DNA from: Psychrobacillus sp. INOP01
Lineage (GTDB): Bacteria > Bacillota > Bacilli > Bacillales_A > Planococcaceae
Length of the DNA: 64,000 bases
Reading direction: 5' to 3'
Assembly: GCF_018140925.1 (NCBI RefSeq)
Contig: NZ_CP073315.1
Span: 1,798,001-1,862,000, forward strand
Shown: piece after piece, positions 1-64,000 of the stretch
How positions within the stretch are numbered: position 1 is the stretch's first letter
How the letters are laid out: every line of letters starts with the position of its first letter
Position numbers and translations under genes: made by a program
The notes under the pieces: model-generated
What the model was told of the DNA's origin: nothing
The model's input: the letters and a program-made list of their open reading frames with translations, nothing else
Databases searched by the model: none

Positions 1-39
1 GTATACTTACTACAAGGAGAATTATTTTTAGGTTCCTTT

Positions 40-495
40 TCATCCTTCTCTCCTTTTTCTATAATAGTTTCTTCCTATAATCATAATAAGAATCAACAGA
101 ATAATTGCTCCAACAAAAACTGGAGAACCTAGATTGCCTAGACCATACTTATTACCGGCGTACTCCCCATCCCTGGTCGCCTTAATATATGTTCCACCTT
201 CCTCTTGAACAGCAATTGCTTCATCTGTGCTTATCCCTTGGATAGAATAATACTTAGTCCCTTTCGGATAGGCATTTGAGAAATTACCAGAGTAGGTTCC
301 TTCCCTATCCGAATACTTCGTCACATGACCAATTTTTTTATCAACCTCACCGACCTTTTCAGTCGTGATTACATATACGTAGTCATCCCATACGACAAAT
401 TCATATGCCCAATTTGCAAATGATTTAATTGGAAATAATATAGAGACAGATAATATAAAGACAACTCCAAAGCGGAAAATATTTTTACTATTCAA
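40..495 (-). CDS. hypothetical exported, membrane-anchored protein
   Basis: Not recognised. The 151-residue product starts with a basic stretch and a hydrophobic segment ending near residue 26 (SFA then NWA), which reads as a signal peptide. A second hydrophobic segment lies near residues 124-142 and is followed by an Arg/Lys-rich tail, so the middle should face outside and the C-terminus inside. An in-frame TTG at 504 directly touches the AAGGGGG ribosome-binding site, whereas the TTG at 495 sits nine bases after it, so 495 is preferred. It reads as a single-gene unit. Confidence 0.55.
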   Translation of the reverse strand: MNSKNIFRFGVVFILSVSILFPIKSFANWAYEFVVWDDYVYVITTEKVGEVDKKIGHVTKYSDREGTYSGNFSNAYPKGTKYYSIQGISTDEAIAVQEEGGTYIKATRDGEYAGNKYGLGNLGSPVFVGAIILLILIMIIGRNYYRKRREG

Positions 496-567
496 ACAAT
501 ACAACCCCCTTAAGTAAGTTGACGTTTCATTCGCCTTTCAGTTCCACTATCTAAATGATAAACAAAA

Positions 568-606
568 AGGCTGCTCCAAAGCAGAAAACTACTTTGAAAC
601 AGCCTA
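568..606 (-). terminator. terminator after yeeI
   Basis: Read on the minus strand, GGCTG and CTTTG segments pair with CAAAG and CAGCC around a small internal bulge, followed by five T. It lies directly after the yeeI stop codon. Confidence 0.75.
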
Positions 607-614
607 ATTCCCTA

Positions 615-1334
615 TTATTCTCCTAAATCTACATTATGGTAGACTTGTTGAACATCTTCTAAATCTTCAATTGCGTCGATCATTTTCTCAAATTGTGCTT
701 GAGCGTCTGCATCTAATGCAATATCGTTTTGCGCAAGCATTGTTAGTTCCGCTACTGTGAAGTCAGTTACACCTGCAGCTCTTAATGCTTCCTGTACAGC
801 ATGGAATTGATCTGGCTCTGCATAGACGATAACCGCATCTTCCTCTTCTAAAATATCGCGTGCGTCAACGTCTGCTTCCATCAAGATTTCTAACACTTCA
901 TCAGCAGTTTTTCCTTCTAACCCAATAACTGCAGTTGCATCAAACATATAAGCAACTGATCCACTAACACCCATATTACCGCCATTTTTGCCAAATGCAG
1001 CACGTACATCAGATGCAGTACGGTTAACGTTATTTGTAAGTGCATCAACGATTACCATAGAACCGCTTGGTCCGAAACCTTCATAACGAAGCTCATCGAA
1101 GCTTTCTTCTGATCCACCTTTTGCTTTTTCAATCGCTTTATCAATAATATGCTTAGGCACACTGTATGTTTTTGCACGTTCTAGTACTACCTTTAATGCT
1201 TGGTTAGAAGTAGGATCAGGCTCACCTTGTCTTGCAGCAACATATATTTCACGACCAAATTTCGCATAAATACGGCTAGTATTAGCGTCTTTGGAAGCTT
1301 TCTTTTCTTTAATATTATTCCACTTACGACCCAT
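615..1334 (-). CDS. yeeI: YebC/PmpR/TACO1 family protein
   Basis: Full-length member (239 residues) of the YebC family, closely matching Bacillus YeeI from its start MGRKWNNIK to its end VYHNVDLGE. Family members have been described both as DNA-binding regulators and as translation factors that relieve ribosomes stalled on proline stretches; the sequence alone does not choose between these. The characteristic block [15 protein letters not shown] and the acidic C-terminal third are intact. A GTG three codons upstream (1343) is possible, but the AAGAGAG ribosome-binding site is eight bases before the ATG at 1334. It has its own terminator. Confidence 0.93.
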
Positions 1335-1434
1335 AAGTCCCACTCTCTTTCGCTAAGCTAAATTTTATACTGTAACATTATACACGAAAGTCTGATAAAC
1401 TAGCAAAATAAATACATTAACTTCCATTAACATA

Positions 1435-1863
1435 CTACTGATTTGGATATAATTCTTGTAGGAACGCAATAGATTGTGTAATCATTTCCTTTAAAACATC
1501 CACATCTACATCATCCACTTTGTTTATATATACGCATGATTTTCCTGCTGTATATTTTCCGAAGCGTTTGAGCGTTTCATCTCTTGTCGTGTCTCCCGTC
1601 GTAATGTATAAACTAATCTTTGCCTTTCTTGGAGAGAAGCCCACTAAAGGAGCATCGCCTTCGTGACCGGAAGCGTATTTATAATGATAAGTCCCAAAAC
1701 CAATAATGCTCGGTCCCCACATTTTAGCTTCATAACCGGAGGTCTGCTCAAAAATTTCTAAAAGCTTGTATGCGTCCTCACGTTTCTTTGGATGATCAAC
1801 TGTTTCTATAAATTCAACTACATTAGCATCTGTTTCTTTCATCTTTGCTTCGTATTTAGCCAT
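1435..1863 (-). CDS. DUF1801 family protein
   Basis: A 142-residue soluble protein of the DUF1801 (YdhG-like) fold. The family signature appears as the segments WGPSIIGFG and FSPRKAKISLY, and the length is normal for the family. The biochemical role is unknown; members are small alpha/beta proteins sometimes linked to iron or stress regulation by context only. It is transcribed in the same direction as the DUF2339 gene, which ends its upstream region 23 bases away, so co-transcription is possible. No signal peptide or membrane segment is seen. Confidence 0.8.
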   Translation of the reverse strand: MAKYEAKMKETDANVVEFIETVDHPKKREDAYKLLEIFEQTSGYEAKMWGPSIIGFGTYHYKYASGHEGDAPLVGFSPRKAKISLYITTGDTTRDETLKRFGKYTAGKSCVYINKVDDVDVDVLKEMITQSIAFLQELYPNQ

Positions 1864-1886
1864 TTTTTCTTATCCCCTTTCCGATA

Positions 1887-3470
1887 CTACTTTTTATAAT
1901 AAGCCCGTGACACGAGTAGTCCAACCACTCCTAGAGCTATAAATAATGAAGCCTTAATAGCTACAGATACAAATGAAATATCGAACAATATGATTTTCGC
2001 TAACGTCACAAAAAGAATACCAACACCGACGTACTTACCTTGTGGCAACGAAAAACGACTTAATACCATAAATAGTATAGCCACGATAATCCATAATGAA
2101 CTAGTAATGACTCGCTCCATATTGCTTCCGGTATCTCCTGAAACTAAGACAGCAATCATATGCAAAAAGTATAAAATCATAACTGCAGCATATGGTACTC
2201 CGATATTTAAAATAGTTTTCTCTATAAAAATACTCGCTAGCAAATAAACCCCGTAAACTGTACCTACTATAAATACCGTCCAGTGTAACATTTCCCATGA
2301 TACCCAGTTCATAATCGAAATAGATAGCACATAGTAGACAGCTATGAAATAACTAATACACATAAGAATCATGTGTAACATATGCTTATATTTCTTATAT
2401 ACGAATAGGTATATAAAGCTTAATCCAATTATTCCTTCAAATAGTAAATTGTCTATTTGGAGCTGCATTATATTTAGCAAAGCAATGGATCCACCCGCAA
2501 TAAAAATAGGAGCACGTATCGAATCCTTTTGATATGCATAATAACAAATCCCATAGACGAGCGTAATAATTATCATTAAAACAGTTGCTTCATTATCCGT
2601 GAATAATACACGAATCCATAAAGCAGTTAATAGCATAATTGTAAATAGCGTATACGCTTGTTCCTTTAACATCTGCTTCGTCTTCAAAAGACTAACCAAT
2701 AACGCAAAATGTTGTACGAATATGGGAAGCATTGCTATCCATTTATAAGCATCAGGTACATTTGCAAAAATAAAGAAAACCAATATTGCTACCTGTAAGA
2801 AAATGACCGTAATATAATATAAAGCCTTGTAGGAATATTTTAGGGCAATCCATAGAAATACTGTAAAAAGAACCGTTTCGTAAAAAGAAAACAACGGAAT
2901 ATTTGGTGAAGTACTGTTTATCAAAAACGGGACAAATACCCCTCCTACTGTAGCAACAATCCCAATTCCTTGTGAGCGGTACTTATTGGTTAGAAATACT
3001 CCCAATGAAATCCAAACAACATTGAAGATAAAAGCTACTGTTGGTCCAGATATATTATACAGCTGATGCATTGCAAAAGTGGTCAACATTAGGATTGGAA
3101 TAGACCCACCAAGGAGCATATGCCCTAAATTCTTGCGACTTTTAATTTGCCAAATACCTAACGCGATTAATGCAAAGCCAACGACATAACCTATAATTAC
3201 TTTTACTGTTGGTTGTAAAAAACCGTAATCCGACACCGCTTTGAAACCCCAAATTACTCCTATTATAAATACGACAATAAATAAGGGAGGCAATATTTTC
3301 TGAAAGATTAGTATATCCCATTCAACAGGCTGTCTCACTTGTTGTTGATCCTGTATGATAGGTCGCTCGGGTTGAGAGATATTTGGTTTAGTATGTATTT
3401 GCTCTTCTAAAAATCGAACCCGTTCTTCTAATTGCTCTATTCTCTTTTCAAGAAGTTCACTCTTCTCCAT
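1887..3470 (-). CDS. DUF2339 polytopic membrane protein
   Basis: A 527-residue protein with a charged N-terminal coiled coil (residues about 3-28, rich in Glu, Lys and Leu), a Gln/Pro-rich hydrophilic linker to about residue 48, and then an almost unbroken series of roughly 14 hydrophobic segments to the C-terminus. This architecture and the segment IGIVATVGGVFVPFL match the DUF2339 family, whose function is not known. The cytosolic coiled coil may mediate oligomerisation (inference). The ribosome-binding site GAAGGTGAG precedes the ATG. It is followed closely by the DUF1801 gene. Confidence 0.8.
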   Translation of the reverse strand: MEKSELLEKRIEQLEERVRFLEEQIHTKPNISQPERPIIQDQQQVRQPVEWDILIFQKILPPLFIVVFIIGVIWGFKAVSDYGFLQPTVKVIIGYVVGFALIALGIWQIKSRKNLGHMLLGGSIPILMLTTFAMHQLYNISGPTVAFIFNVVWISLGVFLTNKYRSQGIGIVATVGGVFVPFLINSTSPNIPLFSFYETVLFTVFLWIALKYSYKALYYITVIFLQVAILVFFIFANVPDAYKWIAMLPIFVQHFALLVSLLKTKQMLKEQAYTLFTIMLLTALWIRVLFTDNEATVLMIIITLVYGICYYAYQKDSIRAPIFIAGGSIALLNIMQLQIDNLLFEGIIGLSFIYLFVYKKYKHMLHMILMCISYFIAVYYVLSISIMNWVSWEMLHWTVFIVGTVYGVYLLASIFIEKTILNIGVPYAAVMILYFLHMIAVLVSGDTGSNMERVITSSLWIIVAILFMVLSRFSLPQGKYVGVGILFVTLAKIILFDISFVSVAIKASLFIALGVVGLLVSRAYYKK

Positions 3471-3555
3471 TCAATCTCACCTTCTTCAATATGTTCTACT
3501 CATAATATTAGACAAATATTGAAAATATCCTTTAAAACTCATATAAATTGATCAT

Positions 3556-3601
3556 AAACAACAGGAGGATCTATCATCTAGATAGCCCCTCCTGTTGTTT
3601 A
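3556..3601 (-). terminator. hairpin after the GNAT gene
   Basis: Twelve-base arms AACAACAGGAGG and CCTCCTGTTGTT enclose an AT-rich loop just beyond the stop codon of the acetyltransferase gene; the following T-run is short. Confidence 0.6.
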
Positions 3602-4063
3602 AATCTTTAACTCTGTCTCTTTTTCATAAACCTTAATAGAGCCACCAAAGGGACCGTACGTAATTGTTGAATTCACCCAACCATAGTTTTCATAGTATTC
3701 TTCTAAATCACTAGATAAATATAGCTTTTCATACCCTAGTCGTGCAGTCACGTTCAACCCGTGCTCTAAAAGAATTTTACCAATTGACCTTCCCCTATAT
3801 GACGGTTTCACATATAAGCAGCCTAACCAAGGATATAAATCTTGTCTGCTATTAATGTCATTTCTAAGTAATGCATACGTACCAATAATTTCATTGTCCT
3901 CTATAGCAATATAAAATCTTGGTATAGCATCCTTTTCCATACTTGAATGTCTCATACAGTCTTTGTAAAAATCATAGTTCGTTTCATTTCCCCACTGCTC
4001 CCAAAATATTTTCACTGATTCCTCAAACAAATCAGATCGCTTTTGGATATTCAAAATTTCCAT
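3599..4063 (-). CDS. GNAT family N-acetyltransferase
   Basis: A 154-residue GCN5-related acetyltransferase. The acetyl-CoA binding motif A is clear as VKPSYRGRSIGKILLEHGL, with the preceding beta strand LGCLY. The substrate cannot be predicted. The open frame continues upstream to 4219 through the promoter of the divergent Nudix gene, but the ATG at 4063 has an AAAGGGG ribosome-binding site and gives the normal family length, so it is the start. The 84-base gap to the Nudix gene must hold both promoters. Confidence 0.85.
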   Translation of the reverse strand: MEILNIQKRSDLFEESVKIFWEQWGNETNYDFYKDCMRHSSMEKDAIPRFYIAIEDNEIIGTYALLRNDINSRQDLYPWLGCLYVKPSYRGRSIGKILLEHGLNVTARLGYEKLYLSSDLEEYYENYGWVNSTITYGPFGGSIKVYEKETELKI

Positions 4064-4147
4064 ATTAGCACCCCTTTTTATATCTTCTTTGTCCTCTTTC
4101 ACTATATAATAAAAGATACCTTTATTTCCATAGGATGGTGAGAAAAA

Positions 4148-4537
4148 ATGAGAGATCGTGGAGCAACTATCATTATTGAAAATGGCCAAGTAGCACTCAT
4201 CAAACGAACGAAACCTCATATGACGTATTACGTGTTTCCAGGTGGAGGATTAGAAAAAGGTGAGACTCCAGAACAAGCAGCGATTCGCGAAACATATGAA
4301 GAGATTGGCGTACATGTAAGAATCCAGAGGCCTTTTAAAATTCTTGAACAAAGTGGCACTCAACACTTTTTTCTAGCAGATATAATAGGTGGGAAATTTG
4401 GACCCGGAATCGGCGAAGAATATACTGATCCATCTTCCCAAAGAGGTAGCTATGAACCAATTTGGTTAAATATTAAAGATCTGTCATCACTGGATGTACG
4501 TCCTAAAGAAATTATCGAACTAATTACGAAGTATTAA
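4148..4537 (+). CDS. Nudix hydrolase
   Basis: A 129-residue Nudix protein of MutT size. The Nudix box occupies residues 33-55, with G33, E39, R47, E48, E51, E52 and G54 in the expected positions, so metal-dependent hydrolysis of a nucleoside diphosphate derivative is expected. The substrate is not evident. It is transcribed away from the GNAT gene. The AraC-type regulator follows after about 75 bases in the same direction; no terminator was seen between them, so read-through is possible. Confidence 0.9.
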   Translation: MRDRGATIIIENGQVALIKRTKPHMTYYVFPGGGLEKGETPEQAAIRETYEEIGVHVRIQRPFKILEQSGTQHFFLADIIGGKFGPGIGEEYTDPSSQRGSYEPIWLNIKDLSSLDVRPKEIIELITKY

Positions 4538-4612
4538 ACCGTCCAACGTTCGCACAAAATGACAGGATGACTTTCAGACTTTCTATTAAGATACATATAA
4601 GGAGTGAAGCCA

Positions 4613-5476
4613 GTGGGATGGGTAGAGTCGATTCAACAAGCAATAAGCTATATGGAGGATCATTTACTAGAGGATTTATCAATGGAACAAATTGCAAAGG
4701 AAGCTAATTCTTCTGTTTTTCATTTTCAGCGTACTTTTTCTATCCTAACGGATATGTCGCTCGGAGACTATATTCGAAGAAGACGACTAACTTTAGCTGC
4801 TCAAGAATTGCTGAATACAGACAATAAAGTAATCGATGTCTCCTACAAATACGGCTATGACACTCCTGAATCCTTCACAAAAGCATTCCGTAAGCAACAT
4901 GGCATAACGCCTAGTGAAGCGAGAAAAAATATTGGGAAAATAAATTCCTACAACCGCCTGATGATTCAGGTAAATTTAAAGGGGGCAGAACCGATGAAGT
5001 ATAAAATTGTAGAAAAAGAAAGCTTTCAAGCCGTCGGAGTGAAAAGAACGTATAACTGCAAAAATGGGGAAAACACACAAGGTATTCCTGTATTTTGGGA
5101 TGATGTACATGTAGATGGTACAAATGATTTGTTGTTGCAATTAAACAACGGAGGAATTGAAGGTATACTTGGTGTTTGCGTTGCAGATGAAGCATATCAA
5201 GAGAATAGCTTAATTGATTATTGGATTGCAACAGATCATGTAGGAGAAGTACCAGAAAACCTATCAACTATTACAATCCCTTCATCCAAGTGGGTTGTAT
5301 TCGAAGTACACGGCCCTATGCCAGATGCCATGCAGAATACATGGAAACAAATATATTCTGAGTGGTTTCCATCCAATCCGTATGAGCCTGCTGGGACACC
5401 AGAGCTAGAAGTGTATTCCGATGACGATCCTTCAAGCGCAAATTGTTATTCAGAAATTTGGATACCGATTAAATAA
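4613..5476 (+). CDS. AraC family regulator with GyrI-like effector domain
   Basis: A 287-residue regulator. Residues 1-105 hold the two AraC-type helix-turn-helix motifs, including MEQIAKEANSSVFHFQRTF and the C-terminal signature YGYDTPESFTKAFRKQHG. From about residue 125 to the end lies a GyrI-like (AraC effector-binding) domain that in relatives binds hydrophobic drugs or small ligands. The start is taken as GTG at 4613, eight bases after AAGGAG; a GTG at 4604 overlaps that ribosome-binding site and is unlikely. Targets are unknown; no adjacent efflux gene is present. Confidence 0.85.
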   Translation: MGWVESIQQAISYMEDHLLEDLSMEQIAKEANSSVFHFQRTFSILTDMSLGDYIRRRRLTLAAQELLNTDNKVIDVSYKYGYDTPESFTKAFRKQHGITPSEARKNIGKINSYNRLMIQVNLKGAEPMKYKIVEKESFQAVGVKRTYNCKNGENTQGIPVFWDDVHVDGTNDLLLQLNNGGIEGILGVCVADEAYQENSLIDYWIATDHVGEVPENLSTITIPSSKWVVFEVHGPMPDAMQNTWKQIYSEWFPSNPYEPAGTPELEVYSDDDPSSANCYSEIWIPIK

Positions 5477-5483
5477 CAACAAA

Positions 5484-5516
5484 GACCCAAGGAGCACTAG
5501 TGTCCCTTGGGTTTTC
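5484..5516 (+). terminator. terminator after the AraC-type gene
   Basis: ACCCAAGG pairs with CCTTGGGT across a short loop and is followed by TTTTC, about 8 bases after the stop codon. Confidence 0.8.
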
Positions 5517-5836
5517 ATATTTAACCTGGATATTATTTCAAATTAAGCTACCTCGAAACTCCAAACTTATCCTAAACTCAACCAAACTTTTTACTAAAGC
5601 CAAACTATCTACAGACATTAACGCTTGTCCTCCTTCAAGTAACTTTGCAGTCCCTTGTTAGGATAGAGTCGAAATTGAAAAGCTGCGCGAAACAGCTTCG
5701 GCTAACGCCAACCGAAATTCATCTCCCTCCTACTCATGCTGATGGGAGTCTTCTTTCAAGAATGATAAATTTCGTTATAACACGGACAATAATTTTCACA
5801 CATGAAAATCCGTCACTTTTATGCTAATGTCAGTAT
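5517..5836. other. gene-free stretch with a structured, coding-like relic
   Basis: No gene can be supported. Between about 5655 and 5770 the composition changes: small palindromic segments (TCGG...CCGA, CTCCC...GGGAG) are packed together, and the stretch reads without stops in more than one frame, as happens in relics of mobile elements. The ATG of the VanZ-like gene follows with no good ribosome-binding site. Confidence 0.35.
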
Positions 5837-6310
5837 ATGAAAAAACTTATACCTCTTTTACTATTACTTGTTGTTGTATTTTTAGCATCAGGGCAATCAG
5901 CTGAACAGCAATCTATGCAGGATATCTTAAAGGCATGGCTCCCCAACAAACCACTGGAGTATTTTCTAAGTCTTTTCCAAATTCCATACTGGGGTATTCT
6001 CGTTTCGGTGGATGAGCGTGGATACTATGCTTTTGTAGAGTTTTTAATACGAAAAGGAACACATTTCATTTATTTTGGAATAATTGCTTTAGCTATATAT
6101 ATTGCATTACCAAGATTTAAGTATCGTAAGGTTACAGTGGTTGTGATCACTTTTCTTCTTGCTATTACTGATGAATTCCGACAATCGTTTACAAGTGGTC
6201 GCACGGCTTCTTTCCAAGATGTCATGTTAGATACATCTGGGGCAATTGCCGCGCTATTATTAATGTCATTTATTCAATGGTTTAAATCCACAAAAAACGT
6301 TGACCGATAG
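5837..6310 (+). CDS. VanZ-like family membrane protein
   Basis: A 157-residue protein with an N-terminal hydrophobic segment and three further membrane segments, carrying the VanZ-like signature KGTHFIYFGIIAL, TDEFRQSFTSGRTASFQD. In glycopeptide-resistance clusters VanZ confers low-level teicoplanin resistance, but most chromosomal relatives are of unknown role and none of the van genes is nearby. The ATG at 5837 is the first start after an in-frame stop, yet lacks a convincing ribosome-binding site. It ends in a strong terminator that overlaps its stop codon. Confidence 0.8.
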   Translation: MKKLIPLLLLLVVVFLASGQSAEQQSMQDILKAWLPNKPLEYFLSLFQIPYWGILVSVDERGYYAFVEFLIRKGTHFIYFGIIALAIYIALPRFKYRKVTVVVITFLLAITDEFRQSFTSGRTASFQDVMLDTSGAIAALLLMSFIQWFKSTKNVDR

Positions 6311-6330
6311 AAAGGGTCAACGTTTTATCT
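6294..6330 (+). terminator. terminator of the VanZ-like gene
   Basis: AACGTTGACC pairs with GGGTCAACGTT around a short loop and is followed by TTTAT; the left arm includes the last codons of the gene. Confidence 0.85.
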
Positions 6331-6474
6331 TTGAGCTACGTTGTCATTAAAATAATACGTATACTACATGAATGTTCACTTGCCGCACGATGTGTATCTG
6401 TTCTTCAATCACTCCTTCAAATGTTTGAAGACCACTCCTTATTGCCGTGTAGCTAGCGCAAGGGTGAGGTTATG

Positions 6475-6777
6475 TTAATCTACTTGAGGTGCGGGATATT
6501 TCAATGCATTTTTCTTCATTTTTTGCTGAGCAGCATCCTTTAAATCAATTCCAAGAACATCAGCAAATTGTAAAAGATAAATGAATACATCCGCTGCTTC
6601 GTCAGCAATTGCCTGTTTGTCTTTTTTTATCGCATCCTCCGCACTAACCCATTGGAAATGCTCTAATAGTTCACTTGCTTCTAATGATACTGAAATAGCA
6701 AGGCTACGAGCATCAGGATTTCCTCCCCAACCTCGTTCATACCGGAACTTTCTTATTTCTTCTGTTAGTTCTTTCAT
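6475..6777 (-). CDS. MazG-like nucleotide pyrophosphohydrolase
   Basis: A 100-residue all-alpha NTP pyrophosphatase of the short MazG/dCTPase (XTP3TPA-like) type. The metal-binding residues are visible as E33-x-x-E36 and E60-x-x-D63. Relatives hydrolyse (d)NTPs, often modified or non-canonical ones, to the monophosphate and pyrophosphate; the preferred base is unknown. The AAGGAG ribosome-binding site lies seven bases before the ATG. The gene follows a 5'-truncated gene remnant in the same orientation. Confidence 0.85.
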   Translation of the reverse strand: MKELTEEIRKFRYERGWGGNPDARSLAISVSLEASELLEHFQWVSAEDAIKKDKQAIADEAADVFIYLLQFADVLGIDLKDAAQQKMKKNALKYPAPQVD

Positions 6778-6787
6778 ATAATTCTCC

Positions 6788-6943
6788 TTACTTTGCTATA
6801 AATGCATAAGTGTTCATCGATGTGACTTTGTTTTGTTTTCTTGCAGCTTCTAATAGATGCATTTCAGATTGTATTAAAGCTTTAAATTTAGCTGGTAAAT
6901 AGTCAGCTGATTCAATTGAATCTTTTTCCCACTTACTTTCATT
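6788..6943 (-). pseudogene. remnant: C-terminal end of a lost gene
   Basis: A 51-codon open stretch with no start codon ends at a TAA eight bases before the ribosome-binding site of the MazG-like gene. Its composition looks coding, with segments such as SADYLPAKFKALIQSEMHLL and the end TSMNTYAFIAK. That ending resembles the C-terminus of SAM-dependent methyltransferases, but identity is not established. The upstream part is missing, replaced by the end of the GNAT gene. Confidence 0.4.
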
Positions 6944-7445
6944 TTAAGATTAACGACATATGCTGTTCTTCGAAATAAGCATCCCCAACCTTTAATGCCA
7001 TCTCTTCTGTCCCAAATACTTTAAAGCCTAATTGAAGATACAGATTCTTTGCTGCCTCATTACTTGAAACTACGGATAGGTTTATCTTTTCAATTTCCCT
7101 GCTTTCTTTTGCTTGTGCAATCGCCAATTCCATTAAGGCTTTACCTATACCTTTTCCTCTGCCAATTGGACTTACATACATAGCGAAAATATTAGCACGA
7201 TGCTTCATCTTCAAGCTACTCTCCTGTAAAAGAGTGACCATTCCGATTAGTTTATACTGATCGAACGCTCCAAACGTATAATTTCCTTTTATTTTTAAGT
7301 TATCCTTTACTCGTTCAATTGGGTTGTCCCGTTGAATTGCTTCTTCATAGCTCGTGCCAAATGCTTCTGGGCTACTTTGCAATGCTTCTAATCTTAACTC
7401 CCAATATGCACTCGCATCTTCAGCTACTAATTGTCTATATTCCAT
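6939..7445 (-). CDS. GNAT family N-acetyltransferase
   Basis: A 168-residue acetyltransferase with motif A as VSPIGRGKGIGKALMELAI and the typical C-terminal SSNEAAKNLYLQLGFKVFG, where the family places the acceptor pocket. The substrate is unknown. It starts two bases after the stop of the aminoglycoside nucleotidyltransferase-like gene and is probably co-transcribed with it, so a role in modifying a related small molecule is conceivable but unproven. Confidence 0.85.
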   Translation of the reverse strand: MEYRQLVAEDASAYWELRLEALQSSPEAFGTSYEEAIQRDNPIERVKDNLKIKGNYTFGAFDQYKLIGMVTLLQESSLKMKHRANIFAMYVSPIGRGKGIGKALMELAIAQAKESREIEKINLSVVSSNEAAKNLYLQLGFKVFGTEEMALKVGDAYFEEQHMSLILK

Positions 7446-7447
7446 CC

Positions 7448-8245
7448 TTATACCTCCGAAAAATATCTTTCCTCACATAATTTATGCGCATATAAAACAA
7501 AGTCTCGACAAGCTTCTGCACGAAGAATTTCTGTTTCAAACAGTGATTGTGAATGCCCAGACGTACGGATTCTCCATCCTTCTTTCAATAATAAATGCCA
7601 ACGTTCAGGCAAGGTCTTCAAGCCAGTTTCCAGCGCTCTTTTCTTGGAAATAATTTGGCCATTCTCTAAAGAGTAAAGAATCCTACAAATAGTTGTAGTG
7701 GTGGATTCCACCATTTCATCCGAAACTGAAACCCTTACTTCTTTCGCTTTGCTGTACCAATATTCATTTATATTATATTTTAATGTATTGAAGACATCTT
7801 CCCATTTAGTTGCAATATCTAACTCTATAATTGGTGTTCCTTGTAGTACAATTCCGTACTCCTTTAGTACCCACCAGGTTACATGATTAATATCCCAATG
7901 ACCAACCTCTAGATTCCCATCCGAGCAGTAAGGATAAGGAGCTAGAGTATCATTTGTCTTCCCTATTTCGTCTTTTAATATATACATTCCATCCAAACTT
8001 GCTCCGCGGTTTTCATTAGTTAATTGAATATGAATATTCTTTAGAATTTCTGTTTCTTGTTTGTTTGCTGTTCGCTTCAATAAAACAATAAAGTCAATAT
8101 CGCTCTTTTCCTGTTCAAAAGCCCCTAATGCAGTAGATCCATAAATATAGACCCCTTCAATTAAATCCTTTGAGAAATATGTATTCAATAAATGCAAAAA
8201 TGCTTGCATCAATTGATGTACCTCCTGTGGTAATGATTGCTTCAT
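7448..8245 (-). CDS. aminoglycoside nucleotidyltransferase-like protein (ANT/AadA type)
   Basis: A 265-residue protein with the nucleotidyltransferase signature YGS at residues 35-37 and D49-I50-D51 for metal and nucleotide binding, followed by the DUF4111 C-terminal helical domain typical of ANT(3'')/ANT(9) enzymes. Such enzymes adenylylate streptomycin or spectinomycin; whether this chromosomal copy confers resistance cannot be read from sequence. The length is normal and all key residues are present. It is the first gene of a two-gene unit with a GNAT enzyme and carries no sign of a mobile cassette. Confidence 0.8.
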   Translation of the reverse strand: MKQSLPQEVHQLMQAFLHLLNTYFSKDLIEGVYIYGSTALGAFEQEKSDIDFIVLLKRTANKQETEILKNIHIQLTNENRGASLDGMYILKDEIGKTNDTLAPYPYCSDGNLEVGHWDINHVTWWVLKEYGIVLQGTPIIELDIATKWEDVFNTLKYNINEYWYSKAKEVRVSVSDEMVESTTTTICRILYSLENGQIISKKRALETGLKTLPERWHLLLKEGWRIRTSGHSQSLFETEILRAEACRDFVLYAHKLCEERYFSEV

Positions 8246-8384
8246 GATTCACTCCCCTTTGTAATTATGTTCAAAATATGTACTAGGCTCCGAAATACCT
8301 ACAAAACATGACATATAACACTATTGCTAATATTAAGTCTGATGTAAATTAGCGCTAATAGAATTAAAAGGAGCCCTTAAAATT

Positions 8385-9233
8385 ATGAAGAAAAAAGTTG
8401 CTTGGATTACTGATACTGCTGCTTTATTAGACCCAACTTTCATTGAAAAACATAATATTTATGTCCTTCCCTTAAATATCGTATTTGAAGATGGTGCTTT
8501 TAAAGAAACAATTGAAATGACGCATGACGAATTTTATGACAAGTTACGCAAAGCAAAGGTTCACCCAAAAACTTCACAGCCTCCAATCGGTGAGATGGTG
8601 CAATTATATGAAGATTTAAAAGCAAAAGGGTACGACTGTGCCGTTGCTGTTCACACATCCAGTGAGTTGTCAGGAACCTATAATAGCTCACAAACTGCTT
8701 CGAAAATGGCAAATTTTCAAGTGTATTCAATTGACTCTAAAATAGGATCATATCCAATGGTCAAAATGCTGGAAGTCGGTAAGCGTATGATGGAAGCAAA
8801 TCACGACATAGAGGAGGTTGTTGCTCGTATTGAAAATATGACGAAAAACTCCGAACTATCCTTTATACCATCGAGCTTAACGCAACTTCATAAAAGCGGT
8901 CGCGTATCTGGAACCAAAGCCTTTCTAAGTAATCTTCTAAATATAAAAGTTGTCATTTCCTTTGATAACGGAAAAGTAGTGATGAAAGAAAAGGTTCGTG
9001 CAGATAAGAGAGCTAAAAAATATGTCATGAACTTGCTACGTAATGATATGAAAATATCCAAAGTTCCAGAGGTTGCAGTTATTAACTGCAATAACACGAC
9101 TGACGCAAAAACATGGAAAGAAGAATTGCTACAAGAATTCCCTAAACTAAAAGTAATTGTCCTTCCTCTTAGTGCTTGTGTTGGAGTACATGCTGGAGAA
9201 GGAACAACTGGACTTAGCTGGATTAGATATTAA
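8385..9233 (+). CDS. DegV family (FakB-like) fatty acid-binding protein
   Basis: A 282-residue DegV domain protein. The start segment WITDTAALLDP, the loop SSELSGTYNSS and the segment LHKSGRVSG correspond to the fatty-acid carboxylate and phosphate contact regions of the family. FakB proteins present fatty acids to the kinase FakA for incorporation into phospholipid, and most Firmicutes carry several paralogues with different chain preference. FakA is not encoded here. The gene converges on the next one and their stop codons share four bases, with no terminator between. Confidence 0.9.
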   Translation: MKKKVAWITDTAALLDPTFIEKHNIYVLPLNIVFEDGAFKETIEMTHDEFYDKLRKAKVHPKTSQPPIGEMVQLYEDLKAKGYDCAVAVHTSSELSGTYNSSQTASKMANFQVYSIDSKIGSYPMVKMLEVGKRMMEANHDIEEVVARIENMTKNSELSFIPSSLTQLHKSGRVSGTKAFLSNLLNIKVVISFDNGKVVMKEKVRADKRAKKYVMNLLRNDMKISKVPEVAVINCNNTTDAKTWKEELLQEFPKLKVIVLPLSACVGVHAGEGTTGLSWIRY

Positions 9234-9994
9234 AGAGCCTGCGCTTTTCGCACATGCTCTTCTTTTAATAAGGAACAAATTGCCGCATCACAAAAATGTC
9301 CTTTTTCAAACGCCGATTGCCTTAAAATTCCTTCATATACGAAGCCTGCTTTTTCTAATGTTTTTTTTGATGCTAAATTTTCAGGATCAAAGAGTGCTTC
9401 AATTCGATTTAACTCCATTGTCTCGAAACCGTAACTTAGAACAGGCTGTAAAACCTCTGTCATAATCCCTTTTCGCCAAAACTCTGGAGTCACTTCAAAA
9501 CCAACCTCCGCTTTAAAATGTTCCTTCTCCCAATTGTGATAACCACAGCTACCAATAATCTTATTATCTTCCTTCGTAGCAATTCCCCAGCGAAACCCCT
9601 CTTTTTTATGGTATCGCTTTTGCCAATTTCCTATTAATACTTTTGCTTCCTTTATGTCCTTAAACGTATTCAAATCATAATACTTTGTGACCTCGTCTTT
9701 TGAAAAATAATGAAATACTTCTTTTGCATCACTAGCTTCAATCGGTCGCAAAAAAAATCGTTCTGTTTCCAATCTTGGAAATCTCTTTTTATGATTATCA
9801 TAAAGAAGTAAAACTACAAATTGAGCAATAGCTATTAACCCCGCTAAAATACTTATAAAGATACTGACCCAAATATGGTTCGCAATTTCTCCGTTTCCAA
9901 TAGGCCCTACTCTCGGCTGATACATAGAATAGATTCCCCAGGCATTACCAGATAGAATAGCGAGACCTCCCAATAATAATATCCACTTTCCCAT
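9230..9994 (-). CDS. RimJ/RimL-type GNAT with N-terminal membrane segments
   Basis: A 254-residue fusion. Residues 1-65 contain two hydrophobic segments (about 4-22 and 42-65); a basic stretch follows, and from about residue 72 an ordinary RimJ/RimL acetyltransferase begins with RLETERFFLRPIEASDA and ends in the typical NRIEALFDPENLASKKTLEK block. RimJ/RimL relatives acetylate protein N-termini or small amines. The membrane anchor is unusual for this family and would place the catalytic domain at the cytosolic face. It converges with degV, sharing the stop-codon bases. Confidence 0.8.
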   Translation of the reverse strand: MGKWILLLGGLAILSGNAWGIYSMYQPRVGPIGNGEIANHIWVSIFISILAGLIAIAQFVVLLLYDNHKKRFPRLETERFFLRPIEASDAKEVFHYFSKDEVTKYYDLNTFKDIKEAKVLIGNWQKRYHKKEGFRWGIATKEDNKIIGSCGYHNWEKEHFKAEVGFEVTPEFWRKGIMTEVLQPVLSYGFETMELNRIEALFDPENLASKKTLEKAGFVYEGILRQSAFEKGHFCDAAICSLLKEEHVRKAQAL

Positions 9995-10068
9995 TCAACG
10001 ACCTCCGTAATAGTTTCATTCGTTATATACTACCGAAAATCCTTGTTGAAATGAGATGCATTTTGTAT

Positions 10069-11271
10069 TTATATTTTCTTCTCCTCGTTTAATCTCTCGA
10101 TAAATTCTGAAATACTCATTTCACCTAAAACACCTACTTTGTGTTTTCGAACAGAAACTACATTTTTTTCCTTTTCTTGATCTCCTATAATGAGCATATA
10201 AGGATGCTTTTGCATAGCTGCTTCCCGAATTTTCAAGCCAATTTTTTCTACCCGATTGTCTATCTCCACTCGATACCCCATCTTCACAAGTTGTTGTTTT
10301 ATTTCCTCTGCATACACGCTATGTGCGTCGGAAATTGGCAGTACTTTAACTTGAATCGGCGATAACCACAGTGGAAAACTACCTTGAAAATGCTCTAAAA
10401 GAATAGCTATAAAGCGTTCAATGGAACCGTAAATTGCCCGATGAATCATAATCGGTTGGCGTAATTGATTGTCTTCGTCGATATACCTGCAGCCAAACTT
10501 CTCAGGCATTTGAAAGTCGAGCTGAACAGTGCCACATTGCCAGCTACGTCCTAGGGCATCTAATATATGAAAATCAATTTTGGGACCATAAAATGCTCCA
10601 TCGCCCTCATTTACTTGATATTCTACCTGCTTATGCTGAAGAACTGTTTCAAGCGCATGCTCTGCTTGATCCCAAGCCTCTACTGACCCCATATAATTTT
10701 CTGGTCGAGTGGATAGCTCTACCTTATAACTAAAGCCAAATTCTGAGTAAAATTCATCTACAAGGTCTATCACCTTAGCTATTTCACTTTCAATTTGCTC
10801 CTCCAAAACAAATAGGTGAGCATCATCCTGAGTGAATGCTCGAACACGTAATAATCCATTCAACGATCCAGAAAGCTCATGACGATGTACTAATCCAAGT
10901 TCTGCATATCTAATCGGCAGCTCTCGGTAGCTTCTTCGCTTACTATTAAAAATTAATACTGCTCCTGGACAATTCATTGGTTTAATCGCATATTTTTGAT
11001 CATCTACATCTGCAAAATACATATTTTCATGGTAGTGATCCCAATGTCCTGATTTTTCCCAAAGCTCCTGCTTCATCATAATGGGAGTTTTAATCTCTTG
11101 ATAACCTGCTCGTTGATGCTTTTCTCTCCACAAATCTTCAAGTACATTCCGCAATATCATCCCTTTTGGTAGATAAAACGGCATTCCTGGCGCTTCCTCC
11201 ATCGACATAAACAGTTCCAATTGTTGCCCTAAATTTTGATGACTTACTCTTTCTTCTGCTTTCACTGACAT
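10069..11271 (-). CDS. thrS: threonyl-tRNA synthetase lacking TGS and editing domains
   Basis: A 400-residue class II synthetase for threonine. It starts directly with the catalytic core: the zinc ligands are the Cys of KPMNCPGAV and the His residues of TQDDAHLF and IMIHRAIYG, motif 2 is around RHELSGSLNGLLRVRAF, motif 3 around GSIERFIAILLEH, and the anticodon-binding domain follows from about residue 300. The usual bacterial enzyme is about 640 residues, so the TGS and alanyl/seryl-editing domains are absent. GGAGGAATTAAC before the ATG fixes the start. Tandem threonine T-boxes precede it, so this is probably a starvation-induced second copy. Confidence 0.92.
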   Translation of the reverse strand: MSVKAEERVSHQNLGQQLELFMSMEEAPGMPFYLPKGMILRNVLEDLWREKHQRAGYQEIKTPIMMKQELWEKSGHWDHYHENMYFADVDDQKYAIKPMNCPGAVLIFNSKRRSYRELPIRYAELGLVHRHELSGSLNGLLRVRAFTQDDAHLFVLEEQIESEIAKVIDLVDEFYSEFGFSYKVELSTRPENYMGSVEAWDQAEHALETVLQHKQVEYQVNEGDGAFYGPKIDFHILDALGRSWQCGTVQLDFQMPEKFGCRYIDEDNQLRQPIMIHRAIYGSIERFIAILLEHFQGSFPLWLSPIQVKVLPISDAHSVYAEEIKQQLVKMGYRVEIDNRVEKIGLKIREAAMQKHPYMLIIGDQEKEKNVVSVRKHKVGVLGEMSISEFIERLNEEKKI

Positions 11272-11312
11272 GTTAATTCCTCCATTTTACATTTAAATTT
11301 TGTCTAACAAAA

Positions 11313-11565
11313 AAGACCACACCCATCCCGGTAAAGGGACGAGTGTGGTCGTGGTTCCACCCTAAATTTGCAACACGTAAATCTGTTGCTCTCATACAAG
11401 ATAACGGTTTCCCGAATATGGATAATCGCATAAATGCTTTCCCCACAATAGCTCCAAGGTGGTAAATCATTTGTTTTTCTTTAGGGGCTTTCAGTCGGTG
11501 ACCCCATTCTCTGATAAGAAAATATTAAATGATTCATGTCCTTTTCTTCGCTTGAATATTAAGTT
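11313..11565 (-). promoter_or_regulatory. T-box leader (proximal copy), threonine
   Basis: Read on the minus strand, the leader has the canonical T-box AGGGTGGAACCACG (11350-11363), and its terminator pairs GACCACAC with GTGTGGTC followed by six T (11313-11350). In stem I, ATCATTT pairs with AAATGAT and is followed by ACCACC (11458-11463), giving a threonine ACC specifier. It ends about 40 bases before the ThrRS start. Uncharged tRNA-Thr should favour the antiterminator. Confidence 0.92.
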
Positions 11566-11734
11566 TAGCTTTGTCTTGATTCAGTGACTTCAGGTATTCA
11601 ACTTGAATCAGCCATAATTATTGCGACGAGCTTGGCAAGAGCTGGTAGTTTGAACTTCCTCAGATTGTAATATATACAGCATTCATCCCCTACTTATAGA
11701 AGTGGGGGATGAATGCTGAAAGAAGCTAAATACA
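11566..11734. mobile_element. relic resembling an IS200/IS605-type element end
   Basis: Between the two T-boxes lies a perfect 18-bp hairpin (11678-11717) with arm AGCATTCATCCCCTACTT and loop ATAG, including one T-G pair. Hairpins of this form are familiar at the ends of TnpB-type IS200/IS605 elements. No transposase frame remains. The assignment rests on hairpin form and on the preceding segment GGTAGTTTGAACTTCCT. Confidence 0.4.
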
Positions 11735-11985
11735 AAAAGACCACACCCATCCCGGTAAAGGGACGAGTGTGGTCGTGGTTCCACCCTAATTTGCAACATA
11801 AAAAAATCTGTTGCGCTCATACAAGATAACGGTTTCCCGATCATGGATAATTACATAAATGCTTTCCCCATAATTGCTCCAAGGTGGTAAATCATTCGCT
11901 TTTCTTTAAGGGCTTTCAGTCGGTGACCCCATTCTCTGATAAGAAAATATTAAATGATTCATGTCCTTTTCTTCGCTATTTACTT
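11735..11985 (-). promoter_or_regulatory. T-box leader (distal copy), threonine
   Basis: A nearly identical copy of the proximal leader, displaced by 424 bases. The T-box AGGGTGGAACCACG lies at 11774-11787, the terminator at 11738-11774 and the ACCACC specifier region at 11883-11888. With the proximal copy it forms two consecutive decision points on one transcript. Confidence 0.92.
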
Positions 11986-12006
11986 ATTAAAATTATTATT
12001 GTTAGT

Positions 12007-12035
12007 AGTATATGCAACAAAATTTAAATAGTCAA
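12007..12035 (-). promoter_or_regulatory. sigma-A promoter of the T-box/thrS transcript
   Basis: TTGACT (12030-12035) and TATACT (12007-12012) are separated by 17 bases, placing the start of transcription just upstream of the distal T-box. No comparable promoter was seen between the two T-boxes. Confidence 0.8.
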
Positions 12036-12045
12036 CACTACTTTA

Positions 12046-13383
12046 TTATTTTTTCTTAATGTTTCGCTTCGCCATTTGCTGTAACGGATCCCAAACGCCA
12101 TTAAACGGAGGAGCATATGCAAGATCAAGATCCAATAACTCAGAAAAGCTCATTCGATGATAAAGGGCTGTTGCTAATACATCAATCCTTTTATCTACAC
12201 CATTTCCTCCAACAATTTGACCACCTAATAGCTGTTGATCATCCTTACGATAAATCAATTTCATATGCATTGTTTCCTTGCCAGGATAGTAACCTGCAAT
12301 GTCCGTAGCTTCCTGAACATGCACATCATATGAAATACCAAGCTGCTTTGCTTCATTCTCAGTCAGTCCAGTTTTTCCTAGCGTCAAATCAAAAAACTTC
12401 ATGATGGAAGTGCCGACAACCCCTTTAAACTCAGTCATTTGACCAATCATATTTAATCCAGCCATTCTACCTTGTTTATTTGCAGTAGTTCCTAGAGGGA
12501 TATAATCATTCAGTTGTTTAATACGATGAAAATGAGTTGCACAATCTCCTGCTGCATAAATATTTTCCACATTCGTTTCTAAATGATTATTTACTACAAT
12601 TGCTCCGTTCGGGTGCATTTGAACGCCAGTACCTTCTAAAAATTCCGTTGTTGGTTTAACTCCAACAGCTACTAAAACTAAGTCTGTTGGATAGCCACCT
12701 TTGTCCGTTATTATCTTATTTACTCGAGTATCTCCCGTTAACGATTGAACTTCCTCATTTAATAACACTTCCACGCCATTAGCCTTTGCATGTTCATGTA
12801 TTAAACATGCTACATCGTTATCAAATATGCCAGCAAGCTGATTCCCTCTTTGAATAATGCGTACCTTTTTTCCAATACTTACAAAGTTTTCAGCCATTTC
12901 TAATCCGATATATCCTCCTCCAATTATCGTAACCTGTTGAACATTTTCTAAATCTGCGATAATGGCCTCTGTATTTGGAATCGTCTTAATCGTATGAATC
13001 CCTAACAAATGACTACCATCCCATTCCGGAACTACTGGGGTAGCCCCCGTTGCAATAAGTAAACGATCATATTTTAAGATGAAATTATCTCTCGTTTGTA
13101 GGATGTCTCCTGACACAGTTTTATTTATGGGATCCACCTGAGTCACTTCATATCCTGTCTTTGCATCAATACCATATTTACTTCGGAACATTTCTACACT
13201 TCGAGCTATAACGTCTGTTGAAGAAGGCACATGCTGTCCAACTACATAGGGTAACCCACACTGCCCATAGGAATAGATATGCCCTTTTTCCAGCGTTGTA
13301 ATCTGAGCTCCTGGATCGTTGCGTACAATTTCCATTGCCGCACTCATCCCCGCTGCATCCCCGCCAATTATTACATAGTGCAT
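12046..13383 (-). CDS. CoA-disulfide reductase-like flavoprotein
   Basis: A 445-residue pyridine nucleotide-disulfide oxidoreductase. It has an N-terminal FAD motif (IIGGDAAGMSAAMEI), a single redox cysteine at residue 42 in YGQCGLPYVVG, a NAD(P)H-binding Rossmann motif (IIGGGYIGLEMAE) and the FAD-contacting AAGDCATHFHR. The lone cysteine, rather than a CxxxxC pair, is the mark of CoA-disulfide reductases, which keep coenzyme A reduced in low-GC Gram-positives; NADH oxidases of this group are the alternative. A 23-bp palindrome covers the probable -10 region upstream. Confidence 0.85.
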   Translation of the reverse strand: MHYVIIGGDAAGMSAAMEIVRNDPGAQITTLEKGHIYSYGQCGLPYVVGQHVPSSTDVIARSVEMFRSKYGIDAKTGYEVTQVDPINKTVSGDILQTRDNFILKYDRLLIATGATPVVPEWDGSHLLGIHTIKTIPNTEAIIADLENVQQVTIIGGGYIGLEMAENFVSIGKKVRIIQRGNQLAGIFDNDVACLIHEHAKANGVEVLLNEEVQSLTGDTRVNKIITDKGGYPTDLVLVAVGVKPTTEFLEGTGVQMHPNGAIVVNNHLETNVENIYAAGDCATHFHRIKQLNDYIPLGTTANKQGRMAGLNMIGQMTEFKGVVGTSIMKFFDLTLGKTGLTENEAKQLGISYDVHVQEATDIAGYYPGKETMHMKLIYRKDDQQLLGGQIVGGNGVDKRIDVLATALYHRMSFSELLDLDLAYAPPFNGVWDPLQQMAKRNIKKK

Positions 13384-13426
13384 GAAATTTCCCCCTCTGC
13401 TTTGCTTCTTTTCAGTATTAGTAAAC

Positions 13427-13449
13427 CTTTGTGTATATTATACACAAAG
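13427..13449. promoter_or_regulatory. palindromic operator candidate upstream of the CoA-disulfide reductase gene
   Basis: Eleven-base arms CTTTGTGTATA and TATACACAAAG are separated by one base. On the minus strand the palindrome contains TATAAT, the likely -10 box, so a bound protein would block transcription. TTGTG/CACAA half-sites resemble those of Rex, but the spacing is one base longer than usual. Confidence 0.5.
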
Positions 13450-13542
13450 AAAAATACTCTTAGGGTTTCTCACTAACACTATACCATTTATATTCTATGT
13501 AAAATGGGGATGCCCTAATAGTTGGACATGCCCACCTGATGT

Positions 13543-15579
13543 TTAAACTGCTCGGTTCCAGAAGCGATGTGCAGCTATAGCATTTAAAAAACTATCTACA
13601 AAGCTCTTGCCAGTTTCTTTGGAGAGAACTCCCTCTTGACCAGTAAAGTGAAGGTTATCGACTAGTTGCTCTCCGCTAAATGTAGCACCGATCGGTTTGA
13701 AATGCGCATAGGCTTCCTTGATGAAATATGAAGCCTCTTTTTCAAACATGGCCGTTTTACCATGCGAGCTTGCTACATACACTGCATCAAACAATACAGA
13801 ATCAGCAGTTAGGAATGTATGGTCTACCGGTAGTAGCGTCCCATCCGCTCCAGCGATTGATCCATGGTGATCACTCACTATTTCTGGCATTGTTCCTCCT
13901 GCTTTTAAGTCAGCAAGAATCTTAGCTAAATCCTCGTCAAATCCTTCTCCAACTAGAACAGCAATTTTTCGTGTTTGTGGTCTCATAATAGTATTCAACT
14001 GACTAAGTGCTGGTGAAGATTTTGTATTAGTGGGAGTACTTACACCTTGCACCACGAGCCCTAAATTTTCTGCCACCTTACTCGCTAAGTCCAAATCTAC
14101 ATGTGAAAACATTTCTAGTACTTGTTGACGAACGGTCAATTCTTTACATTTACCAAGCTCGAAGCTGAATGCACTAATAATATGCTCTTTTTCTGGATCA
14201 CTCATGCTATTCCAAAATAACGTAGCCTGTGAGAAATGGTCTTTAAAACTCTCACTTCTAGCTCGAACTTTACGAGCATCTATCTTCTCCTGATAATGTG
14301 TATACCCACCTTCCACTTCACTAACAGGTGTTGGAGTATTTCCAGCAAGAGAGTTTTTATGGTAACTCACTCTTCCTACATTAATCGTTTGTCTTCCATA
14401 TCCATCACGTTGATTGTTATGGAATGGGCAAACAGGTCTGTTTATCGGCAGCTCATGAAAATTAGGTCCACCTAGACGGATTAATTGTGTATCTGTATAG
14501 GAGAACAATCGTCCCTGAAGTAGTGGATCATTTGAGAAATCTATTCCTGGTACAACACTTCCTGGATGAAATGCAACTTGCTCCGTTTCGGCAAATACAT
14601 TATCTACGTTACGATTTAATGTCATCTTCCCTAAAATTTTTACTGGTATCTCTTCCTCAGGCCATAGTTTAGTAGGATCTAAAATATCGAAATCAAATTT
14701 AAATTCATCTTCCTCTGCAATTAGTTGGACTCCAAATTCATACTCGGGATAATCGCCATTATCAATCGAATCATATAGGTCACGACGATGGAAATCTGGA
14801 TCTTTCCCATTTAGCTTTTGTGCTTCATCCCAGACAACAGAATGGATGCCAAGTAACGGTTTCCAATGAAATTTCACAAAATGGGATTTACCTGCCTCAT
14901 TAATGAAACGGTATGTATTTACACCGAACCCTTCCATCATACGAAAGCTACGTGGAATGGCACGATCCGACATTGCCCACATTATCATATGTGCCGTCTC
15001 CTGATTGTTGGCAACAAAGTCCCAAAATGTATCATGAGCAGTAGCTGCTTGTGGAATTTCATTGTGCGGCTCTGGTTTCAAAGCATGGACCAGATCCGGG
15101 AATTTAATAGCATCTTGAATGAAAAAGACTGGAATATTATTTCCTACTAAATCATAATTCCCTTCTTCCGTATAAAACTTCGTCGCAAATCCTCTAGCAT
15201 CCCGTGCTAACTCACCAGAACCGCGTGATCCCGCCACAGTAGAAAACCTTACGAATACTGGGGTCTTTGTGCCAGGTGTTTGTAAGAATTTCGCTTTTGT
15301 AAATTCGCTCGCTGATTCGTATAGCTCAAACTCTCCATGAGCCGCATATCCTCTAGCATGCACTACACGTTCAGGAATACGCTCATGGTCAAAATGCGTC
15401 ATTTTTTCACGGAAGTGAAAATCTTCTATCAAAGTGGGTCCCCGTTCTCCCACTTTTAAAGAAAATTCATCCTCTGATAGTTTTAGACCCTGATTTGTAG
15501 TCATAGCTTGACCTTGATCATCCACTCGGAATTCTTCTAATTGTTCATTTTTGCTGCTTACATTTACTTTCTTATTCAA
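13543..15579 (-). CDS. katE: large-subunit catalase (KatE type)
   Basis: A 678-residue clade 2 catalase that converts hydrogen peroxide to water and oxygen. The distal His is in VVHARGYAAHGEFE, the flavodoxin-like C-terminal domain begins near residue 525 with RKIAVLVGEGFDED, and the heme-ligand Tyr is in RLFSYTDTQ. Length and both domains are intact. The start is TTG at 15579, preceded by GGAGGAGATAGC. A sigma-B-like promoter lies 40 bases upstream, consistent with stationary-phase and general-stress expression as in Bacillus subtilis KatE. Confidence 0.95.
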   Translation of the reverse strand: MNKKVNVSSKNEQLEEFRVDDQGQAMTTNQGLKLSEDEFSLKVGERGPTLIEDFHFREKMTHFDHERIPERVVHARGYAAHGEFELYESASEFTKAKFLQTPGTKTPVFVRFSTVAGSRGSGELARDARGFATKFYTEEGNYDLVGNNIPVFFIQDAIKFPDLVHALKPEPHNEIPQAATAHDTFWDFVANNQETAHMIMWAMSDRAIPRSFRMMEGFGVNTYRFINEAGKSHFVKFHWKPLLGIHSVVWDEAQKLNGKDPDFHRRDLYDSIDNGDYPEYEFGVQLIAEEDEFKFDFDILDPTKLWPEEEIPVKILGKMTLNRNVDNVFAETEQVAFHPGSVVPGIDFSNDPLLQGRLFSYTDTQLIRLGGPNFHELPINRPVCPFHNNQRDGYGRQTINVGRVSYHKNSLAGNTPTPVSEVEGGYTHYQEKIDARKVRARSESFKDHFSQATLFWNSMSDPEKEHIISAFSFELGKCKELTVRQQVLEMFSHVDLDLASKVAENLGLVVQGVSTPTNTKSSPALSQLNTIMRPQTRKIAVLVGEGFDEDLAKILADLKAGGTMPEIVSDHHGSIAGADGTLLPVDHTFLTADSVLFDAVYVASSHGKTAMFEKEASYFIKEAYAHFKPIGATFSGEQLVDNLHFTGQEGVLSKETGKSFVDSFLNAIAAHRFWNRAV

Positions 15580-15617
15580 GCTATCTCCTCCTCTATTTTT
15601 CTCTTCTCTATTTTTTA

Positions 15618-15642
15618 TTACCCTGTATGAACTTTCAAAAAC
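15618..15642 (-). promoter_or_regulatory. sigma-B type promoter of katE
   Basis: GTTTTT (15637-15642) and GGGTAA (15618-15623) are separated by 13 bases, close to the general-stress sigma-B consensus GTTTAA and GGGTAT. Confidence 0.65.
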
Positions 15643-15742
15643 CCTTTAAAAAAATTCAATATCAATTCCGATTAAATTTATAGGAATTACTATTGACTTC
15701 ATCTAGTTGAAGTAGTACGATTATTTCAACAACTCCATACTG

Positions 15743-15885
15743 CTTATTAAGAGAAGCTGAGGGACTGGTCCGATGATGCTTCAGCAACCGCCACAGCTGT
15801 GGTATGGTGCTACTTCCAGCAAGAAACTTGAGAGATAAGTGTACACAAAACTACTTACTCTTTTCATTTCTGGGAAGGGTTTTTT
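15743..15885 (+). promoter_or_regulatory. SAM-I (S-box) riboswitch with terminator
   Basis: P1 is CTTAT (15743-15747) with ATAAG (15835-15839); the conserved core reads AAGAG, GAGGGACTGG, TCAGCAACC and GGTGCTACTTCCAGC. The terminator pairs ACTCTTTTC (15857-15865) with GGGAAGGGT (15872-15880), with several G-U pairs, then a T-run. S-adenosylmethionine binding should switch off the operon downstream. Confidence 0.95.
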
Positions 15886-15945
15886 ATTTTCTTTAAATAC
15901 CAACTTAACTAATTGGAATAATTTATATTAAAGGAGACGACAACT

Positions 15946-17121
15946 TTGAATAATTTGTACATCAAAACGGAAAAACAGCAACTATGGATCGATCGTTTAT
16001 ATGTGTTAGAAGATAAATTTAAAAGTAAATCCGCCGAAATTGATGAGCAATCTATTTTCCCAAAAGAAAATGTGGAGGATTTGATCAAGCTTGGATATGC
16101 AAGCCTTACTCTACCCGAATCATATGGAGGCAATGGATTTTCTGTCTACGATATGGTTCTTTTACAAGAAACACTTGCTAGCTTTGATGCCAATACGGCT
16201 TTATCTGTAGGTTGGAGCTTAGGTGTTGTTGGTGAACTATTCGAAAACAAACTCTGGACGAAGGAGAAACTAGACTTTTTCGCAGCAGAAGTATTAAATG
16301 GTGCACTCGTAAATCGTTCCGTTAGTGAAGCACAAACCGGAAGTCCAACGCGTGGGGGTAGACCTGGAACTACTGCCATAAAAAACGGAGATTCTTGGGT
16401 ATTAAATGGACGTAAAATATTCACGACCGCTTCCCCTGTACTTTCCTATTTTTTAACATCTGCTTGGATTGAGGAAAAAGAAAGAGTCGGCTTCTTCCTT
16501 ATTCCTCGTAATACAGAAGGTCTTTCCATTGAAGAAACCTGGGATGTTATATCCATGCGCGGAACGAGTAGTAATGACTTAGTACTAAATAACGTATTCG
16601 TTCATGAATCGCATTTGGTAGAACTCCCTGAATTCGCTAGTGGCGGGAAGATAAATGGTTGGCTATTACATATACCAGCGACCTATTTAGGAATTGCACA
16701 GGCAGCAAGAGACTACGCAGTACATTTTGCCAATACCCATTCACCAAATAGCTTGAATGGACCTATAGCACAGCTACCAAATGTTCAGCAACTCATCGGA
16801 GAAATAGATTTGGAGCTTACGAAGGCTAGATTAGTCATTTATGGAGTTGCTACTGCCTATGACAATGAGTCTACAAAAGATTTACTTTCAAACGAAGTAA
16901 GCGTAGCGAAGCATATTGTTACTAATTCAGCCATCACTATTGTCGATAAAGCGATGCGTTTAGTTGGGGCTAAAAGCTTACAGCGAACTAATCCGCTACA
17001 ACGTTATTATCGAGATGTCCGAGCAGGACTTCATAATCCTCCTATGGATGATATGACTATTAAAAAACTGGCACTTTCAGCGTTAGAAGAGGTAAAAAAT
17101 AAAAACTTAGTGAAAAGATAA
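15946..17121 (+). CDS. acyl-CoA dehydrogenase-like flavoprotein, sulfur-regulated
   Basis: A 391-residue acyl-CoA dehydrogenase superfamily protein with the N-terminal helical domain, the beta domain (WVLNGRKIFTTAS) and the C-terminal helical domain. Under SAM control and followed by an importer, it is more likely a flavin-dependent desulfurising monooxygenase of the DszC/SfnB kind or a relative of Bacillus YdbM than a beta-oxidation enzyme; this is inference from context. The TTG start follows AAGGAGACGACAACT. Its stop codon overlaps the ribosome-binding site of the next gene, so the two are translationally close. Confidence 0.8.
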   Translation: MNNLYIKTEKQQLWIDRLYVLEDKFKSKSAEIDEQSIFPKENVEDLIKLGYASLTLPESYGGNGFSVYDMVLLQETLASFDANTALSVGWSLGVVGELFENKLWTKEKLDFFAAEVLNGALVNRSVSEAQTGSPTRGGRPGTTAIKNGDSWVLNGRKIFTTASPVLSYFLTSAWIEEKERVGFFLIPRNTEGLSIEETWDVISMRGTSSNDLVLNNVFVHESHLVELPEFASGGKINGWLLHIPATYLGIAQAARDYAVHFANTHSPNSLNGPIAQLPNVQQLIGEIDLELTKARLVIYGVATAYDNESTKDLLSNEVSVAKHIVTNSAITIVDKAMRLVGAKSLQRTNPLQRYYRDVRAGLHNPPMDDMTIKKLALSALEEVKNKNLVKR

Positions 17122-17132
17122 GGAGAATGAAC

Positions 17133-17984
17133 ATGAATAAGTATTTTAAATTAGCAGCAGTTGGATTTGCGTCTATTTCAATTTTAGCAGCTTGTAGTTC
17201 TGGAGAAGCTTCTACTTCCTCAGAAGGTGGAGATGTTCGCAAAGTAAAAGTAGCATATGACATGGCCTCTAAACCTATTTCTTGGTTAGACGACAACGGA
17301 AATGCAACTGGATACGACGTAGAGGTAATGAAACTAGTAGATGAACTGCTACCTGAATATGAATTTGAATATGTAGGAACTACAAGTGATGATCTATTAA
17401 TCGGAGTAGAACAAGGCAAATTCCAAGTTGGGGTGAAAAATGCGTTTTGGACAGAGGAACGTACAGAAAAATTTATATTTCCACAAAAATTCCTTGGATT
17501 AAGTAGTGCAGGTCTCGTCTTGAAAAAAGAAAATGAAGATATTAAGTCCTTAGAGGATTTTGCATCTGCTGGATACTCTTTGGCACCGATTGCTGCAAAT
17601 AATGCGCAGTATACAGTAATTGACGAATACAACAAAGCAAACCCTGATAATCCGGTTAAACTAGATGCTGGAGATGCATTTACAGTGGATGTAGTGCAAT
17701 GGGTCAATGAAGGTCGCGTTGACGGGGGAGTAATTATTGAAGGACCATTCCAAAAACAAGTTTTAGATGAAAGTGGTCCTTATTACAACCTAAAAGATGA
17801 AGTTGTTTACAATGAGTTTGCTGTTATCAAGACATGGCCATTATTCAACAAAAAAGAACAAGAATTTGCAGATGCATATGATAAAGCTATAAAACAATTA
17901 CAAGAAGAAAAGAAAACAAATGAACTTAGCACTGAGTTCTACGGCCGAGATCTTTTTGAAGTGTTAGACCAAGTAGAAAGATAA
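17133..17984 (+). CDS. ABC transporter substrate-binding lipoprotein
   Basis: A 283-residue extracytoplasmic solute receptor of the polar amino acid family (SBP_bac_3). The lipobox ILAAC places the lipidated Cys at residue 21, followed by a Ser/Gly/Glu linker. The receptor body begins with VAYDMASKPISWLDDNGNATGYD. The ATG at 17133 is seven bases after AGGAG; an ATG at 17127 is too close. As second gene of the S-box operon it probably binds a sulfur-containing compound such as cystine, a sulfonate or an S-methylated derivative; which one is unknown. Confidence 0.88.
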   Translation: MNKYFKLAAVGFASISILAACSSGEASTSSEGGDVRKVKVAYDMASKPISWLDDNGNATGYDVEVMKLVDELLPEYEFEYVGTTSDDLLIGVEQGKFQVGVKNAFWTEERTEKFIFPQKFLGLSSAGLVLKKENEDIKSLEDFASAGYSLAPIAANNAQYTVIDEYNKANPDNPVKLDAGDAFTVDVVQWVNEGRVDGGVIIEGPFQKQVLDESGPYYNLKDEVVYNEFAVIKTWPLFNKKEQEFADAYDKAIKQLQEEKKTNELSTEFYGRDLFEVLDQVER

Positions 17985-18001
17985 TATCGGATTCCTATAA
18001 G

Positions 18002-18033
18002 GGCTGCCTAGCGTAGGATGCGCAGGCAGCCTT
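18002..18033 (+). terminator. intra-operon hairpin between receptor and permease genes
   Basis: GGCTGCCT pairs with AGGCAGCC, with an inner GCG/CGC stem across a bulged A. Only TTTC follows. This probably attenuates transcription or protects the upstream mRNA so that the receptor is made in excess over the permeases. Confidence 0.75.
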
Positions 18034-18055
18034 TCAAAATATCACAGGGGGAATA

Positions 18056-18772
18056 ATGCATAATATGGAAAAATATTTTGATATATCGTACATATGGAAC
18101 TCACTTCCGGTATTGCTTCCATTTTTACAAGTAACTTTTATGGTTGCGGGATTATCCATTATTTTCGGGACTTTTTTCGGTTTGATCCTTGCTGTGATGA
18201 AGCTTGGCAAGAGTAAAATTGCTAAAAAAACGGCAAATTTCTATACAACCATTTTAAGATGTACTCCATCTATCGTACTACTGTTTTTAGTGTATTACGG
18301 TGTACCTGCCTTAGCCGATAATTTCGGGTTATATTTACATGATTTAAATACAGCAGTATTTGTAGTCATTACCTTCACCTTACAATTCGCAGCTATAATG
18401 TCGGAGGTTATTAGGTCTGCCTATGAGTCCATCGAAAAGGGACAATTTGAAGCCGCTGTTAGCGTAGGTTTAAGCCCCTTTCAAGCATATAGACGTATCA
18501 TTTTCCCACAGGCATTAGTTGTTGCACTTCCTAACTTTGGAAATGGACTTATAGCATTGCTTCAAGAAGGATCTCTTGCTTATACAATCGGGTTAATCGA
18601 TATCGTTGGTAAAGCAAATTTAATCATTGCAGCAAACTACAATACACATGCATTAGAAATATTTATCGCACTTGCGATTGTTTACTGGGTTTTATCCATA
18701 CTTATCGAAAAATTCTTTGACAAGCTTGAAAAAGTATTTAGCAAAGGAAAACATACAATTAACACAAATTAA
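18056..18772 (+). CDS. amino acid-type ABC transporter permease 1
   Basis: A 238-residue HisM/TcyL-type permease with five hydrophobic segments. The EAA loop that contacts the ATPase is EAAVSVGLSPFQAYRRIIFPQ. It pairs with the next gene to form a heterodimeric channel, as in the TcyLM system of Bacillus subtilis that takes up cystine and related sulfur compounds. AGGGGG precedes the ATG. Located directly after a strong intercistronic hairpin, so it may be made at a lower level than the receptor. Confidence 0.88.
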   Translation: MHNMEKYFDISYIWNSLPVLLPFLQVTFMVAGLSIIFGTFFGLILAVMKLGKSKIAKKTANFYTTILRCTPSIVLLFLVYYGVPALADNFGLYLHDLNTAVFVVITFTLQFAAIMSEVIRSAYESIEKGQFEAAVSVGLSPFQAYRRIIFPQALVVALPNFGNGLIALLQEGSLAYTIGLIDIVGKANLIIAANYNTHALEIFIALAIVYWVLSILIEKFFDKLEKVFSKGKHTINTN

Positions 18773-18784
18773 GGAGTGTAAATA

Positions 18785-19498
18785 ATGTCGGAAGGTCTGA
18801 ATTATACATTTTTAATAGATACGTTCTTTATCGCATTATCCGGTGTGCCAATTACGCTTCTTGTTACAATTGTAGCTTTGCTTATTGCCCTACCTTTAGG
18901 TTTTTTATTGGCTTTAACACGCATCAATCAGATACCTGTTTTAAATAGATTTTCACAAATATATGTATCCTTCGTAAGAGGTACGCCGATTATTATTCAA
19001 ATATTTATCGTTTATGCTAGTGTTCCCTTAATACTTTCTCTGTTTTTTGAGAGGTACAACATTAACATAAACGTCTACGATATCAATCCTATTTGGTACG
19101 CTTTTATCGTATTCTCTTTCAGCACTACCGCTATCTTGATAGAAGTATTTAGATCGGCTCTAAGTACTGTCAATAAAGGACAGCTAGAGGCCGCTCAATC
19201 AGTCGGTCTTTCGAATTTCCAAGCATATCGTCGAATCGTAATACCCCAAGCACTAGTCGTAGCATTACCTAATATTTGTACAGCTACCGTGAATCTAATA
19301 AAAGCTACATCACTTGGATATGCAATGTCCTTACAGGAAATTACATTGAAGGCGAAAGTAGCGGCAAACGTAGGTTATAACTATGTGGAAGCATATATAG
19401 ATATTTTCCTTGTATATATTATTTTGTGTAGCCTTGTCGAATACGGATTTAAATTATATGAAAAACGCCTTCGCAGATACAAATATGTGAGCGCTTAA
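18785..19498 (+). CDS. amino acid-type ABC transporter permease 2
   Basis: A 237-residue permease homologous to its upstream neighbour, with the ATPase-contact loop EAAQSVGLSNFQAYRRIVIPQ. The two permeases are separated by only 12 bases and are followed 12 bases later by the ATPase gene, so the three are a tight unit. The pair of dissimilar permeases with one ATPase matches TcyL-TcyM-TcyN organisation. Substrate specificity lies with the receptor and cannot be read here. Confidence 0.88.
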   Translation: MSEGLNYTFLIDTFFIALSGVPITLLVTIVALLIALPLGFLLALTRINQIPVLNRFSQIYVSFVRGTPIIIQIFIVYASVPLILSLFFERYNININVYDINPIWYAFIVFSFSTTAILIEVFRSALSTVNKGQLEAAQSVGLSNFQAYRRIVIPQALVVALPNICTATVNLIKATSLGYAMSLQEITLKAKVAANVGYNYVEAYIDIFLVYIILCSLVEYGFKLYEKRLRRYKYVSA

Positions 19499-19510
19499 GG
19501 AGGGTTACTT

Positions 19511-20266
19511 ATGTTAAAAATCAATGATATTCATAAATCATTCGGGAAGAATGAAATATTAAAGGGAGTCGACCTATCCATTGATAAAGGAGACGTAGTA
19601 GTAATTCTCGGTCCTAGTGGTTCCGGAAAAACGACTTTACTACGCTGCATTAACTTTTTAGAAAAAGCCGATAGCGGTAAGGCAACTTTTGGTGATTTAC
19701 AAGTAAATTTGCATGATGCCTCTAAAAAAGATATCCATACCATCCGACAAAAAACAGCTTTCGTATTTCAAAATTATAATTTATTCAACAATAAAACAGC
19801 TCTCGAAAATGTAACAGAGGGACTAATCATCGGCCGTAAAATACCTAAAGATCAAGCAAATGATATTGGCAAAAGGGCTCTTGATAAAGTAGGTTTATCG
19901 GATAAATATGATTCCTATCCGAGTCAGCTTTCCGGTGGTCAGCAGCAGCGTGTAGGAATTGCACGAGCAGTAGCGTTAAACCCCGATATTATTCTATTTG
20001 ATGAACCAACCTCCGCATTAGACCCAGAATTAGTCGGAGAAGTGCTAACGGTCATGAAAAATATTGCCAATGAAGGTACTACTATGTTAGTCGTTACACA
20101 TGAAATGTCCTTTGCAAAGGATGTCGCTAACCGAGTTATCTTTATGGATGGTGGAGTAGTAGTTGAAGAAGGCACCCCTCACGATATTTTCGTTAGTCCA
20201 AAAGAAGAACGCACGAAGAAATTCTTAAAACGCGTGTTACCAGAGGATTACACGTTTTATATTTAG
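19511..20266 (+). CDS. amino acid-type ABC transporter ATPase
   Basis: A 251-residue importer ATPase. Walker A is GPSGSGKTT, the Q-loop is VFQNYNLF, the signature LSGGQQQR, Walker [13 protein letters not shown] and the switch His lies in VVTHEMSFA. It energises uptake by the two preceding permeases and is the last gene of the S-box operon, which closes with a terminator. It is most like TcyN/GlnQ-type ATPases. Confidence 0.92.
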
Positions 20267-20302
20267 ACTACGATCACTTCGTTAATATTCCGAGTTCAAG
20301 AT

Positions 20303-20345
20303 TAAAAGCGGTAGAAAATGACTAGATCATCTTCCACCGCTTTTA
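20303..20345. terminator. bidirectional terminator between the sulfur operon and fabI
   Basis: AAAAGCGGT and ACCGCTTTT arms with further GAA/TTC pairing; A and T runs flank both sides, so it can serve both convergent units. Confidence 0.85.
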
Positions 20346-20360
20346 TTAATCAATACCAAT

Positions 20361-21140
20361 TTAGCCCATAATATTATATCCAGAATCTACGAAGATGACC
20401 TCACCTGTTACACCACTTGATAAATTGCTTAATAGCGCAACGGTCATATCGCCTACTTCTTGTTGAGTCACGTTTCGTTTTAATGGTGACTTTTCTTCAA
20501 TTTGGTGCAAGATTGTATTGAAAGAAGAAATCCCTTTTGCTGCTAGTGTTCGAACTGCCCCAGCGGAAACAGCATTTATACGTACATTGTTTTTCCCTAA
20601 GTCCAAAGCCAAGTACTTAACAGATGCTTCTAGAGATGCTTTAGCAATCCCCATTACATTGTAGCCTTCTAGTACACGTTCAGCTCCTAAATATGTCATT
20701 GTTACGATAGATCCACCTTCAGTCATAAAAGGCGTTGCTTCTCTAGCTGCAGCAATAAGCGAATAAGCACTTGTATCTTGCGCAAAAGCATAGCCCTCTC
20801 TCGAAGTTTGTATAAAGTCCCCTTTTAAATCTTCCGCATGCGCAAAGGCAACAGAGTGAACTACACCATGGATTACTTCAACTTCCTGTCCAATTTGTTG
20901 GAACGCAGTTTTAATACTATCATCACTATTTACATCACATTCTACTACTAGTTTTGCCTCTAAATTATTATCTTTCAATAACTTTTCTATTTTTCCAAGG
21001 GAACGTTCTTTACGATATGTAAAGATAACATTCGCACCTACTTCAAATAATGATTTTGCTACTCCCCACGCTAGACTACGCTCATTCGCAACACCCATAA
21101 CAACAATATTTTTATCTTTTAATTGAATTAAGTCTCTCAT
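20361..21140 (-). CDS. fabI: enoyl-ACP reductase FabI
   Basis: A 259-residue NAD(P)H-dependent enoyl-[acyl carrier protein] reductase, last step of each fatty-acid elongation cycle. It has the atypical short-chain dehydrogenase nucleotide motif GVANERSLAWG and the FabI active site Tyr and Lys in YNVMGIAKASLE. GGAGGT seven bases before the ATG at 21140 fixes the start; an in-frame ATG eight codons earlier lacks such a site. A FapR-like operator overlaps its promoter. It is the main target of triclosan-type inhibitors in relatives. Confidence 0.95.
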   Translation of the reverse strand: MRDLIQLKDKNIVVMGVANERSLAWGVAKSLFEVGANVIFTYRKERSLGKIEKLLKDNNLEAKLVVECDVNSDDSIKTAFQQIGQEVEVIHGVVHSVAFAHAEDLKGDFIQTSREGYAFAQDTSAYSLIAAAREATPFMTEGGSIVTMTYLGAERVLEGYNVMGIAKASLEASVKYLALDLGKNNVRINAVSAGAVRTLAAKGISSFNTILHQIEEKSPLKRNVTQQEVGDMTVALLSNLSSGVTGEVIFVDSGYNIMG

Positions 21141-21180
21141 AAATACCTCCGATTTATTATTCACATATATTATACCTGTT

Positions 21181-21199
21181 ATTAGTACCTGGTTATTAG
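21181..21199 (-). promoter_or_regulatory. FapR-like operator upstream of fabI
   Basis: On the minus strand ACTAATAACCAGGTACTAAT resembles the FapR palindrome, with one half-site perfect (GGTACTAA) and the other degenerate. It lies just upstream of TATAAT, the probable -10 box of fabI, where a malonyl-CoA-relieved repressor would act. Confidence 0.6.
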
Positions 21200-21280
21200 T
21201 TTAATCATACCATAATTTCATCTGTTTGTACTAAATCATTTGAGTTTTTTGACCTCAGAAAAACCGAACAAAAGACGTTG

Positions 21281-21337
21281 GGTACTTTAAGGTCAAAACC
21301 TGTTTCTGCCATTTTCAGTAGGCTTTGAACAGAATTG
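21281..21337 (+). repeat. dispersed repeat family 2, copy 1
   Basis: About 55 bases, with the blocks CCTGTTTCT, TTTTCAGTAGG and TTTGAACAGAA, recur in inverse orientation at 54808-54864 with high identity. No gene or clear structure is contained in it. Confidence 0.6.
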
Positions 21338-21388
21338 TTGGCGATTGATTTTTTGATATGCAGATCACTACATTTAGTAAATCTAATT

Positions 21389-21470
21389 CTATCATCTTAG
21401 CTGTAGGATTGAGTGAGGAAGAAGCCATACCAACAAACGCCTGAAACGGAAATCAGGAGTATTATTCATT
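21389..21470 (+). repeat. degenerate remnant of GC-rich repeat family 1
   Basis: The outer blocks TCTATCATCTTAG and ACGGAAATCAG match the flanks of the copy at 33280-33475 (CTATCATCTTAG and ACGGAAATCAG), but the GC-rich centre is deleted. Confidence 0.5.
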
Positions 21471-21474
21471 TTTT

Positions 21475-21510
21475 AAAGTAGCATGAAACCAGTGTTCATG
21501 CTACTTTTTT
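21475..21510 (+). terminator. orphan plus-strand terminator
   Basis: AAAGTAGCATGAA pairs perfectly with TTCATGCTACTTT around seven bases, followed by TTT. No plus-strand gene lies in the 1.2 kb upstream, where fabI runs the other way. Confidence 0.75.
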
Positions 21511-21562
21511 ATATACAAAAGGTGAAGGGATGTTTTCTCTAAGATGTCTATCATTTTATTCC

Positions 21563-21612
21563 AAAAAAAAAACTACCAGCACCCTATCTTGTATAAGGGC
21601 CCGTAGCTTTTT
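21563..21612 (-). terminator. terminator after the GMC oxidoreductase gene
   Basis: On the minus strand CTACGGGCCCTTAT pairs imperfectly with ATAGGGTGCTGGTAG and is followed by ten T. Confidence 0.8.
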
Positions 21613-21630
21613 CAATTCTTTTACTATTCA

Positions 21631-23343
21631 TTAAACAAGCGAACCACCCGATTTACTATATTTAATGATTCCTTCCGCGCTTTTATAGGCTAGTGCTGCC
21701 ACTGTTCCAGTCGGATTATACCCTCCGTTATGCGGGAAGTTTCCTGCACCTACTACAAACAAATTCTCTGCATCCCAGTGTTGCAAAAACGGATTTACTA
21801 CACTATTTTCAGGATTAGCCCCCATAATAGTCCCTCCCGTATTATGAGTTGTTTGATAGCCAACAATATCGTAATCTGTAATTGCTACCTTACCTTCTAT
21901 CGTTTTCGCTCCCATTTCCTTCATAATATTTGTTGATATTTCTGTAATATACTTATGCAAGGCTCTATCCTGATCCGTAAAATTATAAGTCATTTGGAGT
22001 AGCGGTAACCCGTAAACATCCTTGTATTTACTATCTAGTGACAAGTAATTTTCCTTATGTGGCATCGAGGCACCTTGAGCTCCAATCGATAATGTGCGAG
22101 TATAATTGTAGATAGAATTTTTCTTAAACTCTGCTCCCCAGGTTGGTGTTCCTTGTTGTATTGGATTTGTTTCGATAGGTCTATATCCGGTTTGGGTGAT
22201 GGAAATACTGCCACCATGAATAAAGTCTAAATCACTATGATCAAAGTTGTCCGCATTATAATCATCAATAGACATACCAAGGGCTCCCGCCCCCATAAAT
22301 GTGTTCATTTGTTCTTCAAAGTATCCAGTTGCACCCGGTAATATTTGGTAGCAATAATTTTTACCAAGCGTCCCCTTTCCAGTTTCAGGGTCATATTGTT
22401 CACCAATATTTGATACCATAAGTAATTTGGCGTTATTCATAACGTAACTTGCTAGAACAACTACTTCGGCCTCTTGGATAAACTCTTCTCCGGACTGAGT
22501 ATCTAAATACCTTACACCAGTCACCTTATTTCCACTTTTTATGACTTCCATTACATTTGCATGAAACCTTGCTTCAAAATTCCCAGTTTTTATAGCGGTA
22601 GGTATAACTGTTATTTCAGGTGATGTTTTGGCTCCGTATTCGCAACCAAATCGCTCACAGAAACCACAGTATTGACAAGCAGTTATGACTTCTCCATCTG
22701 GATTTGTATATGCTTCCGATAAATTAGCAGAAGGTAGCATAAAAGGAGAATATCCTAGTGATTTGGTCGCTCCTTCAAACTTTTTCAAAATGGGAGTTCT
22801 TTTCATAGGAGGAGTAGGAAAATCCTGTGCTCTCTTCCCCCAAAAAGGATTTTTATCTTCTCCAGAGATTCCAGCGGTCTGATCATATTTATAAAAATAA
22901 GGTTCTAGCTCATCATAGGTAACGCCCCAGTCTTGCAGCAAATAATCACTAGATAATTTATTGGGACCATATTTTTCATCTGTCATCGTTTTAATTTGAA
23001 AATCATATGGATAAAATCTCCATGTATGCCCATTCCAGTGGGTCCCGGAACCTCCTAGTCCATCTCCTAATAAGAATGAGCTCAACTGTCTCATTGGCAA
23101 TGCTGGCATCTTTCGATTATTTCGAATGGTAATAGTCTCTTTAGATAAGTCTTGCATTAATTCATAACGAACTGCATAACGATATTCATCATGTATTTTC
23201 TGATAGTCCTCAGTTCCTCGTTTTCTTCCTCTTTCTAAACCAATAACCTTTAACCCGGCTTTTGCACATTCAGCCGCAATGATTCCCCCAGTCCATCCTA
23301 AACCAACGACAACCACGTCTACTTTTGGTAATGTTGTAGCCAT
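21631..23343 (-). CDS. GMC family oxidoreductase (gluconate 2-dehydrogenase-type flavoprotein)
   Basis: A 570-residue flavoprotein. The FAD-binding motif is VVGLGWTGGIIAAE near residue 12, GDGLGGSGTHWNGH follows in the flavin domain, and the C-terminal active-site region contains THNTGGTIMG and GAGNFPHNGGYNPTGT. A cysteine-rich stretch ACQYCGFCERFGCEYGAK may bind a cofactor or form disulfides. It resembles the large subunit of membrane-bound gluconate or sugar dehydrogenases. It lacks its own signal peptide; export with the Tat-signal partner encoded immediately upstream is likely. The substrate is unknown. Confidence 0.85.
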   Translation of the reverse strand: MATTLPKVDVVVVGLGWTGGIIAAECAKAGLKVIGLERGRKRGTEDYQKIHDEYRYAVRYELMQDLSKETITIRNNRKMPALPMRQLSSFLLGDGLGGSGTHWNGHTWRFYPYDFQIKTMTDEKYGPNKLSSDYLLQDWGVTYDELEPYFYKYDQTAGISGEDKNPFWGKRAQDFPTPPMKRTPILKKFEGATKSLGYSPFMLPSANLSEAYTNPDGEVITACQYCGFCERFGCEYGAKTSPEITVIPTAIKTGNFEARFHANVMEVIKSGNKVTGVRYLDTQSGEEFIQEAEVVVLASYVMNNAKLLMVSNIGEQYDPETGKGTLGKNYCYQILPGATGYFEEQMNTFMGAGALGMSIDDYNADNFDHSDLDFIHGGSISITQTGYRPIETNPIQQGTPTWGAEFKKNSIYNYTRTLSIGAQGASMPHKENYLSLDSKYKDVYGLPLLQMTYNFTDQDRALHKYITEISTNIMKEMGAKTIEGKVAITDYDIVGYQTTHNTGGTIMGANPENSVVNPFLQHWDAENLFVVGAGNFPHNGGYNPTGTVAALAYKSAEGIIKYSKSGGSLV

Positions 23344-23366
23344 AAATTTTATCCCTCTACTTTCCT

Positions 23367-24104
23367 TTACATTCCACTAAGTGATTTTGGCTCAATTTTT
23401 TGGAACTTTTCCTCTTCAATTACATTGATATAAGCCATTTGATGACCAGGAAACTCTTTCATTTTCCAGCCATCCATATTTCGATTTCCACCATACATTG
23501 GATCTGCATAAGCCCCCTCTAACGTCGCCGTTCGAAGTAGTCGGAAGAAAAATGCTGAAGTAACTCCCGTCATAGGAACTTCATCGTTTTGAAAAGCTGT
23601 TAATATTTCATCCATTTGCTCAGCTTCTAAACTGGAAAATCCTTTTTCAAATCTTTTGCTTGCCTCTTCCTCCAATTGAGCAATTCCCTGCCTAAAGATA
23701 GATGCTCGTGTCAATCGACTTTGATAGCCTTGGGTTTTAGCCCCTACAGCAAACGGGCCGTGCATATACTCCTTCGTATTACTCCCATATTGCGCTGCTA
23801 GTTGGCGATCAATAAAATAAGGTACCCCCAAATCAATTGCCCCTGGTCCCAAATCATCCTTCGGAAAGATGCGTTCGGTAGCATTCGAGAGTACATCAAA
23901 CTCTCTCTGGTTTTGAAAGAATTGAAATCCCTGGTTAGTTGCCATTTCATGATTTATAGTGCCTTCTGATACTTCTTGATCTGTCTTATTTGCATTTAAC
24001 CCAACTAAACCGCCTATTAACCCGCCTCCTATTAAAGCTCCAGTAGCAATCCCTGTAGTTTTTAGAAAGTCTCTTCTTGAATAGTTTTTTGGTTTTTCTG
24101 TCAT
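23367..24104 (-). CDS. gluconate 2-dehydrogenase subunit 3-like protein with Tat signal
   Basis: A 245-residue protein with a twin-arginine signal peptide (SRRDFLK, then a Gly-rich hydrophobic stretch to about residue 38) and a gluconate 2-dehydrogenase subunit 3 domain. In related enzymes this small subunit carries the folded flavoprotein through the Tat pore. The ATG at 24104 is placed nine bases after AAGGAG; the ATG at 24110 is only three bases away. It precedes the flavoprotein gene by 23 bases. No cytochrome c subunit gene is present, so the electron acceptor is open. Confidence 0.85.
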   Translation of the reverse strand: MTEKPKNYSRRDFLKTTGIATGALIGGGLIGGLVGLNANKTDQEVSEGTINHEMATNQGFQFFQNQREFDVLSNATERIFPKDDLGPGAIDLGVPYFIDRQLAAQYGSNTKEYMHGPFAVGAKTQGYQSRLTRASIFRQGIAQLEEEASKRFEKGFSSLEAEQMDEILTAFQNDEVPMTGVTSAFFFRLLRTATLEGAYADPMYGGNRNMDGWKMKEFPGHQMAYINVIEEEKFQKIEPKSLSGM

Positions 24105-24300
24105 ATACATTGTCTCCTTAAAGAAAATGATCTTACTCGGAACTTCTTAAAAAAGGATATACAAATCTATACATTTTTAATCATTCGATCTGTTTTATTA
24201 ACGTAATTTGTTCTTTATTAATGATTGTTGCTATAAACTTGTCCAAAATGGTATAGGATGCAGTTCTCAATTCATAACATTACCGTAAATATCAAGTTAG

Positions 24301-24345
24301 CAAAAAAAGCTACCAGCTCATCATAAGAGAGCTAGTAGCTTTTTC
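24301..24345 (-). terminator. terminator after the MerR/B12-type gene
   Basis: On the minus strand AGCTACTAGCTC pairs with GAGCTGGTAGCT and is followed by seven T, starting three bases after the stop codon. Confidence 0.85.
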
Positions 24346-24348
24346 AAT

Positions 24349-25248
24349 TCATACTAAAATTTGTTCTATATCATTAGTTACTTGTATAGCATTTAACTCT
24401 TTACCTTCTAAATAATTTAGTGCTCCACTACCACCTATATAAAATTCTACCTGTTCCTGTTCACTTGCAAATTTGTCGAGCCCTCGGAGTAATTTAGGGT
24501 CTTTTTCAAAAGGCAATGTAGTCGAAGCAGATAATATAACAATACTTGGTTTTAGCTTTTGGACTAACGATTCTATTGCTCCTGGCGCTGGTGATGCACC
24601 GATTAAAACAGTTTTCCAACCTCGAAGCATAAATTGCAGCAATATAATATGAATTGGCAACTCGTGATGCTCCTCTGGCAAACATGCTCCAATGACTAAT
24701 GGTGCGTCATCCCTTAGCTGAAAGGTTTTTCTTATTTGTATCAAAAAGTCCCGAACACTCATGCTAGAAACTGCCTCTTGATACTCACCCCACTCATCTC
24801 TTTCCCATCTGTCTCCTACTTCTTTAAGAAAAGGGATAATCACTTTACTGATAAATTCTTCTAGTCCTAATTTATGGTAGGACTGTTGCAAAATAAGGTT
24901 TAGCTCAAGATCATCACAATAAGTTCCTTTTTCAAGTAACTGGATCACTGAATCATTAAATTTTTCAAACTTAAGTTGTTTGGCTTTAAAAAAAGATTCG
25001 ACACTTTCAGGTTCTTTTTCTAACATATCTACAGCTTGTTTGATAGAGTATCCTTTTTCTGAAAGAACCTTAACTCTTAATAAAGTATTTACATCCTTTT
25101 CCTTGTATGTTCTATATCCATTTTCTAATCGCTCAGGTTGTACAAGTTCATAACGTTCTTCCCATTTACGGATAACTTGTTTAGATAAACCAGTGACATC
25201 AGAAACCTGCTGAATTGTATATATACCATTTCTTCCTGTTTGGTTCAT
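24349..25248 (-). CDS. MerR family regulator with B12-binding-like domain (CarH/LitR type)
   Basis: A 299-residue regulator: MerR helix-turn-helix (residues 8-75, YTIQQVSDVTGLSKQVIRKW), a four-helix domain (about 95-175) and a B12-binding Rossmann-like domain (from about 184). The lower cobalamin ligand motif appears as E193-x-H195-x-x-P198 in place of the usual Gly. In CarH the four-helix domain has W-x9-EH; here W148 and E158 are kept but the His is Ala, and the residue after the Trp is Glu. It may therefore sense cobalamin without the CarH photochemistry, or another ligand. The start at 25248 follows GAGGGG by nine bases. Confidence 0.8.
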   Translation of the reverse strand: MNQTGRNGIYTIQQVSDVTGLSKQVIRKWEERYELVQPERLENGYRTYKEKDVNTLLRVKVLSEKGYSIKQAVDMLEKEPESVESFFKAKQLKFEKFNDSVIQLLEKGTYCDDLELNLILQQSYHKLGLEEFISKVIIPFLKEVGDRWERDEWGEYQEAVSSMSVRDFLIQIRKTFQLRDDAPLVIGACLPEEHHELPIHIILLQFMLRGWKTVLIGASPAPGAIESLVQKLKPSIVILSASTTLPFEKDPKLLRGLDKFASEQEQVEFYIGGSGALNYLEGKELNAIQVTNDIEQILV

Positions 25249-25321
25249 AAACGTCATCCCCTCTCTTACTACTAATTTGGAGTAATTTGTATTGTATGTA
25301 TGCTACAGTATAAATAAAATC

Positions 25322-25353
25322 GGTATAACATTCAATATACAACATTGTACAAT
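25322..25353. promoter_or_regulatory. half-site cluster in the divergent MerR promoter region
   Basis: GGTATAAC, ATATACAA and TTGTACAA lie within about 30 bases. They resemble the TTGTATAAC half-sites found upstream of the ABC permease gene, suggesting one shared regulator, most simply the neighbouring MerR-type protein. Confidence 0.4.
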
Positions 25354-25401
25354 CATTTGACGAGGATGGAATGACTAAGTAACTTTACAGAAAGGAAATG
25401 A

Positions 25402-25857
25402 ATGCTAATGAAATTAAAGAAAAAACTTCTACTAAAAGTTGTGCTAGACGGAACCATAGCTGGTCTGGTATTAACCCTTTTTTTCAAAGTAATTCAGTTT
25501 ATTACAGAGTATAAAGTCTATACATTATTATTAAATATTGATTACATCCCCGTATTGAACCAGTTTAAGTTTCCTGAAGTAGTAGAAGTTGCATTTCATT
25601 TAATTATTTCAATAGTAGTTTCGCTAATATTATTTTTTTTAATTCGGCAGTTCAAGAAAAAGTCTGTCACTAGAATGATAGCCTTTTGTATCTCTTGCAG
25701 TTTCGTTATTGGGGCTCTATACTTTCCAACAACATTTTTATCAGAAAGAACTCCCGCTATTACTAGCCTTCCATCATTAGGGTATTGGATGCTAGGGCAT
25801 GTTTTGTATGGTTATATCTTAGGAATTTTATTGACGGACAGACACTCGACCAGATAA
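25402..25857 (+). CDS. four-segment membrane protein of unknown function
   Basis: Not recognised. The 151-residue product has four hydrophobic segments (about residues 14-32, 58-80, 90-108 and 125-142) and a basic N-terminus. AAAGG precedes the ATG at 25402. It is divergent from the MerR/B12-type regulator, with about 150 bases between them containing shared half-sites, so it is a likely direct target. The ABC exporter genes follow in the same direction after 130 bases carrying a second half-site cluster. Confidence 0.6.
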   Translation: MLMKLKKKLLLKVVLDGTIAGLVLTLFFKVIQFITEYKVYTLLLNIDYIPVLNQFKFPEVVEVAFHLIISIVVSLILFFLIRQFKKKSVTRMIAFCISCSFVIGALYFPTTFLSERTPAITSLPSLGYWMLGHVLYGYILGILLTDRHSTR

Positions 25858-25862
25858 TCACG

Positions 25863-25931
25863 TTGTATAGCGAGACGATCAGGTTTTATTGTATAACAAA
25901 TTAAAAATAACATTATACAAACGTTATACAA
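25863..25931 (+). promoter_or_regulatory. four TTGTATA half-sites before the ABC permease gene
   Basis: TTGTATA occurs at 25863 and 25889 on the plus strand, and its complement TTATACAA at 25913 and 25924. The last overlaps a possible -35 (TTATAC); TATGAT follows after 18 bases as a possible -10. The arrangement of inverted pairs suggests cooperative binding. Confidence 0.5.
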
Positions 25932-25987
25932 ACTAGAAATTATATGGTATGATTCTGTTATTAAATTTACCAATAGGATGTGACCAA

Positions 25988-27058
25988 ATGTTTTTAGCAT
26001 GGAATGAAATAAAAAAAAATAAGCTTCGTTTCACATTAATCGTAGGAGTACTAATGCTAGTATCCTACTTAGTATTTTTCTTATCTGGGCTAGCTACAGG
26101 GTTAGCGAGCTTAAATAGAGAAGCAGTAGATAAATGGGATGCAACAGCAATTGTTCTAACCGAAGAATCGGATAAAAGTTTGCCCCAATCCTCTCTTACT
26201 ACCGATGAAACAGATAGTATAGATGGTGAAGAAACAGCAATTCTCGGACAATTAAATTCAATCGCAACAAATGGTAATGCCAAACAAAATATTTCCCTTT
26301 TTGGAATAGATCCAGAAGAATTTATAATGCCTGACGTAACAGAAGGAGAAACATTTGAAAAAGTCAACGAAGTAATCGCTAGTGATACGCTTAAAGAGGA
26401 TGGATTCCAACTAGGAGACGAGTTAGAACTTTCTTCTACTGATGAAAAGTTAACGATAGTAGGTTTTACAGATAGTGCACGCTTCAATGCCGCTCCAGTA
26501 CTTTACGGGGAAGTTGCTACTTTCCAAAAGGTGAAGTTCGGTGAAAGAGCCACAGAAAATGAAACACAAATAAATGGTCTTGTTGTTCGCGGAAGTGATT
26601 TTTCTTCTATTTCTACTTCTAACGAAGATCTAGAGGTAATTGAAGTAGAAACATTTATAGAAAATCTACCCGGATACACGGAACAATCTTTAACTTTGAA
26701 CTTTATGATTTATTTCTTATTTGCTATTTCCTCTGTCATTGTGGCAATCTTCCTCTACGTACTAACAGTTCAAAAGATTAGTATGTTCGGAGTTATGAAA
26801 GCACAGGGTATTTCAAACGGCTATTTGTCTCGTTCAGTAATTGCTCAAACGTTTTTATTGGCATTCATAGGTGTAGTCGTAGGCTTTGCTTTGACACTAA
26901 TTTCCGGAGCATTTTTGCCAAGTGCGGTTCCAGTTTCGTTTGATATCCCAACTATGATCATTTATGGTGTGATACTAATAATTGTAGCAATACTTGGAGC
27001 AGTATTCTCTGTGTTAACAATTGTAAAAATTGATCCGCTTAAAGCGATAGGAGGTTAA
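25988..27058 (+). CDS. FtsX-type ABC transporter permease (HrtB-like)
   Basis: A 356-residue permease with one N-terminal membrane segment, a large extracytoplasmic domain (about residues 40-225) and three C-terminal segments, the MacB/FtsX layout. The C-terminal half, YVLTVQKISMFGVMKAQGIS to IDPLKAIGG, strongly recalls the haem exporter permease HrtB. It may export haem, another porphyrin or a toxic amphiphile. The ATG at 25988 follows AGGATG; an upstream start at 25949 lies inside the promoter region. The cognate ATPase follows after four bases. Confidence 0.8.
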   Translation: MFLAWNEIKKNKLRFTLIVGVLMLVSYLVFFLSGLATGLASLNREAVDKWDATAIVLTEESDKSLPQSSLTTDETDSIDGEETAILGQLNSIATNGNAKQNISLFGIDPEEFIMPDVTEGETFEKVNEVIASDTLKEDGFQLGDELELSSTDEKLTIVGFTDSARFNAAPVLYGEVATFQKVKFGERATENETQINGLVVRGSDFSSISTSNEDLEVIEVETFIENLPGYTEQSLTLNFMIYFLFAISSVIVAIFLYVLTVQKISMFGVMKAQGISNGYLSRSVIAQTFLLAFIGVVVGFALTLISGAFLPSAVPVSFDIPTMIIYGVILIIVAILGAVFSVLTIVKIDPLKAIGG

Positions 27059-27062
27059 TAAT

Positions 27063-27740
27063 TTGGCTATTTTAGAGCTAAGAAAAGTAAAAAAATCATT
27101 TGGCAGTGGACATAAACAAGTCGATGCTTTAAAAGAAACAAACTTTTCTGCCGAACCAGGAGAGTTAATAGCAGTTATTGGCCCCTCAGGTTCAGGAAAA
27201 AGTACTTTTTTAACGTTAGCTGGAGGACTACAAACTCCTACAAGTGGTGGTATTTTAGTCAACAATCAAGATCTTGGTCGATTAAATGAGAAACAACGCT
27301 CAAAAGTTCGTTTAAAAGAAATCGGATTTATATTGCAAGCATCTAATCTAGTACCATTTTTAAATATCGATAACCAAATGAAGCTATTAGATAATGTTAA
27401 AAAGGATAATATGACGCCAGAGGAATTGAATGCTTTATATGATAGCCTTGGTATTAAGGACTTACGTAAAAAATATCCTGCCGATTTATCTGGTGGAGAA
27501 CGTCAGCGCGTTGCTATCGCTAAAGCGTTATATAGTAAACCTTCGATTCTTCTTGCTGATGAACCTACGGCATCTCTAGATTCTGAGAAAGCTTATGAAG
27601 TTATGGAGCTACTGAAAAAAGAAACAAAACAAAATAAAACTACTACAATTGTTGTAACTCATGATACTCGCCTTATTGAGTATTGTGACAAAGTTTATGA
27701 AATGACTGATGGAGTACTAAGGTTGAAGGAAACATCTTAA
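27063..27740 (+). CDS. ABC transporter ATPase (HrtA-like)
   Basis: A 225-residue exporter ATPase of the LolD/MacB/HrtA group: Walker A GPSGSGKST, signature LSGGERQR, Walker B ILLADEPTASLD and switch His in VVTHDTRL. AGGAGG lies eight bases before the TTG start at 27063. It works with the preceding permease, and the pair closes with a strong terminator. Together with the B12-type MerR regulator, the unit looks like a stress-induced efflux system; haem toxicity is the best-supported guess. Confidence 0.88.
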   Translation: MAILELRKVKKSFGSGHKQVDALKETNFSAEPGELIAVIGPSGSGKSTFLTLAGGLQTPTSGGILVNNQDLGRLNEKQRSKVRLKEIGFILQASNLVPFLNIDNQMKLLDNVKKDNMTPEELNALYDSLGIKDLRKKYPADLSGGERQRVAIAKALYSKPSILLADEPTASLDSEKAYEVMELLKKETKQNKTTTIVVTHDTRLIEYCDKVYEMTDGVLRLKETS

Positions 27741-27751
27741 AAAACATGATC

Positions 27752-27795
27752 AGAGGCTATCCCCTAAGTATAAATTCGGGGATAGTCTCTTTTTT
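27752..27795 (+). terminator. terminator after the ABC exporter
   Basis: AGAGGCTATCCCC pairs perfectly with GGGGATAGTCTCT around 13 bases, then TTTTTT. Confidence 0.9.
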
Positions 27796-27808
27796 AACTT
27801 TTATCAAT

Positions 27809-27856
27809 TGTAATATATTACATTCACATTTCTCACAATATTATTGAAATTTGTGA
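27809..27856 (+). promoter_or_regulatory. operator candidates before the aminotransferase gene
   Basis: TGTAATATATTACA (27809-27822) is a perfect 14-bp palindrome. It is followed by a TCACAA and TTGTGA inverted pair (27833-27856) that runs into TATGAT, the probable -10 box. Confidence 0.45.
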
Positions 27857-27900
27857 TATGATAAAACATAAAATTTTATAAAGCGTTAGGAGTGCTTATA

Positions 27901-29076
27901 TTGAAGGTTCAACCATCTACTAAAATGTCATTATTTGAAAAAGCAATTTTTGGAGATTTGAAAGCCGCAGCAGCTGCCAAGCAAGCTCAAGGCTTTGACT
28001 TATATGATTTAAGCTTAGGTAGTCCTGACCTTCCACCAGATGAACGTGCTAGAAAAGTATTGTCAGACCTTAGCTATGCAACAAACTCATATGGTTATAC
28101 TCTTACCGGCACTAAGCGTTTTAATGAGGCCGTTGCAGATTATTATAAACGTCGTTCCAATGTTCTATTGGATCCAGAAACGCAGATTGTTCAAACGATG
28201 GGTTCACAAGAAGGACTGGTACATCTCCCAATCGCCTTTTGTGATGAAGGAGATATCATACTTACAACAAATCCAGGTTATGTAGCATATGATGCTGGCA
28301 TTAAACTTGCTGGTGCTGCACCCTATTATATGGAGCTATTAGAAGAGAACAAGTTTTTACCTGATTTAGATGCAATACCCGAGGAAATTGCGATGAAGGC
28401 AAAACTAATGATATTAAATTTACCTGGAAATCCGGTTCCAGCAATGCCTGATCCGATTTTCTTTGAAAAAGTCGTTGCCTTTGCCAATAAATACAACGTG
28501 ATTATTCTGCACGATGCGGCTTATTCGGAATTCTATTTTACTGGTGATTCACCAAGCAGCTTCCTTTCTACACCAGGAGCGTTAGACGTAGGGATGGAGA
28601 TCAACTCTTTATCGAAAAGCTTTAGCCTTGCAGGTACACGAATTGCTTATATCGCAGGAAATAAAGAGATGATCGATATTATGAAGCAGCTGAAATCCAA
28701 TTTAGACTTCGGAATTTATGGACCTATTCAGGAAGCCGGTATTGTTGTTTTAAATCATGCAGAGGAAATAACAGAACGTTTGCGTAAAATATTTGCAGAG
28801 AGACATCATTTTCTCACAACTGCACTAACTAATCTTGGCTGGAAAGTCGCACCTTCTACTGGGGGGATGTTCGTTTGGGCAAAATATCCGTATGAGATGA
28901 ATGACAGGGATTTCGCCTTTGAAGTAATTGATCAAACCGGTGTCGTAATAGTACCAGGAACCGTTTTTGGTTCCGCTGGAGCAGGCTATGTTCGCGTTGC
29001 ATTAGTACAGGATATTGAAGTACTCAAACAAGCAGTGGAACAATTAAAGAAATTAAAAGTACTTTCAACTTGTTAG
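27901..29076 (+). CDS. class I/II aminotransferase
   Basis: A 391-residue fold-type I PLP enzyme. The Schiff-base Lys is K239 in SLSKSFSLAGTR, with the PLP contacts N177, D205 and Y208 and the distal substrate Arg region near the C-terminus. It resembles LL-diaminopimelate, alanine and aspartate aminotransferases; the substrate cannot be fixed. TTAGGAG places the start at the TTG at 27901; a GTG at 27892 overlaps that site. It stands alone with two palindromic operator candidates upstream, so it is probably regulated by an amino acid-sensing repressor. Confidence 0.85.
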   Translation: MKVQPSTKMSLFEKAIFGDLKAAAAAKQAQGFDLYDLSLGSPDLPPDERARKVLSDLSYATNSYGYTLTGTKRFNEAVADYYKRRSNVLLDPETQIVQTMGSQEGLVHLPIAFCDEGDIILTTNPGYVAYDAGIKLAGAAPYYMELLEENKFLPDLDAIPEEIAMKAKLMILNLPGNPVPAMPDPIFFEKVVAFANKYNVIILHDAAYSEFYFTGDSPSSFLSTPGALDVGMEINSLSKSFSLAGTRIAYIAGNKEMIDIMKQLKSNLDFGIYGPIQEAGIVVLNHAEEITERLRKIFAERHHFLTTALTNLGWKVAPSTGGMFVWAKYPYEMNDRDFAFEVIDQTGVVIVPGTVFGSAGAGYVRVALVQDIEVLKQAVEQLKKLKVLSTC

Positions 29077-29130
29077 CAATAAAGTTCTTTGATTTCTAAG
29101 AGTTGCAGTCATGCTTCTATCAAGGGTATA

Positions 29131-29175
29131 AAAAAAACAATCTTTAGTCTGATTTTCGACTAAAGATTGTTTTTT
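29131..29175. terminator. bidirectional terminator between aminotransferase and GGDEF genes
   Basis: AAACAATCTTTAGTC pairs with GACTAAAGATTGTTT; A-run and T-run flank the stem, serving the two convergent genes. Confidence 0.88.
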
Positions 29176-30844
29176 AGTTGGTGTGATTAAAACGGACTAG
29201 ATTTTTACCAGCATTTTTAGCATCATACATAGCCTTGTCAGCTTCTCTAAAAACAGATGTAGTCGAAGAACCGTCTATAGGAGATAGCGTAATACCAACA
29301 CTCGCTGTGATATTCAATAGGTGACCATTAATTGACCAAGGAGCATTGATAGCTTGCTGAATATTTTCTGCTTTTTTTACAATTTGATCTTCCTTATGAA
29401 TATTGACCATTAAAGCGATAAATTCATCTCCACCTAGTCTTGCAACAACATCATTAGAATCTAAAGCTCCACTCAACCTTTTACCGAATTCCTGAATAAC
29501 ATTATCTCCAGTTTCATGTCCAAAATTATCGTTGATTTGTTTAAAGTCATCAATGTCAATAAGAAGAACCGCTAAGCTTTCTCCTGTATTTTCTTCTTGC
29601 TCTAAAAGTTCCTGGAGTCTACTTGTGAAAAAACGTCTGTTAGGTAAGCCTGTTAAAGAATCGTGGTAGGCAAAATATTCCAATTGTTCTACATTCGCTT
29701 TTTCTAACGAAATATCACGTACAATTAACAGCATGTATGTAAACTCGCCGCTTTCATCAAATACAGGAGTGCCATTTAGTTCAGTCCATATCCATCCTTT
29801 CTTTTTATGCATCGCTTTCAGTTGGACTTTATATGGTTTTTTGTTTTTAATCGATTTGTTGAAATGTTCCTCCAAAAATACCAAATCATCTTGATGTATA
29901 TTAAAAAAAGAATGCTGCTCTTCAATTTGTTGATTATCATATTCAAATATTTCTTTACTAGAGGGCGATATATATAAGTATTCTTGCTTATCATTCATTA
30001 AAATAATTACGTCTTGTACATTTTCTGCTATAATTCGAAATTTTTCTTCACTATCAATATAGTTACTCGCAAGTTTATCTAGTTCTCTCATATCTTTTAC
30101 TACAACGAAAATGCCTGTTTGTCGTCCTTTTAACATAATAGGAGCTAGTTTCACTAGGCATCCAATTGGAGTTCCTAATTTGTCCAAAAAATTTAAACGA
30201 TAATCTCTTAGTTCACCATTCAAAGCTAGCGCAAGACATTCCTTTGCTTCTCCTTGGTCCTTCGGTTCTACAAAGTCGATAAAGGTTTTGCCTATAAGTT
30301 CCTCCACTGAATAACCACTCAATTGTTCCAACGCGAAATTACCACTAGTAATAAATCCTTCCAAATCTATCTTAAATATAGCATCAGGGTTATTATCGTA
30401 TAGCGACCTATACTCGGATTCTGTTCCCGCTAACTGATTTTTACTTTTTCCCTTTTCGATTTCAGCAATTTTTTTACTTGTTATATCCTTTGTAACACCA
30501 ACTATATGCGTACAGTCTCTATCTACGTTAAGGATAGGTTTTAAAGTGGTCTCCGTATATATTAGGTCACCCGTATCAATTCTAATATAGTCCTCTAAAT
30601 AATGAGGTTCTATCGTTTTTACAACTTCCATACATTCATTTTGTAATTTATTTGCAAGTTCTTCAGAGAGAATGACATGTACCGGTTTACCGACAGCTTC
30701 ATGAGTTAGATTCATGTAATTTATTAATGAGTTATTTAAAAACTCAAATGAAAATTGACTATTTTTTTCTACTCTGATTATAAACACCATTTCTGGAATT
30801 CCATCCACAAGCGCTTTAATCAATGATAGCTGTTCTTTCACCAT
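29174..30844 (-). CDS. diguanylate cyclase with tandem PAS domains
   Basis: A 556-residue cytosolic sensor enzyme. Three PAS-type domains are visible (from about residues 5, 130 and 260; VGVTKDITSKK and LLIVRDISLEK are their typical ends), followed by a GGDEF domain starting DSLTGLPNRRFF with the active site RLGGDEF. It should make cyclic di-GMP. The RxxD inhibitory site normally five residues before GGDEF is absent. No EAL domain is attached and no membrane segment is seen. The ATG at 30844 is preferred over 30850, which crowds the GAGGTG site. Confidence 0.88.
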   Translation of the reverse strand: MVKEQLSLIKALVDGIPEMVFIIRVEKNSQFSFEFLNNSLINYMNLTHEAVGKPVHVILSEELANKLQNECMEVVKTIEPHYLEDYIRIDTGDLIYTETTLKPILNVDRDCTHIVGVTKDITSKKIAEIEKGKSKNQLAGTESEYRSLYDNNPDAIFKIDLEGFITSGNFALEQLSGYSVEELIGKTFIDFVEPKDQGEAKECLALALNGELRDYRLNFLDKLGTPIGCLVKLAPIMLKGRQTGIFVVVKDMRELDKLASNYIDSEEKFRIIAENVQDVIILMNDKQEYLYISPSSKEIFEYDNQQIEEQHSFFNIHQDDLVFLEEHFNKSIKNKKPYKVQLKAMHKKKGWIWTELNGTPVFDESGEFTYMLLIVRDISLEKANVEQLEYFAYHDSLTGLPNRRFFTSRLQELLEQEENTGESLAVLLIDIDDFKQINDNFGHETGDNVIQEFGKRLSGALDSNDVVARLGGDEFIALMVNIHKEDQIVKKAENIQQAINAPWSINGHLLNITASVGITLSPIDGSSTTSVFREADKAMYDAKNAGKNLVRFNHTN

Positions 30845-30948
30845 GTTCATTCACCTCTCTTAGTTGACTTATTATATTAATTTAAACATACACCAATAAG
30901 CTTAGCGAGTGGAAAAAAAGACCAAAAGAGGCATAGACAGGAATCTGC

Positions 30949-32334
30949 CTAGCTATCTTTTAGTCCCTCTTCTTCTACGGTAGGATGTACTAGTGCAAAC
31001 CTTTCCCAGCGCCTGCTTTTCCATCTGAAATACATAATTGTGGCACGCGTCCATTCATCTGCCGCTATTGCTAACCAAACTCCAACTAAACCTAAATCCA
31101 GTACAAAAATCAAAAAATATCCTAACGGTAAACTCATCATTACCATAGACAATGCTCCCATCATTACTGGGAAGGTTGCATCGCCTGCAGCACGCAAGGA
31201 ATTGATAATCACTATATTTATCGTTCGCCCGGTTTCTAATACAAAACTTAGCAGCAAAACAGATGCCCCTATTTGAATAATTTGTTCATTGTCAGTGAAT
31301 AACCCCATTAATGGATAACGCAGAATTATGACGATCGTTACCATTGTTATGGTAAAAATGATGGCCCATTTCACACTAAACCATACCGATTTATATGCTT
31401 CATCTTTTTCATTTGCTCCTACAAATCGTCCGACAATAATAGCTGTTCCCATTCCAATTGCGATAGCAAATAAATACGTGAACATCGATATATTCACAGC
31501 ATATTGTCTTGCCGCCAATGATTCTGCTCCTAAATAGGTAACATAGTATAAGAATACAATTTGACAACCTTGGTATAAAATCTGTTCAAATGCAGATGGA
31601 AGACCAATTCTTAAAATCTTTTTAATATACTCTTTTGACATCGTGAAGTAGTAATGAACCTTTACTCGATACTCCATCACTCTGTATAGTAGCCAGAAAA
31701 ACACAAGTAATGCTATAAAACGACTAAGGACAGACGAAATAGCTGCACCTTGTACACCTAGTTCTGGAAAACCAAATTTCCCAAATATGAGTACATAGTT
31801 TCCTATAACGTGGATAATATTCATCCCAAGGGAGACAAACATTGTCTGCTTCGTATAACCATGCACACGAATAATAGCAGCAAGCGCATTAATAATAGCC
31901 TGTAAAAAAATGGCTCCTCCAACAATCGTCAAATATTGTTGAGCATGGACTAACACATCCCCTTGCAGATTCATCGCAGTCATCATACTCTTTGAAAAAA
32001 TAATAAAACCAATACTAAGGAGAATCCCTACACATAAGTTAAGGGTTACTGCCAAGCCTGAAATCTTAGATGCTTCAACAAATCGCTTTGAGCCTAAATA
32101 TTGAGAAACAACAATTGCCGCACCATTTCCGACAACCTCTAATACTAAGATAGCTATATGAATATACTGGTTCGCTGCTCCTACTCCTGATACGGCATCA
32201 TCAGAAAGTGCACTGAGCATAAACGTATCCGCGATACCCATTAACATAAACAGAAATACTTCTAAAAAAATAGGCCAAGTCAAAGTGAATAAGCTTAACC
32301 TTTCGCCTAAATTGTTCTTTTTAGTGATTACCAA
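30949..32334 (-). CDS. MATE family efflux transporter
   Basis: A 461-residue protein with 12 hydrophobic segments in two similar halves, the normal MATE layout. The N-terminal segment LTWPIFLEVFLFMLMGIADT and the later GLPSAFEQILYQG are characteristic of the Bacillus branch. MATE proteins exchange Na+ or H+ for cationic drugs and metabolites; the substrate is not predictable. It is a single-gene unit, and no regulator is adjacent. Confidence 0.88.
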   Translation of the reverse strand: MVITKKNNLGERLSLFTLTWPIFLEVFLFMLMGIADTFMLSALSDDAVSGVGAANQYIHIAILVLEVVGNGAAIVVSQYLGSKRFVEASKISGLAVTLNLCVGILLSIGFIIFSKSMMTAMNLQGDVLVHAQQYLTIVGGAIFLQAIINALAAIIRVHGYTKQTMFVSLGMNIIHVIGNYVLIFGKFGFPELGVQGAAISSVLSRFIALLVFFWLLYRVMEYRVKVHYYFTMSKEYIKKILRIGLPSAFEQILYQGCQIVFLYYVTYLGAESLAARQYAVNISMFTYLFAIAIGMGTAIIVGRFVGANEKDEAYKSVWFSVKWAIIFTITMVTIVIILRYPLMGLFTDNEQIIQIGASVLLLSFVLETGRTINIVIINSLRAAGDATFPVMMGALSMVMMSLPLGYFLIFVLDLGLVGVWLAIAADEWTRATIMYFRWKSRRWERFALVHPTVEEEGLKDS

Positions 32335-32404
32335 TGTAACTCCTTCTTTATCCTGTAATTTTTAGTAAGAAGAATCTTACCATAGAAAACGCATTTATCC
32401 TATA

Positions 32405-32625
32405 GGTTAGTCAATTTCATAATAAAGTAATTAGTAGTAAAATCCGCACAAAGTTGATTTCCACTCCAGGCGGACGCTTTCCGAGGGCACGGCTTCAATC
32501 TCCTCGTCACTGAGTTCCTGCGGGGCTTTCAGATCGTGCACCTGTCGCTTCGCTTTCGGTGCAGAAAACGTTTGCTGTTCTCTCTGGAGCCGCCGCCTTG
32601 CGCTCCAATCAACGAAATCCACTTT
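32405..32625 (-). repeat. GC-rich dispersed repeat family 1, copy A
   Basis: A strongly GC-rich island in AT-rich DNA. On the minus strand it contains AAGGCGGCGGCTCC, GAAGCCGTGCCCTCGGAAAG and CGTCCGCCTGGAGTGGAAAT, shared with the copy at 57890-58112, including its AT-rich flank. Open frames across it are spurious. Confidence 0.8.
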
Positions 32626-32793
32626 TAATAAACGGATATTTGAAAGAAAAATTATATAAATGTTCGCTTTTAATATTGAAATGAGTAATTATGAAATTGA
32701 CTCACGTCTATAAGAAAAAAGCATGCGTCTTTTAAGAGAAAGGATACTTTCGCAAACTTTCTTGTTTTTTGTTGTTTTTTATAATTTTTTGCA

Positions 32794-32827
32794 TTTAAAA
32801 AGGAATGCCTGAGCATTCCTTTTTAAA
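32794..32827. terminator. bidirectional terminator
   Basis: TTTAAAAAGGAATGC is a perfect inverted repeat with GCATTCCTTTTTAAA, loop of four bases. Confidence 0.85.
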
Positions 32828-33050
32828 TGGCGTTTTCTGTTTTGTATTCTTCATCATATTCTTCATAATCCAATACTTCAATTGCGTTTGACCAAATGTA
32901 AAACAGTTCCAAAAAAGTCTTTAATATCTAGGCAGAACTGTTACTATCTTTGAAATTCTTAATCACATTTTCTATCAATGAAAGTTCTTCTTTGAAATCA
33001 CCAAAATTAACAATACCATTTTGCACATCAATGACTAAAAGTGCTTTCAT
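32823..33050 (-). pseudogene. broken isochorismatase-like hydrolase gene
   Basis: The ATG at 33050, preceded by AGGTGAG, opens a 40-codon stretch beginning MKALLVIDVQNGIVNFGDFK, the recognisable N-terminus of isochorismatase-family hydrolases with its catalytic Asp, and stops at 32928. Beyond the stop another frame reads to 32823 (ending TENAI) with coding-like composition (YIWSNAIEVLDYEEYDEE) but no match to the family. The central catalytic Lys and Cys regions are missing. An intact relative lies at 47304-47861. Confidence 0.65.
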
Positions 33051-33329
33051 TTTCTCACCTACCTATTTTCGTAATAGGTAATACTTCTTTATAAAGGTTG
33101 AGAATTACTTCATGTTTCATAAATTTATACAACCCGAAGCATTTCAACTGTCTATTCCTTGTAGTTGATTAAAGCTAAGACTTCCTAAAGCGTTCAAGAT
33201 TTTGTGCCTCCAATAGAAAGCTCTGGAAATGTAGATTTTAGGACGTTCGCAATTTTTGATAGTTCCATGTATGATTCTATCATCTTAGCGATAGGTTGCG
33301 CTGAAACTTCTTGTTAGGTACTTACACAC

Positions 33330-33475
33330 ATAATTGATTGTAGTGAAAGGCGGCGACTCCAGCGGGATGAGTGAGACAGATGAGACATCACAACGGACGC
33401 GTAGCTACGGTGATGGCTAATCGCTCACCCCGCGGAACGCGTCTGCCTGTAACGGAAATCAGCAGTATTATTGGA
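33330..33475 (+). repeat. GC-rich dispersed repeat family 1, copy B
   Basis: Plus-oriented copy: GGCGGCGACTCCAGCGGGAT at the left, and CCCCGCGGAACGCGTCTGCC with GGAAATCAGC at the right. The two ends can partly pair (GGGATGAG with CTCACCCC). The interior is diverged from the other copies. Confidence 0.75.
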
Positions 33476-33532
33476 TAGACCCAATTCTTCAAAATACCCG
33501 ATATATAAAAGAAGTCAATCGTGCACTATATA

Positions 33533-33883
33533 TTATTCAATTCCTACATGTTTATGAATATATTCCCTGATTTCTGGAACAGATAACTCCATTTCATATG
33601 TCAAAAGGTTATCCCTCACATACGCTAATTTGTTGCGCTCTACCGCATCGGATTGAATGTGTAATATATTATCTATATATAGTATTCCCTCATTTGTAAT
33701 CATTCTATCATGATCACTCAATAAACCTTTGTCATTCAGTTCTCCTTGAATTTCAATCAATTTACTCCCTAATGCTTTAGTTAAAACTTCACCTAGTTCA
33801 TCCGCATTTTTTTCGTTTTTTTCTATGAAGTTACATACATAATAAGCTAAAAGTGTTTGTTCTTTTTCTACTAGTTCCCCCAT
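33533..33883 (-). CDS. hypothetical small protein, winged-helix-like
   Basis: Not recognised with confidence. The 116-residue soluble protein has an alternating helical pattern, with the segment KLIEIQGELNDKGLLSDHDR followed by a strand-rich ITNEGILYIDNIL, which looks like the recognition helix and wing of a winged-helix domain, as in YjcQ-type proteins. No membrane segment or cysteine-rich motif except Cys near residue 17. GGGGGAGAT precedes the ATG. Confidence 0.5.
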   Translation of the reverse strand: MGELVEKEQTLLAYYVCNFIEKNEKNADELGEVLTKALGSKLIEIQGELNDKGLLSDHDRMITNEGILYIDNILHIQSDAVERNKLAYVRDNLLTYEMELSVPEIREYIHKHVGIE

Positions 33884-33943
33884 TAGATCTCCCCCATCCC
33901 ATCTTTTTACCTGTTATTCCCTTTGACATCTATTTCTAAACAT

Positions 33944-34026
33944 AAAAAAACGGGCAAAAAGACGCCCGGACATTTTTATATACTTCTTCTCTTTTTAAAA
34001 ACCTGAACATCCCCTATTCAGGTTTT
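33944..34026 (-). terminator. two successive terminators after gpx
   Basis: Reading from gpx, a first hairpin AAAACCTGAA/TTCAGGTTTT (33997-34026) is followed by a second, CCGGGC/GCCCG with seven T (33944-33969). Confidence 0.85.
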
Positions 34027-34031
34027 ACGAT

Positions 34032-34508
34032 TTATGTAGAAATTATTTTTTCAATGTCTGTTTTTATCGATTCTGGCTTATCAGTTGGTGCGTATCTTTT
34101 AATAATATCTCCATTTTTATCGACAAGAAACTTAGTGAAATTCCATTTGATATTATTCGATAAAATCCCCTTACTATTAGTAGTTAAATGTTGAAAAAGA
34201 GGGTGCGCATCTTTTCCATTAAGCTTGATCATTTCATGCATAGGAAAAGTGACGCCATAGCTCATTCGGCATGCCTGCTCCGCTTCTTCTGCGTTACCTA
34301 ACTCTTGTTTAAATTGGTTCGAAGGGAAGCCTAGTACAACGAGTCCATCATCCTTAAACTTGTTATATATTTTTTCAAGTCCATCAAACTGACCACTTAG
34401 TCCACATTTAGTAGCTGTGTTAACGATGAGCATTGGTTTTCCCTTGTACTCATTTAACTCGTACTCTTCGCCATCCGATTTTTTTACTTTAATATCGTAA
34501 ATACTCAT
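34032..34508 (-). CDS. gpx: glutathione peroxidase-family thiol peroxidase
   Basis: A 158-residue member of the glutathione peroxidase family, which in Firmicutes lacking glutathione uses thioredoxin or bacillithiol-linked thiols. The catalytic tetrad is present: C35 (TKCGLSGQ), Q65 (FPSNQF), W122 and N123 (KWNFTKF). It reduces hydroperoxides. GGAG eight bases upstream selects the ATG at 34508 over a GTG at 34517. It follows ohrR by a few bases in the same direction, completing an organic peroxide defence unit (ohr, ohrR, gpx). Confidence 0.92.
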   Translation of the reverse strand: MSIYDIKVKKSDGEEYELNEYKGKPMLIVNTATKCGLSGQFDGLEKIYNKFKDDGLVVLGFPSNQFKQELGNAEEAEQACRMSYGVTFPMHEMIKLNGKDAHPLFQHLTTNSKGILSNNIKWNFTKFLVDKNGDIIKRYAPTDKPESIKTDIEKIIST

Positions 34509-34513
34509 ACTAC

Positions 34514-34951
34514 TCACTCCTTAAGTTGATTTAGAAAAGCATTTAACTCTTTTAGATTGGTCATTAAAGTCTCTGCGTTAAGATTTAAATAATTGCAGCT
34601 AGTAATTTTACTGATGATAGCCTGTTCGATTGGTTTCTCTTGCTCTATAGCCTTTTCAGTCAACGAAATGACGAATGCTCTCATATCCTTATCAGACTGC
34701 TGTTTGTTAAGCCATCCATTTCCGATCATCCGGTTAATAATAGGATTTAATGTTCCAATCCCAAGCCCTAATTGATTTCCGATATCCTTTACTAACAAGT
34801 TATTCTGTTCCCAGAGTGTGAGTAGTACAAGATATTGCGAGAATGTTAAATGGAATGGCTCCAAAGTTCGTGCATATAATTTGGAAAAATTGCTAGATGC
34901 TTTGTATACCTCGAAGCATAGCTGTTGTTCCAATTTGGAAGAATTGTTCAT
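34514..34951 (-). CDS. ohrR: MarR-family organic peroxide regulator OhrR
   Basis: A 145-residue winged-helix repressor. The peroxide-sensing Cys is C12 in QLCFEVYKAS, matching the reactive Cys15 of Bacillus OhrR. The DNA-binding region is NLLVKDIGNQLGLGIGTLNP. Oxidation of the Cys releases the operator and induces ohr. The ATG at 34951 is preferred to the upstream GTG at 34960 by spacing from TTAGGTG. It lies between ohr and gpx, all in the same direction. Confidence 0.9.
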   Translation of the reverse strand: MNNSSKLEQQLCFEVYKASSNFSKLYARTLEPFHLTFSQYLVLLTLWEQNNLLVKDIGNQLGLGIGTLNPIINRMIGNGWLNKQQSDKDMRAFVISLTEKAIEQEKPIEQAIISKITSCNYLNLNAETLMTNLKELNAFLNQLKE

Positions 34952-34970
34952 AAAGATCACACCTAAAGAT

Positions 34971-35390
34971 TTATTTTACGATTATTTCTACATCAATTGA
35001 GTTTTTAACTGCTTTAGAATATGGGCAATATTCATGCGCTTTTTGTACATATTTTTCTTTTAGCTCATCGTCTAATCCAAAAATCTCCACTTCTAGCTTG
35101 GCAGCTAATTTCACTCCACCATTTTCGTTATCGGTAATTAATGAAATAGTAGCAGTAACTTCACTCTTTTCTACTTTTACTTTATCATGTTCTAGCACCA
35201 GTTCCAAAGCACTGTTGAAGCAAGAACTGTAGCCTGCAGCGAAAAGTTGTTCTGGGTTTGATGCAGTAGTCGCTTCTCCACCTAGAGCTTGTGGTTTAGC
35301 AATGTCCAAATAAAATATATTATCTAATGAATGTACCTCGCCTTGTCGACCACCCGTATTTACAATAGTTGTTTCGTATAATGTTTTCAT
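34971..35390 (-). CDS. ohrA: organic hydroperoxide resistance protein Ohr
   Basis: A 139-residue OsmC/Ohr-fold peroxidase that reduces organic hydroperoxides using lipoyl-type thiols. The two catalytic cysteines are C57 (YSSCFNSAL) and C122 (HEYCPYSKA). AAGGAGGATATAAT before the ATG at 35390 fixes the start and rejects 15 upstream codons. Two identical 12-bp palindromic elements lie upstream, as expected for OhrR control. ohrR follows after 19 bases. Confidence 0.93.
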   Translation of the reverse strand: MKTLYETTIVNTGGRQGEVHSLDNIFYLDIAKPQALGGEATTASNPEQLFAAGYSSCFNSALELVLEHDKVKVEKSEVTATISLITDNENGGVKLAAKLEVEIFGLDDELKEKYVQKAHEYCPYSKAVKNSIDVEIIVK

Positions 35391-35412
35391 ATTATATCCT
35401 CCTTCAAATTGA

Positions 35413-35457
35413 ATCGTGTACGATATATTCTTCATAATAAACTATATCGTGTACGAT
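35413..35457 (-). promoter_or_regulatory. paired OhrR operator candidates
   Basis: ATCGTGTACGAT occurs twice (35413-35424 and 35446-35457), start to start 33 bases, about three helical turns. The upstream promoter TTGAAG/TATAAT overlaps the previous gene's terminator, so both elements lie in the early transcribed region. Confidence 0.7.
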
Positions 35458-35476
35458 GTAAAATAATAAGCATTAT

Positions 35477-35521
35477 AAAAAAGTGTATAAAGTCTTCAAA
35501 TAGAAAACTTCATACACTTTT
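35477..35521 (-). terminator. terminator of the tubby-like gene, overlapping the ohr promoter
   Basis: AAAAGTGTATGAAGT pairs with ACTTTATACACTTTT on the minus strand, followed by TT. The same bases contain TTGAAG and border TATAAT of the ohr promoter. Confidence 0.75.
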
Positions 35522-35523
35522 AC

Positions 35524-36051
35524 TTAGGAACCTATAAACAAAGCACACTGACAAATTGCGATAAAGAATGCCGCATTATTTACAGGAGAATTGTCATTCA
35601 CTTCAAGTTGAATTTTAAATACCTCATCAAGATTTGCTTTCCACCTTGCAATCTCATTGTCATTATAGACAAACTTAGACCAATCTTCCATTTCCTTATC
35701 TAATCTAATTTGTAAATTTCCATCCGTGATTAGTAAATCTGGCACGAGCTCTTTCCACTTGTCATACGCAACTATATATTTCTTATGCTCGATTTTGTCA
35801 AATGCTTCAAAATAGACCTTTCCTTTACGAGATACTTTCTTGCACATAAATATTAACTGACCTTTTGTATCGTAAACGTTATACCAAAGAAAGTAGCGGT
35901 AATCCATTACTTTATCTAGTCTTTTCTTTAAACTATTCGAATAATATCGTTGAAATGTATAAACGATTTCTCCCTTTTCATTATAAACAGAGGTTTTTGG
36001 AGTCTCCTCAATATTAATAGGTTGTTCGTACGTATAGTTAGCCACGTCCAT
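35524..36051 (-). CDS. tubby/LURP-one-like protein of unknown function
   Basis: A 175-residue protein dominated by short beta strands rich in Tyr, Lys and Trp (EIVYTFQRYYSN, YFLWYNVYDTKGQLIF, YFEAFDKIEHKKYIV), which recalls the tubby C-terminal/LURP-one-like barrel found in many Bacilli. A hydrophobic C-terminal stretch (AAFFIAICQCALFIG) closes the protein and may insert in the membrane. Function is not known. It lies between the peroxide module and an EamA transporter and has its own terminator. Confidence 0.5.
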   Translation of the reverse strand: MDVANYTYEQPINIEETPKTSVYNEKGEIVYTFQRYYSNSLKKRLDKVMDYRYFLWYNVYDTKGQLIFMCKKVSRKGKVYFEAFDKIEHKKYIVAYDKWKELVPDLLITDGNLQIRLDKEMEDWSKFVYNDNEIARWKANLDEVFKIQLEVNDNSPVNNAAFFIAICQCALFIGS

Positions 36052-36101
36052 CCCTCCTGTAAAAAATATAACATAACTATTTCCCAGGAAACAATTTTCC
36101 G

Positions 36102-36980
36102 TTAAGCTTCCTTATGAATAAGTGGCTTCGGTCCAATTAAAGTATAAATAATTCCTCCAAATACGAGCAATATTCCGATGGTTTGCAATACGGAAGGGCG
36201 GAAATCTAATAGAATTGTATCTAATAAAATTGCAACAATCGGGTCAACAAAAACTAAAGCAGAGATGACAATTGTCGATAACTTTCTTAAACTATTAAAA
36301 AATAAATAATATACAAAACCTGTATGTATTAACCCCGTTCCTAATATGTACAACCAATTGGATTTGGTCAAACCTTGAAAGACATCAAAGTCCATAAAAG
36401 GAAATAGCATCACAATACCGATTCCCGTCTGGATAAACGTCATTGCAAAGGCACTTAATCCGCTAATCCCTTTACCAAGCAACATGGTCATTGCATAACA
36501 GAATGCAGAAAATATAGCCCATACAAACCCTGACCCTATAAAGTCTGAGAATGTCCCAATACCGTCATACCCTATAATACAAACACTACCGAGGAAGCAG
36601 ACAATTATCGCTAGCAATGATCGTATTGTCATCTTTTCCTTCAAAAATATAGTTCCTAATATTAACACAATGATTGGTGCAAGATTATATATAGAGATAG
36701 CTATCGTAATTGACATTTTTTCGAAAGCTATGAATAGAAATACCCAGTTCAGCACTAAAAACACTCCACAAACTAGTGTCTGTAAAATTTCTGCCGTCCT
36801 CCAAACTTCCACCTTATACTGACCGGTGATCAACCAACAAAAGACTAAAAAAACTGTAGCGCAAATACAACGAACAAAGACCAATTCTGCTGCTGAAATA
36901 CCAGTATTTCCTGCAAAAAATCCGATAGAACCAAATATAGCCATAGAAAGTGCCATTTGGAGCATTGCCGATATATTCAT
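36102..36980 (-). CDS. EamA/DMT family transporter 1
   Basis: A 292-residue drug/metabolite transporter with ten hydrophobic segments in two EamA repeats. The first repeat ends near LGTIFLKEKMTIRS and the second near ILLDFRPSVLQTIGILLVFGG. AAGGTG eight bases upstream selects the ATG at 36980 rather than 36998. The substrate is unknown. A second EamA transporter follows upstream in the same orientation but with its own terminator, so the two are separate transcripts. Confidence 0.85.
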   Translation of the reverse strand: MNISAMLQMALSMAIFGSIGFFAGNTGISAAELVFVRCICATVFLVFCWLITGQYKVEVWRTAEILQTLVCGVFLVLNWVFLFIAFEKMSITIAISIYNLAPIIVLILGTIFLKEKMTIRSLLAIIVCFLGSVCIIGYDGIGTFSDFIGSGFVWAIFSAFCYAMTMLLGKGISGLSAFAMTFIQTGIGIVMLFPFMDFDVFQGLTKSNWLYILGTGLIHTGFVYYLFFNSLRKLSTIVISALVFVDPIVAILLDTILLDFRPSVLQTIGILLVFGGIIYTLIGPKPLIHKEA

Positions 36981-37153
36981 GAATATCACCTTTTTCATCT
37001 AATTATCATGTGCAATCGTACACATACCACAAAGCAATGCTCACGAATCATAAAAGTTCATAAGCATCGCTAACAAAACTAGCTACACCATTCTGAAGTA
37101 AAAAATGCATAGCGAATTAACTCATATTGCAACCGAAAACAAACTAAATTTGC

Positions 37154-37188
37154 AAAAAAACTAGACTCGTTAAGATTGTCTAGTTTTT
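37154..37188 (-). terminator. terminator overlapping the end of EamA transporter 2
   Basis: AAAAACTAGAC pairs with GTCTAGTTTTT on the minus strand; the left arm includes the last codons of the gene. Confidence 0.85.
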
Positions 37189-38081
37189 ACATTTTTACTT
37201 TTCGGATACCGATTCATCTGCTGCAAGATAAATAAAAACACACCAATGAGCACTAATACACCACCAACAATTTGCCAGCCTACTAGTCTCTCTCCTAGGA
37301 AAATTGCAGCGAGGATGGTTGCCCCTACTGGCTCTCCTAAAATACTCATAGATATTGTTGTGGCAGTTACATAATTCATTAGCCAGTTGTTTATCAAGTG
37401 AGAGATTGTCGGTACAACTGCCAACAATACGAAAATTCCCCATTCTTTTAAATCATAACCTCCCATTACAACGCCTGTCAGTAAGTTATAGACAACGAGT
37501 GCAATGGCGGCAAATCCAAAAACAGTGAAACTATAAATCCAATGAGAAACTTTTTTCACCGCTTTTTGACCAATTAATAAATATCCTACAACAGCAATAA
37601 CACTTAGAAAAGAAAGAATATCTCCAAGAATGGCATTCCTACTCAGACCAAAATCTCCCCAACCAACCATCACTGCTCCAATTACCGCAATACCCATGGT
37701 CATAAGTGCCGATTTCGTCGTTCTCTCTTTAAATAATATGACACCACCAATCAAAGCGATAATAGGCTGTAGTGCAAGAATAATAGTTGAACTTGCAACT
37801 GTTGTCAGTTTTAAAGATCCGAACCACAAGGCAAAATGTAAAGCTAAGAACATACCGGCAACAAACAGCAGTAGCCATTCTTTGTTTGTTAGTTTTTTAA
37901 ACTCTTCCCTTTTAAACCAAACGACTGGCAGTAACAAAAGGGCCGCTAAAATCATTCGATACATACTTAATATAGTAGCGGGCGCATGAGACCACTTGAC
38001 AAAAATGGCCGCAAACGAAATCGCTATAATGGAAATGATTAATGGTAACACAATTGATTTAGATGTATTTGCATGATCCAC
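37170..38081 (-). CDS. EamA/DMT family transporter 2
   Basis: A 303-residue ten-segment transporter of the EamA family, only distantly like its neighbour at 36102-36980. The repeats contain MYRMILAALLLLP and SILGEPVGATILAAIFLGE, the latter typical of family members exporting amino acids or nucleotide-related compounds. The start is a GTG at 38081 preceded by GGGG. Substrate unknown. Confidence 0.85.
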   Translation of the reverse strand: MDHANTSKSIVLPLIISIIAISFAAIFVKWSHAPATILSMYRMILAALLLLPVVWFKREEFKKLTNKEWLLLFVAGMFLALHFALWFGSLKLTTVASSTIILALQPIIALIGGVILFKERTTKSALMTMGIAVIGAVMVGWGDFGLSRNAILGDILSFLSVIAVVGYLLIGQKAVKKVSHWIYSFTVFGFAAIALVVYNLLTGVVMGGYDLKEWGIFVLLAVVPTISHLINNWLMNYVTATTISMSILGEPVGATILAAIFLGERLVGWQIVGGVLVLIGVFLFILQQMNRYPKSKNVKTRQS

Positions 38082-38155
38082 TTCTTTACCCCGTTCTTTT
38101 ATTTTTCTATATCATATAAACTAATATACTGGATATAGCTTGAAATAGGAAATAC

Positions 38156-38187
38156 AAAAAACTTCTTATCCTTTGATAAGAAGCTTT
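38156..38187 (-). terminator. terminator after the CorA-like gene
   Basis: GCTTCTTATC pairs with GATAAGAAG on the minus strand, followed by TTTTTT; it reaches into the stop codon. Confidence 0.85.
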
Positions 38188-39631
38188 AGAATCTATCTCT
38201 TTTCCATTTTCTGTATCTATCATAAATTCTTTTTCCCCCGGTGTAACCTATTAAGGCGACAGCTAAGCCAATTCCTGATAACGATGTAATAAGTGCTATC
38301 CATTCAAAAAAGGAATAACCCGGCACCTTGGCCCAATCTGTTTTCCCCTTCCAATCCTCAATAACTAGGTTCATCCCATAAATACCGGAAACGACTGTAA
38401 AAATAGTTAACATAAATAATAACGAATTATGCCGTTTGTCCGATTGATTGTCTTGAGCACGGTATAGATCATCTAAGGTTTGTTTCACTTCATTGAAAAG
38501 ATTCTGTAAACGGAATACTTCTCGTAACTTCTGCGTTATCTCTTTCCCTTCCGTTCTAGTAGAAACCTCCTCAAAATAATAACGTGAATCGAATTTAGAT
38601 ATGAGTTCGATTAACTCCTCCACATATTTTTTGTCCTTTGCCCAACTAACTTCACTATGCTCAAAAGAAACTTTCAACAGCATAATTTTATAATAGTAAT
38701 GAAGCATTAAATTATAATAATTCACACTCATAAATTGAGAAATCTTTTGCTCTAATTGCTCTTTTTTCTTAACAGAAAGAGTAGCTTGAGTATGCTCGGA
38801 AGTAATTGTATATGTATGCGGTGCCCAGCGGTCATGTATACGTTCGTGGACATAGCGTTTCACATAATCTGAATTGGAGCTAGAGATAAACTCATTTCCA
38901 TTTATATCCTTTCCATCTAAGTGCGCCAAACGAAACAACTGATCTTCTGAAATTTCGGATTTATCGTTCGCGATTAAAAATACAGAACTATGCATTCTCT
39001 CATCTTCAAAATAAGGGAGACTACCATAATAACCTGCTAACTTTTCATCGTGGATGATAAATGGTTTTAAAGGCTGACATATATAATCAAAAACAAGCTT
39101 GTTTGTAGTTTGGAACACTTTGTTTTTGTGGTGAATCTTAGAACCTTTATCGAAAGCAAGCTTAGGCTCTAGTACACGAAAATGAGCGATATGGTCTAAT
39201 ATATTCGTCAACGTCTCCTGATCTTGATCCATAGCAGCCCGTATGGTGATTATACCAATACCAAAAGGACATAAAATAATATCCACACTGTTAATGATAA
39301 TAATGGTTTTGTTGTCATTCACTTCATATATAAAAGATTCTTCTATTACTTTTGAATAACGCAAAAAGCCCCTATTATCTGTCTTAGCAGGGAATAATTT
39401 ATCTTCAATGAATGGTAAAAAGAACTGATCCAATTCCTCATGTACAATTCTTATATTATCTCCATAATATTTGTCTTGTAGTTCTTGTTTGCCTAAAGTG
39501 AAAAAGGTGAAATGATGCTTTTCGAGCTGCTCCATTAACTTTTGTCTATCTTTCTCTCGAAAAGAGAATGGAAATAGATAAGTCATGTATGCATCTGTAA
39601 TATCCAAAGGTCGAAGCTCTAAACTATCCAT
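38186..39631 (-). CDS. divergent CorA-like membrane protein
   Basis: A 481-residue protein. A long soluble N-terminal region (to about residue 400), with a helical, charged last third, is followed by two hydrophobic segments. The first ends in YGMNLV, the hallmark GMN motif of CorA Mg2+/Co2+ channels; the second is FFEWIALITSLSGIGLAVAL, and a basic tail follows. The layout matches CorA, but the N-terminal domain is longer and unlike the standard one. It may be a cation channel or sensor. The ATG at 39631 has better spacing from AGTAGG than the GTG at 39640. Confidence 0.7.
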   Translation of the reverse strand: MDSLELRPLDITDAYMTYLFPFSFREKDRQKLMEQLEKHHFTFFTLGKQELQDKYYGDNIRIVHEELDQFFLPFIEDKLFPAKTDNRGFLRYSKVIEESFIYEVNDNKTIIIINSVDIILCPFGIGIITIRAAMDQDQETLTNILDHIAHFRVLEPKLAFDKGSKIHHKNKVFQTTNKLVFDYICQPLKPFIIHDEKLAGYYGSLPYFEDERMHSSVFLIANDKSEISEDQLFRLAHLDGKDINGNEFISSSNSDYVKRYVHERIHDRWAPHTYTITSEHTQATLSVKKKEQLEQKISQFMSVNYYNLMLHYYYKIMLLKVSFEHSEVSWAKDKKYVEELIELISKFDSRYYFEEVSTRTEGKEITQKLREVFRLQNLFNEVKQTLDDLYRAQDNQSDKRHNSLLFMLTIFTVVSGIYGMNLVIEDWKGKTDWAKVPGYSFFEWIALITSLSGIGLAVALIGYTGGKRIYDRYRKWKRDRF

Positions 39632-39690
39632 TTCATTCACCTACTTTTTGTTATTATTCTTCTTTACCTTACTTGTTCTGTTCATAAACC

Positions 39691-39740
39691 AAAAATACAG
39701 TCATTCCTAAAATTTCCTTTAGGAATGACTGTATTTAAAA
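39691..39740. terminator. bidirectional terminator
   Basis: TACAGTCATTCCTAAA is a perfect inverted repeat with TTTAGGAATGACTGTA, flanked by A and T runs; it follows the Asn-rich gene. Confidence 0.9.
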
Positions 39741-39748
39741 GCTAATTA

Positions 39749-39940
39749 TTACTTAAAGTTATTTTTATTGTTGTTACGGTTGTTATTACGTTCATTTTGG
39801 TTGTTGTTCTTGTTTTGTTCATTTTGGTTTTGCTCGTTTAAATTGTCAAAGTTGAAATCCTCACCGAACTCAGCTGGATTATTTTGGTTGTTGTTTTTAC
39901 GGTTATTGTTGTTATTATTGCGGTTATTATTGTTTCCCAT
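39749..39940 (-). CDS. asparagine-rich small protein
   Basis: A 63-residue low-complexity protein in which 33 residues are Asn, interspersed with Arg, Lys and Gln; a short acidic segment FGEDFNFDNLNE lies in the middle. The strong ribosome-binding site GGGAGGTGA and a dedicated terminator show that it is a real gene. Function not known; such proteins in spore-formers are often spore-coat or spore-core components, which would be consistent but is inference. Confidence 0.7.
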   Translation of the reverse strand: MGNNNNRNNNNNNRKNNNQNNPAEFGEDFNFDNLNEQNQNEQNKNNNQNERNNNRNNNKNNFK

Positions 39941-39996
39941 GGCTGCTCACCTCCCTGACCATATTAGAATGGTCTGAAGTGTGATTTATATACTTG

Positions 39997-40470
39997 TTAT
40001 TTTATTTTTTTATCAGTGTCTTTTCTTGTCTGATTAGAAATAGAATCGGTATCTATTTCCTCCGCAAATTCAGTTAGTAGGTTCGTCCGCTGGTAATATC
40101 CGACTTTTTCAACGGGGTTAGATTTCCTCGATTCGAAGATATTTGAGTGCATATATTGATGTAAAAAGAGTTCTCCTACCATTAATAACAATGCAGTAAT
40201 AAAAGACGCTGCCCCTAGAGCTAAAGGCTGCTCATATATATAGGACCCCAAAAAGAAAATAACCAAATAAGCAATGACAAAATCACTTATAGCAGCCCAC
40301 ACATTACCTATTTTAGGTAATATAAAGACGTCTCCTACATATCCTACTACCGAAAGAACCACACTAGTAATGAGGACGTCTGGTATAGATACATCATAAA
40401 AAATACTTAAAACAACCCATAACACAGCAGTTATCATGATAAACTTCATAAAAAAAGCTTTCATGTACAC
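39997..40470 (-). CDS. DUF2512 (YndM-like) membrane protein
   Basis: A 157-residue protein with four hydrophobic segments in its first 105 residues and a charged cytosolic tail of about 50 residues. The block YDVSIPDVLITSVVLSVVGY and the following GDVFILPKIGN are characteristic of the YndM/DUF2512 family of Bacillales, function unknown. The GTG at 40470 is about ten bases after AGGGG; an ATG two codons later is the alternative. Confidence 0.8.
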   Translation of the reverse strand: MYMKAFFMKFIMITAVLWVVLSIFYDVSIPDVLITSVVLSVVGYVGDVFILPKIGNVWAAISDFVIAYLVIFFLGSYIYEQPLALGAASFITALLLMVGELFLHQYMHSNIFESRKSNPVEKVGYYQRTNLLTEFAEEIDTDSISNQTRKDTDKKIK

Positions 40471-40496
40471 GTATTTCCATCCCCTTTTTTAAGTAT

Positions 40497-41456
40497 TTAT
40501 CTTTTTTTAGTTGATGTATGTGCTTTAGATTGTTGCTTTGCAAACCATTCATTTATTTCACGATAACTCATTCCTGCATTTGCATTTAATCTTTTAACTT
40601 CCTCTATATCGGTTCCTGCTACTGTAAATTTCTTATTATTACTTATAGTAAACCCATCCTTTCTATTACTGAATATAGGGCGATTTTTTTTGTACCATTG
40701 ATAAAACAGTATAGAAATTAGCCCTACTTCCACAGTATCCCCACCGTAGTACATAATCATGCTACCTAATTCCGCTTGATCTTTTGGTACATCACTTGGA
40801 GGATTCGCATAAATATATTTAGCTAAGACGGAATGACCTGCTAAAGCAAAAAGAAATACGACTGTCCGGTATACATAGCTTTTTCTTAAGGGTGTCAAAT
40901 CAACGTAAATGATGGAAATCGTAAATACATATCCAGCCAGAAAAATGTGTACATGAATAATTACATATAGGAGCGTATTTTCGTGCATCATAAGAAACAA
41001 ATCAGTTGTGTAAAGCACCCACAAGCCACCAATATTTAAGAAGGATGCAATAATTGGATGCTGTACAAAATGGAGAGGTTGACTACGTAGAATTGCAGTT
41101 AGATTCCTTGCTGTAGGTACATTAATCGTTCGTAGTAGAAGCGTTATGGGGGCTCCTAACGCCATCAAAAGTGGCGCTAACATACCAAGTAATAGGTGGC
41201 CAATCATATGGGCAGAAAAATCTGTGTGCCCCAGATCTGCAATGGGACCAATTACAGCTAGAGTTGCACATAATACACCAAAGCTCCATGCAACAACTCG
41301 GTAGACTGGCCATGTTTTTTTCTTTCGATTGGACAGACATACTGCCACAATATAAAAAACGAATAACAATGTGAATGGAAATGCCAATAAAATTTGAAGA
41401 TCAGCTACTGGATACTGTTCGTGAGTATGCATCTGAAAATCAGTTCCTCCATTCAT
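40497..41456 (-). CDS. ctaG: cytochrome c oxidase assembly factor CtaG
   Basis: A 320-residue polytopic protein of the Bacillus-type CtaG family (distinct from the Cox11-type CtaG), needed for assembling active caa3 oxidase, probably in copper centre formation. Seven hydrophobic segments are visible, with conserved His in DFSAHMIGHLLLGMLAPLL. The ATG at 41456 overlaps the TGA of the preceding DUF2243 gene (ATGA), which argues for translational coupling; an open frame continues further upstream but is inside that gene. A hydrophilic C-terminal tail of about 70 residues is unusual in length. Confidence 0.88.
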   Translation of the reverse strand: MNGGTDFQMHTHEQYPVADLQILLAFPFTLLFVFYIVAVCLSNRKKKTWPVYRVVAWSFGVLCATLAVIGPIADLGHTDFSAHMIGHLLLGMLAPLLMALGAPITLLLRTINVPTARNLTAILRSQPLHFVQHPIIASFLNIGGLWVLYTTDLFLMMHENTLLYVIIHVHIFLAGYVFTISIIYVDLTPLRKSYVYRTVVFLFALAGHSVLAKYIYANPPSDVPKDQAELGSMIMYYGGDTVEVGLISILFYQWYKKNRPIFSNRKDGFTISNNKKFTVAGTDIEEVKRLNANAGMSYREINEWFAKQQSKAHTSTKKR

Positions 41457-41932
41457 GACTTCGTCCGATAGATAAGAATTACTCCAATCAGAATCATTAA
41501 AGCAGCCAAAATATTCCACACTAAATCATACGGAAGAATGTCAACATCGTAACGGATTTGATGTAAAGCCATCCATTTATGTTGTACGATTCCGTCATAT
41601 AGTTGAAAAACACCTGCACCTAAAAGGATTCCACCAATCCATCTCTTCAACCAAAATGCATGACGTCTATGCAGATCTGCTAGTAGAAAAGATGCCCCTA
41701 TCGTAGCCATAAAGCTAAAAGCATGAAAAAGCCCATCCGACACTAGACCAATATCCGTAGTAGATTTATCATAGAAATGATGCCAATGAAGAAGCTGATG
41801 AAAAACTACCTCATCTATAAACGCCACAATCCCAAGTCCAAATAAAATACCTGTCCACATATTCTGCTTGGCATATGCTCCTTTATGTGGGTTTTGTTTA
41901 TGATTGGAAGAGGTACTTAGGGAAGTAGTCAT
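41453..41932 (-). CDS. DUF2243 membrane protein
   Basis: A 159-residue protein with four hydrophobic segments and a His-rich periplasmic-side loop HQLLHWHHFYDKS, typical of DUF2243. The family frequently accompanies CtaG-type genes and may handle copper or a haem-copper oxidase intermediate; this is inference from the histidines and linkage. The ATG at 41932 follows AAAGGATG. Its stop codon overlaps the ctaG start, so the two form an operon. Confidence 0.82.
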   Translation of the reverse strand: MTTSLSTSSNHKQNPHKGAYAKQNMWTGILFGLGIVAFIDEVVFHQLLHWHHFYDKSTTDIGLVSDGLFHAFSFMATIGASFLLADLHRRHAFWLKRWIGGILLGAGVFQLYDGIVQHKWMALHQIRYDVDILPYDLVWNILAALMILIGVILIYRTKS

Positions 41933-42084
41933 TTTTAACATCCTTTTTTAGATTAGCTTTTCCTTTTCTATAAGAATTTAAACTTTTACTCCCTTGATTA
42001 TTTAGGGGATACTATTGGGCTAAGTAAGTTTCTCGTGATAGCATTAGTTCCATTCAAGAGCACTTGATATTTCTCATCAACAGC

Positions 42085-42119
42085 AAAACAGCAGCTGAAA
42101 AAGTTCCAACTGCTGTTTT
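42085..42119 (-). terminator. terminator after the F1-beta-like regulator gene
   Basis: AAAACAGCAG pairs with CTGCTGTTTT across 15 bases, immediately beyond the stop codon, separating it from the DUF2243-ctaG operon. Confidence 0.75.
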
Positions 42120-42132
42120 AAAGTTAACTTTT

Positions 42133-43179
42133 TTACTTTAAGCTTCCAACATATTTCAAGTTATCTACCGATTCCTCATCTGCCTTGCCATCTAAAATAG
42201 ATTCGACATCTTGCAATGTTTGGGACAGTGAAACTTCTAGTCCTGCTTGACCAGTAAAGGACTCTGCAACATAAAAGGGTTGTGTGAAATAGGCCTCCAA
42301 TCGTTCACCACGCTCATATATCTCCAATTCATTACTCCTTATTTTATCCAATCCATGAACAACAACTAATGACCGAAGCTCTTTATAACGTCTAAGTAAT
42401 TTCTGCGCTCTCTGCCTTAAGTTAAAATGACGTTGATCCACGTCCACTCCTTCCACAAGAGAAGAAGTGGAAATAATAGGTTGAATAGCAGGAAAAAGAT
42501 GACGCGCTGCAAGGTCAGCATCCAATTGCCATACTGTTTCTAACGGTCCAAAAGGAATATCCTCATCGACAACTTCTCCAGAAAGGTCCAAAAGAATCGT
42601 TGTAACATTTTTTATTCCCTCTGTGACCATTTTTTCTTGCAGCTCTAATAACTGACCTGAAATCACATAACTCCTATCGGTTATCAACAGGATATCCCCA
42701 GAAATTTCTGATAATTTCAAAATTGTCTCTTCAATGGATTTAGTCAAATAATTTGCTAACCCAGTAATACCCTCTGTTTCAAGTTCATCTTGCTGTCCTT
42801 GAGGCAATAAAAATATCGTCGTATACTCACTGTCCTGAAACCTGTGCATAAGTTCTCCAAGAATAACTAGCTGCCCCATTCCAGGCCGTGCAACTAAACC
42901 AGTTGTCCCCTCTTTCACTAATGGCGCAAAAAAGTCTAATGCTTTAATTTTTGTTTCAATCATATTCAACTTCTCACCCCGTATGATTAATTCATCTAAC
43001 GTACAATTCGCTAAAGAAGCTAGACCTACAAGGGTCCTAACCTCCGCCTTCCCTAAATCGATCTTCCCAGTGCATAAATTTGAAACAGTGGCTGGTCTAA
43101 TTCCTATAGATTTAGCTGCTGACGTCAAATTGGGTACCTTCCTTCTTAATAAAGCAACATTCAATCGTATATCTTCCAC
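42133..43179 (-). CDS. helix-turn-helix protein fused to a degenerate F1-ATPase beta-like domain
   Basis: A 348-residue two-domain protein. Residues 8-62 form an XRE-like helix-turn-helix (AAKSIGIRPATVSNLCTGK). Residues 74-348 follow the ATP synthase beta subunit: IETKIKALDFFAP corresponds to its LETGIKVVDLLAP, FPAIQPIISTSS to YPAVDPLASTSR, RRYKELRSLVVVHGLD to QRYKELQDIIAILGMD, and FYVAESFTGQ to FHVAEQFTGQ. The P-loop GGAGVGKT reads ARPGMGQL (residues 97-104), so the catalytic Lys and Thr are lost, and the catalytic-loop region is about 65 residues shorter. It is probably a nucleotide-sensing or dead-ATPase regulator. GGAGGGG precedes the GTG start. Confidence 0.82.
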   Translation of the reverse strand: MEDIRLNVALLRRKVPNLTSAAKSIGIRPATVSNLCTGKIDLGKAEVRTLVGLASLANCTLDELIIRGEKLNMIETKIKALDFFAPLVKEGTTGLVARPGMGQLVILGELMHRFQDSEYTTIFLLPQGQQDELETEGITGLANYLTKSIEETILKLSEISGDILLITDRSYVISGQLLELQEKMVTEGIKNVTTILLDLSGEVVDEDIPFGPLETVWQLDADLAARHLFPAIQPIISTSSLVEGVDVDQRHFNLRQRAQKLLRRYKELRSLVVVHGLDKIRSNELEIYERGERLEAYFTQPFYVAESFTGQAGLEVSLSQTLQDVESILDGKADEESVDNLKYVGSLK

Positions 43180-43194
43180 ACTACCCCTCCTTAG

Positions 43195-43253
43195 TTACTC
43201 TTAATAGTAAAATAAATTACTTTAAAAAACAATTTATTTTATTTTAAGAGTAA
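43195..43253 (-). promoter_or_regulatory. long inverted repeat spanning the regulator's promoter
   Basis: Arms of 24 and 23 bases (43195-43218 and 43231-43253), ends TTACTCTTAA and TTAAGAGTAA, are separated by 12 bases. On the minus strand TTGTTT and TACTAT, 17 bases apart, lie inside. Autoregulation by the helix-turn-helix protein is the simplest reading. Confidence 0.7.
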
Positions 43254-43275
43254 TTATTTTTACTCCGAAAAAAAC

Positions 43276-43322
43276 ACCAGGTAAATCAACAATGTTAGTT
43301 GTTGATTTACCTGGTATTTTAT
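43276..43322 (-). terminator. strong terminator upstream of the regulator
   Basis: ACCAGGTAAATCAACAA is a perfect 17-bp inverted repeat with TTGTTGATTTACCTGGT; on the minus strand a T-run follows. It closes the unit that contains the remnant at 43358-43595. Confidence 0.9.
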
Positions 43323-43357
43323 TCTTTTAATTGTACTTAAAGATTTATTTAATAAAT

Positions 43358-43595
43358 TTATCTGAGAAAGCAGTATGATTCATCAGTAATAGATAATGTT
43401 TCTTGTACTTTTGCAGTGTTGTGAACAACAAAATAATCCGTCCAGAAGCAAATGTCTTCCTCCTCCACAGGTTGATTTACGACAGGTTCTTCTCGCACAG
43501 GAGGTGCTGAAGTATCATCTTCCTGCTTCGGTAAAGTTTCTGTTTACTCTATCAATTGTTTTATCAAGATTATACCTATATTCTATAGATTCCAC
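43358..43595 (-). pseudogene. frameshifted small gene
   Basis: Two frames join to give a coding-like product. A GTG at 43595 opens VESIEYRYNLDKTIDRV, then a second frame runs from 43543 to the stop at 43358, with an acidic, Pro-rich segment and the end ESYCFLR. A stop separates the frames, so one frameshift is implied. A strong terminator lies behind. I do not recognise the family. Confidence 0.45.
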
Positions 43596-43596
43596 A

Positions 43597-44121
43597 TTAG
43601 AAGATGTTTATTTCCTTATAATATATATTAGTTCCATGTAATTCCCCGTTTACTGATTTTACATAGTTAGGAATTTTCCCAGCTTTTATATATCCTAGTG
43701 AATTATATAAAAGATTAGAAGGATCGCCCTCTCTTGTATCTAGAATTAATAACGACTTTTTCTCTTTGACGGCAACCTCTTCTGCTTTTTCCATCAGAAG
43801 ACGGCCTATACCATTTCGACGGTAATGTGGGTTGGTCATCAGCTTGACTATTTCTGCCCGGTGAAGTCCATTCAGCTTAGTGCACATATGCAACTGGATA
43901 CTACCGATGATTCGATTATTTCGTTTAGCAACAAATAGATGAACATTTGGACTCAACACTTCCTCCCAGTAGTTCATAGCATCCACTAATTCCAATGGTG
44001 GTAAGAATCCAATAGAACCCCCATCTTCTACCACCTGAATGAGGAGTTCTGAAAGTTCCTCAGTATGTTCACCTATAGAAATTAACTGCTCAATTTCTAA
44101 CTCATTAAACACAACTATCAC
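43597..44121 (-). CDS. GNAT family N-acetyltransferase
   Basis: A 174-residue acetyltransferase with motif A MTNPHYRRNGIGRLLMEKAE and the following LLILDTREGDPSNLLYNSLGY, where the TREGD block is typical of the group related to phosphinothricin and ribosomal acetyltransferases. The substrate is not known. It lies 23 bases after the MerR regulator gene on the same strand and is probably co-transcribed with it. Confidence 0.85.
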   Translation of the reverse strand: MIVVFNELEIEQLISIGEHTEELSELLIQVVEDGGSIGFLPPLELVDAMNYWEEVLSPNVHLFVAKRNNRIIGSIQLHMCTKLNGLHRAEIVKLMTNPHYRRNGIGRLLMEKAEEVAVKEKKSLLILDTREGDPSNLLYNSLGYIKAGKIPNYVKSVNGELHGTNIYYKEINIF

Positions 44122-44144
44122 CCCTTAATTTATTTATTACCAAA

Positions 44145-44891
44145 TTATATCGATGTAGAAACAGAAATACCTTTACTTGCTTCTTCTATAAACTGAAGTA
44201 TTTCCTGGCTAATCGGATAGAGACCTAACGCTTCGGATGCATTTTCAGATTTCCGAACTTCCCAGAATTTATCGGCTAGGTCTTCATTAGCAAATGTAGT
44301 ACTGGATAAGATGTGGATATCTTCTGCTATAATTTTTCCTTCTGGAGAATTTGGTGATTTACCTTCAGCTAGACAAAGTTCAATCCTTTTCATCAGATTG
44401 ATCCATTTTACTATAGTATCTGAATCCTCTTCTAATTTTGGCAAGCTAGTTGTTAAGGTTGCTCTTTCCTCATTCGAAAAAATTTCCTTCCACACATCTT
44501 CCTTGTTATACGTTTGGTGTTGTTGGAAAAGCGGCACTAATTCTTCCCACCTTAGCGTCCCTTCTAGCTTCATAATATTGAGTAAAGTGTTCGTATGCTC
44601 AAGGGATTTCTGTAATTGCTGCATATCTGCCTTTAGTCTTTCTTGGTGTATCTTTAGTATGTCAGCAATGGAGACTCGCTCGATAATCTGCTTTATATCC
44701 TTTAGCGGTAACGAAGCTGCTTTTAACAAAGTAATCTTTTCGAGCAATAGTAGGTCTTCTTCAGAATAAAGTCGTTTACCGCTTTCGTGAATCATCGTTG
44801 GTTTAAGTAAATTTATTTGGTCGTAATACCGGATAGTACGAACCGAGATGTGAAGCTTTTTTGATACCTCTCCTGTTGTGTAGTGAACCAA
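44145..44891 (-). CDS. MerR family regulator
   Basis: A regulator of 248 residues with an N-terminal MerR helix-turn-helix (TTGEVSKKLHISVRTIRYYD) and coiled-coil dimerisation helix (about residues 80-115), followed by a helical C-terminal effector domain of about 130 residues like those of drug-sensing TipA/BmrR relatives. GGAGGG is six bases before the TTG at 44891; the ATG at 44897 touches it. It is divergent from a CPBP protease gene over about 90 bases, so it probably controls that gene and itself. Confidence 0.82.
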   Translation of the reverse strand: MVHYTTGEVSKKLHISVRTIRYYDQINLLKPTMIHESGKRLYSEEDLLLLEKITLLKAASLPLKDIKQIIERVSIADILKIHQERLKADMQQLQKSLEHTNTLLNIMKLEGTLRWEELVPLFQQHQTYNKEDVWKEIFSNEERATLTTSLPKLEEDSDTIVKWINLMKRIELCLAEGKSPNSPEGKIIAEDIHILSSTTFANEDLADKFWEVRKSENASEALGLYPISQEILQFIEEASKGISVSTSI

Positions 44892-44982
44892 ATTCATCCC
44901 TCCAGATAAAATGTCTTGCAGGTAACGTTGCGTCACCACTTATTCTAAAAATAACATAATTAGTTATTGGAGGAATTATAAA

Positions 44983-45678
44983 ATGAAAGAATTTTCATTT
45001 AAATTTATGTATTGGTCTTGGAAGGAACTAATACTGCTGTTATTTATGACCTTTTTATTTGTTCCTATTGCTATTGAAAACCTGTTACAGAAGGCTTTGT
45101 ATGTATTTTTTGAAGACAGTCTCTATTCAGGCACATTAACAGGACTCTTGATGGCTATTATTTTTACTGCAGGAGTTTATTTCATCGCATTGAAACCACA
45201 TAACCTCGCCTGGCGAGCTGTCGGCTTCAACACTTTCCAAAGTACATATTGGAAGACTATTATATTTTGGACGGGTTTTTTAATAGTAATTAGTGTCGTA
45301 ATCGTTATATTAATGGAGCTCCTCGGTGGGACTACAGAAAATACAAAGACAGAAAGCCTACAAAATAATATGGGAATCTGGTCAATTCTGATCGCTTTCG
45401 CATCAGCTGCTATCATTTCTCCTATTTATGAGGAGATTTTCTATCGGGGCTTTCTTTATAGATGGTTTAGAGTGAAGTGGGGAGTGTCAGCTGGGATATT
45501 ACTTAGTTCCATCATATTCATGCTTGTACACATTCCTACCTATAATACCTTGCCTATCAATTTCCTTACGGGTGTTGTATTTTCTTGGACTTATGAAAAA
45601 ACTGGATCCATATATCCAGGCATAATAATACATGGTGTTTTTAATGGCATTGCTGTAGCCTTAACTGCCCTAGGCTAA
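44983..45678 (+). CDS. CPBP family intramembrane metalloprotease
   Basis: A 231-residue protein with about seven hydrophobic segments and the CAAX/Abi protease motifs: EExxxR at residues 150-155 (EEIFYR), H183 and the H217-xxx-N221 pair (HGVFN). Such proteases cleave membrane substrates; bacterial members act in bacteriocin immunity and signalling. GGAGG precedes the ATG. The divergent MerR regulator suggests induction by a small molecule. The substrate is unknown. Confidence 0.88.
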   Translation: MKEFSFKFMYWSWKELILLLFMTFLFVPIAIENLLQKALYVFFEDSLYSGTLTGLLMAIIFTAGVYFIALKPHNLAWRAVGFNTFQSTYWKTIIFWTGFLIVISVVIVILMELLGGTTENTKTESLQNNMGIWSILIAFASAAIISPIYEEIFYRGFLYRWFRVKWGVSAGILLSSIIFMLVHIPTYNTLPINFLTGVVFSWTYEKTGSIYPGIIIHGVFNGIAVALTALG

Positions 45679-45769
45679 GAAAAGCAGCAGACGACGCCAT
45701 GTAACAATCGAGCTGCTGAAGTCTGTGACTGAACAGATAATGAGTAAAAGCATATACTTTCTATTTTTT

Positions 45770-45803
45770 AAAAACTCCTCACTAAGTAGAGTGAGGAGTT
45801 TTT
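45770..45803. terminator. bidirectional terminator between CPBP and clpP genes
   Basis: AAAAACTCCTCACT is a perfect inverted repeat with AGTGAGGAGTTTTT, loop of six bases, ending two bases before the clpP stop codon. Confidence 0.9.
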
Positions 45804-45805
45804 CG

Positions 45806-46381
45806 TTATACAATTTGATCGATAATACCATAACTTTTTGCTTCTTCTGCTGTCATGAAATAATCACGGTCGGAGTCTTTGGCTATTTTTTCAATGGTTT
45901 GACCTGTTCGTTCTGAAAAAATACGATTAATCCTTTCTTTCATCAGAAGAATACGTCTGGCACTGATTTCAATGTCACTCGCCTGACCTTGTGCTCCTCC
46001 AAGTGGTTGGTGAATCATAATTTCACTATTCGGTAAGGCAAAACGTTTTCCTTTTGCACCTGCAACTAATATGGTTGCACCAAATGAAGCAGCCATTCCC
46101 GTACAAATCGTACGGACATCTGGTTTAATAATTTGCATCGTATCATAAATCGCAAACCCAGAGCTTACTGAGCCTCCTGGACTATTGATATATAAAGAAA
46201 TATCCTTTTCGGGATCATCTGCTTCTAAAAATAATAGCTGCGCCACGATATTATTAGCAACGACGTCATTGATTTCTGACCCAAGGAAAATAATACGATC
46301 CTTCAACAATCTTGAGTAAATATCATATGAACGCTCGCCATGTCCCGTTTGCTCTACAACATATGGAATTAGGTTAGACAT
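45806..46381 (-). CDS. clpP: ClpP protease paralogue
   Basis: A 191-residue ClpP with a complete catalytic triad: S99 (GMAASFGAT), H124 (IMIHQPLGG) and D173. It would form the barrel chamber that degrades proteins unfolded by ClpX, ClpC or ClpE. The region around the Ser reads [11 protein letters not shown] instead of the ASMGAFLL usual in the main Bacillus ClpP, so this is probably a second paralogue. It starts 14 bases after the ECF sigma factor gene with the site AAAGGGG, forming an operon. The long upstream open frame is sigma-gene overlap. Confidence 0.92.
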
Positions 46382-46395
46382 TTTCTTTCCCCTTT

Positions 46396-47211
46396 CTATG
46401 CTATAGCTAAAAGCTCCTCTTCTTTCCAAAAAGTAATCAGAGATAGTACTCTGGCTACTTCTGTTTGATAGAACGGAACAATTAGCACTTCGCCATTTTT
46501 CTTGAGGAACGAAATTAGCACGTAAGAAGAGTTGCCCTGCACGTAGGAATGGACGATAGAGTGACTTTGGGAAACAGGACCTCTTTTTCCGCTTCGCATA
46601 CACGGTTGTTGTTGATCATTCTGGTAAACGCGAATAACCTCATACGGATTGCCACTCCCCCATGCCTGTAAATAAGACATGGTTGTTTCGTCTTCAACGT
46701 CATATTGATAGGATTCATTGCATCTATGCCTTGCATTTTTCCTAGCCCTGTTTAGAGCCGCTTTGATAGAACCTTCACTAACCGAAAGTAAGCTTGCGGT
46801 CTCTTTCGATGAGTAGCCAAAACCCATGACAAGTAAAACCACTACCCTTTGCTTTGCAGACAGTTCATATAGTAATGCAAAGATTTTTGGAAATAGCTCT
46901 TCCGAAGGTCCCTCTTGATAGTTATAATTGGACATATCTTGATGCAAATTTTCTTCTATTTTTCCTTTACGATGTTTGTCGATCCAGGCATTAGAGGCAA
47001 TCCGAAACAAATAGGACTTTGTCATTTGCTTAGGCATTTTCATCCAACTTATATATGCTTTTTCTAATGTCTCCTGCATCAAATCTTCGCCATCCCATTT
47101 TGTGCGTGTTAGGGATAAACAATACTTCCTTAAACTGTGCATAAAAGGCTTAATAGCCAGCTCAAATTCCTCTTTCAATTCAAACGGAGTTTTTTCAACA
47201 AGCGGCCGCAT
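46396..47211 (-). CDS. ECF-type RNA polymerase sigma factor with C-terminal extension
   Basis: A 271-residue sigma factor. The sigma-2 region includes [17 protein letters not shown] and the sigma-4 region [20 protein letters not shown] with the helix-turn-helix [20 protein letters not shown]. About 90 additional residues follow, without a recognised domain but with strand-like pattern ([20 protein letters not shown]). No anti-sigma gene is adjacent; the extension may be self-regulatory, as known for some ECF groups. AAAGGAGGGG fixes the ATG at 47211. It is co-transcribed with the clpP paralogue. Confidence 0.85.
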
Positions 47212-47303
47212 GTTTACCCCTCCTTTAAATTTGTCTTTCACTTATATAAACGGAAAAATAGACTGAAAAGGTACGGTCAAAAAAAATATTTTAAACTTAC
47301 CAC

Positions 47304-47861
47304 TTATCGATGTGTATCATGTAATGGTTCAAATAGATCTTCTGCAGCGTTTCTTACCATTGAAAAATTATCTACATTATAATGTCCATGTAGTATTTTA
47401 TTGTGATGATTTATGATTTGCTCTGCGGTAAGAACTGAGGAACCTTTTGTTGAATGTCCATCACCAACTAACGTTACATCCAATTGTGATACGGTTGCAG
47501 TTCGTACTGCTGTATCTATGCAATGCTCCGTTTGGCAGCCCATAATCACAACATGTTTAACCTCCTGCTCCTCTAAAAATTCTTTTAACCCCGTTCCATA
47601 AAATGAGTTTGTTGCAGCTTTATCGAATGTCTTTGAGTGTGTTGGTATAGCAATATCCTTATGGACCTGGAAACCTTCACCTTTTCCTTCTGCCACATCT
47701 GTATCTCTTACAAAAACGATTAAAGCATCTGACTCTGCGGCTTTTTTAATTACTACATTGATATTTTCAATTAGCTGTTCTTTTTGAAAAACACTACCCT
47801 CTTGGTTATTTCCTTCTATTAACTCCTGCTGCGCATCAATGACTAATAATGCTTGTTTCAT
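47304..47861 (-). CDS. isochorismatase-family cysteine hydrolase
   Basis: A 185-residue hydrolase. The catalytic triad residues are D9 (LLVIDAQQ), K81 and C114 (GCQTEHCIDTAVRTA), as in nicotinamidases and N-carbamoylsarcosine amidases. The substrate is unknown. It is the last gene of a run of five same-strand genes from 50504 and starts 21 bases after the HExxH protein gene. A degraded relative is at 32823-33050. Confidence 0.88.
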   Translation of the reverse strand: MKQALLVIDAQQELIEGNNQEGSVFQKEQLIENINVVIKKAAESDALIVFVRDTDVAEGKGEGFQVHKDIAIPTHSKTFDKAATNSFYGTGLKEFLEEQEVKHVVIMGCQTEHCIDTAVRTATVSQLDVTLVGDGHSTKGSSVLTAEQIINHHNKILHGHYNVDNFSMVRNAAEDLFEPLHDTHR

Positions 47862-47882
47862 AACAACAACACCTCTTTTTAT

Positions 47883-48623
47883 TTATTTTATAATATCTTC
47901 AAAGTACTGGACTAATGAAGTTTCCCTTCCTTGCTCATGCCACTTTTTATATAATATAAAAACCCCGTGGATATCCCCATCCAACTTTTCTAGCAAGGAT
48001 TTAACTTTTAAATAACTTCTCCAATAATCAAACATAATGCTAGAAAGAGAGCCCTGGTAAGACATAGAACCAAAATCATTCAAATCATTCTGACCATAAT
48101 CTTCTGTAAAAGTGTTCACTAGCTCCTGTTCAATAGCCGTTATTTCTTTAAATTGTTCTTCAGTTAAACAATACTTTCTCGGCAAATAAAAGCACATTCC
48201 TTCTTCAAACCAAATACTATCATGTCGTTCATCCTCAAATTCATCTACGAACAAATCAATATGATGCGTCAGTTCATGTGCCAGAATGACAAATAATTGG
48301 TCAGTACTGAAGTTTTCATAAAAACTTTTAATATGGGGTATGGCCTTACCATCCAATTGAGAGACCAACAAGTTTTGCCATTCTTTTAAAATCGGAGATA
48401 TATAAATAATATCTTCTCTTGTGAATGCTGGTATTGGTATAGACGAGAAGGTAGTAGTCACAAGCTCTGCTGTTGTCCAAAGTACTCCTTTAGGAATAGT
48501 CGTCAATTGATAATGTTGCTCCAATACTTGCTGATAATCCTTTAGTTTTGCCATCAATTCTTTTGTAATAATTTCATATTCTACCGCTTCTTTGGGTGTC
48601 TCAAATGCTAAAATACTCTTCAT
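47883..48623 (-). CDS. HExxH-motif metallopeptidase-like protein
   Basis: A 246-residue soluble protein. H116-E117-L-T-H120 gives the zinc-binding HExxH motif, and W138-F-E-E141-G supplies the likely third ligand, the arrangement of gluzincin-type (MA clan) peptidases. The N-terminal third is helical and charged. No signal peptide is seen, so it would act in the cytosol. I do not recognise a characterised relative. It lies within a run of small-enzyme genes. Confidence 0.7.
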   Translation of the reverse strand: MKSILAFETPKEAVEYEIITKELMAKLKDYQQVLEQHYQLTTIPKGVLWTTAELVTTTFSSIPIPAFTREDIIYISPILKEWQNLLVSQLDGKAIPHIKSFYENFSTDQLFVILAHELTHHIDLFVDEFEDERHDSIWFEEGMCFYLPRKYCLTEEQFKEITAIEQELVNTFTEDYGQNDLNDFGSMSYQGSLSSIMFDYWRSYLKVKSLLEKLDGDIHGVFILYKKWHEQGRETSLVQYFEDIIK

Positions 48624-48640
48624 GTTACTATCTTCACCTC

Positions 48641-49429
48641 TTAAAATTTACTCCATATCGCTTTTGTATAGGCCAGTTTAAGTCCTGCACGTTCCATATT
48701 TCGATGACTCCCACTTCCATATGTAGCCTCGCTAGTTATGTACCTAGCTCCTTTTTCTATTGCGATTTCAATCCGCTTTTGCAGCAATTCAGACTGTACT
48801 CCCATATTCCGATATTCAGGTAAAGTAGCAGCTGCTGCTAAAGTTGCGAGCTCCCCTTGCACATTTAGAACCGCAATTCCTACTGGAACCTCCTGCTTGT
48901 ATGCAACGTAAAATTCCCAACCCGGAACTTCAAATAGAACTTCATTGTTTTGCTTAATCCCATCTTGAATAAAGGGCGGAAGCCGGAATGCAGCCACGTA
49001 AATCGAAGCAAATAAATCAAATTCATCTTTCTTTAGTGAACGAATTTCTAGAGCAGGTATTACACTCTGGCTCCTTAAGCCTTTTACTTCTCCTATAAAA
49101 GATGCATGAAAGCCAGATTGATACAACCCCATTTCAGCTAGTTTTCTAAATAACATTTCTGAACTGTTCTGAGGAGCAATCTCGACTCGAAAATTAATCG
49201 AAAGATTCTCGTAGAAACGAAAGATTTCTTCTATATGTGAGATATCCTGTTCATTCAATCCCCGAACCGTATTAAAGGCTGGACCCGGAATATGTTTAAC
49301 AGCAAAAGCACGTGTTGTGCCCTTTACTAATTGGTGGACCCCCATTGGATTGCCCCGGATGGATTGAATTGCATTTAACCTAGAGGCTAATGTTTGTATT
49401 TCTGCCTGCTCTAGTGTGTTTAAGTTCAT
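48641..49429 (-). CDS. GNAT-fold acetyltransferase
   Basis: A 262-residue protein whose C-terminal half is a GNAT domain: VAYKQEVPVGIAVLNVQGELATL and the motif A equivalent LPEYRNMGVQSELLQKRI. The N-terminal half looks like a degenerate GNAT-like domain, giving a two-lobed enzyme. The start codon overlaps the stop codon of the TPR gene by four bases (ATGA), indicating coupling. The substrate is unknown. Confidence 0.75.
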   Translation of the reverse strand: MNLNTLEQAEIQTLASRLNAIQSIRGNPMGVHQLVKGTTRAFAVKHIPGPAFNTVRGLNEQDISHIEEIFRFYENLSINFRVEIAPQNSSEMLFRKLAEMGLYQSGFHASFIGEVKGLRSQSVIPALEIRSLKKDEFDLFASIYVAAFRLPPFIQDGIKQNNEVLFEVPGWEFYVAYKQEVPVGIAVLNVQGELATLAAAATLPEYRNMGVQSELLQKRIEIAIEKGARYITSEATYGSGSHRNMERAGLKLAYTKAIWSKF

Positions 49430-50013
49430 TCTAATCCCCCATAACGTTTAATAAAATTTAAAGCCCTTTGTGTCGAATCGATAAGTGATTCATCTCCTTT
49501 TTGCACCCTTAAATCCATTGCTTTTCGGAAACATTCATCTGCCTCACCTATTTCTTCTATCTCTAAAAGGCATTTCCCTTTATGCTGATAAGCAAAATCT
49601 AAAAGCTGTGAATTCTCCTGCTTAGCACATTGATCTATCGCGGCATTAAATTTACTCAGAGCCTGTTGGTGTTTACCAGCATATTTCAAAGCTTCCCCTA
49701 GGCGAATAAGATTACTTATCTGGTTATTTCCTTCACTTAATTCTACTGCTTTAGAAAGAGCTTCAATCGCAGGTTTCACTTCTCCTTTTATACGATACAG
49801 GTTTCCTATCGTTCCATAAAAAAACAACAAATCCTCTAATGGAAACGGATTACTCCACTTTAAAATTGCACTTTCAAATTCGCTAATTACATTTTGTATA
49901 ACATCTTCATCTGAACATTTCTCTCGAAGAAAATTGTTTTCGTCAAAATAAATGAATGACTGTAGCGTCCCTAGTTTTTTCTTTAAATCTTCTATTTTCA
50001 AGACTTCACCCAT
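49426..50013 (-). CDS. TPR-repeat protein
   Basis: A 195-residue all-helical protein with about three tetratricopeptide repeats (IGNLYRIKGEVKPAIEALSK, LGEALKYAGKHQQALSKFNA, KGKCLLEIEEIGEADECFRK), a scaffold for protein-protein contact. It overlaps the AAC(6')-like gene before it by 16 bases and the GNAT gene after it by four. TPR partners are unknown; its position between two acetyltransferases suggests it serves them. Confidence 0.8.
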   Translation of the reverse strand: MGEVLKIEDLKKKLGTLQSFIYFDENNFLREKCSDEDVIQNVISEFESAILKWSNPFPLEDLLFFYGTIGNLYRIKGEVKPAIEALSKAVELSEGNNQISNLIRLGEALKYAGKHQQALSKFNAAIDQCAKQENSQLLDFAYQHKGKCLLEIEEIGEADECFRKAMDLRVQKGDESLIDSTQRALNFIKRYGGLE

Positions 50014-50504
50014 TCCATTAATAGGTGATTATCTTCTAAACCTTTTACAATTAGAAACCCGCATTTTTCATAGCATTTTATAGCCTGTAAATTAGTGCTT
50101 TTGACATCCAGAACCACCTTAGAAACACCAAGATTTGAGCTTAAGCACTCTAGCAAAGTATTAATCATCTGAGTCCCTATACCTTTACCCCATAATTCGG
50201 GCTCTCCGATAAATTGGTCAATCCCGTAGATAGACTCTTCCAAAGGATAGCCGTATATCTTTAGCTGCTCTTTTGGGGTTTTATAATATTGTATATATCC
50301 TACCAGTTCATCTTTATATTCCACGATACAAGGCACCACATAATGATCGTTGTTGATTCTCGGACCATATTTAGAAATGACCTCTTCTAATGTTAGCCTT
50401 GGACCGTAATTTTCTATGACTAAATCATCATTCAGCCATTTTACCATGTACGGATAGTCACTTTCGCTCATAGCTCTAATGTTCAACTCATTTGTTTGAA
50501 TCAT
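49998..50504 (-). CDS. aminoglycoside 6'-N-acetyltransferase-like GNAT
   Basis: A 168-residue acetyltransferase strongly recalling AAC(6')-I enzymes: YMVKWLNDDLVIENYG, the block YGIDQFIGEPELWGKGIGTQ and the end KCYEKCGFLIVKGLEDNH. These acetylate the 6'-amine of kanamycin-type drugs; many chromosomal relatives have other substrates. AAAGGTGGAG precedes the ATG. It is the first gene of the overlapping run, with a lipoprotein remnant directly upstream. Confidence 0.82.
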   Translation of the reverse strand: MIQTNELNIRAMSESDYPYMVKWLNDDLVIENYGPRLTLEEVISKYGPRINNDHYVVPCIVEYKDELVGYIQYYKTPKEQLKIYGYPLEESIYGIDQFIGEPELWGKGIGTQMINTLLECLSSNLGVSKVVLDVKSTNLQAIKCYEKCGFLIVKGLEDNHLLMEWVKS

Positions 50505-50516
50505 ATTACTCCACCT

Positions 50517-50854
50517 TTATTTGCCACAAAAATTTGGAATATGGGAATGGATATAAAAACCCTTCATTAACGATTGTCCATCATCAAACAAGGACATATC
50601 ACACGTTTCTCCTAATACCGTTTCCAATGTGACATAGTGACCTTCCGGAAATTCCACTTCTTCTGTACCTTCTCTTCTACTATTATTTATTTCCTTTAAA
50701 ATTTACTTAAGCGTTTTCTCATCAGTTACTTCAAGTAATTCTTCTGAATCCTTACATTGGATTGTCGCACTTTCCAACTCTTCTGTAATTAGTGGATTGC
50801 AATTACTACATGAAACGAGCACAAGTAAAATCAGTAAGCAAAAAAATAAAACAT
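50517..50854 (-). pseudogene. broken lipoprotein gene
   Basis: An ATG at 50854 is out of frame by one base with a lipoprotein-like body. Adding one T to the T7 tract would give a signal MFYFFCLLILLVLVSC with lipobox LVSC. The body then runs to an in-frame TAA (after EKTLK) and continues in the same frame to 50517 (ends HIPNFCGK). One frameshift and one nonsense codon make it non-functional, unless the tract is a sequencing error. Confidence 0.6.
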
Positions 50855-50980
50855 CTTTTTGGATAAAGACACTTTGATGCCCCCACTATTATATTTTAAA
50901 ATATTTCATATTTTCATTCATTTCTATTGAAATAATATACATACAATAGTAGTGACAACCAATCCAAAGGGGAGTATGAC

Positions 50981-51268
50981 ATGAATCAAAAAAGGTACCG
51001 CAGAAGAAATACGATGGCATTTACGGTACTCGCTTACTTTACGTTATTTGCCGGTGTGTTCATGTTCAGCATTGGTCTTTATAATGCAGACAACTTGCAG
51101 CTTAATGAAAAGGGATATTATATTGCAGTCATGATTCTAGTAGCAGTTGGGGCGATCCTTACCCAAAAAGTTACACGAGACAATGCAGAAGATAACGACA
51201 TTATTGCCGAGCAAGAACAAGAGCGACAAATGAGCAGTAACCGAATTTCACCTAGCACAAAAGAATGA
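50981..51268 (+). CDS. YiaA/YiaB-type small membrane protein
   Basis: A 95-residue protein with two membrane segments (about 13-35 and 45-65) preceded by a basic N-terminus (KRYRRRN) and followed by an acidic tail. The pattern FTVLAYFTLFAGVFMFSIGLY and YYIAVMILVAVGAILTQK matches the YiaAB two-helix domain, function unknown. AAAGGGGAG precedes the ATG and a terminator follows. Confidence 0.75.
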   Translation: MNQKRYRRRNTMAFTVLAYFTLFAGVFMFSIGLYNADNLQLNEKGYYIAVMILVAVGAILTQKVTRDNAEDNDIIAEQEQERQMSSNRISPSTKE

Positions 51269-51280
51269 TAAAAAAATCTT

Positions 51281-51312
51281 AAATCCTGTCGTTATATACA
51301 CAGGATTTTTAT
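51281..51312 (+). terminator. terminator after the YiaAB-like gene
   Basis: AAATCCTGT pairs with ACAGGATTT around ten bases, then TTATT; it reaches the stop codon of the convergent phosphatase gene. Confidence 0.8.
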
Positions 51313-51857
51313 TGTTCAATTCTGTTGATGGTTATAATGCCATTAACTTGCTCTAGTACAAAAATATCTGGGTTTTTCATCTCTTGCCATTGGGCATATC
51401 CAAATGTCGAATCATAGTGATTAATGAGCAGAGACAAAATGTTTCCATGAGAAGCGATCGCTACATGATGCATTTGCTTACTTTCTAAAACCTCATCTAA
51501 TACTTTTCTTATACGTGTTAATGCGTAATTACTAGACTCTCCACCCGAAAATATTAAATCTCTCTCTATAAATGTTCTTTCCAGTTTTTCTAACCAATCC
51601 TCCATAGGATCAGCACTAAGCACTCGTTCTTGTAATTTGTCTTCTATGATAATTGGAATTCCTATACTTTCCGAAAACGGTTTAATAGTTTGTATTGTTC
51701 TTTTATATGGACTCGAAATAATATGATCGATGTGGAATTTCTCTAAAATGGGAACCAGCTCTAAAGCTTTTTCTTTTCCTTCGTTAGTTAACTCTGCCAA
51801 AGGTTCTTGTCCTGTTGCCTTACAATGTCTGATTAAATAGATTTTCTTTCCAGTCAT
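51309..51857 (-). CDS. histidine phosphatase family protein
   Basis: A 182-residue phosphoglycerate mutase-like protein. The phosphate-accepting His is in LIRHCKATGQ (RHG motif variant RHC), followed by LTNEGKEKA, the second Arg in SSPYKRTIQT and the second catalytic His in VAIASHGNILSLL. Members remove phosphate from small metabolites or proteins. Substrate not known. It converges with the YiaAB-like gene. Confidence 0.85.
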   Translation of the reverse strand: MTGKKIYLIRHCKATGQEPLAELTNEGKEKALELVPILEKFHIDHIISSPYKRTIQTIKPFSESIGIPIIIEDKLQERVLSADPMEDWLEKLERTFIERDLIFSGGESSNYALTRIRKVLDEVLESKQMHHVAIASHGNILSLLINHYDSTFGYAQWQEMKNPDIFVLEQVNGIITINRIEQ

Positions 51858-51972
51858 CCTCTCACCTCTCTACTTTAAATTCGCCATTTCTACTTTTATT
51901 CCTGTTAAATATATGAATTTTCGGAACCATTGTATATACTTAGTTTTAAGTAATTAAAGAGGAGTGATTAAT

Positions 51973-52005
51973 ATGAAAAACGTTCTACAGGTGATTGAGA
52001 AGTAA
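51973..52005 (+). CDS. possible 10-residue leader peptide
   Basis: GAGGAG seven bases before an ATG opens MKNVLQVIEK followed by a stop, then a short hairpin (GGGA with TCCC) and a pyrimidine-rich run. It precedes the GNAT gene on the same strand. It could be a regulatory leader or the start of a decayed gene. Confidence 0.4.
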   Translation: MKNVLQVIEK

Positions 52006-52075
52006 AAGGGAATTCTCCCTCTCTTTTCAATCCAATAAAACTAAACAATACTACGGAATGAAAAGAGGAATAATT

Positions 52076-52621
52076 TTGTATCAAGACTATGAATTAGTTA
52101 TCAGACCTATTAAGAGTAAGGATTTAACTAGACTATGGGAATTAATGTGCAAGGATGAAAAGCCAGAGTGGAAAAAATGGGATGCTCCCTACTATGAATA
52201 CAAATCAGTACCATATGACACGTTTATGGAGAAAGCCGATTCATATATTGATCGTGAAGATTTCTGGGGAATTGAAGTAGATGGTGTGCTAAGAGGAATT
52301 GTTTCTTATTATTGGGAGCATGAACCTTCCAGATGGTTGGAAATGGGCATTGGATTTCATGAAGCTGGTAGCTGGGGAAAAGGATTAGGTACCCGCGCAC
52401 TAAGCCTTTGGATGAATCACTTATTTACTACTTTACCTCTTGTTCGAGTTGGCTATACAACTTGGTCAGGTAACCACCGTATGATTCGGGTCGGCGAAAA
52501 ACTAGGAATGACAATGGAAGCTCGTATTCGAAAAGTACGTTATTATAATGGGCATTACTATGATTCGATTCGGATGGGGATATTACGAGAAGAATGGGAA
52601 AGTATTACACACAACAGTTAA
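52076..52621 (+). CDS. RimJ/RimL-type GNAT acetyltransferase
   Basis: A 181-residue acetyltransferase of the RimJ/RimL group: YQDYELVIRPIKSKDLTRLW at the start, the block MGIGFHEAGSWGKGLGTRAL as motif A and GNHRMIRVGEKLGMTMEARI. Relatives act on spermidine, aminoglycosides or proteins. TTG at 52076 lies six bases after AGAGGA and aligns with the usual family start; the longer frame from 51995 lacks a ribosome-binding site. A possible leader peptide lies upstream. Confidence 0.8.
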   Translation: MYQDYELVIRPIKSKDLTRLWELMCKDEKPEWKKWDAPYYEYKSVPYDTFMEKADSYIDREDFWGIEVDGVLRGIVSYYWEHEPSRWLEMGIGFHEAGSWGKGLGTRALSLWMNHLFTTLPLVRVGYTTWSGNHRMIRVGEKLGMTMEARIRKVRYYNGHYYDSIRMGILREEWESITHNS

Positions 52622-52738
52622 TCCAAATTGTGTCGTATAGTACAATATAATACGGGATCTTCATACTTATTCTAAGTAGAGTGGGACATTTATTGATATA
52701 CTACTTAAATAACAATCTAATATGTAGGTGAAATCAGT

Positions 52739-53122
52739 ATGTTGTCCTTTGTGTTAACCGTAAAAAGGTTTCTAGAAGCTTTAGTTAAGGCTTTTAAGAA
52801 TCCTATGTTCTTATCCCTCTTTACTACGTTATTTCTTATAATTCTTTCTGGTACCCTCTTCTACACGAAAAAAGAAGGATGGGGTGTCCTAGATGCCATA
52901 TACTTCTGTGTTGTAAGTCTAATCCCAACTGGGGTTAATACAAACTTATCACCTGTTACAAATCTAGGTAAAATTTTCACAATGTTTTACCTGGTTGTAG
53001 GTACAGGAGTCATGTTTATTACACTACTTACCTTAGGGAAAACTATGATCAGTACTAATGCTTTAGAAGAAAGAAAAACAGTGGGACAAAAGAAACTGAA
53101 TGATTATAAAAAGAAAAAATAA
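52739..53122 (+). CDS. two-helix pore protein without a standard K+ filter
   Basis: A 127-residue protein with the layout of a two-helix potassium channel: helix 1 (about 23-42), a pore helix DAIYFCVVSLIPTGVN and helix 2 (about 78-100), ending in a basic tail. In place of the TVGYG selectivity filter it has PTGVN (residues 63-67), so selectivity is probably different. No RCK domain follows. The gene ends at a terminator. Function is uncertain. Confidence 0.65.
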   Translation: MLSFVLTVKRFLEALVKAFKNPMFLSLFTTLFLIILSGTLFYTKKEGWGVLDAIYFCVVSLIPTGVNTNLSPVTNLGKIFTMFYLVVGTGVMFITLLTLGKTMISTNALEERKTVGQKKLNDYKKKK

Positions 53123-53140
53123 TTATTTGAGCTTAAAAAA

Positions 53141-53175
53141 GTGAGGATGTTCAATGGAACTCCTCGTTTTTTTGC
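53141..53175 (+). terminator. terminator after the pore protein gene
   Basis: GAGGA and GTTC pair with GAAC and TCCTC around a small loop, followed by seven T. Confidence 0.85.
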
Positions 53176-53230
53176 TTTTTAGATATTTAACTAACTAATT
53201 CCATAGAGGAATAATTAAAGGAGGAACATG

Positions 53231-54013
53231 ATGACGCACGAAGTAATAGATCATCTTGGGAGAAAAGTAGTTCTCCCTAAATCACCTAAGCGTATTATTT
53301 CCGTATGCCCTGCCATTACAGAAACACTTTTCTCTCTAGGGTTAGAAAAGGAAGTAGTTGGCCGAACAAAATATTGTATATTTCCACAAGATATTATAGA
53401 AACTGTACCAATTGTTGGAGGCACAAAAGAAGTAAATCTATCTAAAGTAAGAGAGCTTCAACCAGATCTTATATTCGCAGAGAAAGAGGAAAATACAGAA
53501 GAAATGGTGCTGGAACTCGAAAAAATAGCACCCGTTTTTGTGTTGGAGGTAAAAACAATCCAGGATGCATTTAGGTTTATCACTACACTAGGAGAGGTTA
53601 CAGAAACAACAGAGAATGCTCGTCCTCTGTTAGCTTCCTGTCAAAAATCTTTTCAATCCATAGAAAGTAAAGAGAATGGAAAAGCTGCATATGTTATTTG
53701 GCGAAAACCTTATATGGTTGTCGGTGGTACAACTTATATAAATGATGTGTTACATGTTATGGGCTTTCAAAATCCTTTTACTAATGAAGAATCTAGATAT
53801 CCTGTTGTAACAAGAGAACAGCTTGCAAATGCGAGACTGAATAAACTTTTTCTTGCATCTGAACCATTTCCATTTCAAGAAAAGCATCTAGCTGAGTTCC
53901 AATTATTTCTCCCAAATACTGAAATAATATTAGTTGATGGCGAAATGTTTTGGTATGGCTCCAGAATGCTAGTAGCTGGAGAGTATTTAACTAAATTAGT
54001 GAATAACATGTAG
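53231..54013 (+). CDS. BtuF-like metal/cobalamin-binding protein without signal peptide
   Basis: A 260-residue protein of the helical-backbone (cluster A-III) receptor type, like BtuF: KRIISVCPAITETLFSLGLE near the start and VNLSKVRELQPDLIFAEKEE in the first lobe. It has neither signal peptide nor lipobox, so it should be cytosolic, and no permease or ATPase gene lies beside it. Relatives bind vitamin B12, haem or siderophores. The ATG at 53231 is seven bases after AGGAGG; one codon earlier is an alternative. Confidence 0.75.
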   Translation: MTHEVIDHLGRKVVLPKSPKRIISVCPAITETLFSLGLEKEVVGRTKYCIFPQDIIETVPIVGGTKEVNLSKVRELQPDLIFAEKEENTEEMVLELEKIAPVFVLEVKTIQDAFRFITTLGEVTETTENARPLLASCQKSFQSIESKENGKAAYVIWRKPYMVVGGTTYINDVLHVMGFQNPFTNEESRYPVVTREQLANARLNKLFLASEPFPFQEKHLAEFQLFLPNTEIILVDGEMFWYGSRMLVAGEYLTKLVNNM

Positions 54014-54037
54014 ATACTTTTATTTAGAAAAGGGCAC

Positions 54038-54083
54038 GCACTCCTTAAAAGTAAAACCTGTTTTTACTGTTTCTGGAGTGCTT
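54038..54083 (+). terminator. terminator-like hairpin after the BtuF-like gene
   Basis: GCACTCC pairs with GGAGTGC and an inner AGTAAAA with TTTTACT; only TTT follows. Part of this hairpin resembles repeat family 2. Confidence 0.6.
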
Positions 54084-54127
54084 TGAACTGAACCAAATTA
54101 AAATAAAGCATAAAGGAGATAGAGACA

Positions 54128-54754
54128 TTGGAATTTTGGGAATCCAGTTTTATAGAAAAACAAACTATGTGGGGATTTGAACCTACAGACTCCGCAATCT
54201 TAACAAAGGATTTTTTCCTCGAAAAAAATATTAAGGATATACTGGTACCAGGTATTGGATACGGTAGAAATGCAAAGGTTTTTATTGACAATGGAATCAA
54301 TGTTACAGGTATTGAGATTTCAAAAACAGCGATTGATTTGGCAAGGCAAAATGGGCTTGATATAAGCATTTTTCATGGTTCAGTATCTGATATGCCATTT
54401 GATAATAAACTCTATGACGGTATATTTTGTCATGCGCTTCTTCACTTATTGAATAAGAATGAAAGAGAAAAATTTATTAATGGTTGCTATAATCAGTTAA
54501 AGCCAAATGGTTATATGATTTTTACAACTGTTTCTCAAAAAGCCCCAATGTTCGGTAAGGGAAAACAATTGGATGAAGACTATTTCGAGATTATGGAAGG
54601 CGTAAAAATGTTTTTTTATGATTCTGACTCCATAAAACAAGAATTTGGAAAACATGGACTGGTAGATTTTACAGAAATTGATGAGCCGAGTAAAGATATG
54701 AAAAACAAACCTTCAATAAATTTTATAGTTGTAAAATGTAAGAAAGAATTATAA
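54128..54754 (+). CDS. class I SAM-dependent methyltransferase
   Basis: A 208-residue methyltransferase of the tellurite-resistance/thiopurine-like group. The SAM-binding motif I is ILVPGIGYGRNAKVF, followed by GIEISKTAIDLARQNG (acidic ribose contact) and LYDGIFCHALLHLL. The start is a TTG at 54128, with AAGGAG nine bases upstream. The substrate is unknown. The first residues FWESSFIEKQTMWGFEP are typical of the group. Confidence 0.85.
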   Translation: MEFWESSFIEKQTMWGFEPTDSAILTKDFFLEKNIKDILVPGIGYGRNAKVFIDNGINVTGIEISKTAIDLARQNGLDISIFHGSVSDMPFDNKLYDGIFCHALLHLLNKNEREKFINGCYNQLKPNGYMIFTTVSQKAPMFGKGKQLDEDYFEIMEGVKMFFYDSDSIKQEFGKHGLVDFTEIDEPSKDMKNKPSINFIVVKCKKEL

Positions 54755-54807
54755 AAAATAATTTAGCTTCACTAAAATAAATCGATAATAATATAGCAAC
54801 AAGTTCT

Positions 54808-54864
54808 GTTCAAAACCTACTGAAAACGGTAGAAACAGGATTTGAACTTTAAGGACTGGGCATC
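54808..54864 (-). repeat. dispersed repeat family 2, copy 2
   Basis: Inverse copy of 21281-21337, with CCTACTGAAAA, AGAAACAGG and TTTAAGGA. It sits directly before the terminator of the methyltransferase gene. Confidence 0.6.
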
Positions 54865-54888
54865 TTTTTTTGCCCGGTTTTTTTTATG
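54851..54888 (+). terminator. terminator after the methyltransferase gene
   Basis: ACTGGGC pairs with GCCCGGT around an AT-rich loop, then seven T. Confidence 0.75.
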
Positions 54889-55054
54889 CAACAATCGGAC
54901 AGCATTCCCTATTTGTGAATAAATCTACTTAAGTTAACGGGGGCTTTAGTTAAACAAATAGAACTATACATTTGTGAAACCAAGTGTTTATGTATCTAAA
55001 GGGGGATAAGACAATATAAAACGAAAATTACTAACCATCGTTTTAACTTTTTTA
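54889..55054. other. short gene-free stretch
   Basis: No gene or clear structure; only a ribosome-binding-site-like AAAGGGGG near 55000 without a usable reading frame. Confidence 0.5.
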
Positions 55055-55090
55055 AAAATACCTCCTTCACTATTGTGAAGGAGGTATTTT
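55055..55090. terminator. bidirectional terminator
   Basis: AAAATACCTCCTTCAC is a perfect inverted repeat with GTGAAGGAGGTATTTT, loop of four bases, at the end of the DUF3817 gene. Confidence 0.9.
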
Positions 55091-55394
55091 AGTTTTGGAA
55101 ACGTGGTTCCATCTTTTTTAATTTCCAGTCATAGACAAAATTACCGAAAGGAATAAATGCTACTGCCAAAGCTAACATAGACCAAATAATATTCCACCTT
55201 AATCGAATTTGAGCATTTAAAATAACAAGCACATACGCCACAAAGATAAAACCATGCACAAAGCCAGCTATCGTAACTGCCATTGGTATATCCATCCAAT
55301 ACTTTAGGGGCATTGCAATACATAAGAGGATCACTAAGGATATTCCATCTAAAATGCCAGCAATTCTTAATTGTCCAAGTGTCGTTTTAATCAT
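55089..55394 (-). CDS. DUF3817 membrane protein
   Basis: A 101-residue protein with three hydrophobic segments, matching DUF3817 (YdzA-like): GQLRIAGILDGISLVILLCI, GFVHGFIFVAYVL and ALAVAFIPFGNFVYDWKL are the conserved blocks, with a lysine-rich C-terminus. Function unknown. The PhnA-like gene lies 26 bases upstream in the same direction, so co-transcription is probable. Confidence 0.85.
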   Translation of the reverse strand: MIKTTLGQLRIAGILDGISLVILLCIAMPLKYWMDIPMAVTIAGFVHGFIFVAYVLVILNAQIRLRWNIIWSMLALAVAFIPFGNFVYDWKLKKMEPRFQN

Positions 55395-55420
55395 ATAATA
55401 TTACACCCACAATTCTTAAT

Positions 55421-55762
55421 CTATATCTTTTTCACGAATTCCGATTTTAGTTTCATCGCACCGAATCCATCAATTTTGCAGTCGATATTGTGATCTCCAT
55501 CTACCAAACGGATACTTTTAACTTTTGTACCTTGTTTTAACGTAGAAGAACTTCCTTTTACCTTCAAGTCTTTAATGACCGTTACTGCATCTCCGTCTTT
55601 TAAGACATTTCCATTTGAATCTTTAATGATTTGTTGTTCTTCATTGCTTTCACTTGCTGCCTGCTGTGACCATTCGTGTGCACATTCTGGGCAGACAAGG
55701 TTATTTCCATCTTCATATGTATATTCTGAATTACATTTTGGACAATTTGGTAAAGCCTCCAT
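55421..55762 (-). CDS. PhnA/YjdM-type zinc-ribbon protein
   Basis: A 113-residue protein with an N-terminal zinc ribbon (C7, C10, C24, C27) and the conserved C-terminal PhnA beta domain ([24 protein letters not shown]-type loop [19 protein letters not shown]). The name derives from a phosphonate locus, but the biochemical role of this short family is not established. AAGGAG-like AGGAATAAT precedes the ATG. Intact and of normal length. Confidence 0.88.
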
Positions 55763-55913
55763 ATATTATTCCTCCATTCACTATTATTCTCCATTCTAAT
55801 GTATTGCTATTCTCCATTCAACCACTTACTTGCTCCATTTGTGTCTAGATGTTTACCACATTCTTCCGATGGGTAACTAATCTATAAGACAATAACGGTA
55901 GGAGTGAACTAAA

Positions 55914-56063
55914 ATGGAGGAAGAAAAACGTGTAGAAGTACATCGCGAGGAAAGAACCGATTCCGGAATGGTTGGCGCTACTTTCATCAAATACGCTGCA
56001 TATCTAATCATATTCTTTGGTGTCCTTTGGTTCTTAATCTCATATGTATTCCCAATGTTTTAA
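55914..56063 (+). CDS. 49-residue single-span membrane protein
   Basis: A short gene: TAGGAG is eight bases before the ATG, and the product has a charged N-terminus (EEEKRVEVHREERTDSGMVG) and one hydrophobic helix (IKYAAYLIIFFGVLWFLISY). A strong terminator follows directly. It looks like a small regulatory or structural membrane peptide; no family is recognised. Confidence 0.7.
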   Translation: MEEEKRVEVHREERTDSGMVGATFIKYAAYLIIFFGVLWFLISYVFPMF

Positions 56064-56067
56064 TAAG

Positions 56068-56111
56068 AAAAGCGATATCCCCATTCAAATTTCAATGGAG
56101 ATATCGCTTTT
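56068..56111. terminator. bidirectional terminator
   Basis: AAAAGCGATATC pairs perfectly with GATATCGCTTTT, with further CCATT/AATGG pairing. Confidence 0.9.
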
Positions 56112-56144
56112 GTATATGGAATAGTTATTCCTAACCTATTGCTT

Positions 56145-57752
56145 TTATTCCGTTTCCGGAAAGAACGCCTGAGCAGTTAATACATTCACTAAACTTGGTC
56201 CCACTGTTCCAACTGCGTTTTGGATAGTAGATTCTAACTCTTCCTCTGCTTGTACTCCAAAGGCTGTCCAACCACATGCCTCAGCTAACTTTATAAAGTC
56301 TGGATTCGTTAGTTTAGTTCCTATTTCCTTTAAATTCGCTGCTTGAATTTTATCGCTTTCCATCTGCAAAGAGCCATTATTGAATACAATAACTGTAATG
56401 TCTAAATTGTAGCGAGTAGCAGTCAAAAGGTCTGCAAGCACCATCTCAAGACCACCATCTCCTACAATACTAACTACTTGTTTCTCTGGTTTCTCCATTT
56501 TCGCTGCGATTGCTGCCGGTAGCCCAAAGCCCATTGAACGCCAATATCCTGAAAAAAGTATGGTCTGCTTACTTTGTCGGAAATTACGATTCATCCAGAC
56601 AGTTACATCTCCAGTGTCTATTGTTAGTATGGCGTCTTCTGCAACCGATTTCTCTATCGCCCGAACAATACGTGAAGGATGTAATGGGTAATCGTTATTT
56701 TTTCCTTCCTGTTCGTTCTCGTTGGCCCATTTCGTTTTTATTTGTTCAATGCGATTAAGCCATTCGTTATTCGGCTCATATCCGTCGATAGATTCCTGAA
56801 GAAGTGGGACAACTTGCTCTGTTTTACCTTTAATAGCTAGTTCTACAGGAATACCACTTGTAGCACTCTCAATATGTGTATCAATTTGAATGATTCGAGC
56901 TTTCTCAGGAACATAACCTTCTGGCCACCAGGAAACACCTGCAAGAAGTACAACATCAGCCTCTTTAAAAACTTCAGATGCATAAGGGTTTCCTCCTTCA
57001 CCAATTCCTTGGAGAAGATATGGAGTCGCTTCCTCAAAGAGTCCTTTCCCACCGAAGCTCGTAATAATTCCAGCTCCCCATACCTTAGATAAGCTTTCGA
57101 TTGCCTCAGTGGCTTTCTGAGCTCCTGCACCAGCTAAAATAATTGGAGATTTTGCAGTTTTCATCAGAGATGCTACTTCAGTCAAGTCATCACTTTGGAA
57201 CGTCTCTGCTCCCTCGATTACTTTAGGAAGTGGTCGTGCTACAACTGAGGTTTCTTTTTCAAATAAATCTTTTGGAATAGATATATGAGTAACCGCTCGT
57301 TGTTGCAATGAAATTTGAGTAGCTTTTTGTAGTAGCTCTACAATTGCATCTTCACTTGCTAAATTTGCTGAGTAAGTAGCAAATGGTTTGAATAACTCTT
57401 GCTGGTCTACATATTGCTGAAAGTTGGTCCCAATTTTATTTAATGGTGCTTGACCCGTGAGCGCTAGTACTGGGGCCCTGTCTGCATAGGCATCTCCTAA
57501 CCCATTGAGAAGATTGGTTGCTCCCGGTCCCATTGTAGAAGTACAAACAGCAAGTTTTCCAGTTAGCTTTGCTTCGGCAGAAGCCATAAAGGCTGCAACT
57601 GATTCATGTTTTACTGCAATGAATTCAATCTCATCCTGCTTTGCTAATGCATCTAATAGTCCAATAATTGTATCTCCCGTAACACCATAAATACGCTTCA
57701 CTCCATAGTAAGACAACTGATCCAATATCACTTCAGCAACTGTTTTTCTCAT
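56145..57752 (-). CDS. thiamine diphosphate-dependent pyruvate oxidase-like enzyme (YdaP type)
   Basis: A 535-residue enzyme of the pyruvate oxidase/acetolactate synthase superfamily, close to Bacillus YdaP. The activating Glu is in AVKHESVAAFMASA, and the diphosphate-binding motif reads GDGGLEMVLADLLTATRYNL ending at NNGS. The middle FAD-type domain (about 185-330) contains VLLAGVSWW. It probably converts pyruvate to acetate or acetyl phosphate with electron transfer to quinone or oxygen. In B. subtilis ydaP belongs to the general stress regulon; no sigma-B box was verified here. Confidence 0.88.
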   Translation of the reverse strand: MRKTVAEVILDQLSYYGVKRIYGVTGDTIIGLLDALAKQDEIEFIAVKHESVAAFMASAEAKLTGKLAVCTSTMGPGATNLLNGLGDAYADRAPVLALTGQAPLNKIGTNFQQYVDQQELFKPFATYSANLASEDAIVELLQKATQISLQQRAVTHISIPKDLFEKETSVVARPLPKVIEGAETFQSDDLTEVASLMKTAKSPIILAGAGAQKATEAIESLSKVWGAGIITSFGGKGLFEEATPYLLQGIGEGGNPYASEVFKEADVVLLAGVSWWPEGYVPEKARIIQIDTHIESATSGIPVELAIKGKTEQVVPLLQESIDGYEPNNEWLNRIEQIKTKWANENEQEGKNNDYPLHPSRIVRAIEKSVAEDAILTIDTGDVTVWMNRNFRQSKQTILFSGYWRSMGFGLPAAIAAKMEKPEKQVVSIVGDGGLEMVLADLLTATRYNLDITVIVFNNGSLQMESDKIQAANLKEIGTKLTNPDFIKLAEACGWTAFGVQAEEELESTIQNAVGTVGPSLVNVLTAQAFFPETE

Positions 57753-57889
57753 ATACTAACCTCTCCTTTATATTTGCATATATTTAAAAGATGCCCTTAA
57801 TCCTTATTAAATAAACTTTTTTATAAGGAATTGGTAAGTATGGATATTCAGTTTCCTACGATAGTTTTACATGACTTTTTAGGTATCTT

Positions 57890-58112
57890 AGTCAATTTCA
57901 TAAAGAAATAATTAGCAGTAATATCCGAACAAAGTTGGTTTCACTCCAACGTACCTTCATGTTTTGAAGCTAGCGTAGCGATGCAGAAACAGGCGGACGT
58001 TTTCCGTGGGCACGGCTTCGAACTCCTCGGGCAAACAGGATGTTGGTCACGAAGGCATTGCCACACGAAGTGGAGTTTGTTTTTTTTCCTACTGGAGCCG
58101 CCGCCCTGCGCC
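57890..58112 (-). repeat. GC-rich dispersed repeat family 1, copy C
   Basis: On the minus strand it shares GGGCGGCGGCTCCAG, GAAGCCGTGCCC, CGTCCGCCTG and the AT-rich 3' flank of copy A. It has an insertion of about 40 bases after CGTCCGCCTG. An open frame over it is spurious. Confidence 0.8.
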
Positions 58113-58124
58113 CAAAATCTAAAT

Positions 58125-58170
58125 AGAAAAAGCGTTCATAAAGTCTCGTAAAAGACTCCATGAACGCCTA
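58125..58170 (-). terminator. terminator after azoR
   Basis: GCGTTCAT and AGTCT pair with AGACT and ATGAACGC around small bulges; on the minus strand TTTTTC follows. Confidence 0.85.
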
Positions 58171-58182
58171 TTAATAATATTT

Positions 58183-58815
58183 TTATACTAATTGTTTTGA
58201 AAGTTTTGTAGCAGCAGCTTTAACTTTTTCTAGGCCCTCTGCAACGATTGCATCTGCTTGTGCAGGCATCGCATTATGTCCTTCAATTACTACTTCATCC
58301 ACGATTTGCATACCGAAAACGCCACCTAATACATTTTTCATGTAGTTAACTGCCATTTCCATTGGTGCTGCTTCTGGTGAAGAATAAATACCACCACGAG
58401 CATTTAAGATAACTGCTTTTTTGTCAGTTAATAATTGTACCGCTTGACCATTTTCGTCATATTTGAAAGAGAAGCCAGCTTGGTAAATATAGTCGATAAA
58501 CACTTGTAATGGTGCTGGAATTGTTAAGTTCCATAACGGGAATGCAAATACTACTACATCAGCAGCAGTTACAGCGTCCATTGCTTTTTGTTTAGCAGCG
58601 ATTAAACGAGCTTCTAATTCTGTTAACTCTACTCCATCTGATAATTTACCGAATGCATTAAAAAGGTCTTGTCCGATAAAAGGCATGTCTTCTGCAAACA
58701 CATCGTAAGTTGTTACGTTTGCACCTTCTAAATTTTCCATAAATGTATCATACATTCTGCTAGAAATACCTTCTGCAGAAGGACGGTTGTTTGCTTTAAC
58801 TACTAAAATATTCAC
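58183..58815 (-). CDS. azoR: FMN-dependent NADH-azoreductase
   Basis: A 210-residue flavodoxin-fold quinone/azo reductase. The FMN phosphate-binding loop is NRPSAEGISSRM, the isoalloxazine region FPLWNLTIPAPLQVFIDYI, and RGGIYSSP follows. It reduces quinones and azo dyes by two electrons with NADH, protecting against thiol-specific stress. The start is the GTG at 58815, eight bases after GGAGG; a TTG at 58830 lies too close. It has its own strong terminator. Confidence 0.92.
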   Translation of the reverse strand: MNILVVKANNRPSAEGISSRMYDTFMENLEGANVTTYDVFAEDMPFIGQDLFNAFGKLSDGVELTELEARLIAAKQKAMDAVTAADVVVFAFPLWNLTIPAPLQVFIDYIYQAGFSFKYDENGQAVQLLTDKKAVILNARGGIYSSPEAAPMEMAVNYMKNVLGGVFGMQIVDEVVIEGHNAMPAQADAIVAEGLEKVKAAATKLSKQLV

Positions 58816-58944
58816 TATTAATTCCTCCAATGTTTTTATTACATTGGTTATGATATCAATATATTATGCTACTTTCAATTATTTTGAATTCAAAACGAAT
58901 GAAATAATTATATTAGTTCACCCATTTTTCACAATTTCATTAGT

Positions 58945-60099
58945 TTAGTAGTTTAACCTTCTACGTGTGGCAAGAATAATAATGATTGCCGGAATAGTAC
59001 ATAAAACCATTCCTAGGAAAGATAAACCTGGTTGGATTTCATATAGATATCCCCCGGCAAATGTTAAAATAGCTGTGCTTAAACTTAAAGCCAACCCCGA
59101 ATAAATACCTTGCGCATTGGCAATTTGTTCTTTCGGTAAGGATGAGTTCAAATAACGGATGAATGCAATATGCGCCATCCCAAAAGACAGAGCGTGCAAT
59201 GCCTGTGAAACAATAAAAACACCAACATTTGGGAACAGAAAGATTAAGACCCAGCGAAGTGTAGACCCACCCCCAGCTAGTAAGAGTAACGAGGAAGGTC
59301 TCCAATTAGCCAAAAAGCTATCTGCTTTCAAAAAATACAAAACCTCAAAAATTACGGCAATGTTAATAATCATTCCAATATAAAACGAATTCACTTGCAA
59401 TTCTTGTAAATAGATATATCCATAATTGTAATAAGCCGCATGAGCACCCTGCAGTAAAAATACGATAACCAATACAACCGGAAATGTTTTGACCTTCCAA
59501 AGTTCCTTCATCGATAGCTTTTCTTTTCTATCTTCTACAGTTGGTTTCGTAAGCAAAATAGCCGGAGTTGGCATACATAGCTTCGTCAATAAAATAACTA
59601 ATCCAACAAGCATACTCCATAGAATCGCTTGCTCTCCCCAAAATCCAGTTAAAATACTAATAATTAAAACCGCAATAACAAATCCGATTGATCCATAGGA
59701 ACGACTTTTCCCATAATGAATCTTTGCCTGTTGTACAAGTGCAGAGGCACTACTTTCAATGGCAGGAAGTAAGGTCGGATACACTAAACTGAATAATAAA
59801 GTAATAATAAGTAGCGCTACGCTAGATTTTGCAGGAATATACAAAATTGTTGCAAATAGGGACAGTATAGTTAAACTGAGTATTATTTTTTTATTACTCA
59901 TATATTTGGACATAAATGGAAAAACAAACATGGTGGAGGCTGCACGGGCGATTAAACCAAAAGCCATAATCATGCTCGCATCCGCTACGGTTAAATTTTT
60001 ATCATGAACTAACCAGCCAGTCCAGTAAGGTAAAAAGATTCCCCAAGTGAAAAAGAAAGTAAAAAAGCTTTGGGAAAGCCAGCGTTGATTGTTAATCAT
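58945..60099 (-). CDS. MFS transporter (MFS_1-like)
   Basis: A 384-residue transporter with 12 hydrophobic segments of the small MFS_1-like subgroup that includes phenylpropionate and oligosaccharide permeases. Visible features are LTVADASMIMAFGLIARA after the first helices and HYGKSRSYGSIGFVIAV at the central loop. The ATG at 60099 follows GGAGG. It is divergent from the Crp/Fnr-type regulator, which may control it. The substrate is unknown. Confidence 0.82.
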   Translation of the reverse strand: MINNQRWLSQSFFTFFFTWGIFLPYWTGWLVHDKNLTVADASMIMAFGLIARAASTMFVFPFMSKYMSNKKIILSLTILSLFATILYIPAKSSVALLIITLLFSLVYPTLLPAIESSASALVQQAKIHYGKSRSYGSIGFVIAVLIISILTGFWGEQAILWSMLVGLVILLTKLCMPTPAILLTKPTVEDRKEKLSMKELWKVKTFPVVLVIVFLLQGAHAAYYNYGYIYLQELQVNSFYIGMIINIAVIFEVLYFLKADSFLANWRPSSLLLLAGGGSTLRWVLIFLFPNVGVFIVSQALHALSFGMAHIAFIRYLNSSLPKEQIANAQGIYSGLALSLSTAILTFAGGYLYEIQPGLSFLGMVLCTIPAIIIILATRRRLNY

Positions 60100-60195
60100 T
60101 TTACAAATACCTCCATTCGCTAGATTGAATGATAGCATGAGTCAAATTATAATAATAGGAGATATCTCATATATTTGAAAGGAGCGAGACCAAAT

Positions 60196-60861
60196 ATGAA
60201 TACGCTAGATGGTGTAGAACGGGCATATTACATAGAAAACTCTGCAATTCAGTCCCTTTTTTCTTTTGATATTTCTCCCTTTGTACAGGTATTTGAATTT
60301 GAGAAAGGTGATTTTATCATTCAAGAGGGGGCAGAGCCTGAATACCTCTTTTATATGGTGGAAGGCAAAGCAAAGCTATATGTAACCCACAAAAACGGAA
60401 AGGTTTCGTTGATAAACTTTTTAACTTCTCCTATATTTATGGGAGAAATTGAGTTGTTGAATGAAGAAAAATATTCGAAAAGCATTCAAACTAGCTCAAA
60501 ATCCATTTGCATAGGGATTGCAATAGAAAAATGTAAAGAAAAATTACTAGCAGATGCTCACTTTCTAAGGTATTTATGTGTATTTTTAAGCAATAAATCA
60601 ACGGTCCATTCTGCCAAATATACAAAGCATCAAGCGTATCCATTAGAAAACAAACTAGCAGAATTTATACTTTTGTCCTCACACCAGAACGTGTACAAGG
60701 AAAAACATACGGAAATTAGTGAATACTTTGGCGTATCATACCGCCACTTACTTCATACATTTGCTCAATTATCTGAAGCTGGAATTTTAGAAAAAATGAA
60801 AATGAGCTACAAAATATTAAATAGAGAAAAGCTTCAGGCATTAGCGGACGAAATAAAATAA
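60196..60861 (+). CDS. Crp/Fnr family regulator (YeiL-like)
   Basis: A 221-residue regulator: a cyclic nucleotide-binding fold (about residues 15-125, with VFEFEKGDFIIQEGAEPEYL and YMVEGKAKLYV) and a C-terminal helix-turn-helix (EISEYFGVSYRHLLHTFAQL). No iron-sulfur cysteine cluster of the FNR kind is visible, and the phosphate-binding signature for cAMP is weak, so the effector is unknown. AAGGAG precedes the ATG at 60196. It is divergent from the MFS gene. Confidence 0.85.
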   Translation: MNTLDGVERAYYIENSAIQSLFSFDISPFVQVFEFEKGDFIIQEGAEPEYLFYMVEGKAKLYVTHKNGKVSLINFLTSPIFMGEIELLNEEKYSKSIQTSSKSICIGIAIEKCKEKLLADAHFLRYLCVFLSNKSTVHSAKYTKHQAYPLENKLAEFILLSSHQNVYKEKHTEISEYFGVSYRHLLHTFAQLSEAGILEKMKMSYKILNREKLQALADEIK

Positions 60862-60935
60862 ATTGTATCTTCAATTAGATGGATTTTCTTTATCCCATTT
60901 GATTGAAAATTGAATTCTGGCAGAAAAAACTGCGG

Positions 60936-61062
60936 TATGTGGTAGTTCGATGGGTTTATGTTGTGAATAGCTAGATTTAATGTGGTGGTTAGATCGGGTT
61001 ATGTGGTGGCTGCTATATCTTATGTGGTGGTTGTTCGAACTTTTGTAGTAGTTCCTTCACAG
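60936..61062 (+). repeat. 21-bp periodic degenerate repeat cluster
   Basis: The element ATGTGGTGGTT recurs at 60980, 61001 and 61022 with a strict 21-base period, then degenerates to TTGTAGTAGTT at 61043; a further copy TATGTGGTAGTT lies at 60936. The intervening bases are not conserved. The cluster follows the Crp/Fnr-type gene and encodes nothing recognisable. Confidence 0.65.
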
Positions 61063-61152
61063 GCTACAAAAGCGTGAATACATGATATAACGAGAAGCTA
61101 CCCAGGGTACTAAATTTATCTACTGATTTATCTTTTTAAAACTTGTCAGCCT

Positions 61153-61196
61153 AAAAAAACACCTTGAACCGATTTGCTAACCGTCCCAAGGTGTTT
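61153..61196 (-). terminator. terminator after the macrolide-efflux-like gene
   Basis: AAACACCTTG pairs with CAAGGTGTTT across about 20 bases; on the minus strand seven T follow. Confidence 0.8.
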
Positions 61197-61203
61197 GTAT
61201 TTT

Positions 61204-62454
61204 TTATAAATTTAAATCGGCTGGCTCTTGAACAACAACAGGTTCTCCTGCTTTTAATAGAACTTTATTTTTTCCTAATAACAGTCCCAATATTAACATT
61301 AGTATTCCTGTACCTAGTAAAATCCATTCTACTCTAATGATATCTGCCATAGGTCCAAAGATGAGCATTCCTATCGGCATCATGGAAGTAGCAATCATTC
61401 CAAACACACCAAATATTCTACCAAGGTAATCACCCTCAACTCGCTCCTGGATTAAAACTGTCGTCGGTGTATTGAACACTGGCATGGATACTCCGAATAT
61501 CGCCATGAATAGTAAGTAAGCCCAAAAGATAGGCAAAATTCCTAGTGCGATCGTACAAATACCCATTACAATACTAGCAAGCGTCATTGTATGCACCTTG
61601 TTGGCAAAACCACCCCATGAAGCGATAATAGCCCCTCCTGCCATCATTCCAATAGAGAAGGCAATTTCAATGGCAGTTAATCGCCATACATCATCTCCAA
61701 AGCTACGTGTCACTTGTAGTGGAGTTAAAAATGCGGCTGGTGCCATCAAAATGAAAAATAATGAAAAAAACAAAAAGAATTTTTTTAGAAAGGCATGGTT
61801 ATTAATATATGTTAACCCTTCTTTAAAATCAGCGAGATAACTAGTCGTTTGTTGCATTGATGCCTTCGCATGTGCTGGAATTTTCAAGAACACGAGCAAA
61901 GTTGCAATTGCTATAGCTGCAGTGACAACATCTACAAAGAAAATCATTTCTAATGTAGTCATTGTCAGCAATGCTGCACTCACCATAGGAGACACAAACA
62001 TAATAATCGCTTGTATACTACCGTTAGTTCCGCTTACCTTTGTAAGTTTATCCTCTGGAACAATTTGTGGCAAAATAGCCCCAACTGCTGGACCTTGAAT
62101 ACCTGTTCCTATCGCTCGAACAGCTGCCATAGCAAACAGGAGCCAAATAGCATCGTATCCCATTAAAAAGACAATTGCCATTACAAGAGTTGCAGTAGCA
62201 ATTAGACCATCCGATAAGATAATGAGCATCTTTCGATTGTAGCGATCTGCCCATACTCCTGCAAAAGGCGATAAAATAAAGGTAGGGATGAATCCACATA
62301 GTATAAACAGTGTCATCATCATTCCTGATTTAGTTGTAAGTGTTACATGCCACATAATCGCATATTGTACCAGCGAGGAACCAAAAAGCGATATCGTTTG
62401 GCTGCTTAAAAAGATAATAATATTCCTTTTCCAATTTTCATATTCCATTTTCAT
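61204..62454 (-). CDS. MFS exporter (MefA/macrolide efflux-like)
   Basis: A 416-residue 12-helix exporter of the MefA/DHA-3 group. The N-terminal NIIIFLSSQTISLFGSSLVQ, the motif ADRYNRKMLIILSDG between helices 2 and 3, and the central ISTS-type loop are typical. Relatives export macrolides, enterobactin-like compounds or other hydrophobic drugs; the substrate here is not known. The ATG at 62454 is ten bases after AAGG; a GTG at 62463 is too close. It is a single-gene unit. Confidence 0.85.
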   Translation of the reverse strand: MKMEYENWKRNIIIFLSSQTISLFGSSLVQYAIMWHVTLTTKSGMMMTLFILCGFIPTFILSPFAGVWADRYNRKMLIILSDGLIATATLVMAIVFLMGYDAIWLLFAMAAVRAIGTGIQGPAVGAILPQIVPEDKLTKVSGTNGSIQAIIMFVSPMVSAALLTMTTLEMIFFVDVVTAAIAIATLLVFLKIPAHAKASMQQTTSYLADFKEGLTYINNHAFLKKFFLFFSLFFILMAPAAFLTPLQVTRSFGDDVWRLTAIEIAFSIGMMAGGAIIASWGGFANKVHTMTLASIVMGICTIALGILPIFWAYLLFMAIFGVSMPVFNTPTTVLIQERVEGDYLGRIFGVFGMIATSMMPIGMLIFGPMADIIRVEWILLGTGILMLILGLLLGKNKVLLKAGEPVVVQEPADLNL

Positions 62455-62781
62455 CTTCTTCACGACCTTTTTTCTTATATTTGCTTTTGAAAAGTAAATG
62501 GTAAGCTCTTTTTTGCTAATCGAAAAAGGTTAAGGATATAACTATTTTTAGACAACAAAAAAGGGGGTAGATTCCCCCCCTTTTTGATAAACATATAATA
62601 AAGTTTTCCTAAAAGACAGACTAATCCCATTTACTCCACACTAAAGCAGAGCCCTTGACCCTATTCAATTAACGGTTCAAAGTTTGGATTCTAAGTCTCA
62701 TAGATGCTGTCAAAAGGAAAACCTCCATTTCTTTTAAGTGAATTTCATTTTACCATAGGTTTTTTTACTATTCAATAAATA
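62455..62781. other. gap with one terminator
   Basis: Between the MFS exporter and the LLM oxidoreductase I see only a terminator and AT-rich sequence without supportable genes. Confidence 0.5.
62557..62586. terminator. bidirectional terminator after the LLM oxidoreductase
   Basis: AAAAAAGGGGG pairs with CCCCCTTTTTT around about eight bases. Confidence 0.85.
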
Positions 62782-63837
62782 CTATTTAGCTGTGTATTTT
62801 TTAATAGCAGGTAAAATTTCATTGCCAATAATTTCTATATTTTTCATCAGTTTTTCAAATGGTACACCACCAAAATCCATTTGTCCGATATATCGTTGAT
62901 GGCCAAATACTTCATGCTGATAAAGAATTTTTTCGATAATCTGTTGCGGACTACCGATATTCATAACATTATGAGGGTCTGCTCCTAGAGCAAATGCATC
63001 TTTTGGATAACCACTGCCATTCGATAATTTCATTCCTTCATTGATATAAGGATAGTATTCGTTTTGTGCCTGTTGCGTCGTTTCCGCTGCATAGAAGAAC
63101 CCCGCAGTAGCAACTGGAAGCTCGGAAGGATTATAGCCACTGCTTTTAGCAGCATCTCGATATGCATCAATCGAGCGTTTGAAAGAGGATGCAGGTCCTC
63201 CTAAAGTAGCCAAAAACATTGGCACGCCAGCATGACCTGCCTTGGTCGCACTTGCAGGATGTCCACCTACTGCACGCCATATAGGTAACGCCCCATCCTG
63301 AGGACGTGGAATGACGCTTGCATCTTTCAATGGTGCACGGAATTGTCCATTCCAATTGACGACATTTTCTTTATTGATCTTCAATAATAACTCGAACTTT
63401 TCTTCGAATAACTCCTCGTAATATCGAACATCGTATCCTAATAATTCAAAAAGCCCAATTCTAGAAGCACGCCCGGCTACAATTTCTGCACGACCTTTAG
63501 ACAGCAAATCTATTGTTGCAAAGTCTTCATAGACGCGAACTGGATCAGACGTACTTATAATCGACGATGAACTCGCAATCTTTATCGTATTTGTTGCTTG
63601 TGCAATTGCTGCTAAAACTACTGTGTGAGCTTGTGTTGCAAAATACTCCTGATGACTTTCCCCAACGCTGAAAAAATCAATTCCTGCCTGCTCTGCCAGC
63701 TTTGCCAATTCAATAATTTCTTGAATGCGCTGAGCGGCAGAAATACGTTCTCCAGTGTGTGGATTCGGCATATGATCGCCTAAAGTATATAGCCCAAATT
63801 CCAATCCTTTGCTTTGATCAATACGATATTTTTTCAA
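62782..63837 (-). CDS. LLM class flavin-dependent oxidoreductase
   Basis: A 351-residue luciferase-like monooxygenase (TIM barrel, FMNH2 or F420 type). Typical segments are EFGLYTLGD, AEQAGIDFFSVGESHQ, IASSSSIISTSDPVRVYEDF and GRAEIVAGRASR, and VPMFLATLGGPA is the phosphate-binding region. Many such enzymes in Bacillales are of unknown substrate; aliphatic sulfonates and nitroaromatics are known for relatives. It is divergent from a gene that begins at 63981. No flavin reductase gene is adjacent in the window. Confidence 0.88.
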   Translation of the reverse strand: MKKYRIDQSKGLEFGLYTLGDHMPNPHTGERISAAQRIQEIIELAKLAEQAGIDFFSVGESHQEYFATQAHTVVLAAIAQATNTIKIASSSSIISTSDPVRVYEDFATIDLLSKGRAEIVAGRASRIGLFELLGYDVRYYEELFEEKFELLLKINKENVVNWNGQFRAPLKDASVIPRPQDGALPIWRAVGGHPASATKAGHAGVPMFLATLGGPASSFKRSIDAYRDAAKSSGYNPSELPVATAGFFYAAETTQQAQNEYYPYINEGMKLSNGSGYPKDAFALGADPHNVMNIGSPQQIIEKILYQHEVFGHQRYIGQMDFGGVPFEKLMKNIEIIGNEILPAIKKYTAK

Positions 63838-63980
63838 TTACCTCACCCTTCTACTTAAAAAGATTCTCCTAAAATTATTACTTCTCATATAGTAGTATAG
63901 TATTGAAATTCAGCTTTAGTAAGTACGCACAAAAAAGTGGTATAGTATACAAAATGATACTAGTTAGAGGAGACTGCACT

Positions 63981-64000
63981 ATGGATATGCAACCAGAGCT
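63981..64000 (+). CDS. start of a truncated gene at the window end
   Basis: GAGGAG nine bases before an ATG opens MDMQPE and runs off the window. Divergent orientation to the LLM oxidoreductase gene fits a regulator, but this is not identifiable from seven codons. Confidence 0.4.

Follow-up and report, generated by a model that had tools for sequence, protein, structure and literature searches.

A helix-turn-helix protein carrying a degenerate F1-ATPase beta subunit, and its conserved candidate operator

The minus strand of the window (the whole stretch of 64,000 nucleotides of Psychrobacillus sp. INOP01 DNA analyzed) encodes at 42133..43179 a 348-aa protein made up of an N-terminal helix-turn-helix (HTH) followed by nucleotide-binding and C-terminal domains derived from the beta subunit of F1-ATPase. 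The protein, hereafter the regulator, probably is a ligand-gated one-component autorepressor, its F1-beta half serving as effector domain. The HTH domains of a dimer, or of a larger oligomer, would occupy three in-phase 16-bp dyads placed about two helical turns apart, covering the -35 and -10 elements of the regulator's own promoter and, in some strains, likewise the promoter that drives a single hydrolase gene or operon, coding either for an M3 oligopeptidase or for a formamidase-like FmdA_AmdA protein, alone or together with an alpha/beta hydrolase. A ligand lodged in the F1-beta-derived half would alter the shape or the assembly of the protein, and the freed DNA would allow more regulator and hydrolase to be made. 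The scheme supposes repression rather than activation, oligomerization, and binding of a ligand, for which two candidates are considered below.

Architecture of the regulator and residues lost and kept

The regulator gene resides at C1:1840136-1841179 in its own genome, outside the atp operon (AtpA- and AtpD-like genes at C1:2897064-2900114). The similarity to AtpD is seen in the sequence, at about 23-30% identity to F1-ATPase beta, and in the matching predicted fold of the nucleotide-binding and C-terminal domains; the score against the AtpD equivalog model TIGR01039 (113.5 bits) is below the curated cut-off (462.85). The alignment begins at about residue 130 of the strain's own AtpD, and the N-terminal beta-barrel is absent, its place being taken by the HTH. 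Profile, alignment and predicted fold thus bear out the original prediction of an HTH regulator built on a catalytically dead, barrel-less F1 beta, which had proposed profile and structure comparison to AtpD as checks; F1-beta homology was found by both. Taken as a whole, its interpretation is supported in part, namely for the anatomy of the protein and, strongly by conservation, for an inverted repeat as candidate DNA site.

With a threshold of E <= 1e-3, one protein search retained 798 of its 8000 scored candidates and another 884 of its 6845, though the unlisted matches of both may include true AtpD. The matches listed (120 per search, 236 different proteins) feature 57-100% identity to the query used and at least 93% coverage, and carry source names such as 'F-type H+-transporting ATPase subunit beta' or 'hypothetical protein'. 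Residues were counted in 87 relatives picked from these 236 proteins. One relative, the 516-aa protein P0141 of Paenibacillus tarimensis, has an added domain (PF09350, source name DnaJ family).

The AlphaFold model has the HTH helices at residues 8-14, 18-24, 29-37, 47-56 and 61-64. Scores against HTH families are modest, the query's own match falls under the curated Pfam cut-off, and no clear sequence relative of the HTH was found in the PDB. Residues 28-38, around the recognition helix, reach the family maximum of mean pairwise identity (0.95), blocks outside the HTH ranging from 0.36 to 0.75; the most conserved stretch surrounds RPATVSNLCTG. A DNA-contact surface that is nearly invariant suggests a fixed DNA target.

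Table 1. Features of the regulator gene and of its upstream region (positions in the window)
Feature	Position	Strand	Remarks
Cro/C1-type HTH, residues 1-68	42976..43179	-	Pfam HTH_26 (PF13443) in 72/87 relatives, E <= 0.01
F1-beta-derived domains without beta-barrel, residues 69-348 and stop	42133..42975	-	homology and predicted fold
Degenerate Walker A ARPGMGQL, residues 97-104	42868..42891	-	Lys replaced by Gln in 86/87
Walker-B Asp equivalent, D168	42676..42678	-	present in 86/87
Putative adenine-pocket segment F229-P230-A231	42487..42495	-	first position aromatic 84/87, P 87/87, A 87/87
Putative adenine-pocket segment F302-F308	42256..42276	-	302: F76/L10/M1; 308: F52/Y25/W1 and 9 others (n=87)
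Ribosome-binding site AGGAGGGG	43184..43191	-	read from sequence
Candidate operator array	43194..43266	-	three dyads and outer half-site, conserved upstream of regulator genes
Operator dyad TTACTATTAAGAGTAA	43195-43210	-	
Operator dyad TTGTTTTTTAAAGTAA	43217-43232	-	
Operator dyad TTACTCTTAAAATAAA	43238-43253	-	degenerate
Outer half-site GTAA	43260-43263	-	
Sigma-A-like promoter within array	43204..43232	-	-35 TTGTTT 43227-43232, 17-bp spacer, -10 TACTAT 43204-43209

The predicted replacement of the P-loop Lys and Thr holds across the 87 relatives: Lys is found in P0222 only, and the following residue is never Thr (0/87). The AtpD segments of the catalytic Glu and of DELSEED are not kept, and conservation reaches its minimum (mean pairwise identity 0.36) over residues 114-192, which make up the shortened catalytic-loop region. 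F229-P230-A231 correspond to Y345-P346-A347 of bovine beta, and F302-F308 to the segment from F418 to F424; Y345, P346, A347, F418, A421 and F424 belong to the bovine adenine pocket. In the 87 relatives, an aromatic residue stands at the Y345 equivalent 84 times and at that of F424 78 times; the equivalents of P346 and A347 are Pro and Ala in all 87, that of F418 is Phe in 76, and that of A421 is Ala in 82. By these comparisons, residues needed for ATP hydrolysis are gone from the F1-beta half, whereas an adenine-type pocket appears to be retained.

Such a pocket fits an autorepressor whose ligand is an adenine nucleotide. The dead beta would bind ADP, ATP or AMP without hydrolyzing it, and DNA binding would switch with the energy charge. 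This sensor of the energy state is a tentative possibility. It agrees with the pocket, whose positions are conserved or aromatic in 76 to 87 of the 87 relatives, with the retained Walker-B Asp, and with a P-loop in which Gly 102 persists in 87/87 while Lys is changed to Gln. It accords poorly with the lack of an operator at the strain's own atp operon, operators being placed before the regulator and single hydrolase genes, and presence in 56 of 261 genomes is odd for a core energy sensor. The beta fold, kept down to the C-terminal domain, might also let the protein pair with free F1 alpha subunits and report on stoichiometry or assembly. Such a role is very improbable, as no operator was found at the own atp operon and the segment at the place of the DELSEED motif does not resemble it.

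The operator array and its genomic targets

Regions upstream of the regulator were compared at 51 loci (37 distinct over 148 bases). A phased array is found immediately 5' of the start codon in nearly all of them, with GTAA to TTAC spaced by 10 bp (60 times), TTAC to GTAA by 12 bp (42 times), and TTGC to GTAA by 12 bp (29 times). Read as TTRC-N8-GTAA, the array consists of three 16-bp dyads about 22 bp apart plus the outer half-site. In the alignment of 32 operators, made without L021, L022, L046, L056 and identical copies, TTG of the -35 element, G.AA of the middle GTAA, TTAC-N2-T and the final AGTAA are invariant (32/32), the outer dyad being more variable than the rest. The array is recognizable but divergent in L021, and reduced to the two proximal dyads in L046. 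L022 and L056 have no array directly before the regulator, because the latter is there the downstream gene of an operon starting with the operator. The array recurs in other families, degenerate in some (L162-L173), and is kept in position and phase 5' of the start codon across genera and families. Since the dyads overlie the -35 and -10 elements, binding there should block transcription. Conservation lends strong support to the inverted repeat at 43195-43253, singled out by the original prediction, as candidate DNA site of the regulator.

An exact pattern drawn from regulator promoters was run on the 261 genomes of the strain's own GTDB family. It matched 64 genomes, 15 of the 205 devoid of the regulator and 49 of the 56 that carry it, the latter figure being partly so by construction. 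Matches fell at the regulator promoter in 45 of the 49, at the promoter of an M3 operon in G074 and G078, and only elsewhere in G142 and G207; the operator hence covers the own promoter in 45/56 genomes by exact pattern, and in more by model. Seven regulator genomes (G016, G049, G073, G170, G173, G178, G179) were not matched by the exact pattern. In the strain's own genome, a looser pattern, allowed up to one mismatch, hit twice, once at the regulator promoter and once immediately 5' of a gene for an M3-family oligopeptidase; a second pattern hit three times, one of them within a parC-like coding region. Allowing two mismatches gave 14 sites against 40 for the reversed-pattern control, and these sites are therefore noise. 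Neither pattern, nor the model scan, revealed an operator at the own atp operon, and control of that operon was rejected. The extra pattern sites in G125 (C78), in G142 (C44), in the parC-like coding region of G000, and a similar site in G138, look like chance.

A sequence-only model (R1) derived from the final 42 bp of the operators before regulator genes matched 61 of 67 regulator genomes, leaving out G005, G016, G049, G073, G170 and G594; three of these six have a whole regulator gene, the site being degenerate or missed (G005, G049, G170 or G594). At E <= 0.01 all R1 places are promoters of regulator, M3 or FmdA genes, except for weak and partial matches in G129 (C12) and G177 (C2). The FmdA operator of G207, found by pattern, was missed by R1 at E 0.01, and stricter filters lose weak sites, so weak targets may be missing. 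In most regulator genomes the sole target seen is the regulator itself. The hydrolases are thus optional, and may not reveal the ligand.

Linked hydrolases, neighbouring genes and distribution

The M3-family oligopeptidase gene (TIGR02289) preceded by the operator resides at C1:1601849-1603555 in the strain's own genome. Six of the 261 genomes have close orthologues (53-100% identity); each of these six also belongs to the 56 that carry the regulator, and the operator lies 5' of every orthologue (6/6; five by script, the sixth having a broken frame). It was found before none of 24 generic M3 paralogues (30 M3 loci listed were compared, from 194 genomes with a match). The order is operator-M3-regulator in one operon in G074 and G078, with 23 and 20 bp between M3 and regulator. 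A different M3 gene lies 346 bp (L012) and 323 bp (L181) behind the regulator; no dyad pair precedes it at either locus, and this second link, which may be due to chance, was discarded.

FmdA_AmdA genes (acetamidase/formamidase, PF03069; assigned by Pfam in G207 and L022, by similarity in G567 and G341) are linked to the regulator in four instances. The order is operator-FmdA-abhydrolase-regulator in G567 and operator-FmdA-regulator in Paenibacillus albiflavus (L022); the regulator overlaps FmdA in G341, and resides elsewhere in the genome in G207, where operator-FmdA-abhydrolase is found. Identity of the G567 FmdA is 80% to its G207 counterpart and 76% to the G341 one, against 68% and 55% for the corresponding regulators; across families, the enzyme sequence is thus no less conserved than the regulator. 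No operator was found before generic FmdA paralogues (0/29; 30 listed loci compared, 33 genomes matched). Among the 261 genomes only G207, itself a carrier of the regulator, has a close (80%) orthologue, and 32 others have a 46-51% paralogue. Co-occurrence of FmdA with the regulator was rejected, 28 of these 32 genomes lacking the regulator. PADLOC, which detects defence systems, gave no match for regulator, M3, FmdA or abhydrolase.

Conserved neighbours are shared mainly within a genus (24 loci); across genera, only the hydrolases recur with the operator. Genes for a DUF2243 membrane protein, a CtaG-type cytochrome oxidase assembly factor and a DUF2512 protein follow the regulator at 39997-41941 of the window, in an order common to several Psychrobacillus loci. 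Elsewhere in the window, a 484-aa ORF with no Pfam match (38186-39640) is kept in six loci including the window, and a ClpP ORF at 45806-47241 has a long N-terminal extension overlapping a sigma-70-like gene; its true start is probably further in than the ORF start. In five Psychrobacillus-type loci (L005, L006, L008, L009, L011; ~2400-7900), though not in the window, genes for small exported-looking proteins (c19-c21) cluster upstream of the regulator. In L138 the gene after the regulator (4033-4617) resembles aminoglycoside 2''-adenylyltransferase (PF10706, compared with Pfam at this locus), and similar genes occur in L133-L136, L178 and L179 (g17 genomes). L173 (9835-11043) and L176 (5625-6812), which belong to different families, have near the regulator transporter genes that look similar by eye.

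The presence of the regulator is patchy among Bacilli. At E <= 1e-40 it was found in 56 of the 261 genomes of the own family, three times as a partial gene (G016, G073, G078), in 19 of 398 genomes evenly drawn from the class, 11 of them outside the own family, and in two of 39 genomes of one further family, both of them already counted in the class draw. In a 38-row tree two g17 genomes, G174 and G184, fall within the g12/g1 clade beside a g12 genome (support 98/92 and 100/99) and apart from the six other g17 rows, a placement which indicates lateral transfer. Carriage as phage or plasmid cargo was rejected. IMG/VR yielded no confirmed relative from 47 pattern matches, and the 19 matches in phage records are all at most 35% identical and of the AtpD kind; the plasmid search gave 87 records, and one of the 20 listed is a true relative, with 50% identity and carried by a Paenibacillus replicon of 897 kb, the other 19 being at most 28% identical.

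In G073 (L142:3540-3840) unrelated DNA stands in place of the HTH-coding part and the operator, and what is left of the frame begins at the P-loop; one of the two copies in G515 has a stop. These few broken copies would suit a decaying gene, but the full-length relatives, 48-92% identical, spread over several families and endowed with conserved operators, refute both decay and the assembly chimera which the original prediction had contemplated, and the GC3 of the regulator (0.315) is like that of five neighbours (0.279-0.355). Either origin has a negligible probability.

Candidate ligands and comparison with known systems

The autorepressor might alternatively respond to a natural product directed against F1. 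The beta-like half would act as decoy and sponge, binding the compound and freeing the promoter, and the hydrolase, where present, would degrade it. This reading fits the target genes better than an adenine nucleotide does, though we consider it rather doubtful. The only widespread target is the regulator itself, as in TipA, the optional targets are peptide and amide hydrolases (peptidase, amidase), and the spread is patchy with lateral transfer; many F1 inhibitors are made by bacteria and fungi (PMC9615146). Aurovertin contacts argue against it: 4 of 16 mapped positions are family-specific invariants, a non-significant figure (p 0.09), and the position of Arg412 is Ala in 80/87 relatives. Retention of the aurovertin pocket as such is thus not supported. 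Adenine-nucleotide and F1-compound ligands are compatible with each other. A bolder form, which we regard as unlikely, has an F1 decoy for F1-directed toxins shutting its own promoter as a ring- or chain-like oligomer on three or four in-phase dyads; toxin capture would lead to more sponge and, in strains that have acquired one, to a peptidase or amidase destroying the toxin.

The regulator resembles AtpD (TIGR01039) in the fold of the nucleotide-binding and C-terminal domains, the adenine-pocket positions and the Walker-B Asp, and differs in the missing beta-barrel and Walker-A Lys and Thr, in the added HTH, and in its location outside the atp operon. It shares with Cro/C1-type (XRE) repressors (PF13443) the N-terminal HTH and the dyad operators over its own promoter, as predicted here, but its effector half is a rotary-ATPase subunit. 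One-component regulators reusing an enzyme fold as sensor are known; in ROK repressors a sugar-kinase fold, with sugar ligands, works behind an HTH in the same manner, whereas here the fold is that of a rotary ATPase. TipA is described (PMC7762955) as a minimal autoregulated drug-resistance system. The regulator would work like TipA/AlbA, with an HTH plus effector domain, its own promoter as predicted target, and a proposed sponge function; TipA/AlbA, in contrast, have a MerR-type HTH, an unrelated effector domain and known drugs, and neither the query nor any of the 87 relatives has a Pfam match to a MerR family. Neither an HTH-beta fusion nor a rotary-ATPase subunit used as sensor was found described in the literature searched, which included few subscription papers. 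The protein is therefore placed with the one-component regulators that reuse an enzyme fold, new in its rotary-ATPase origin.

The autorepressor role would put part of the ATP-synthase motor to a new use. As the family is large, the operator sharply defined and the sites few, a simple reporter would serve to look for the ligand. A nucleotide ligand would make the regulator a new energy sensor; an F1-directed compound would make it a resistance regulator of a new class, and a tool for finding ATP-synthase inhibitors.
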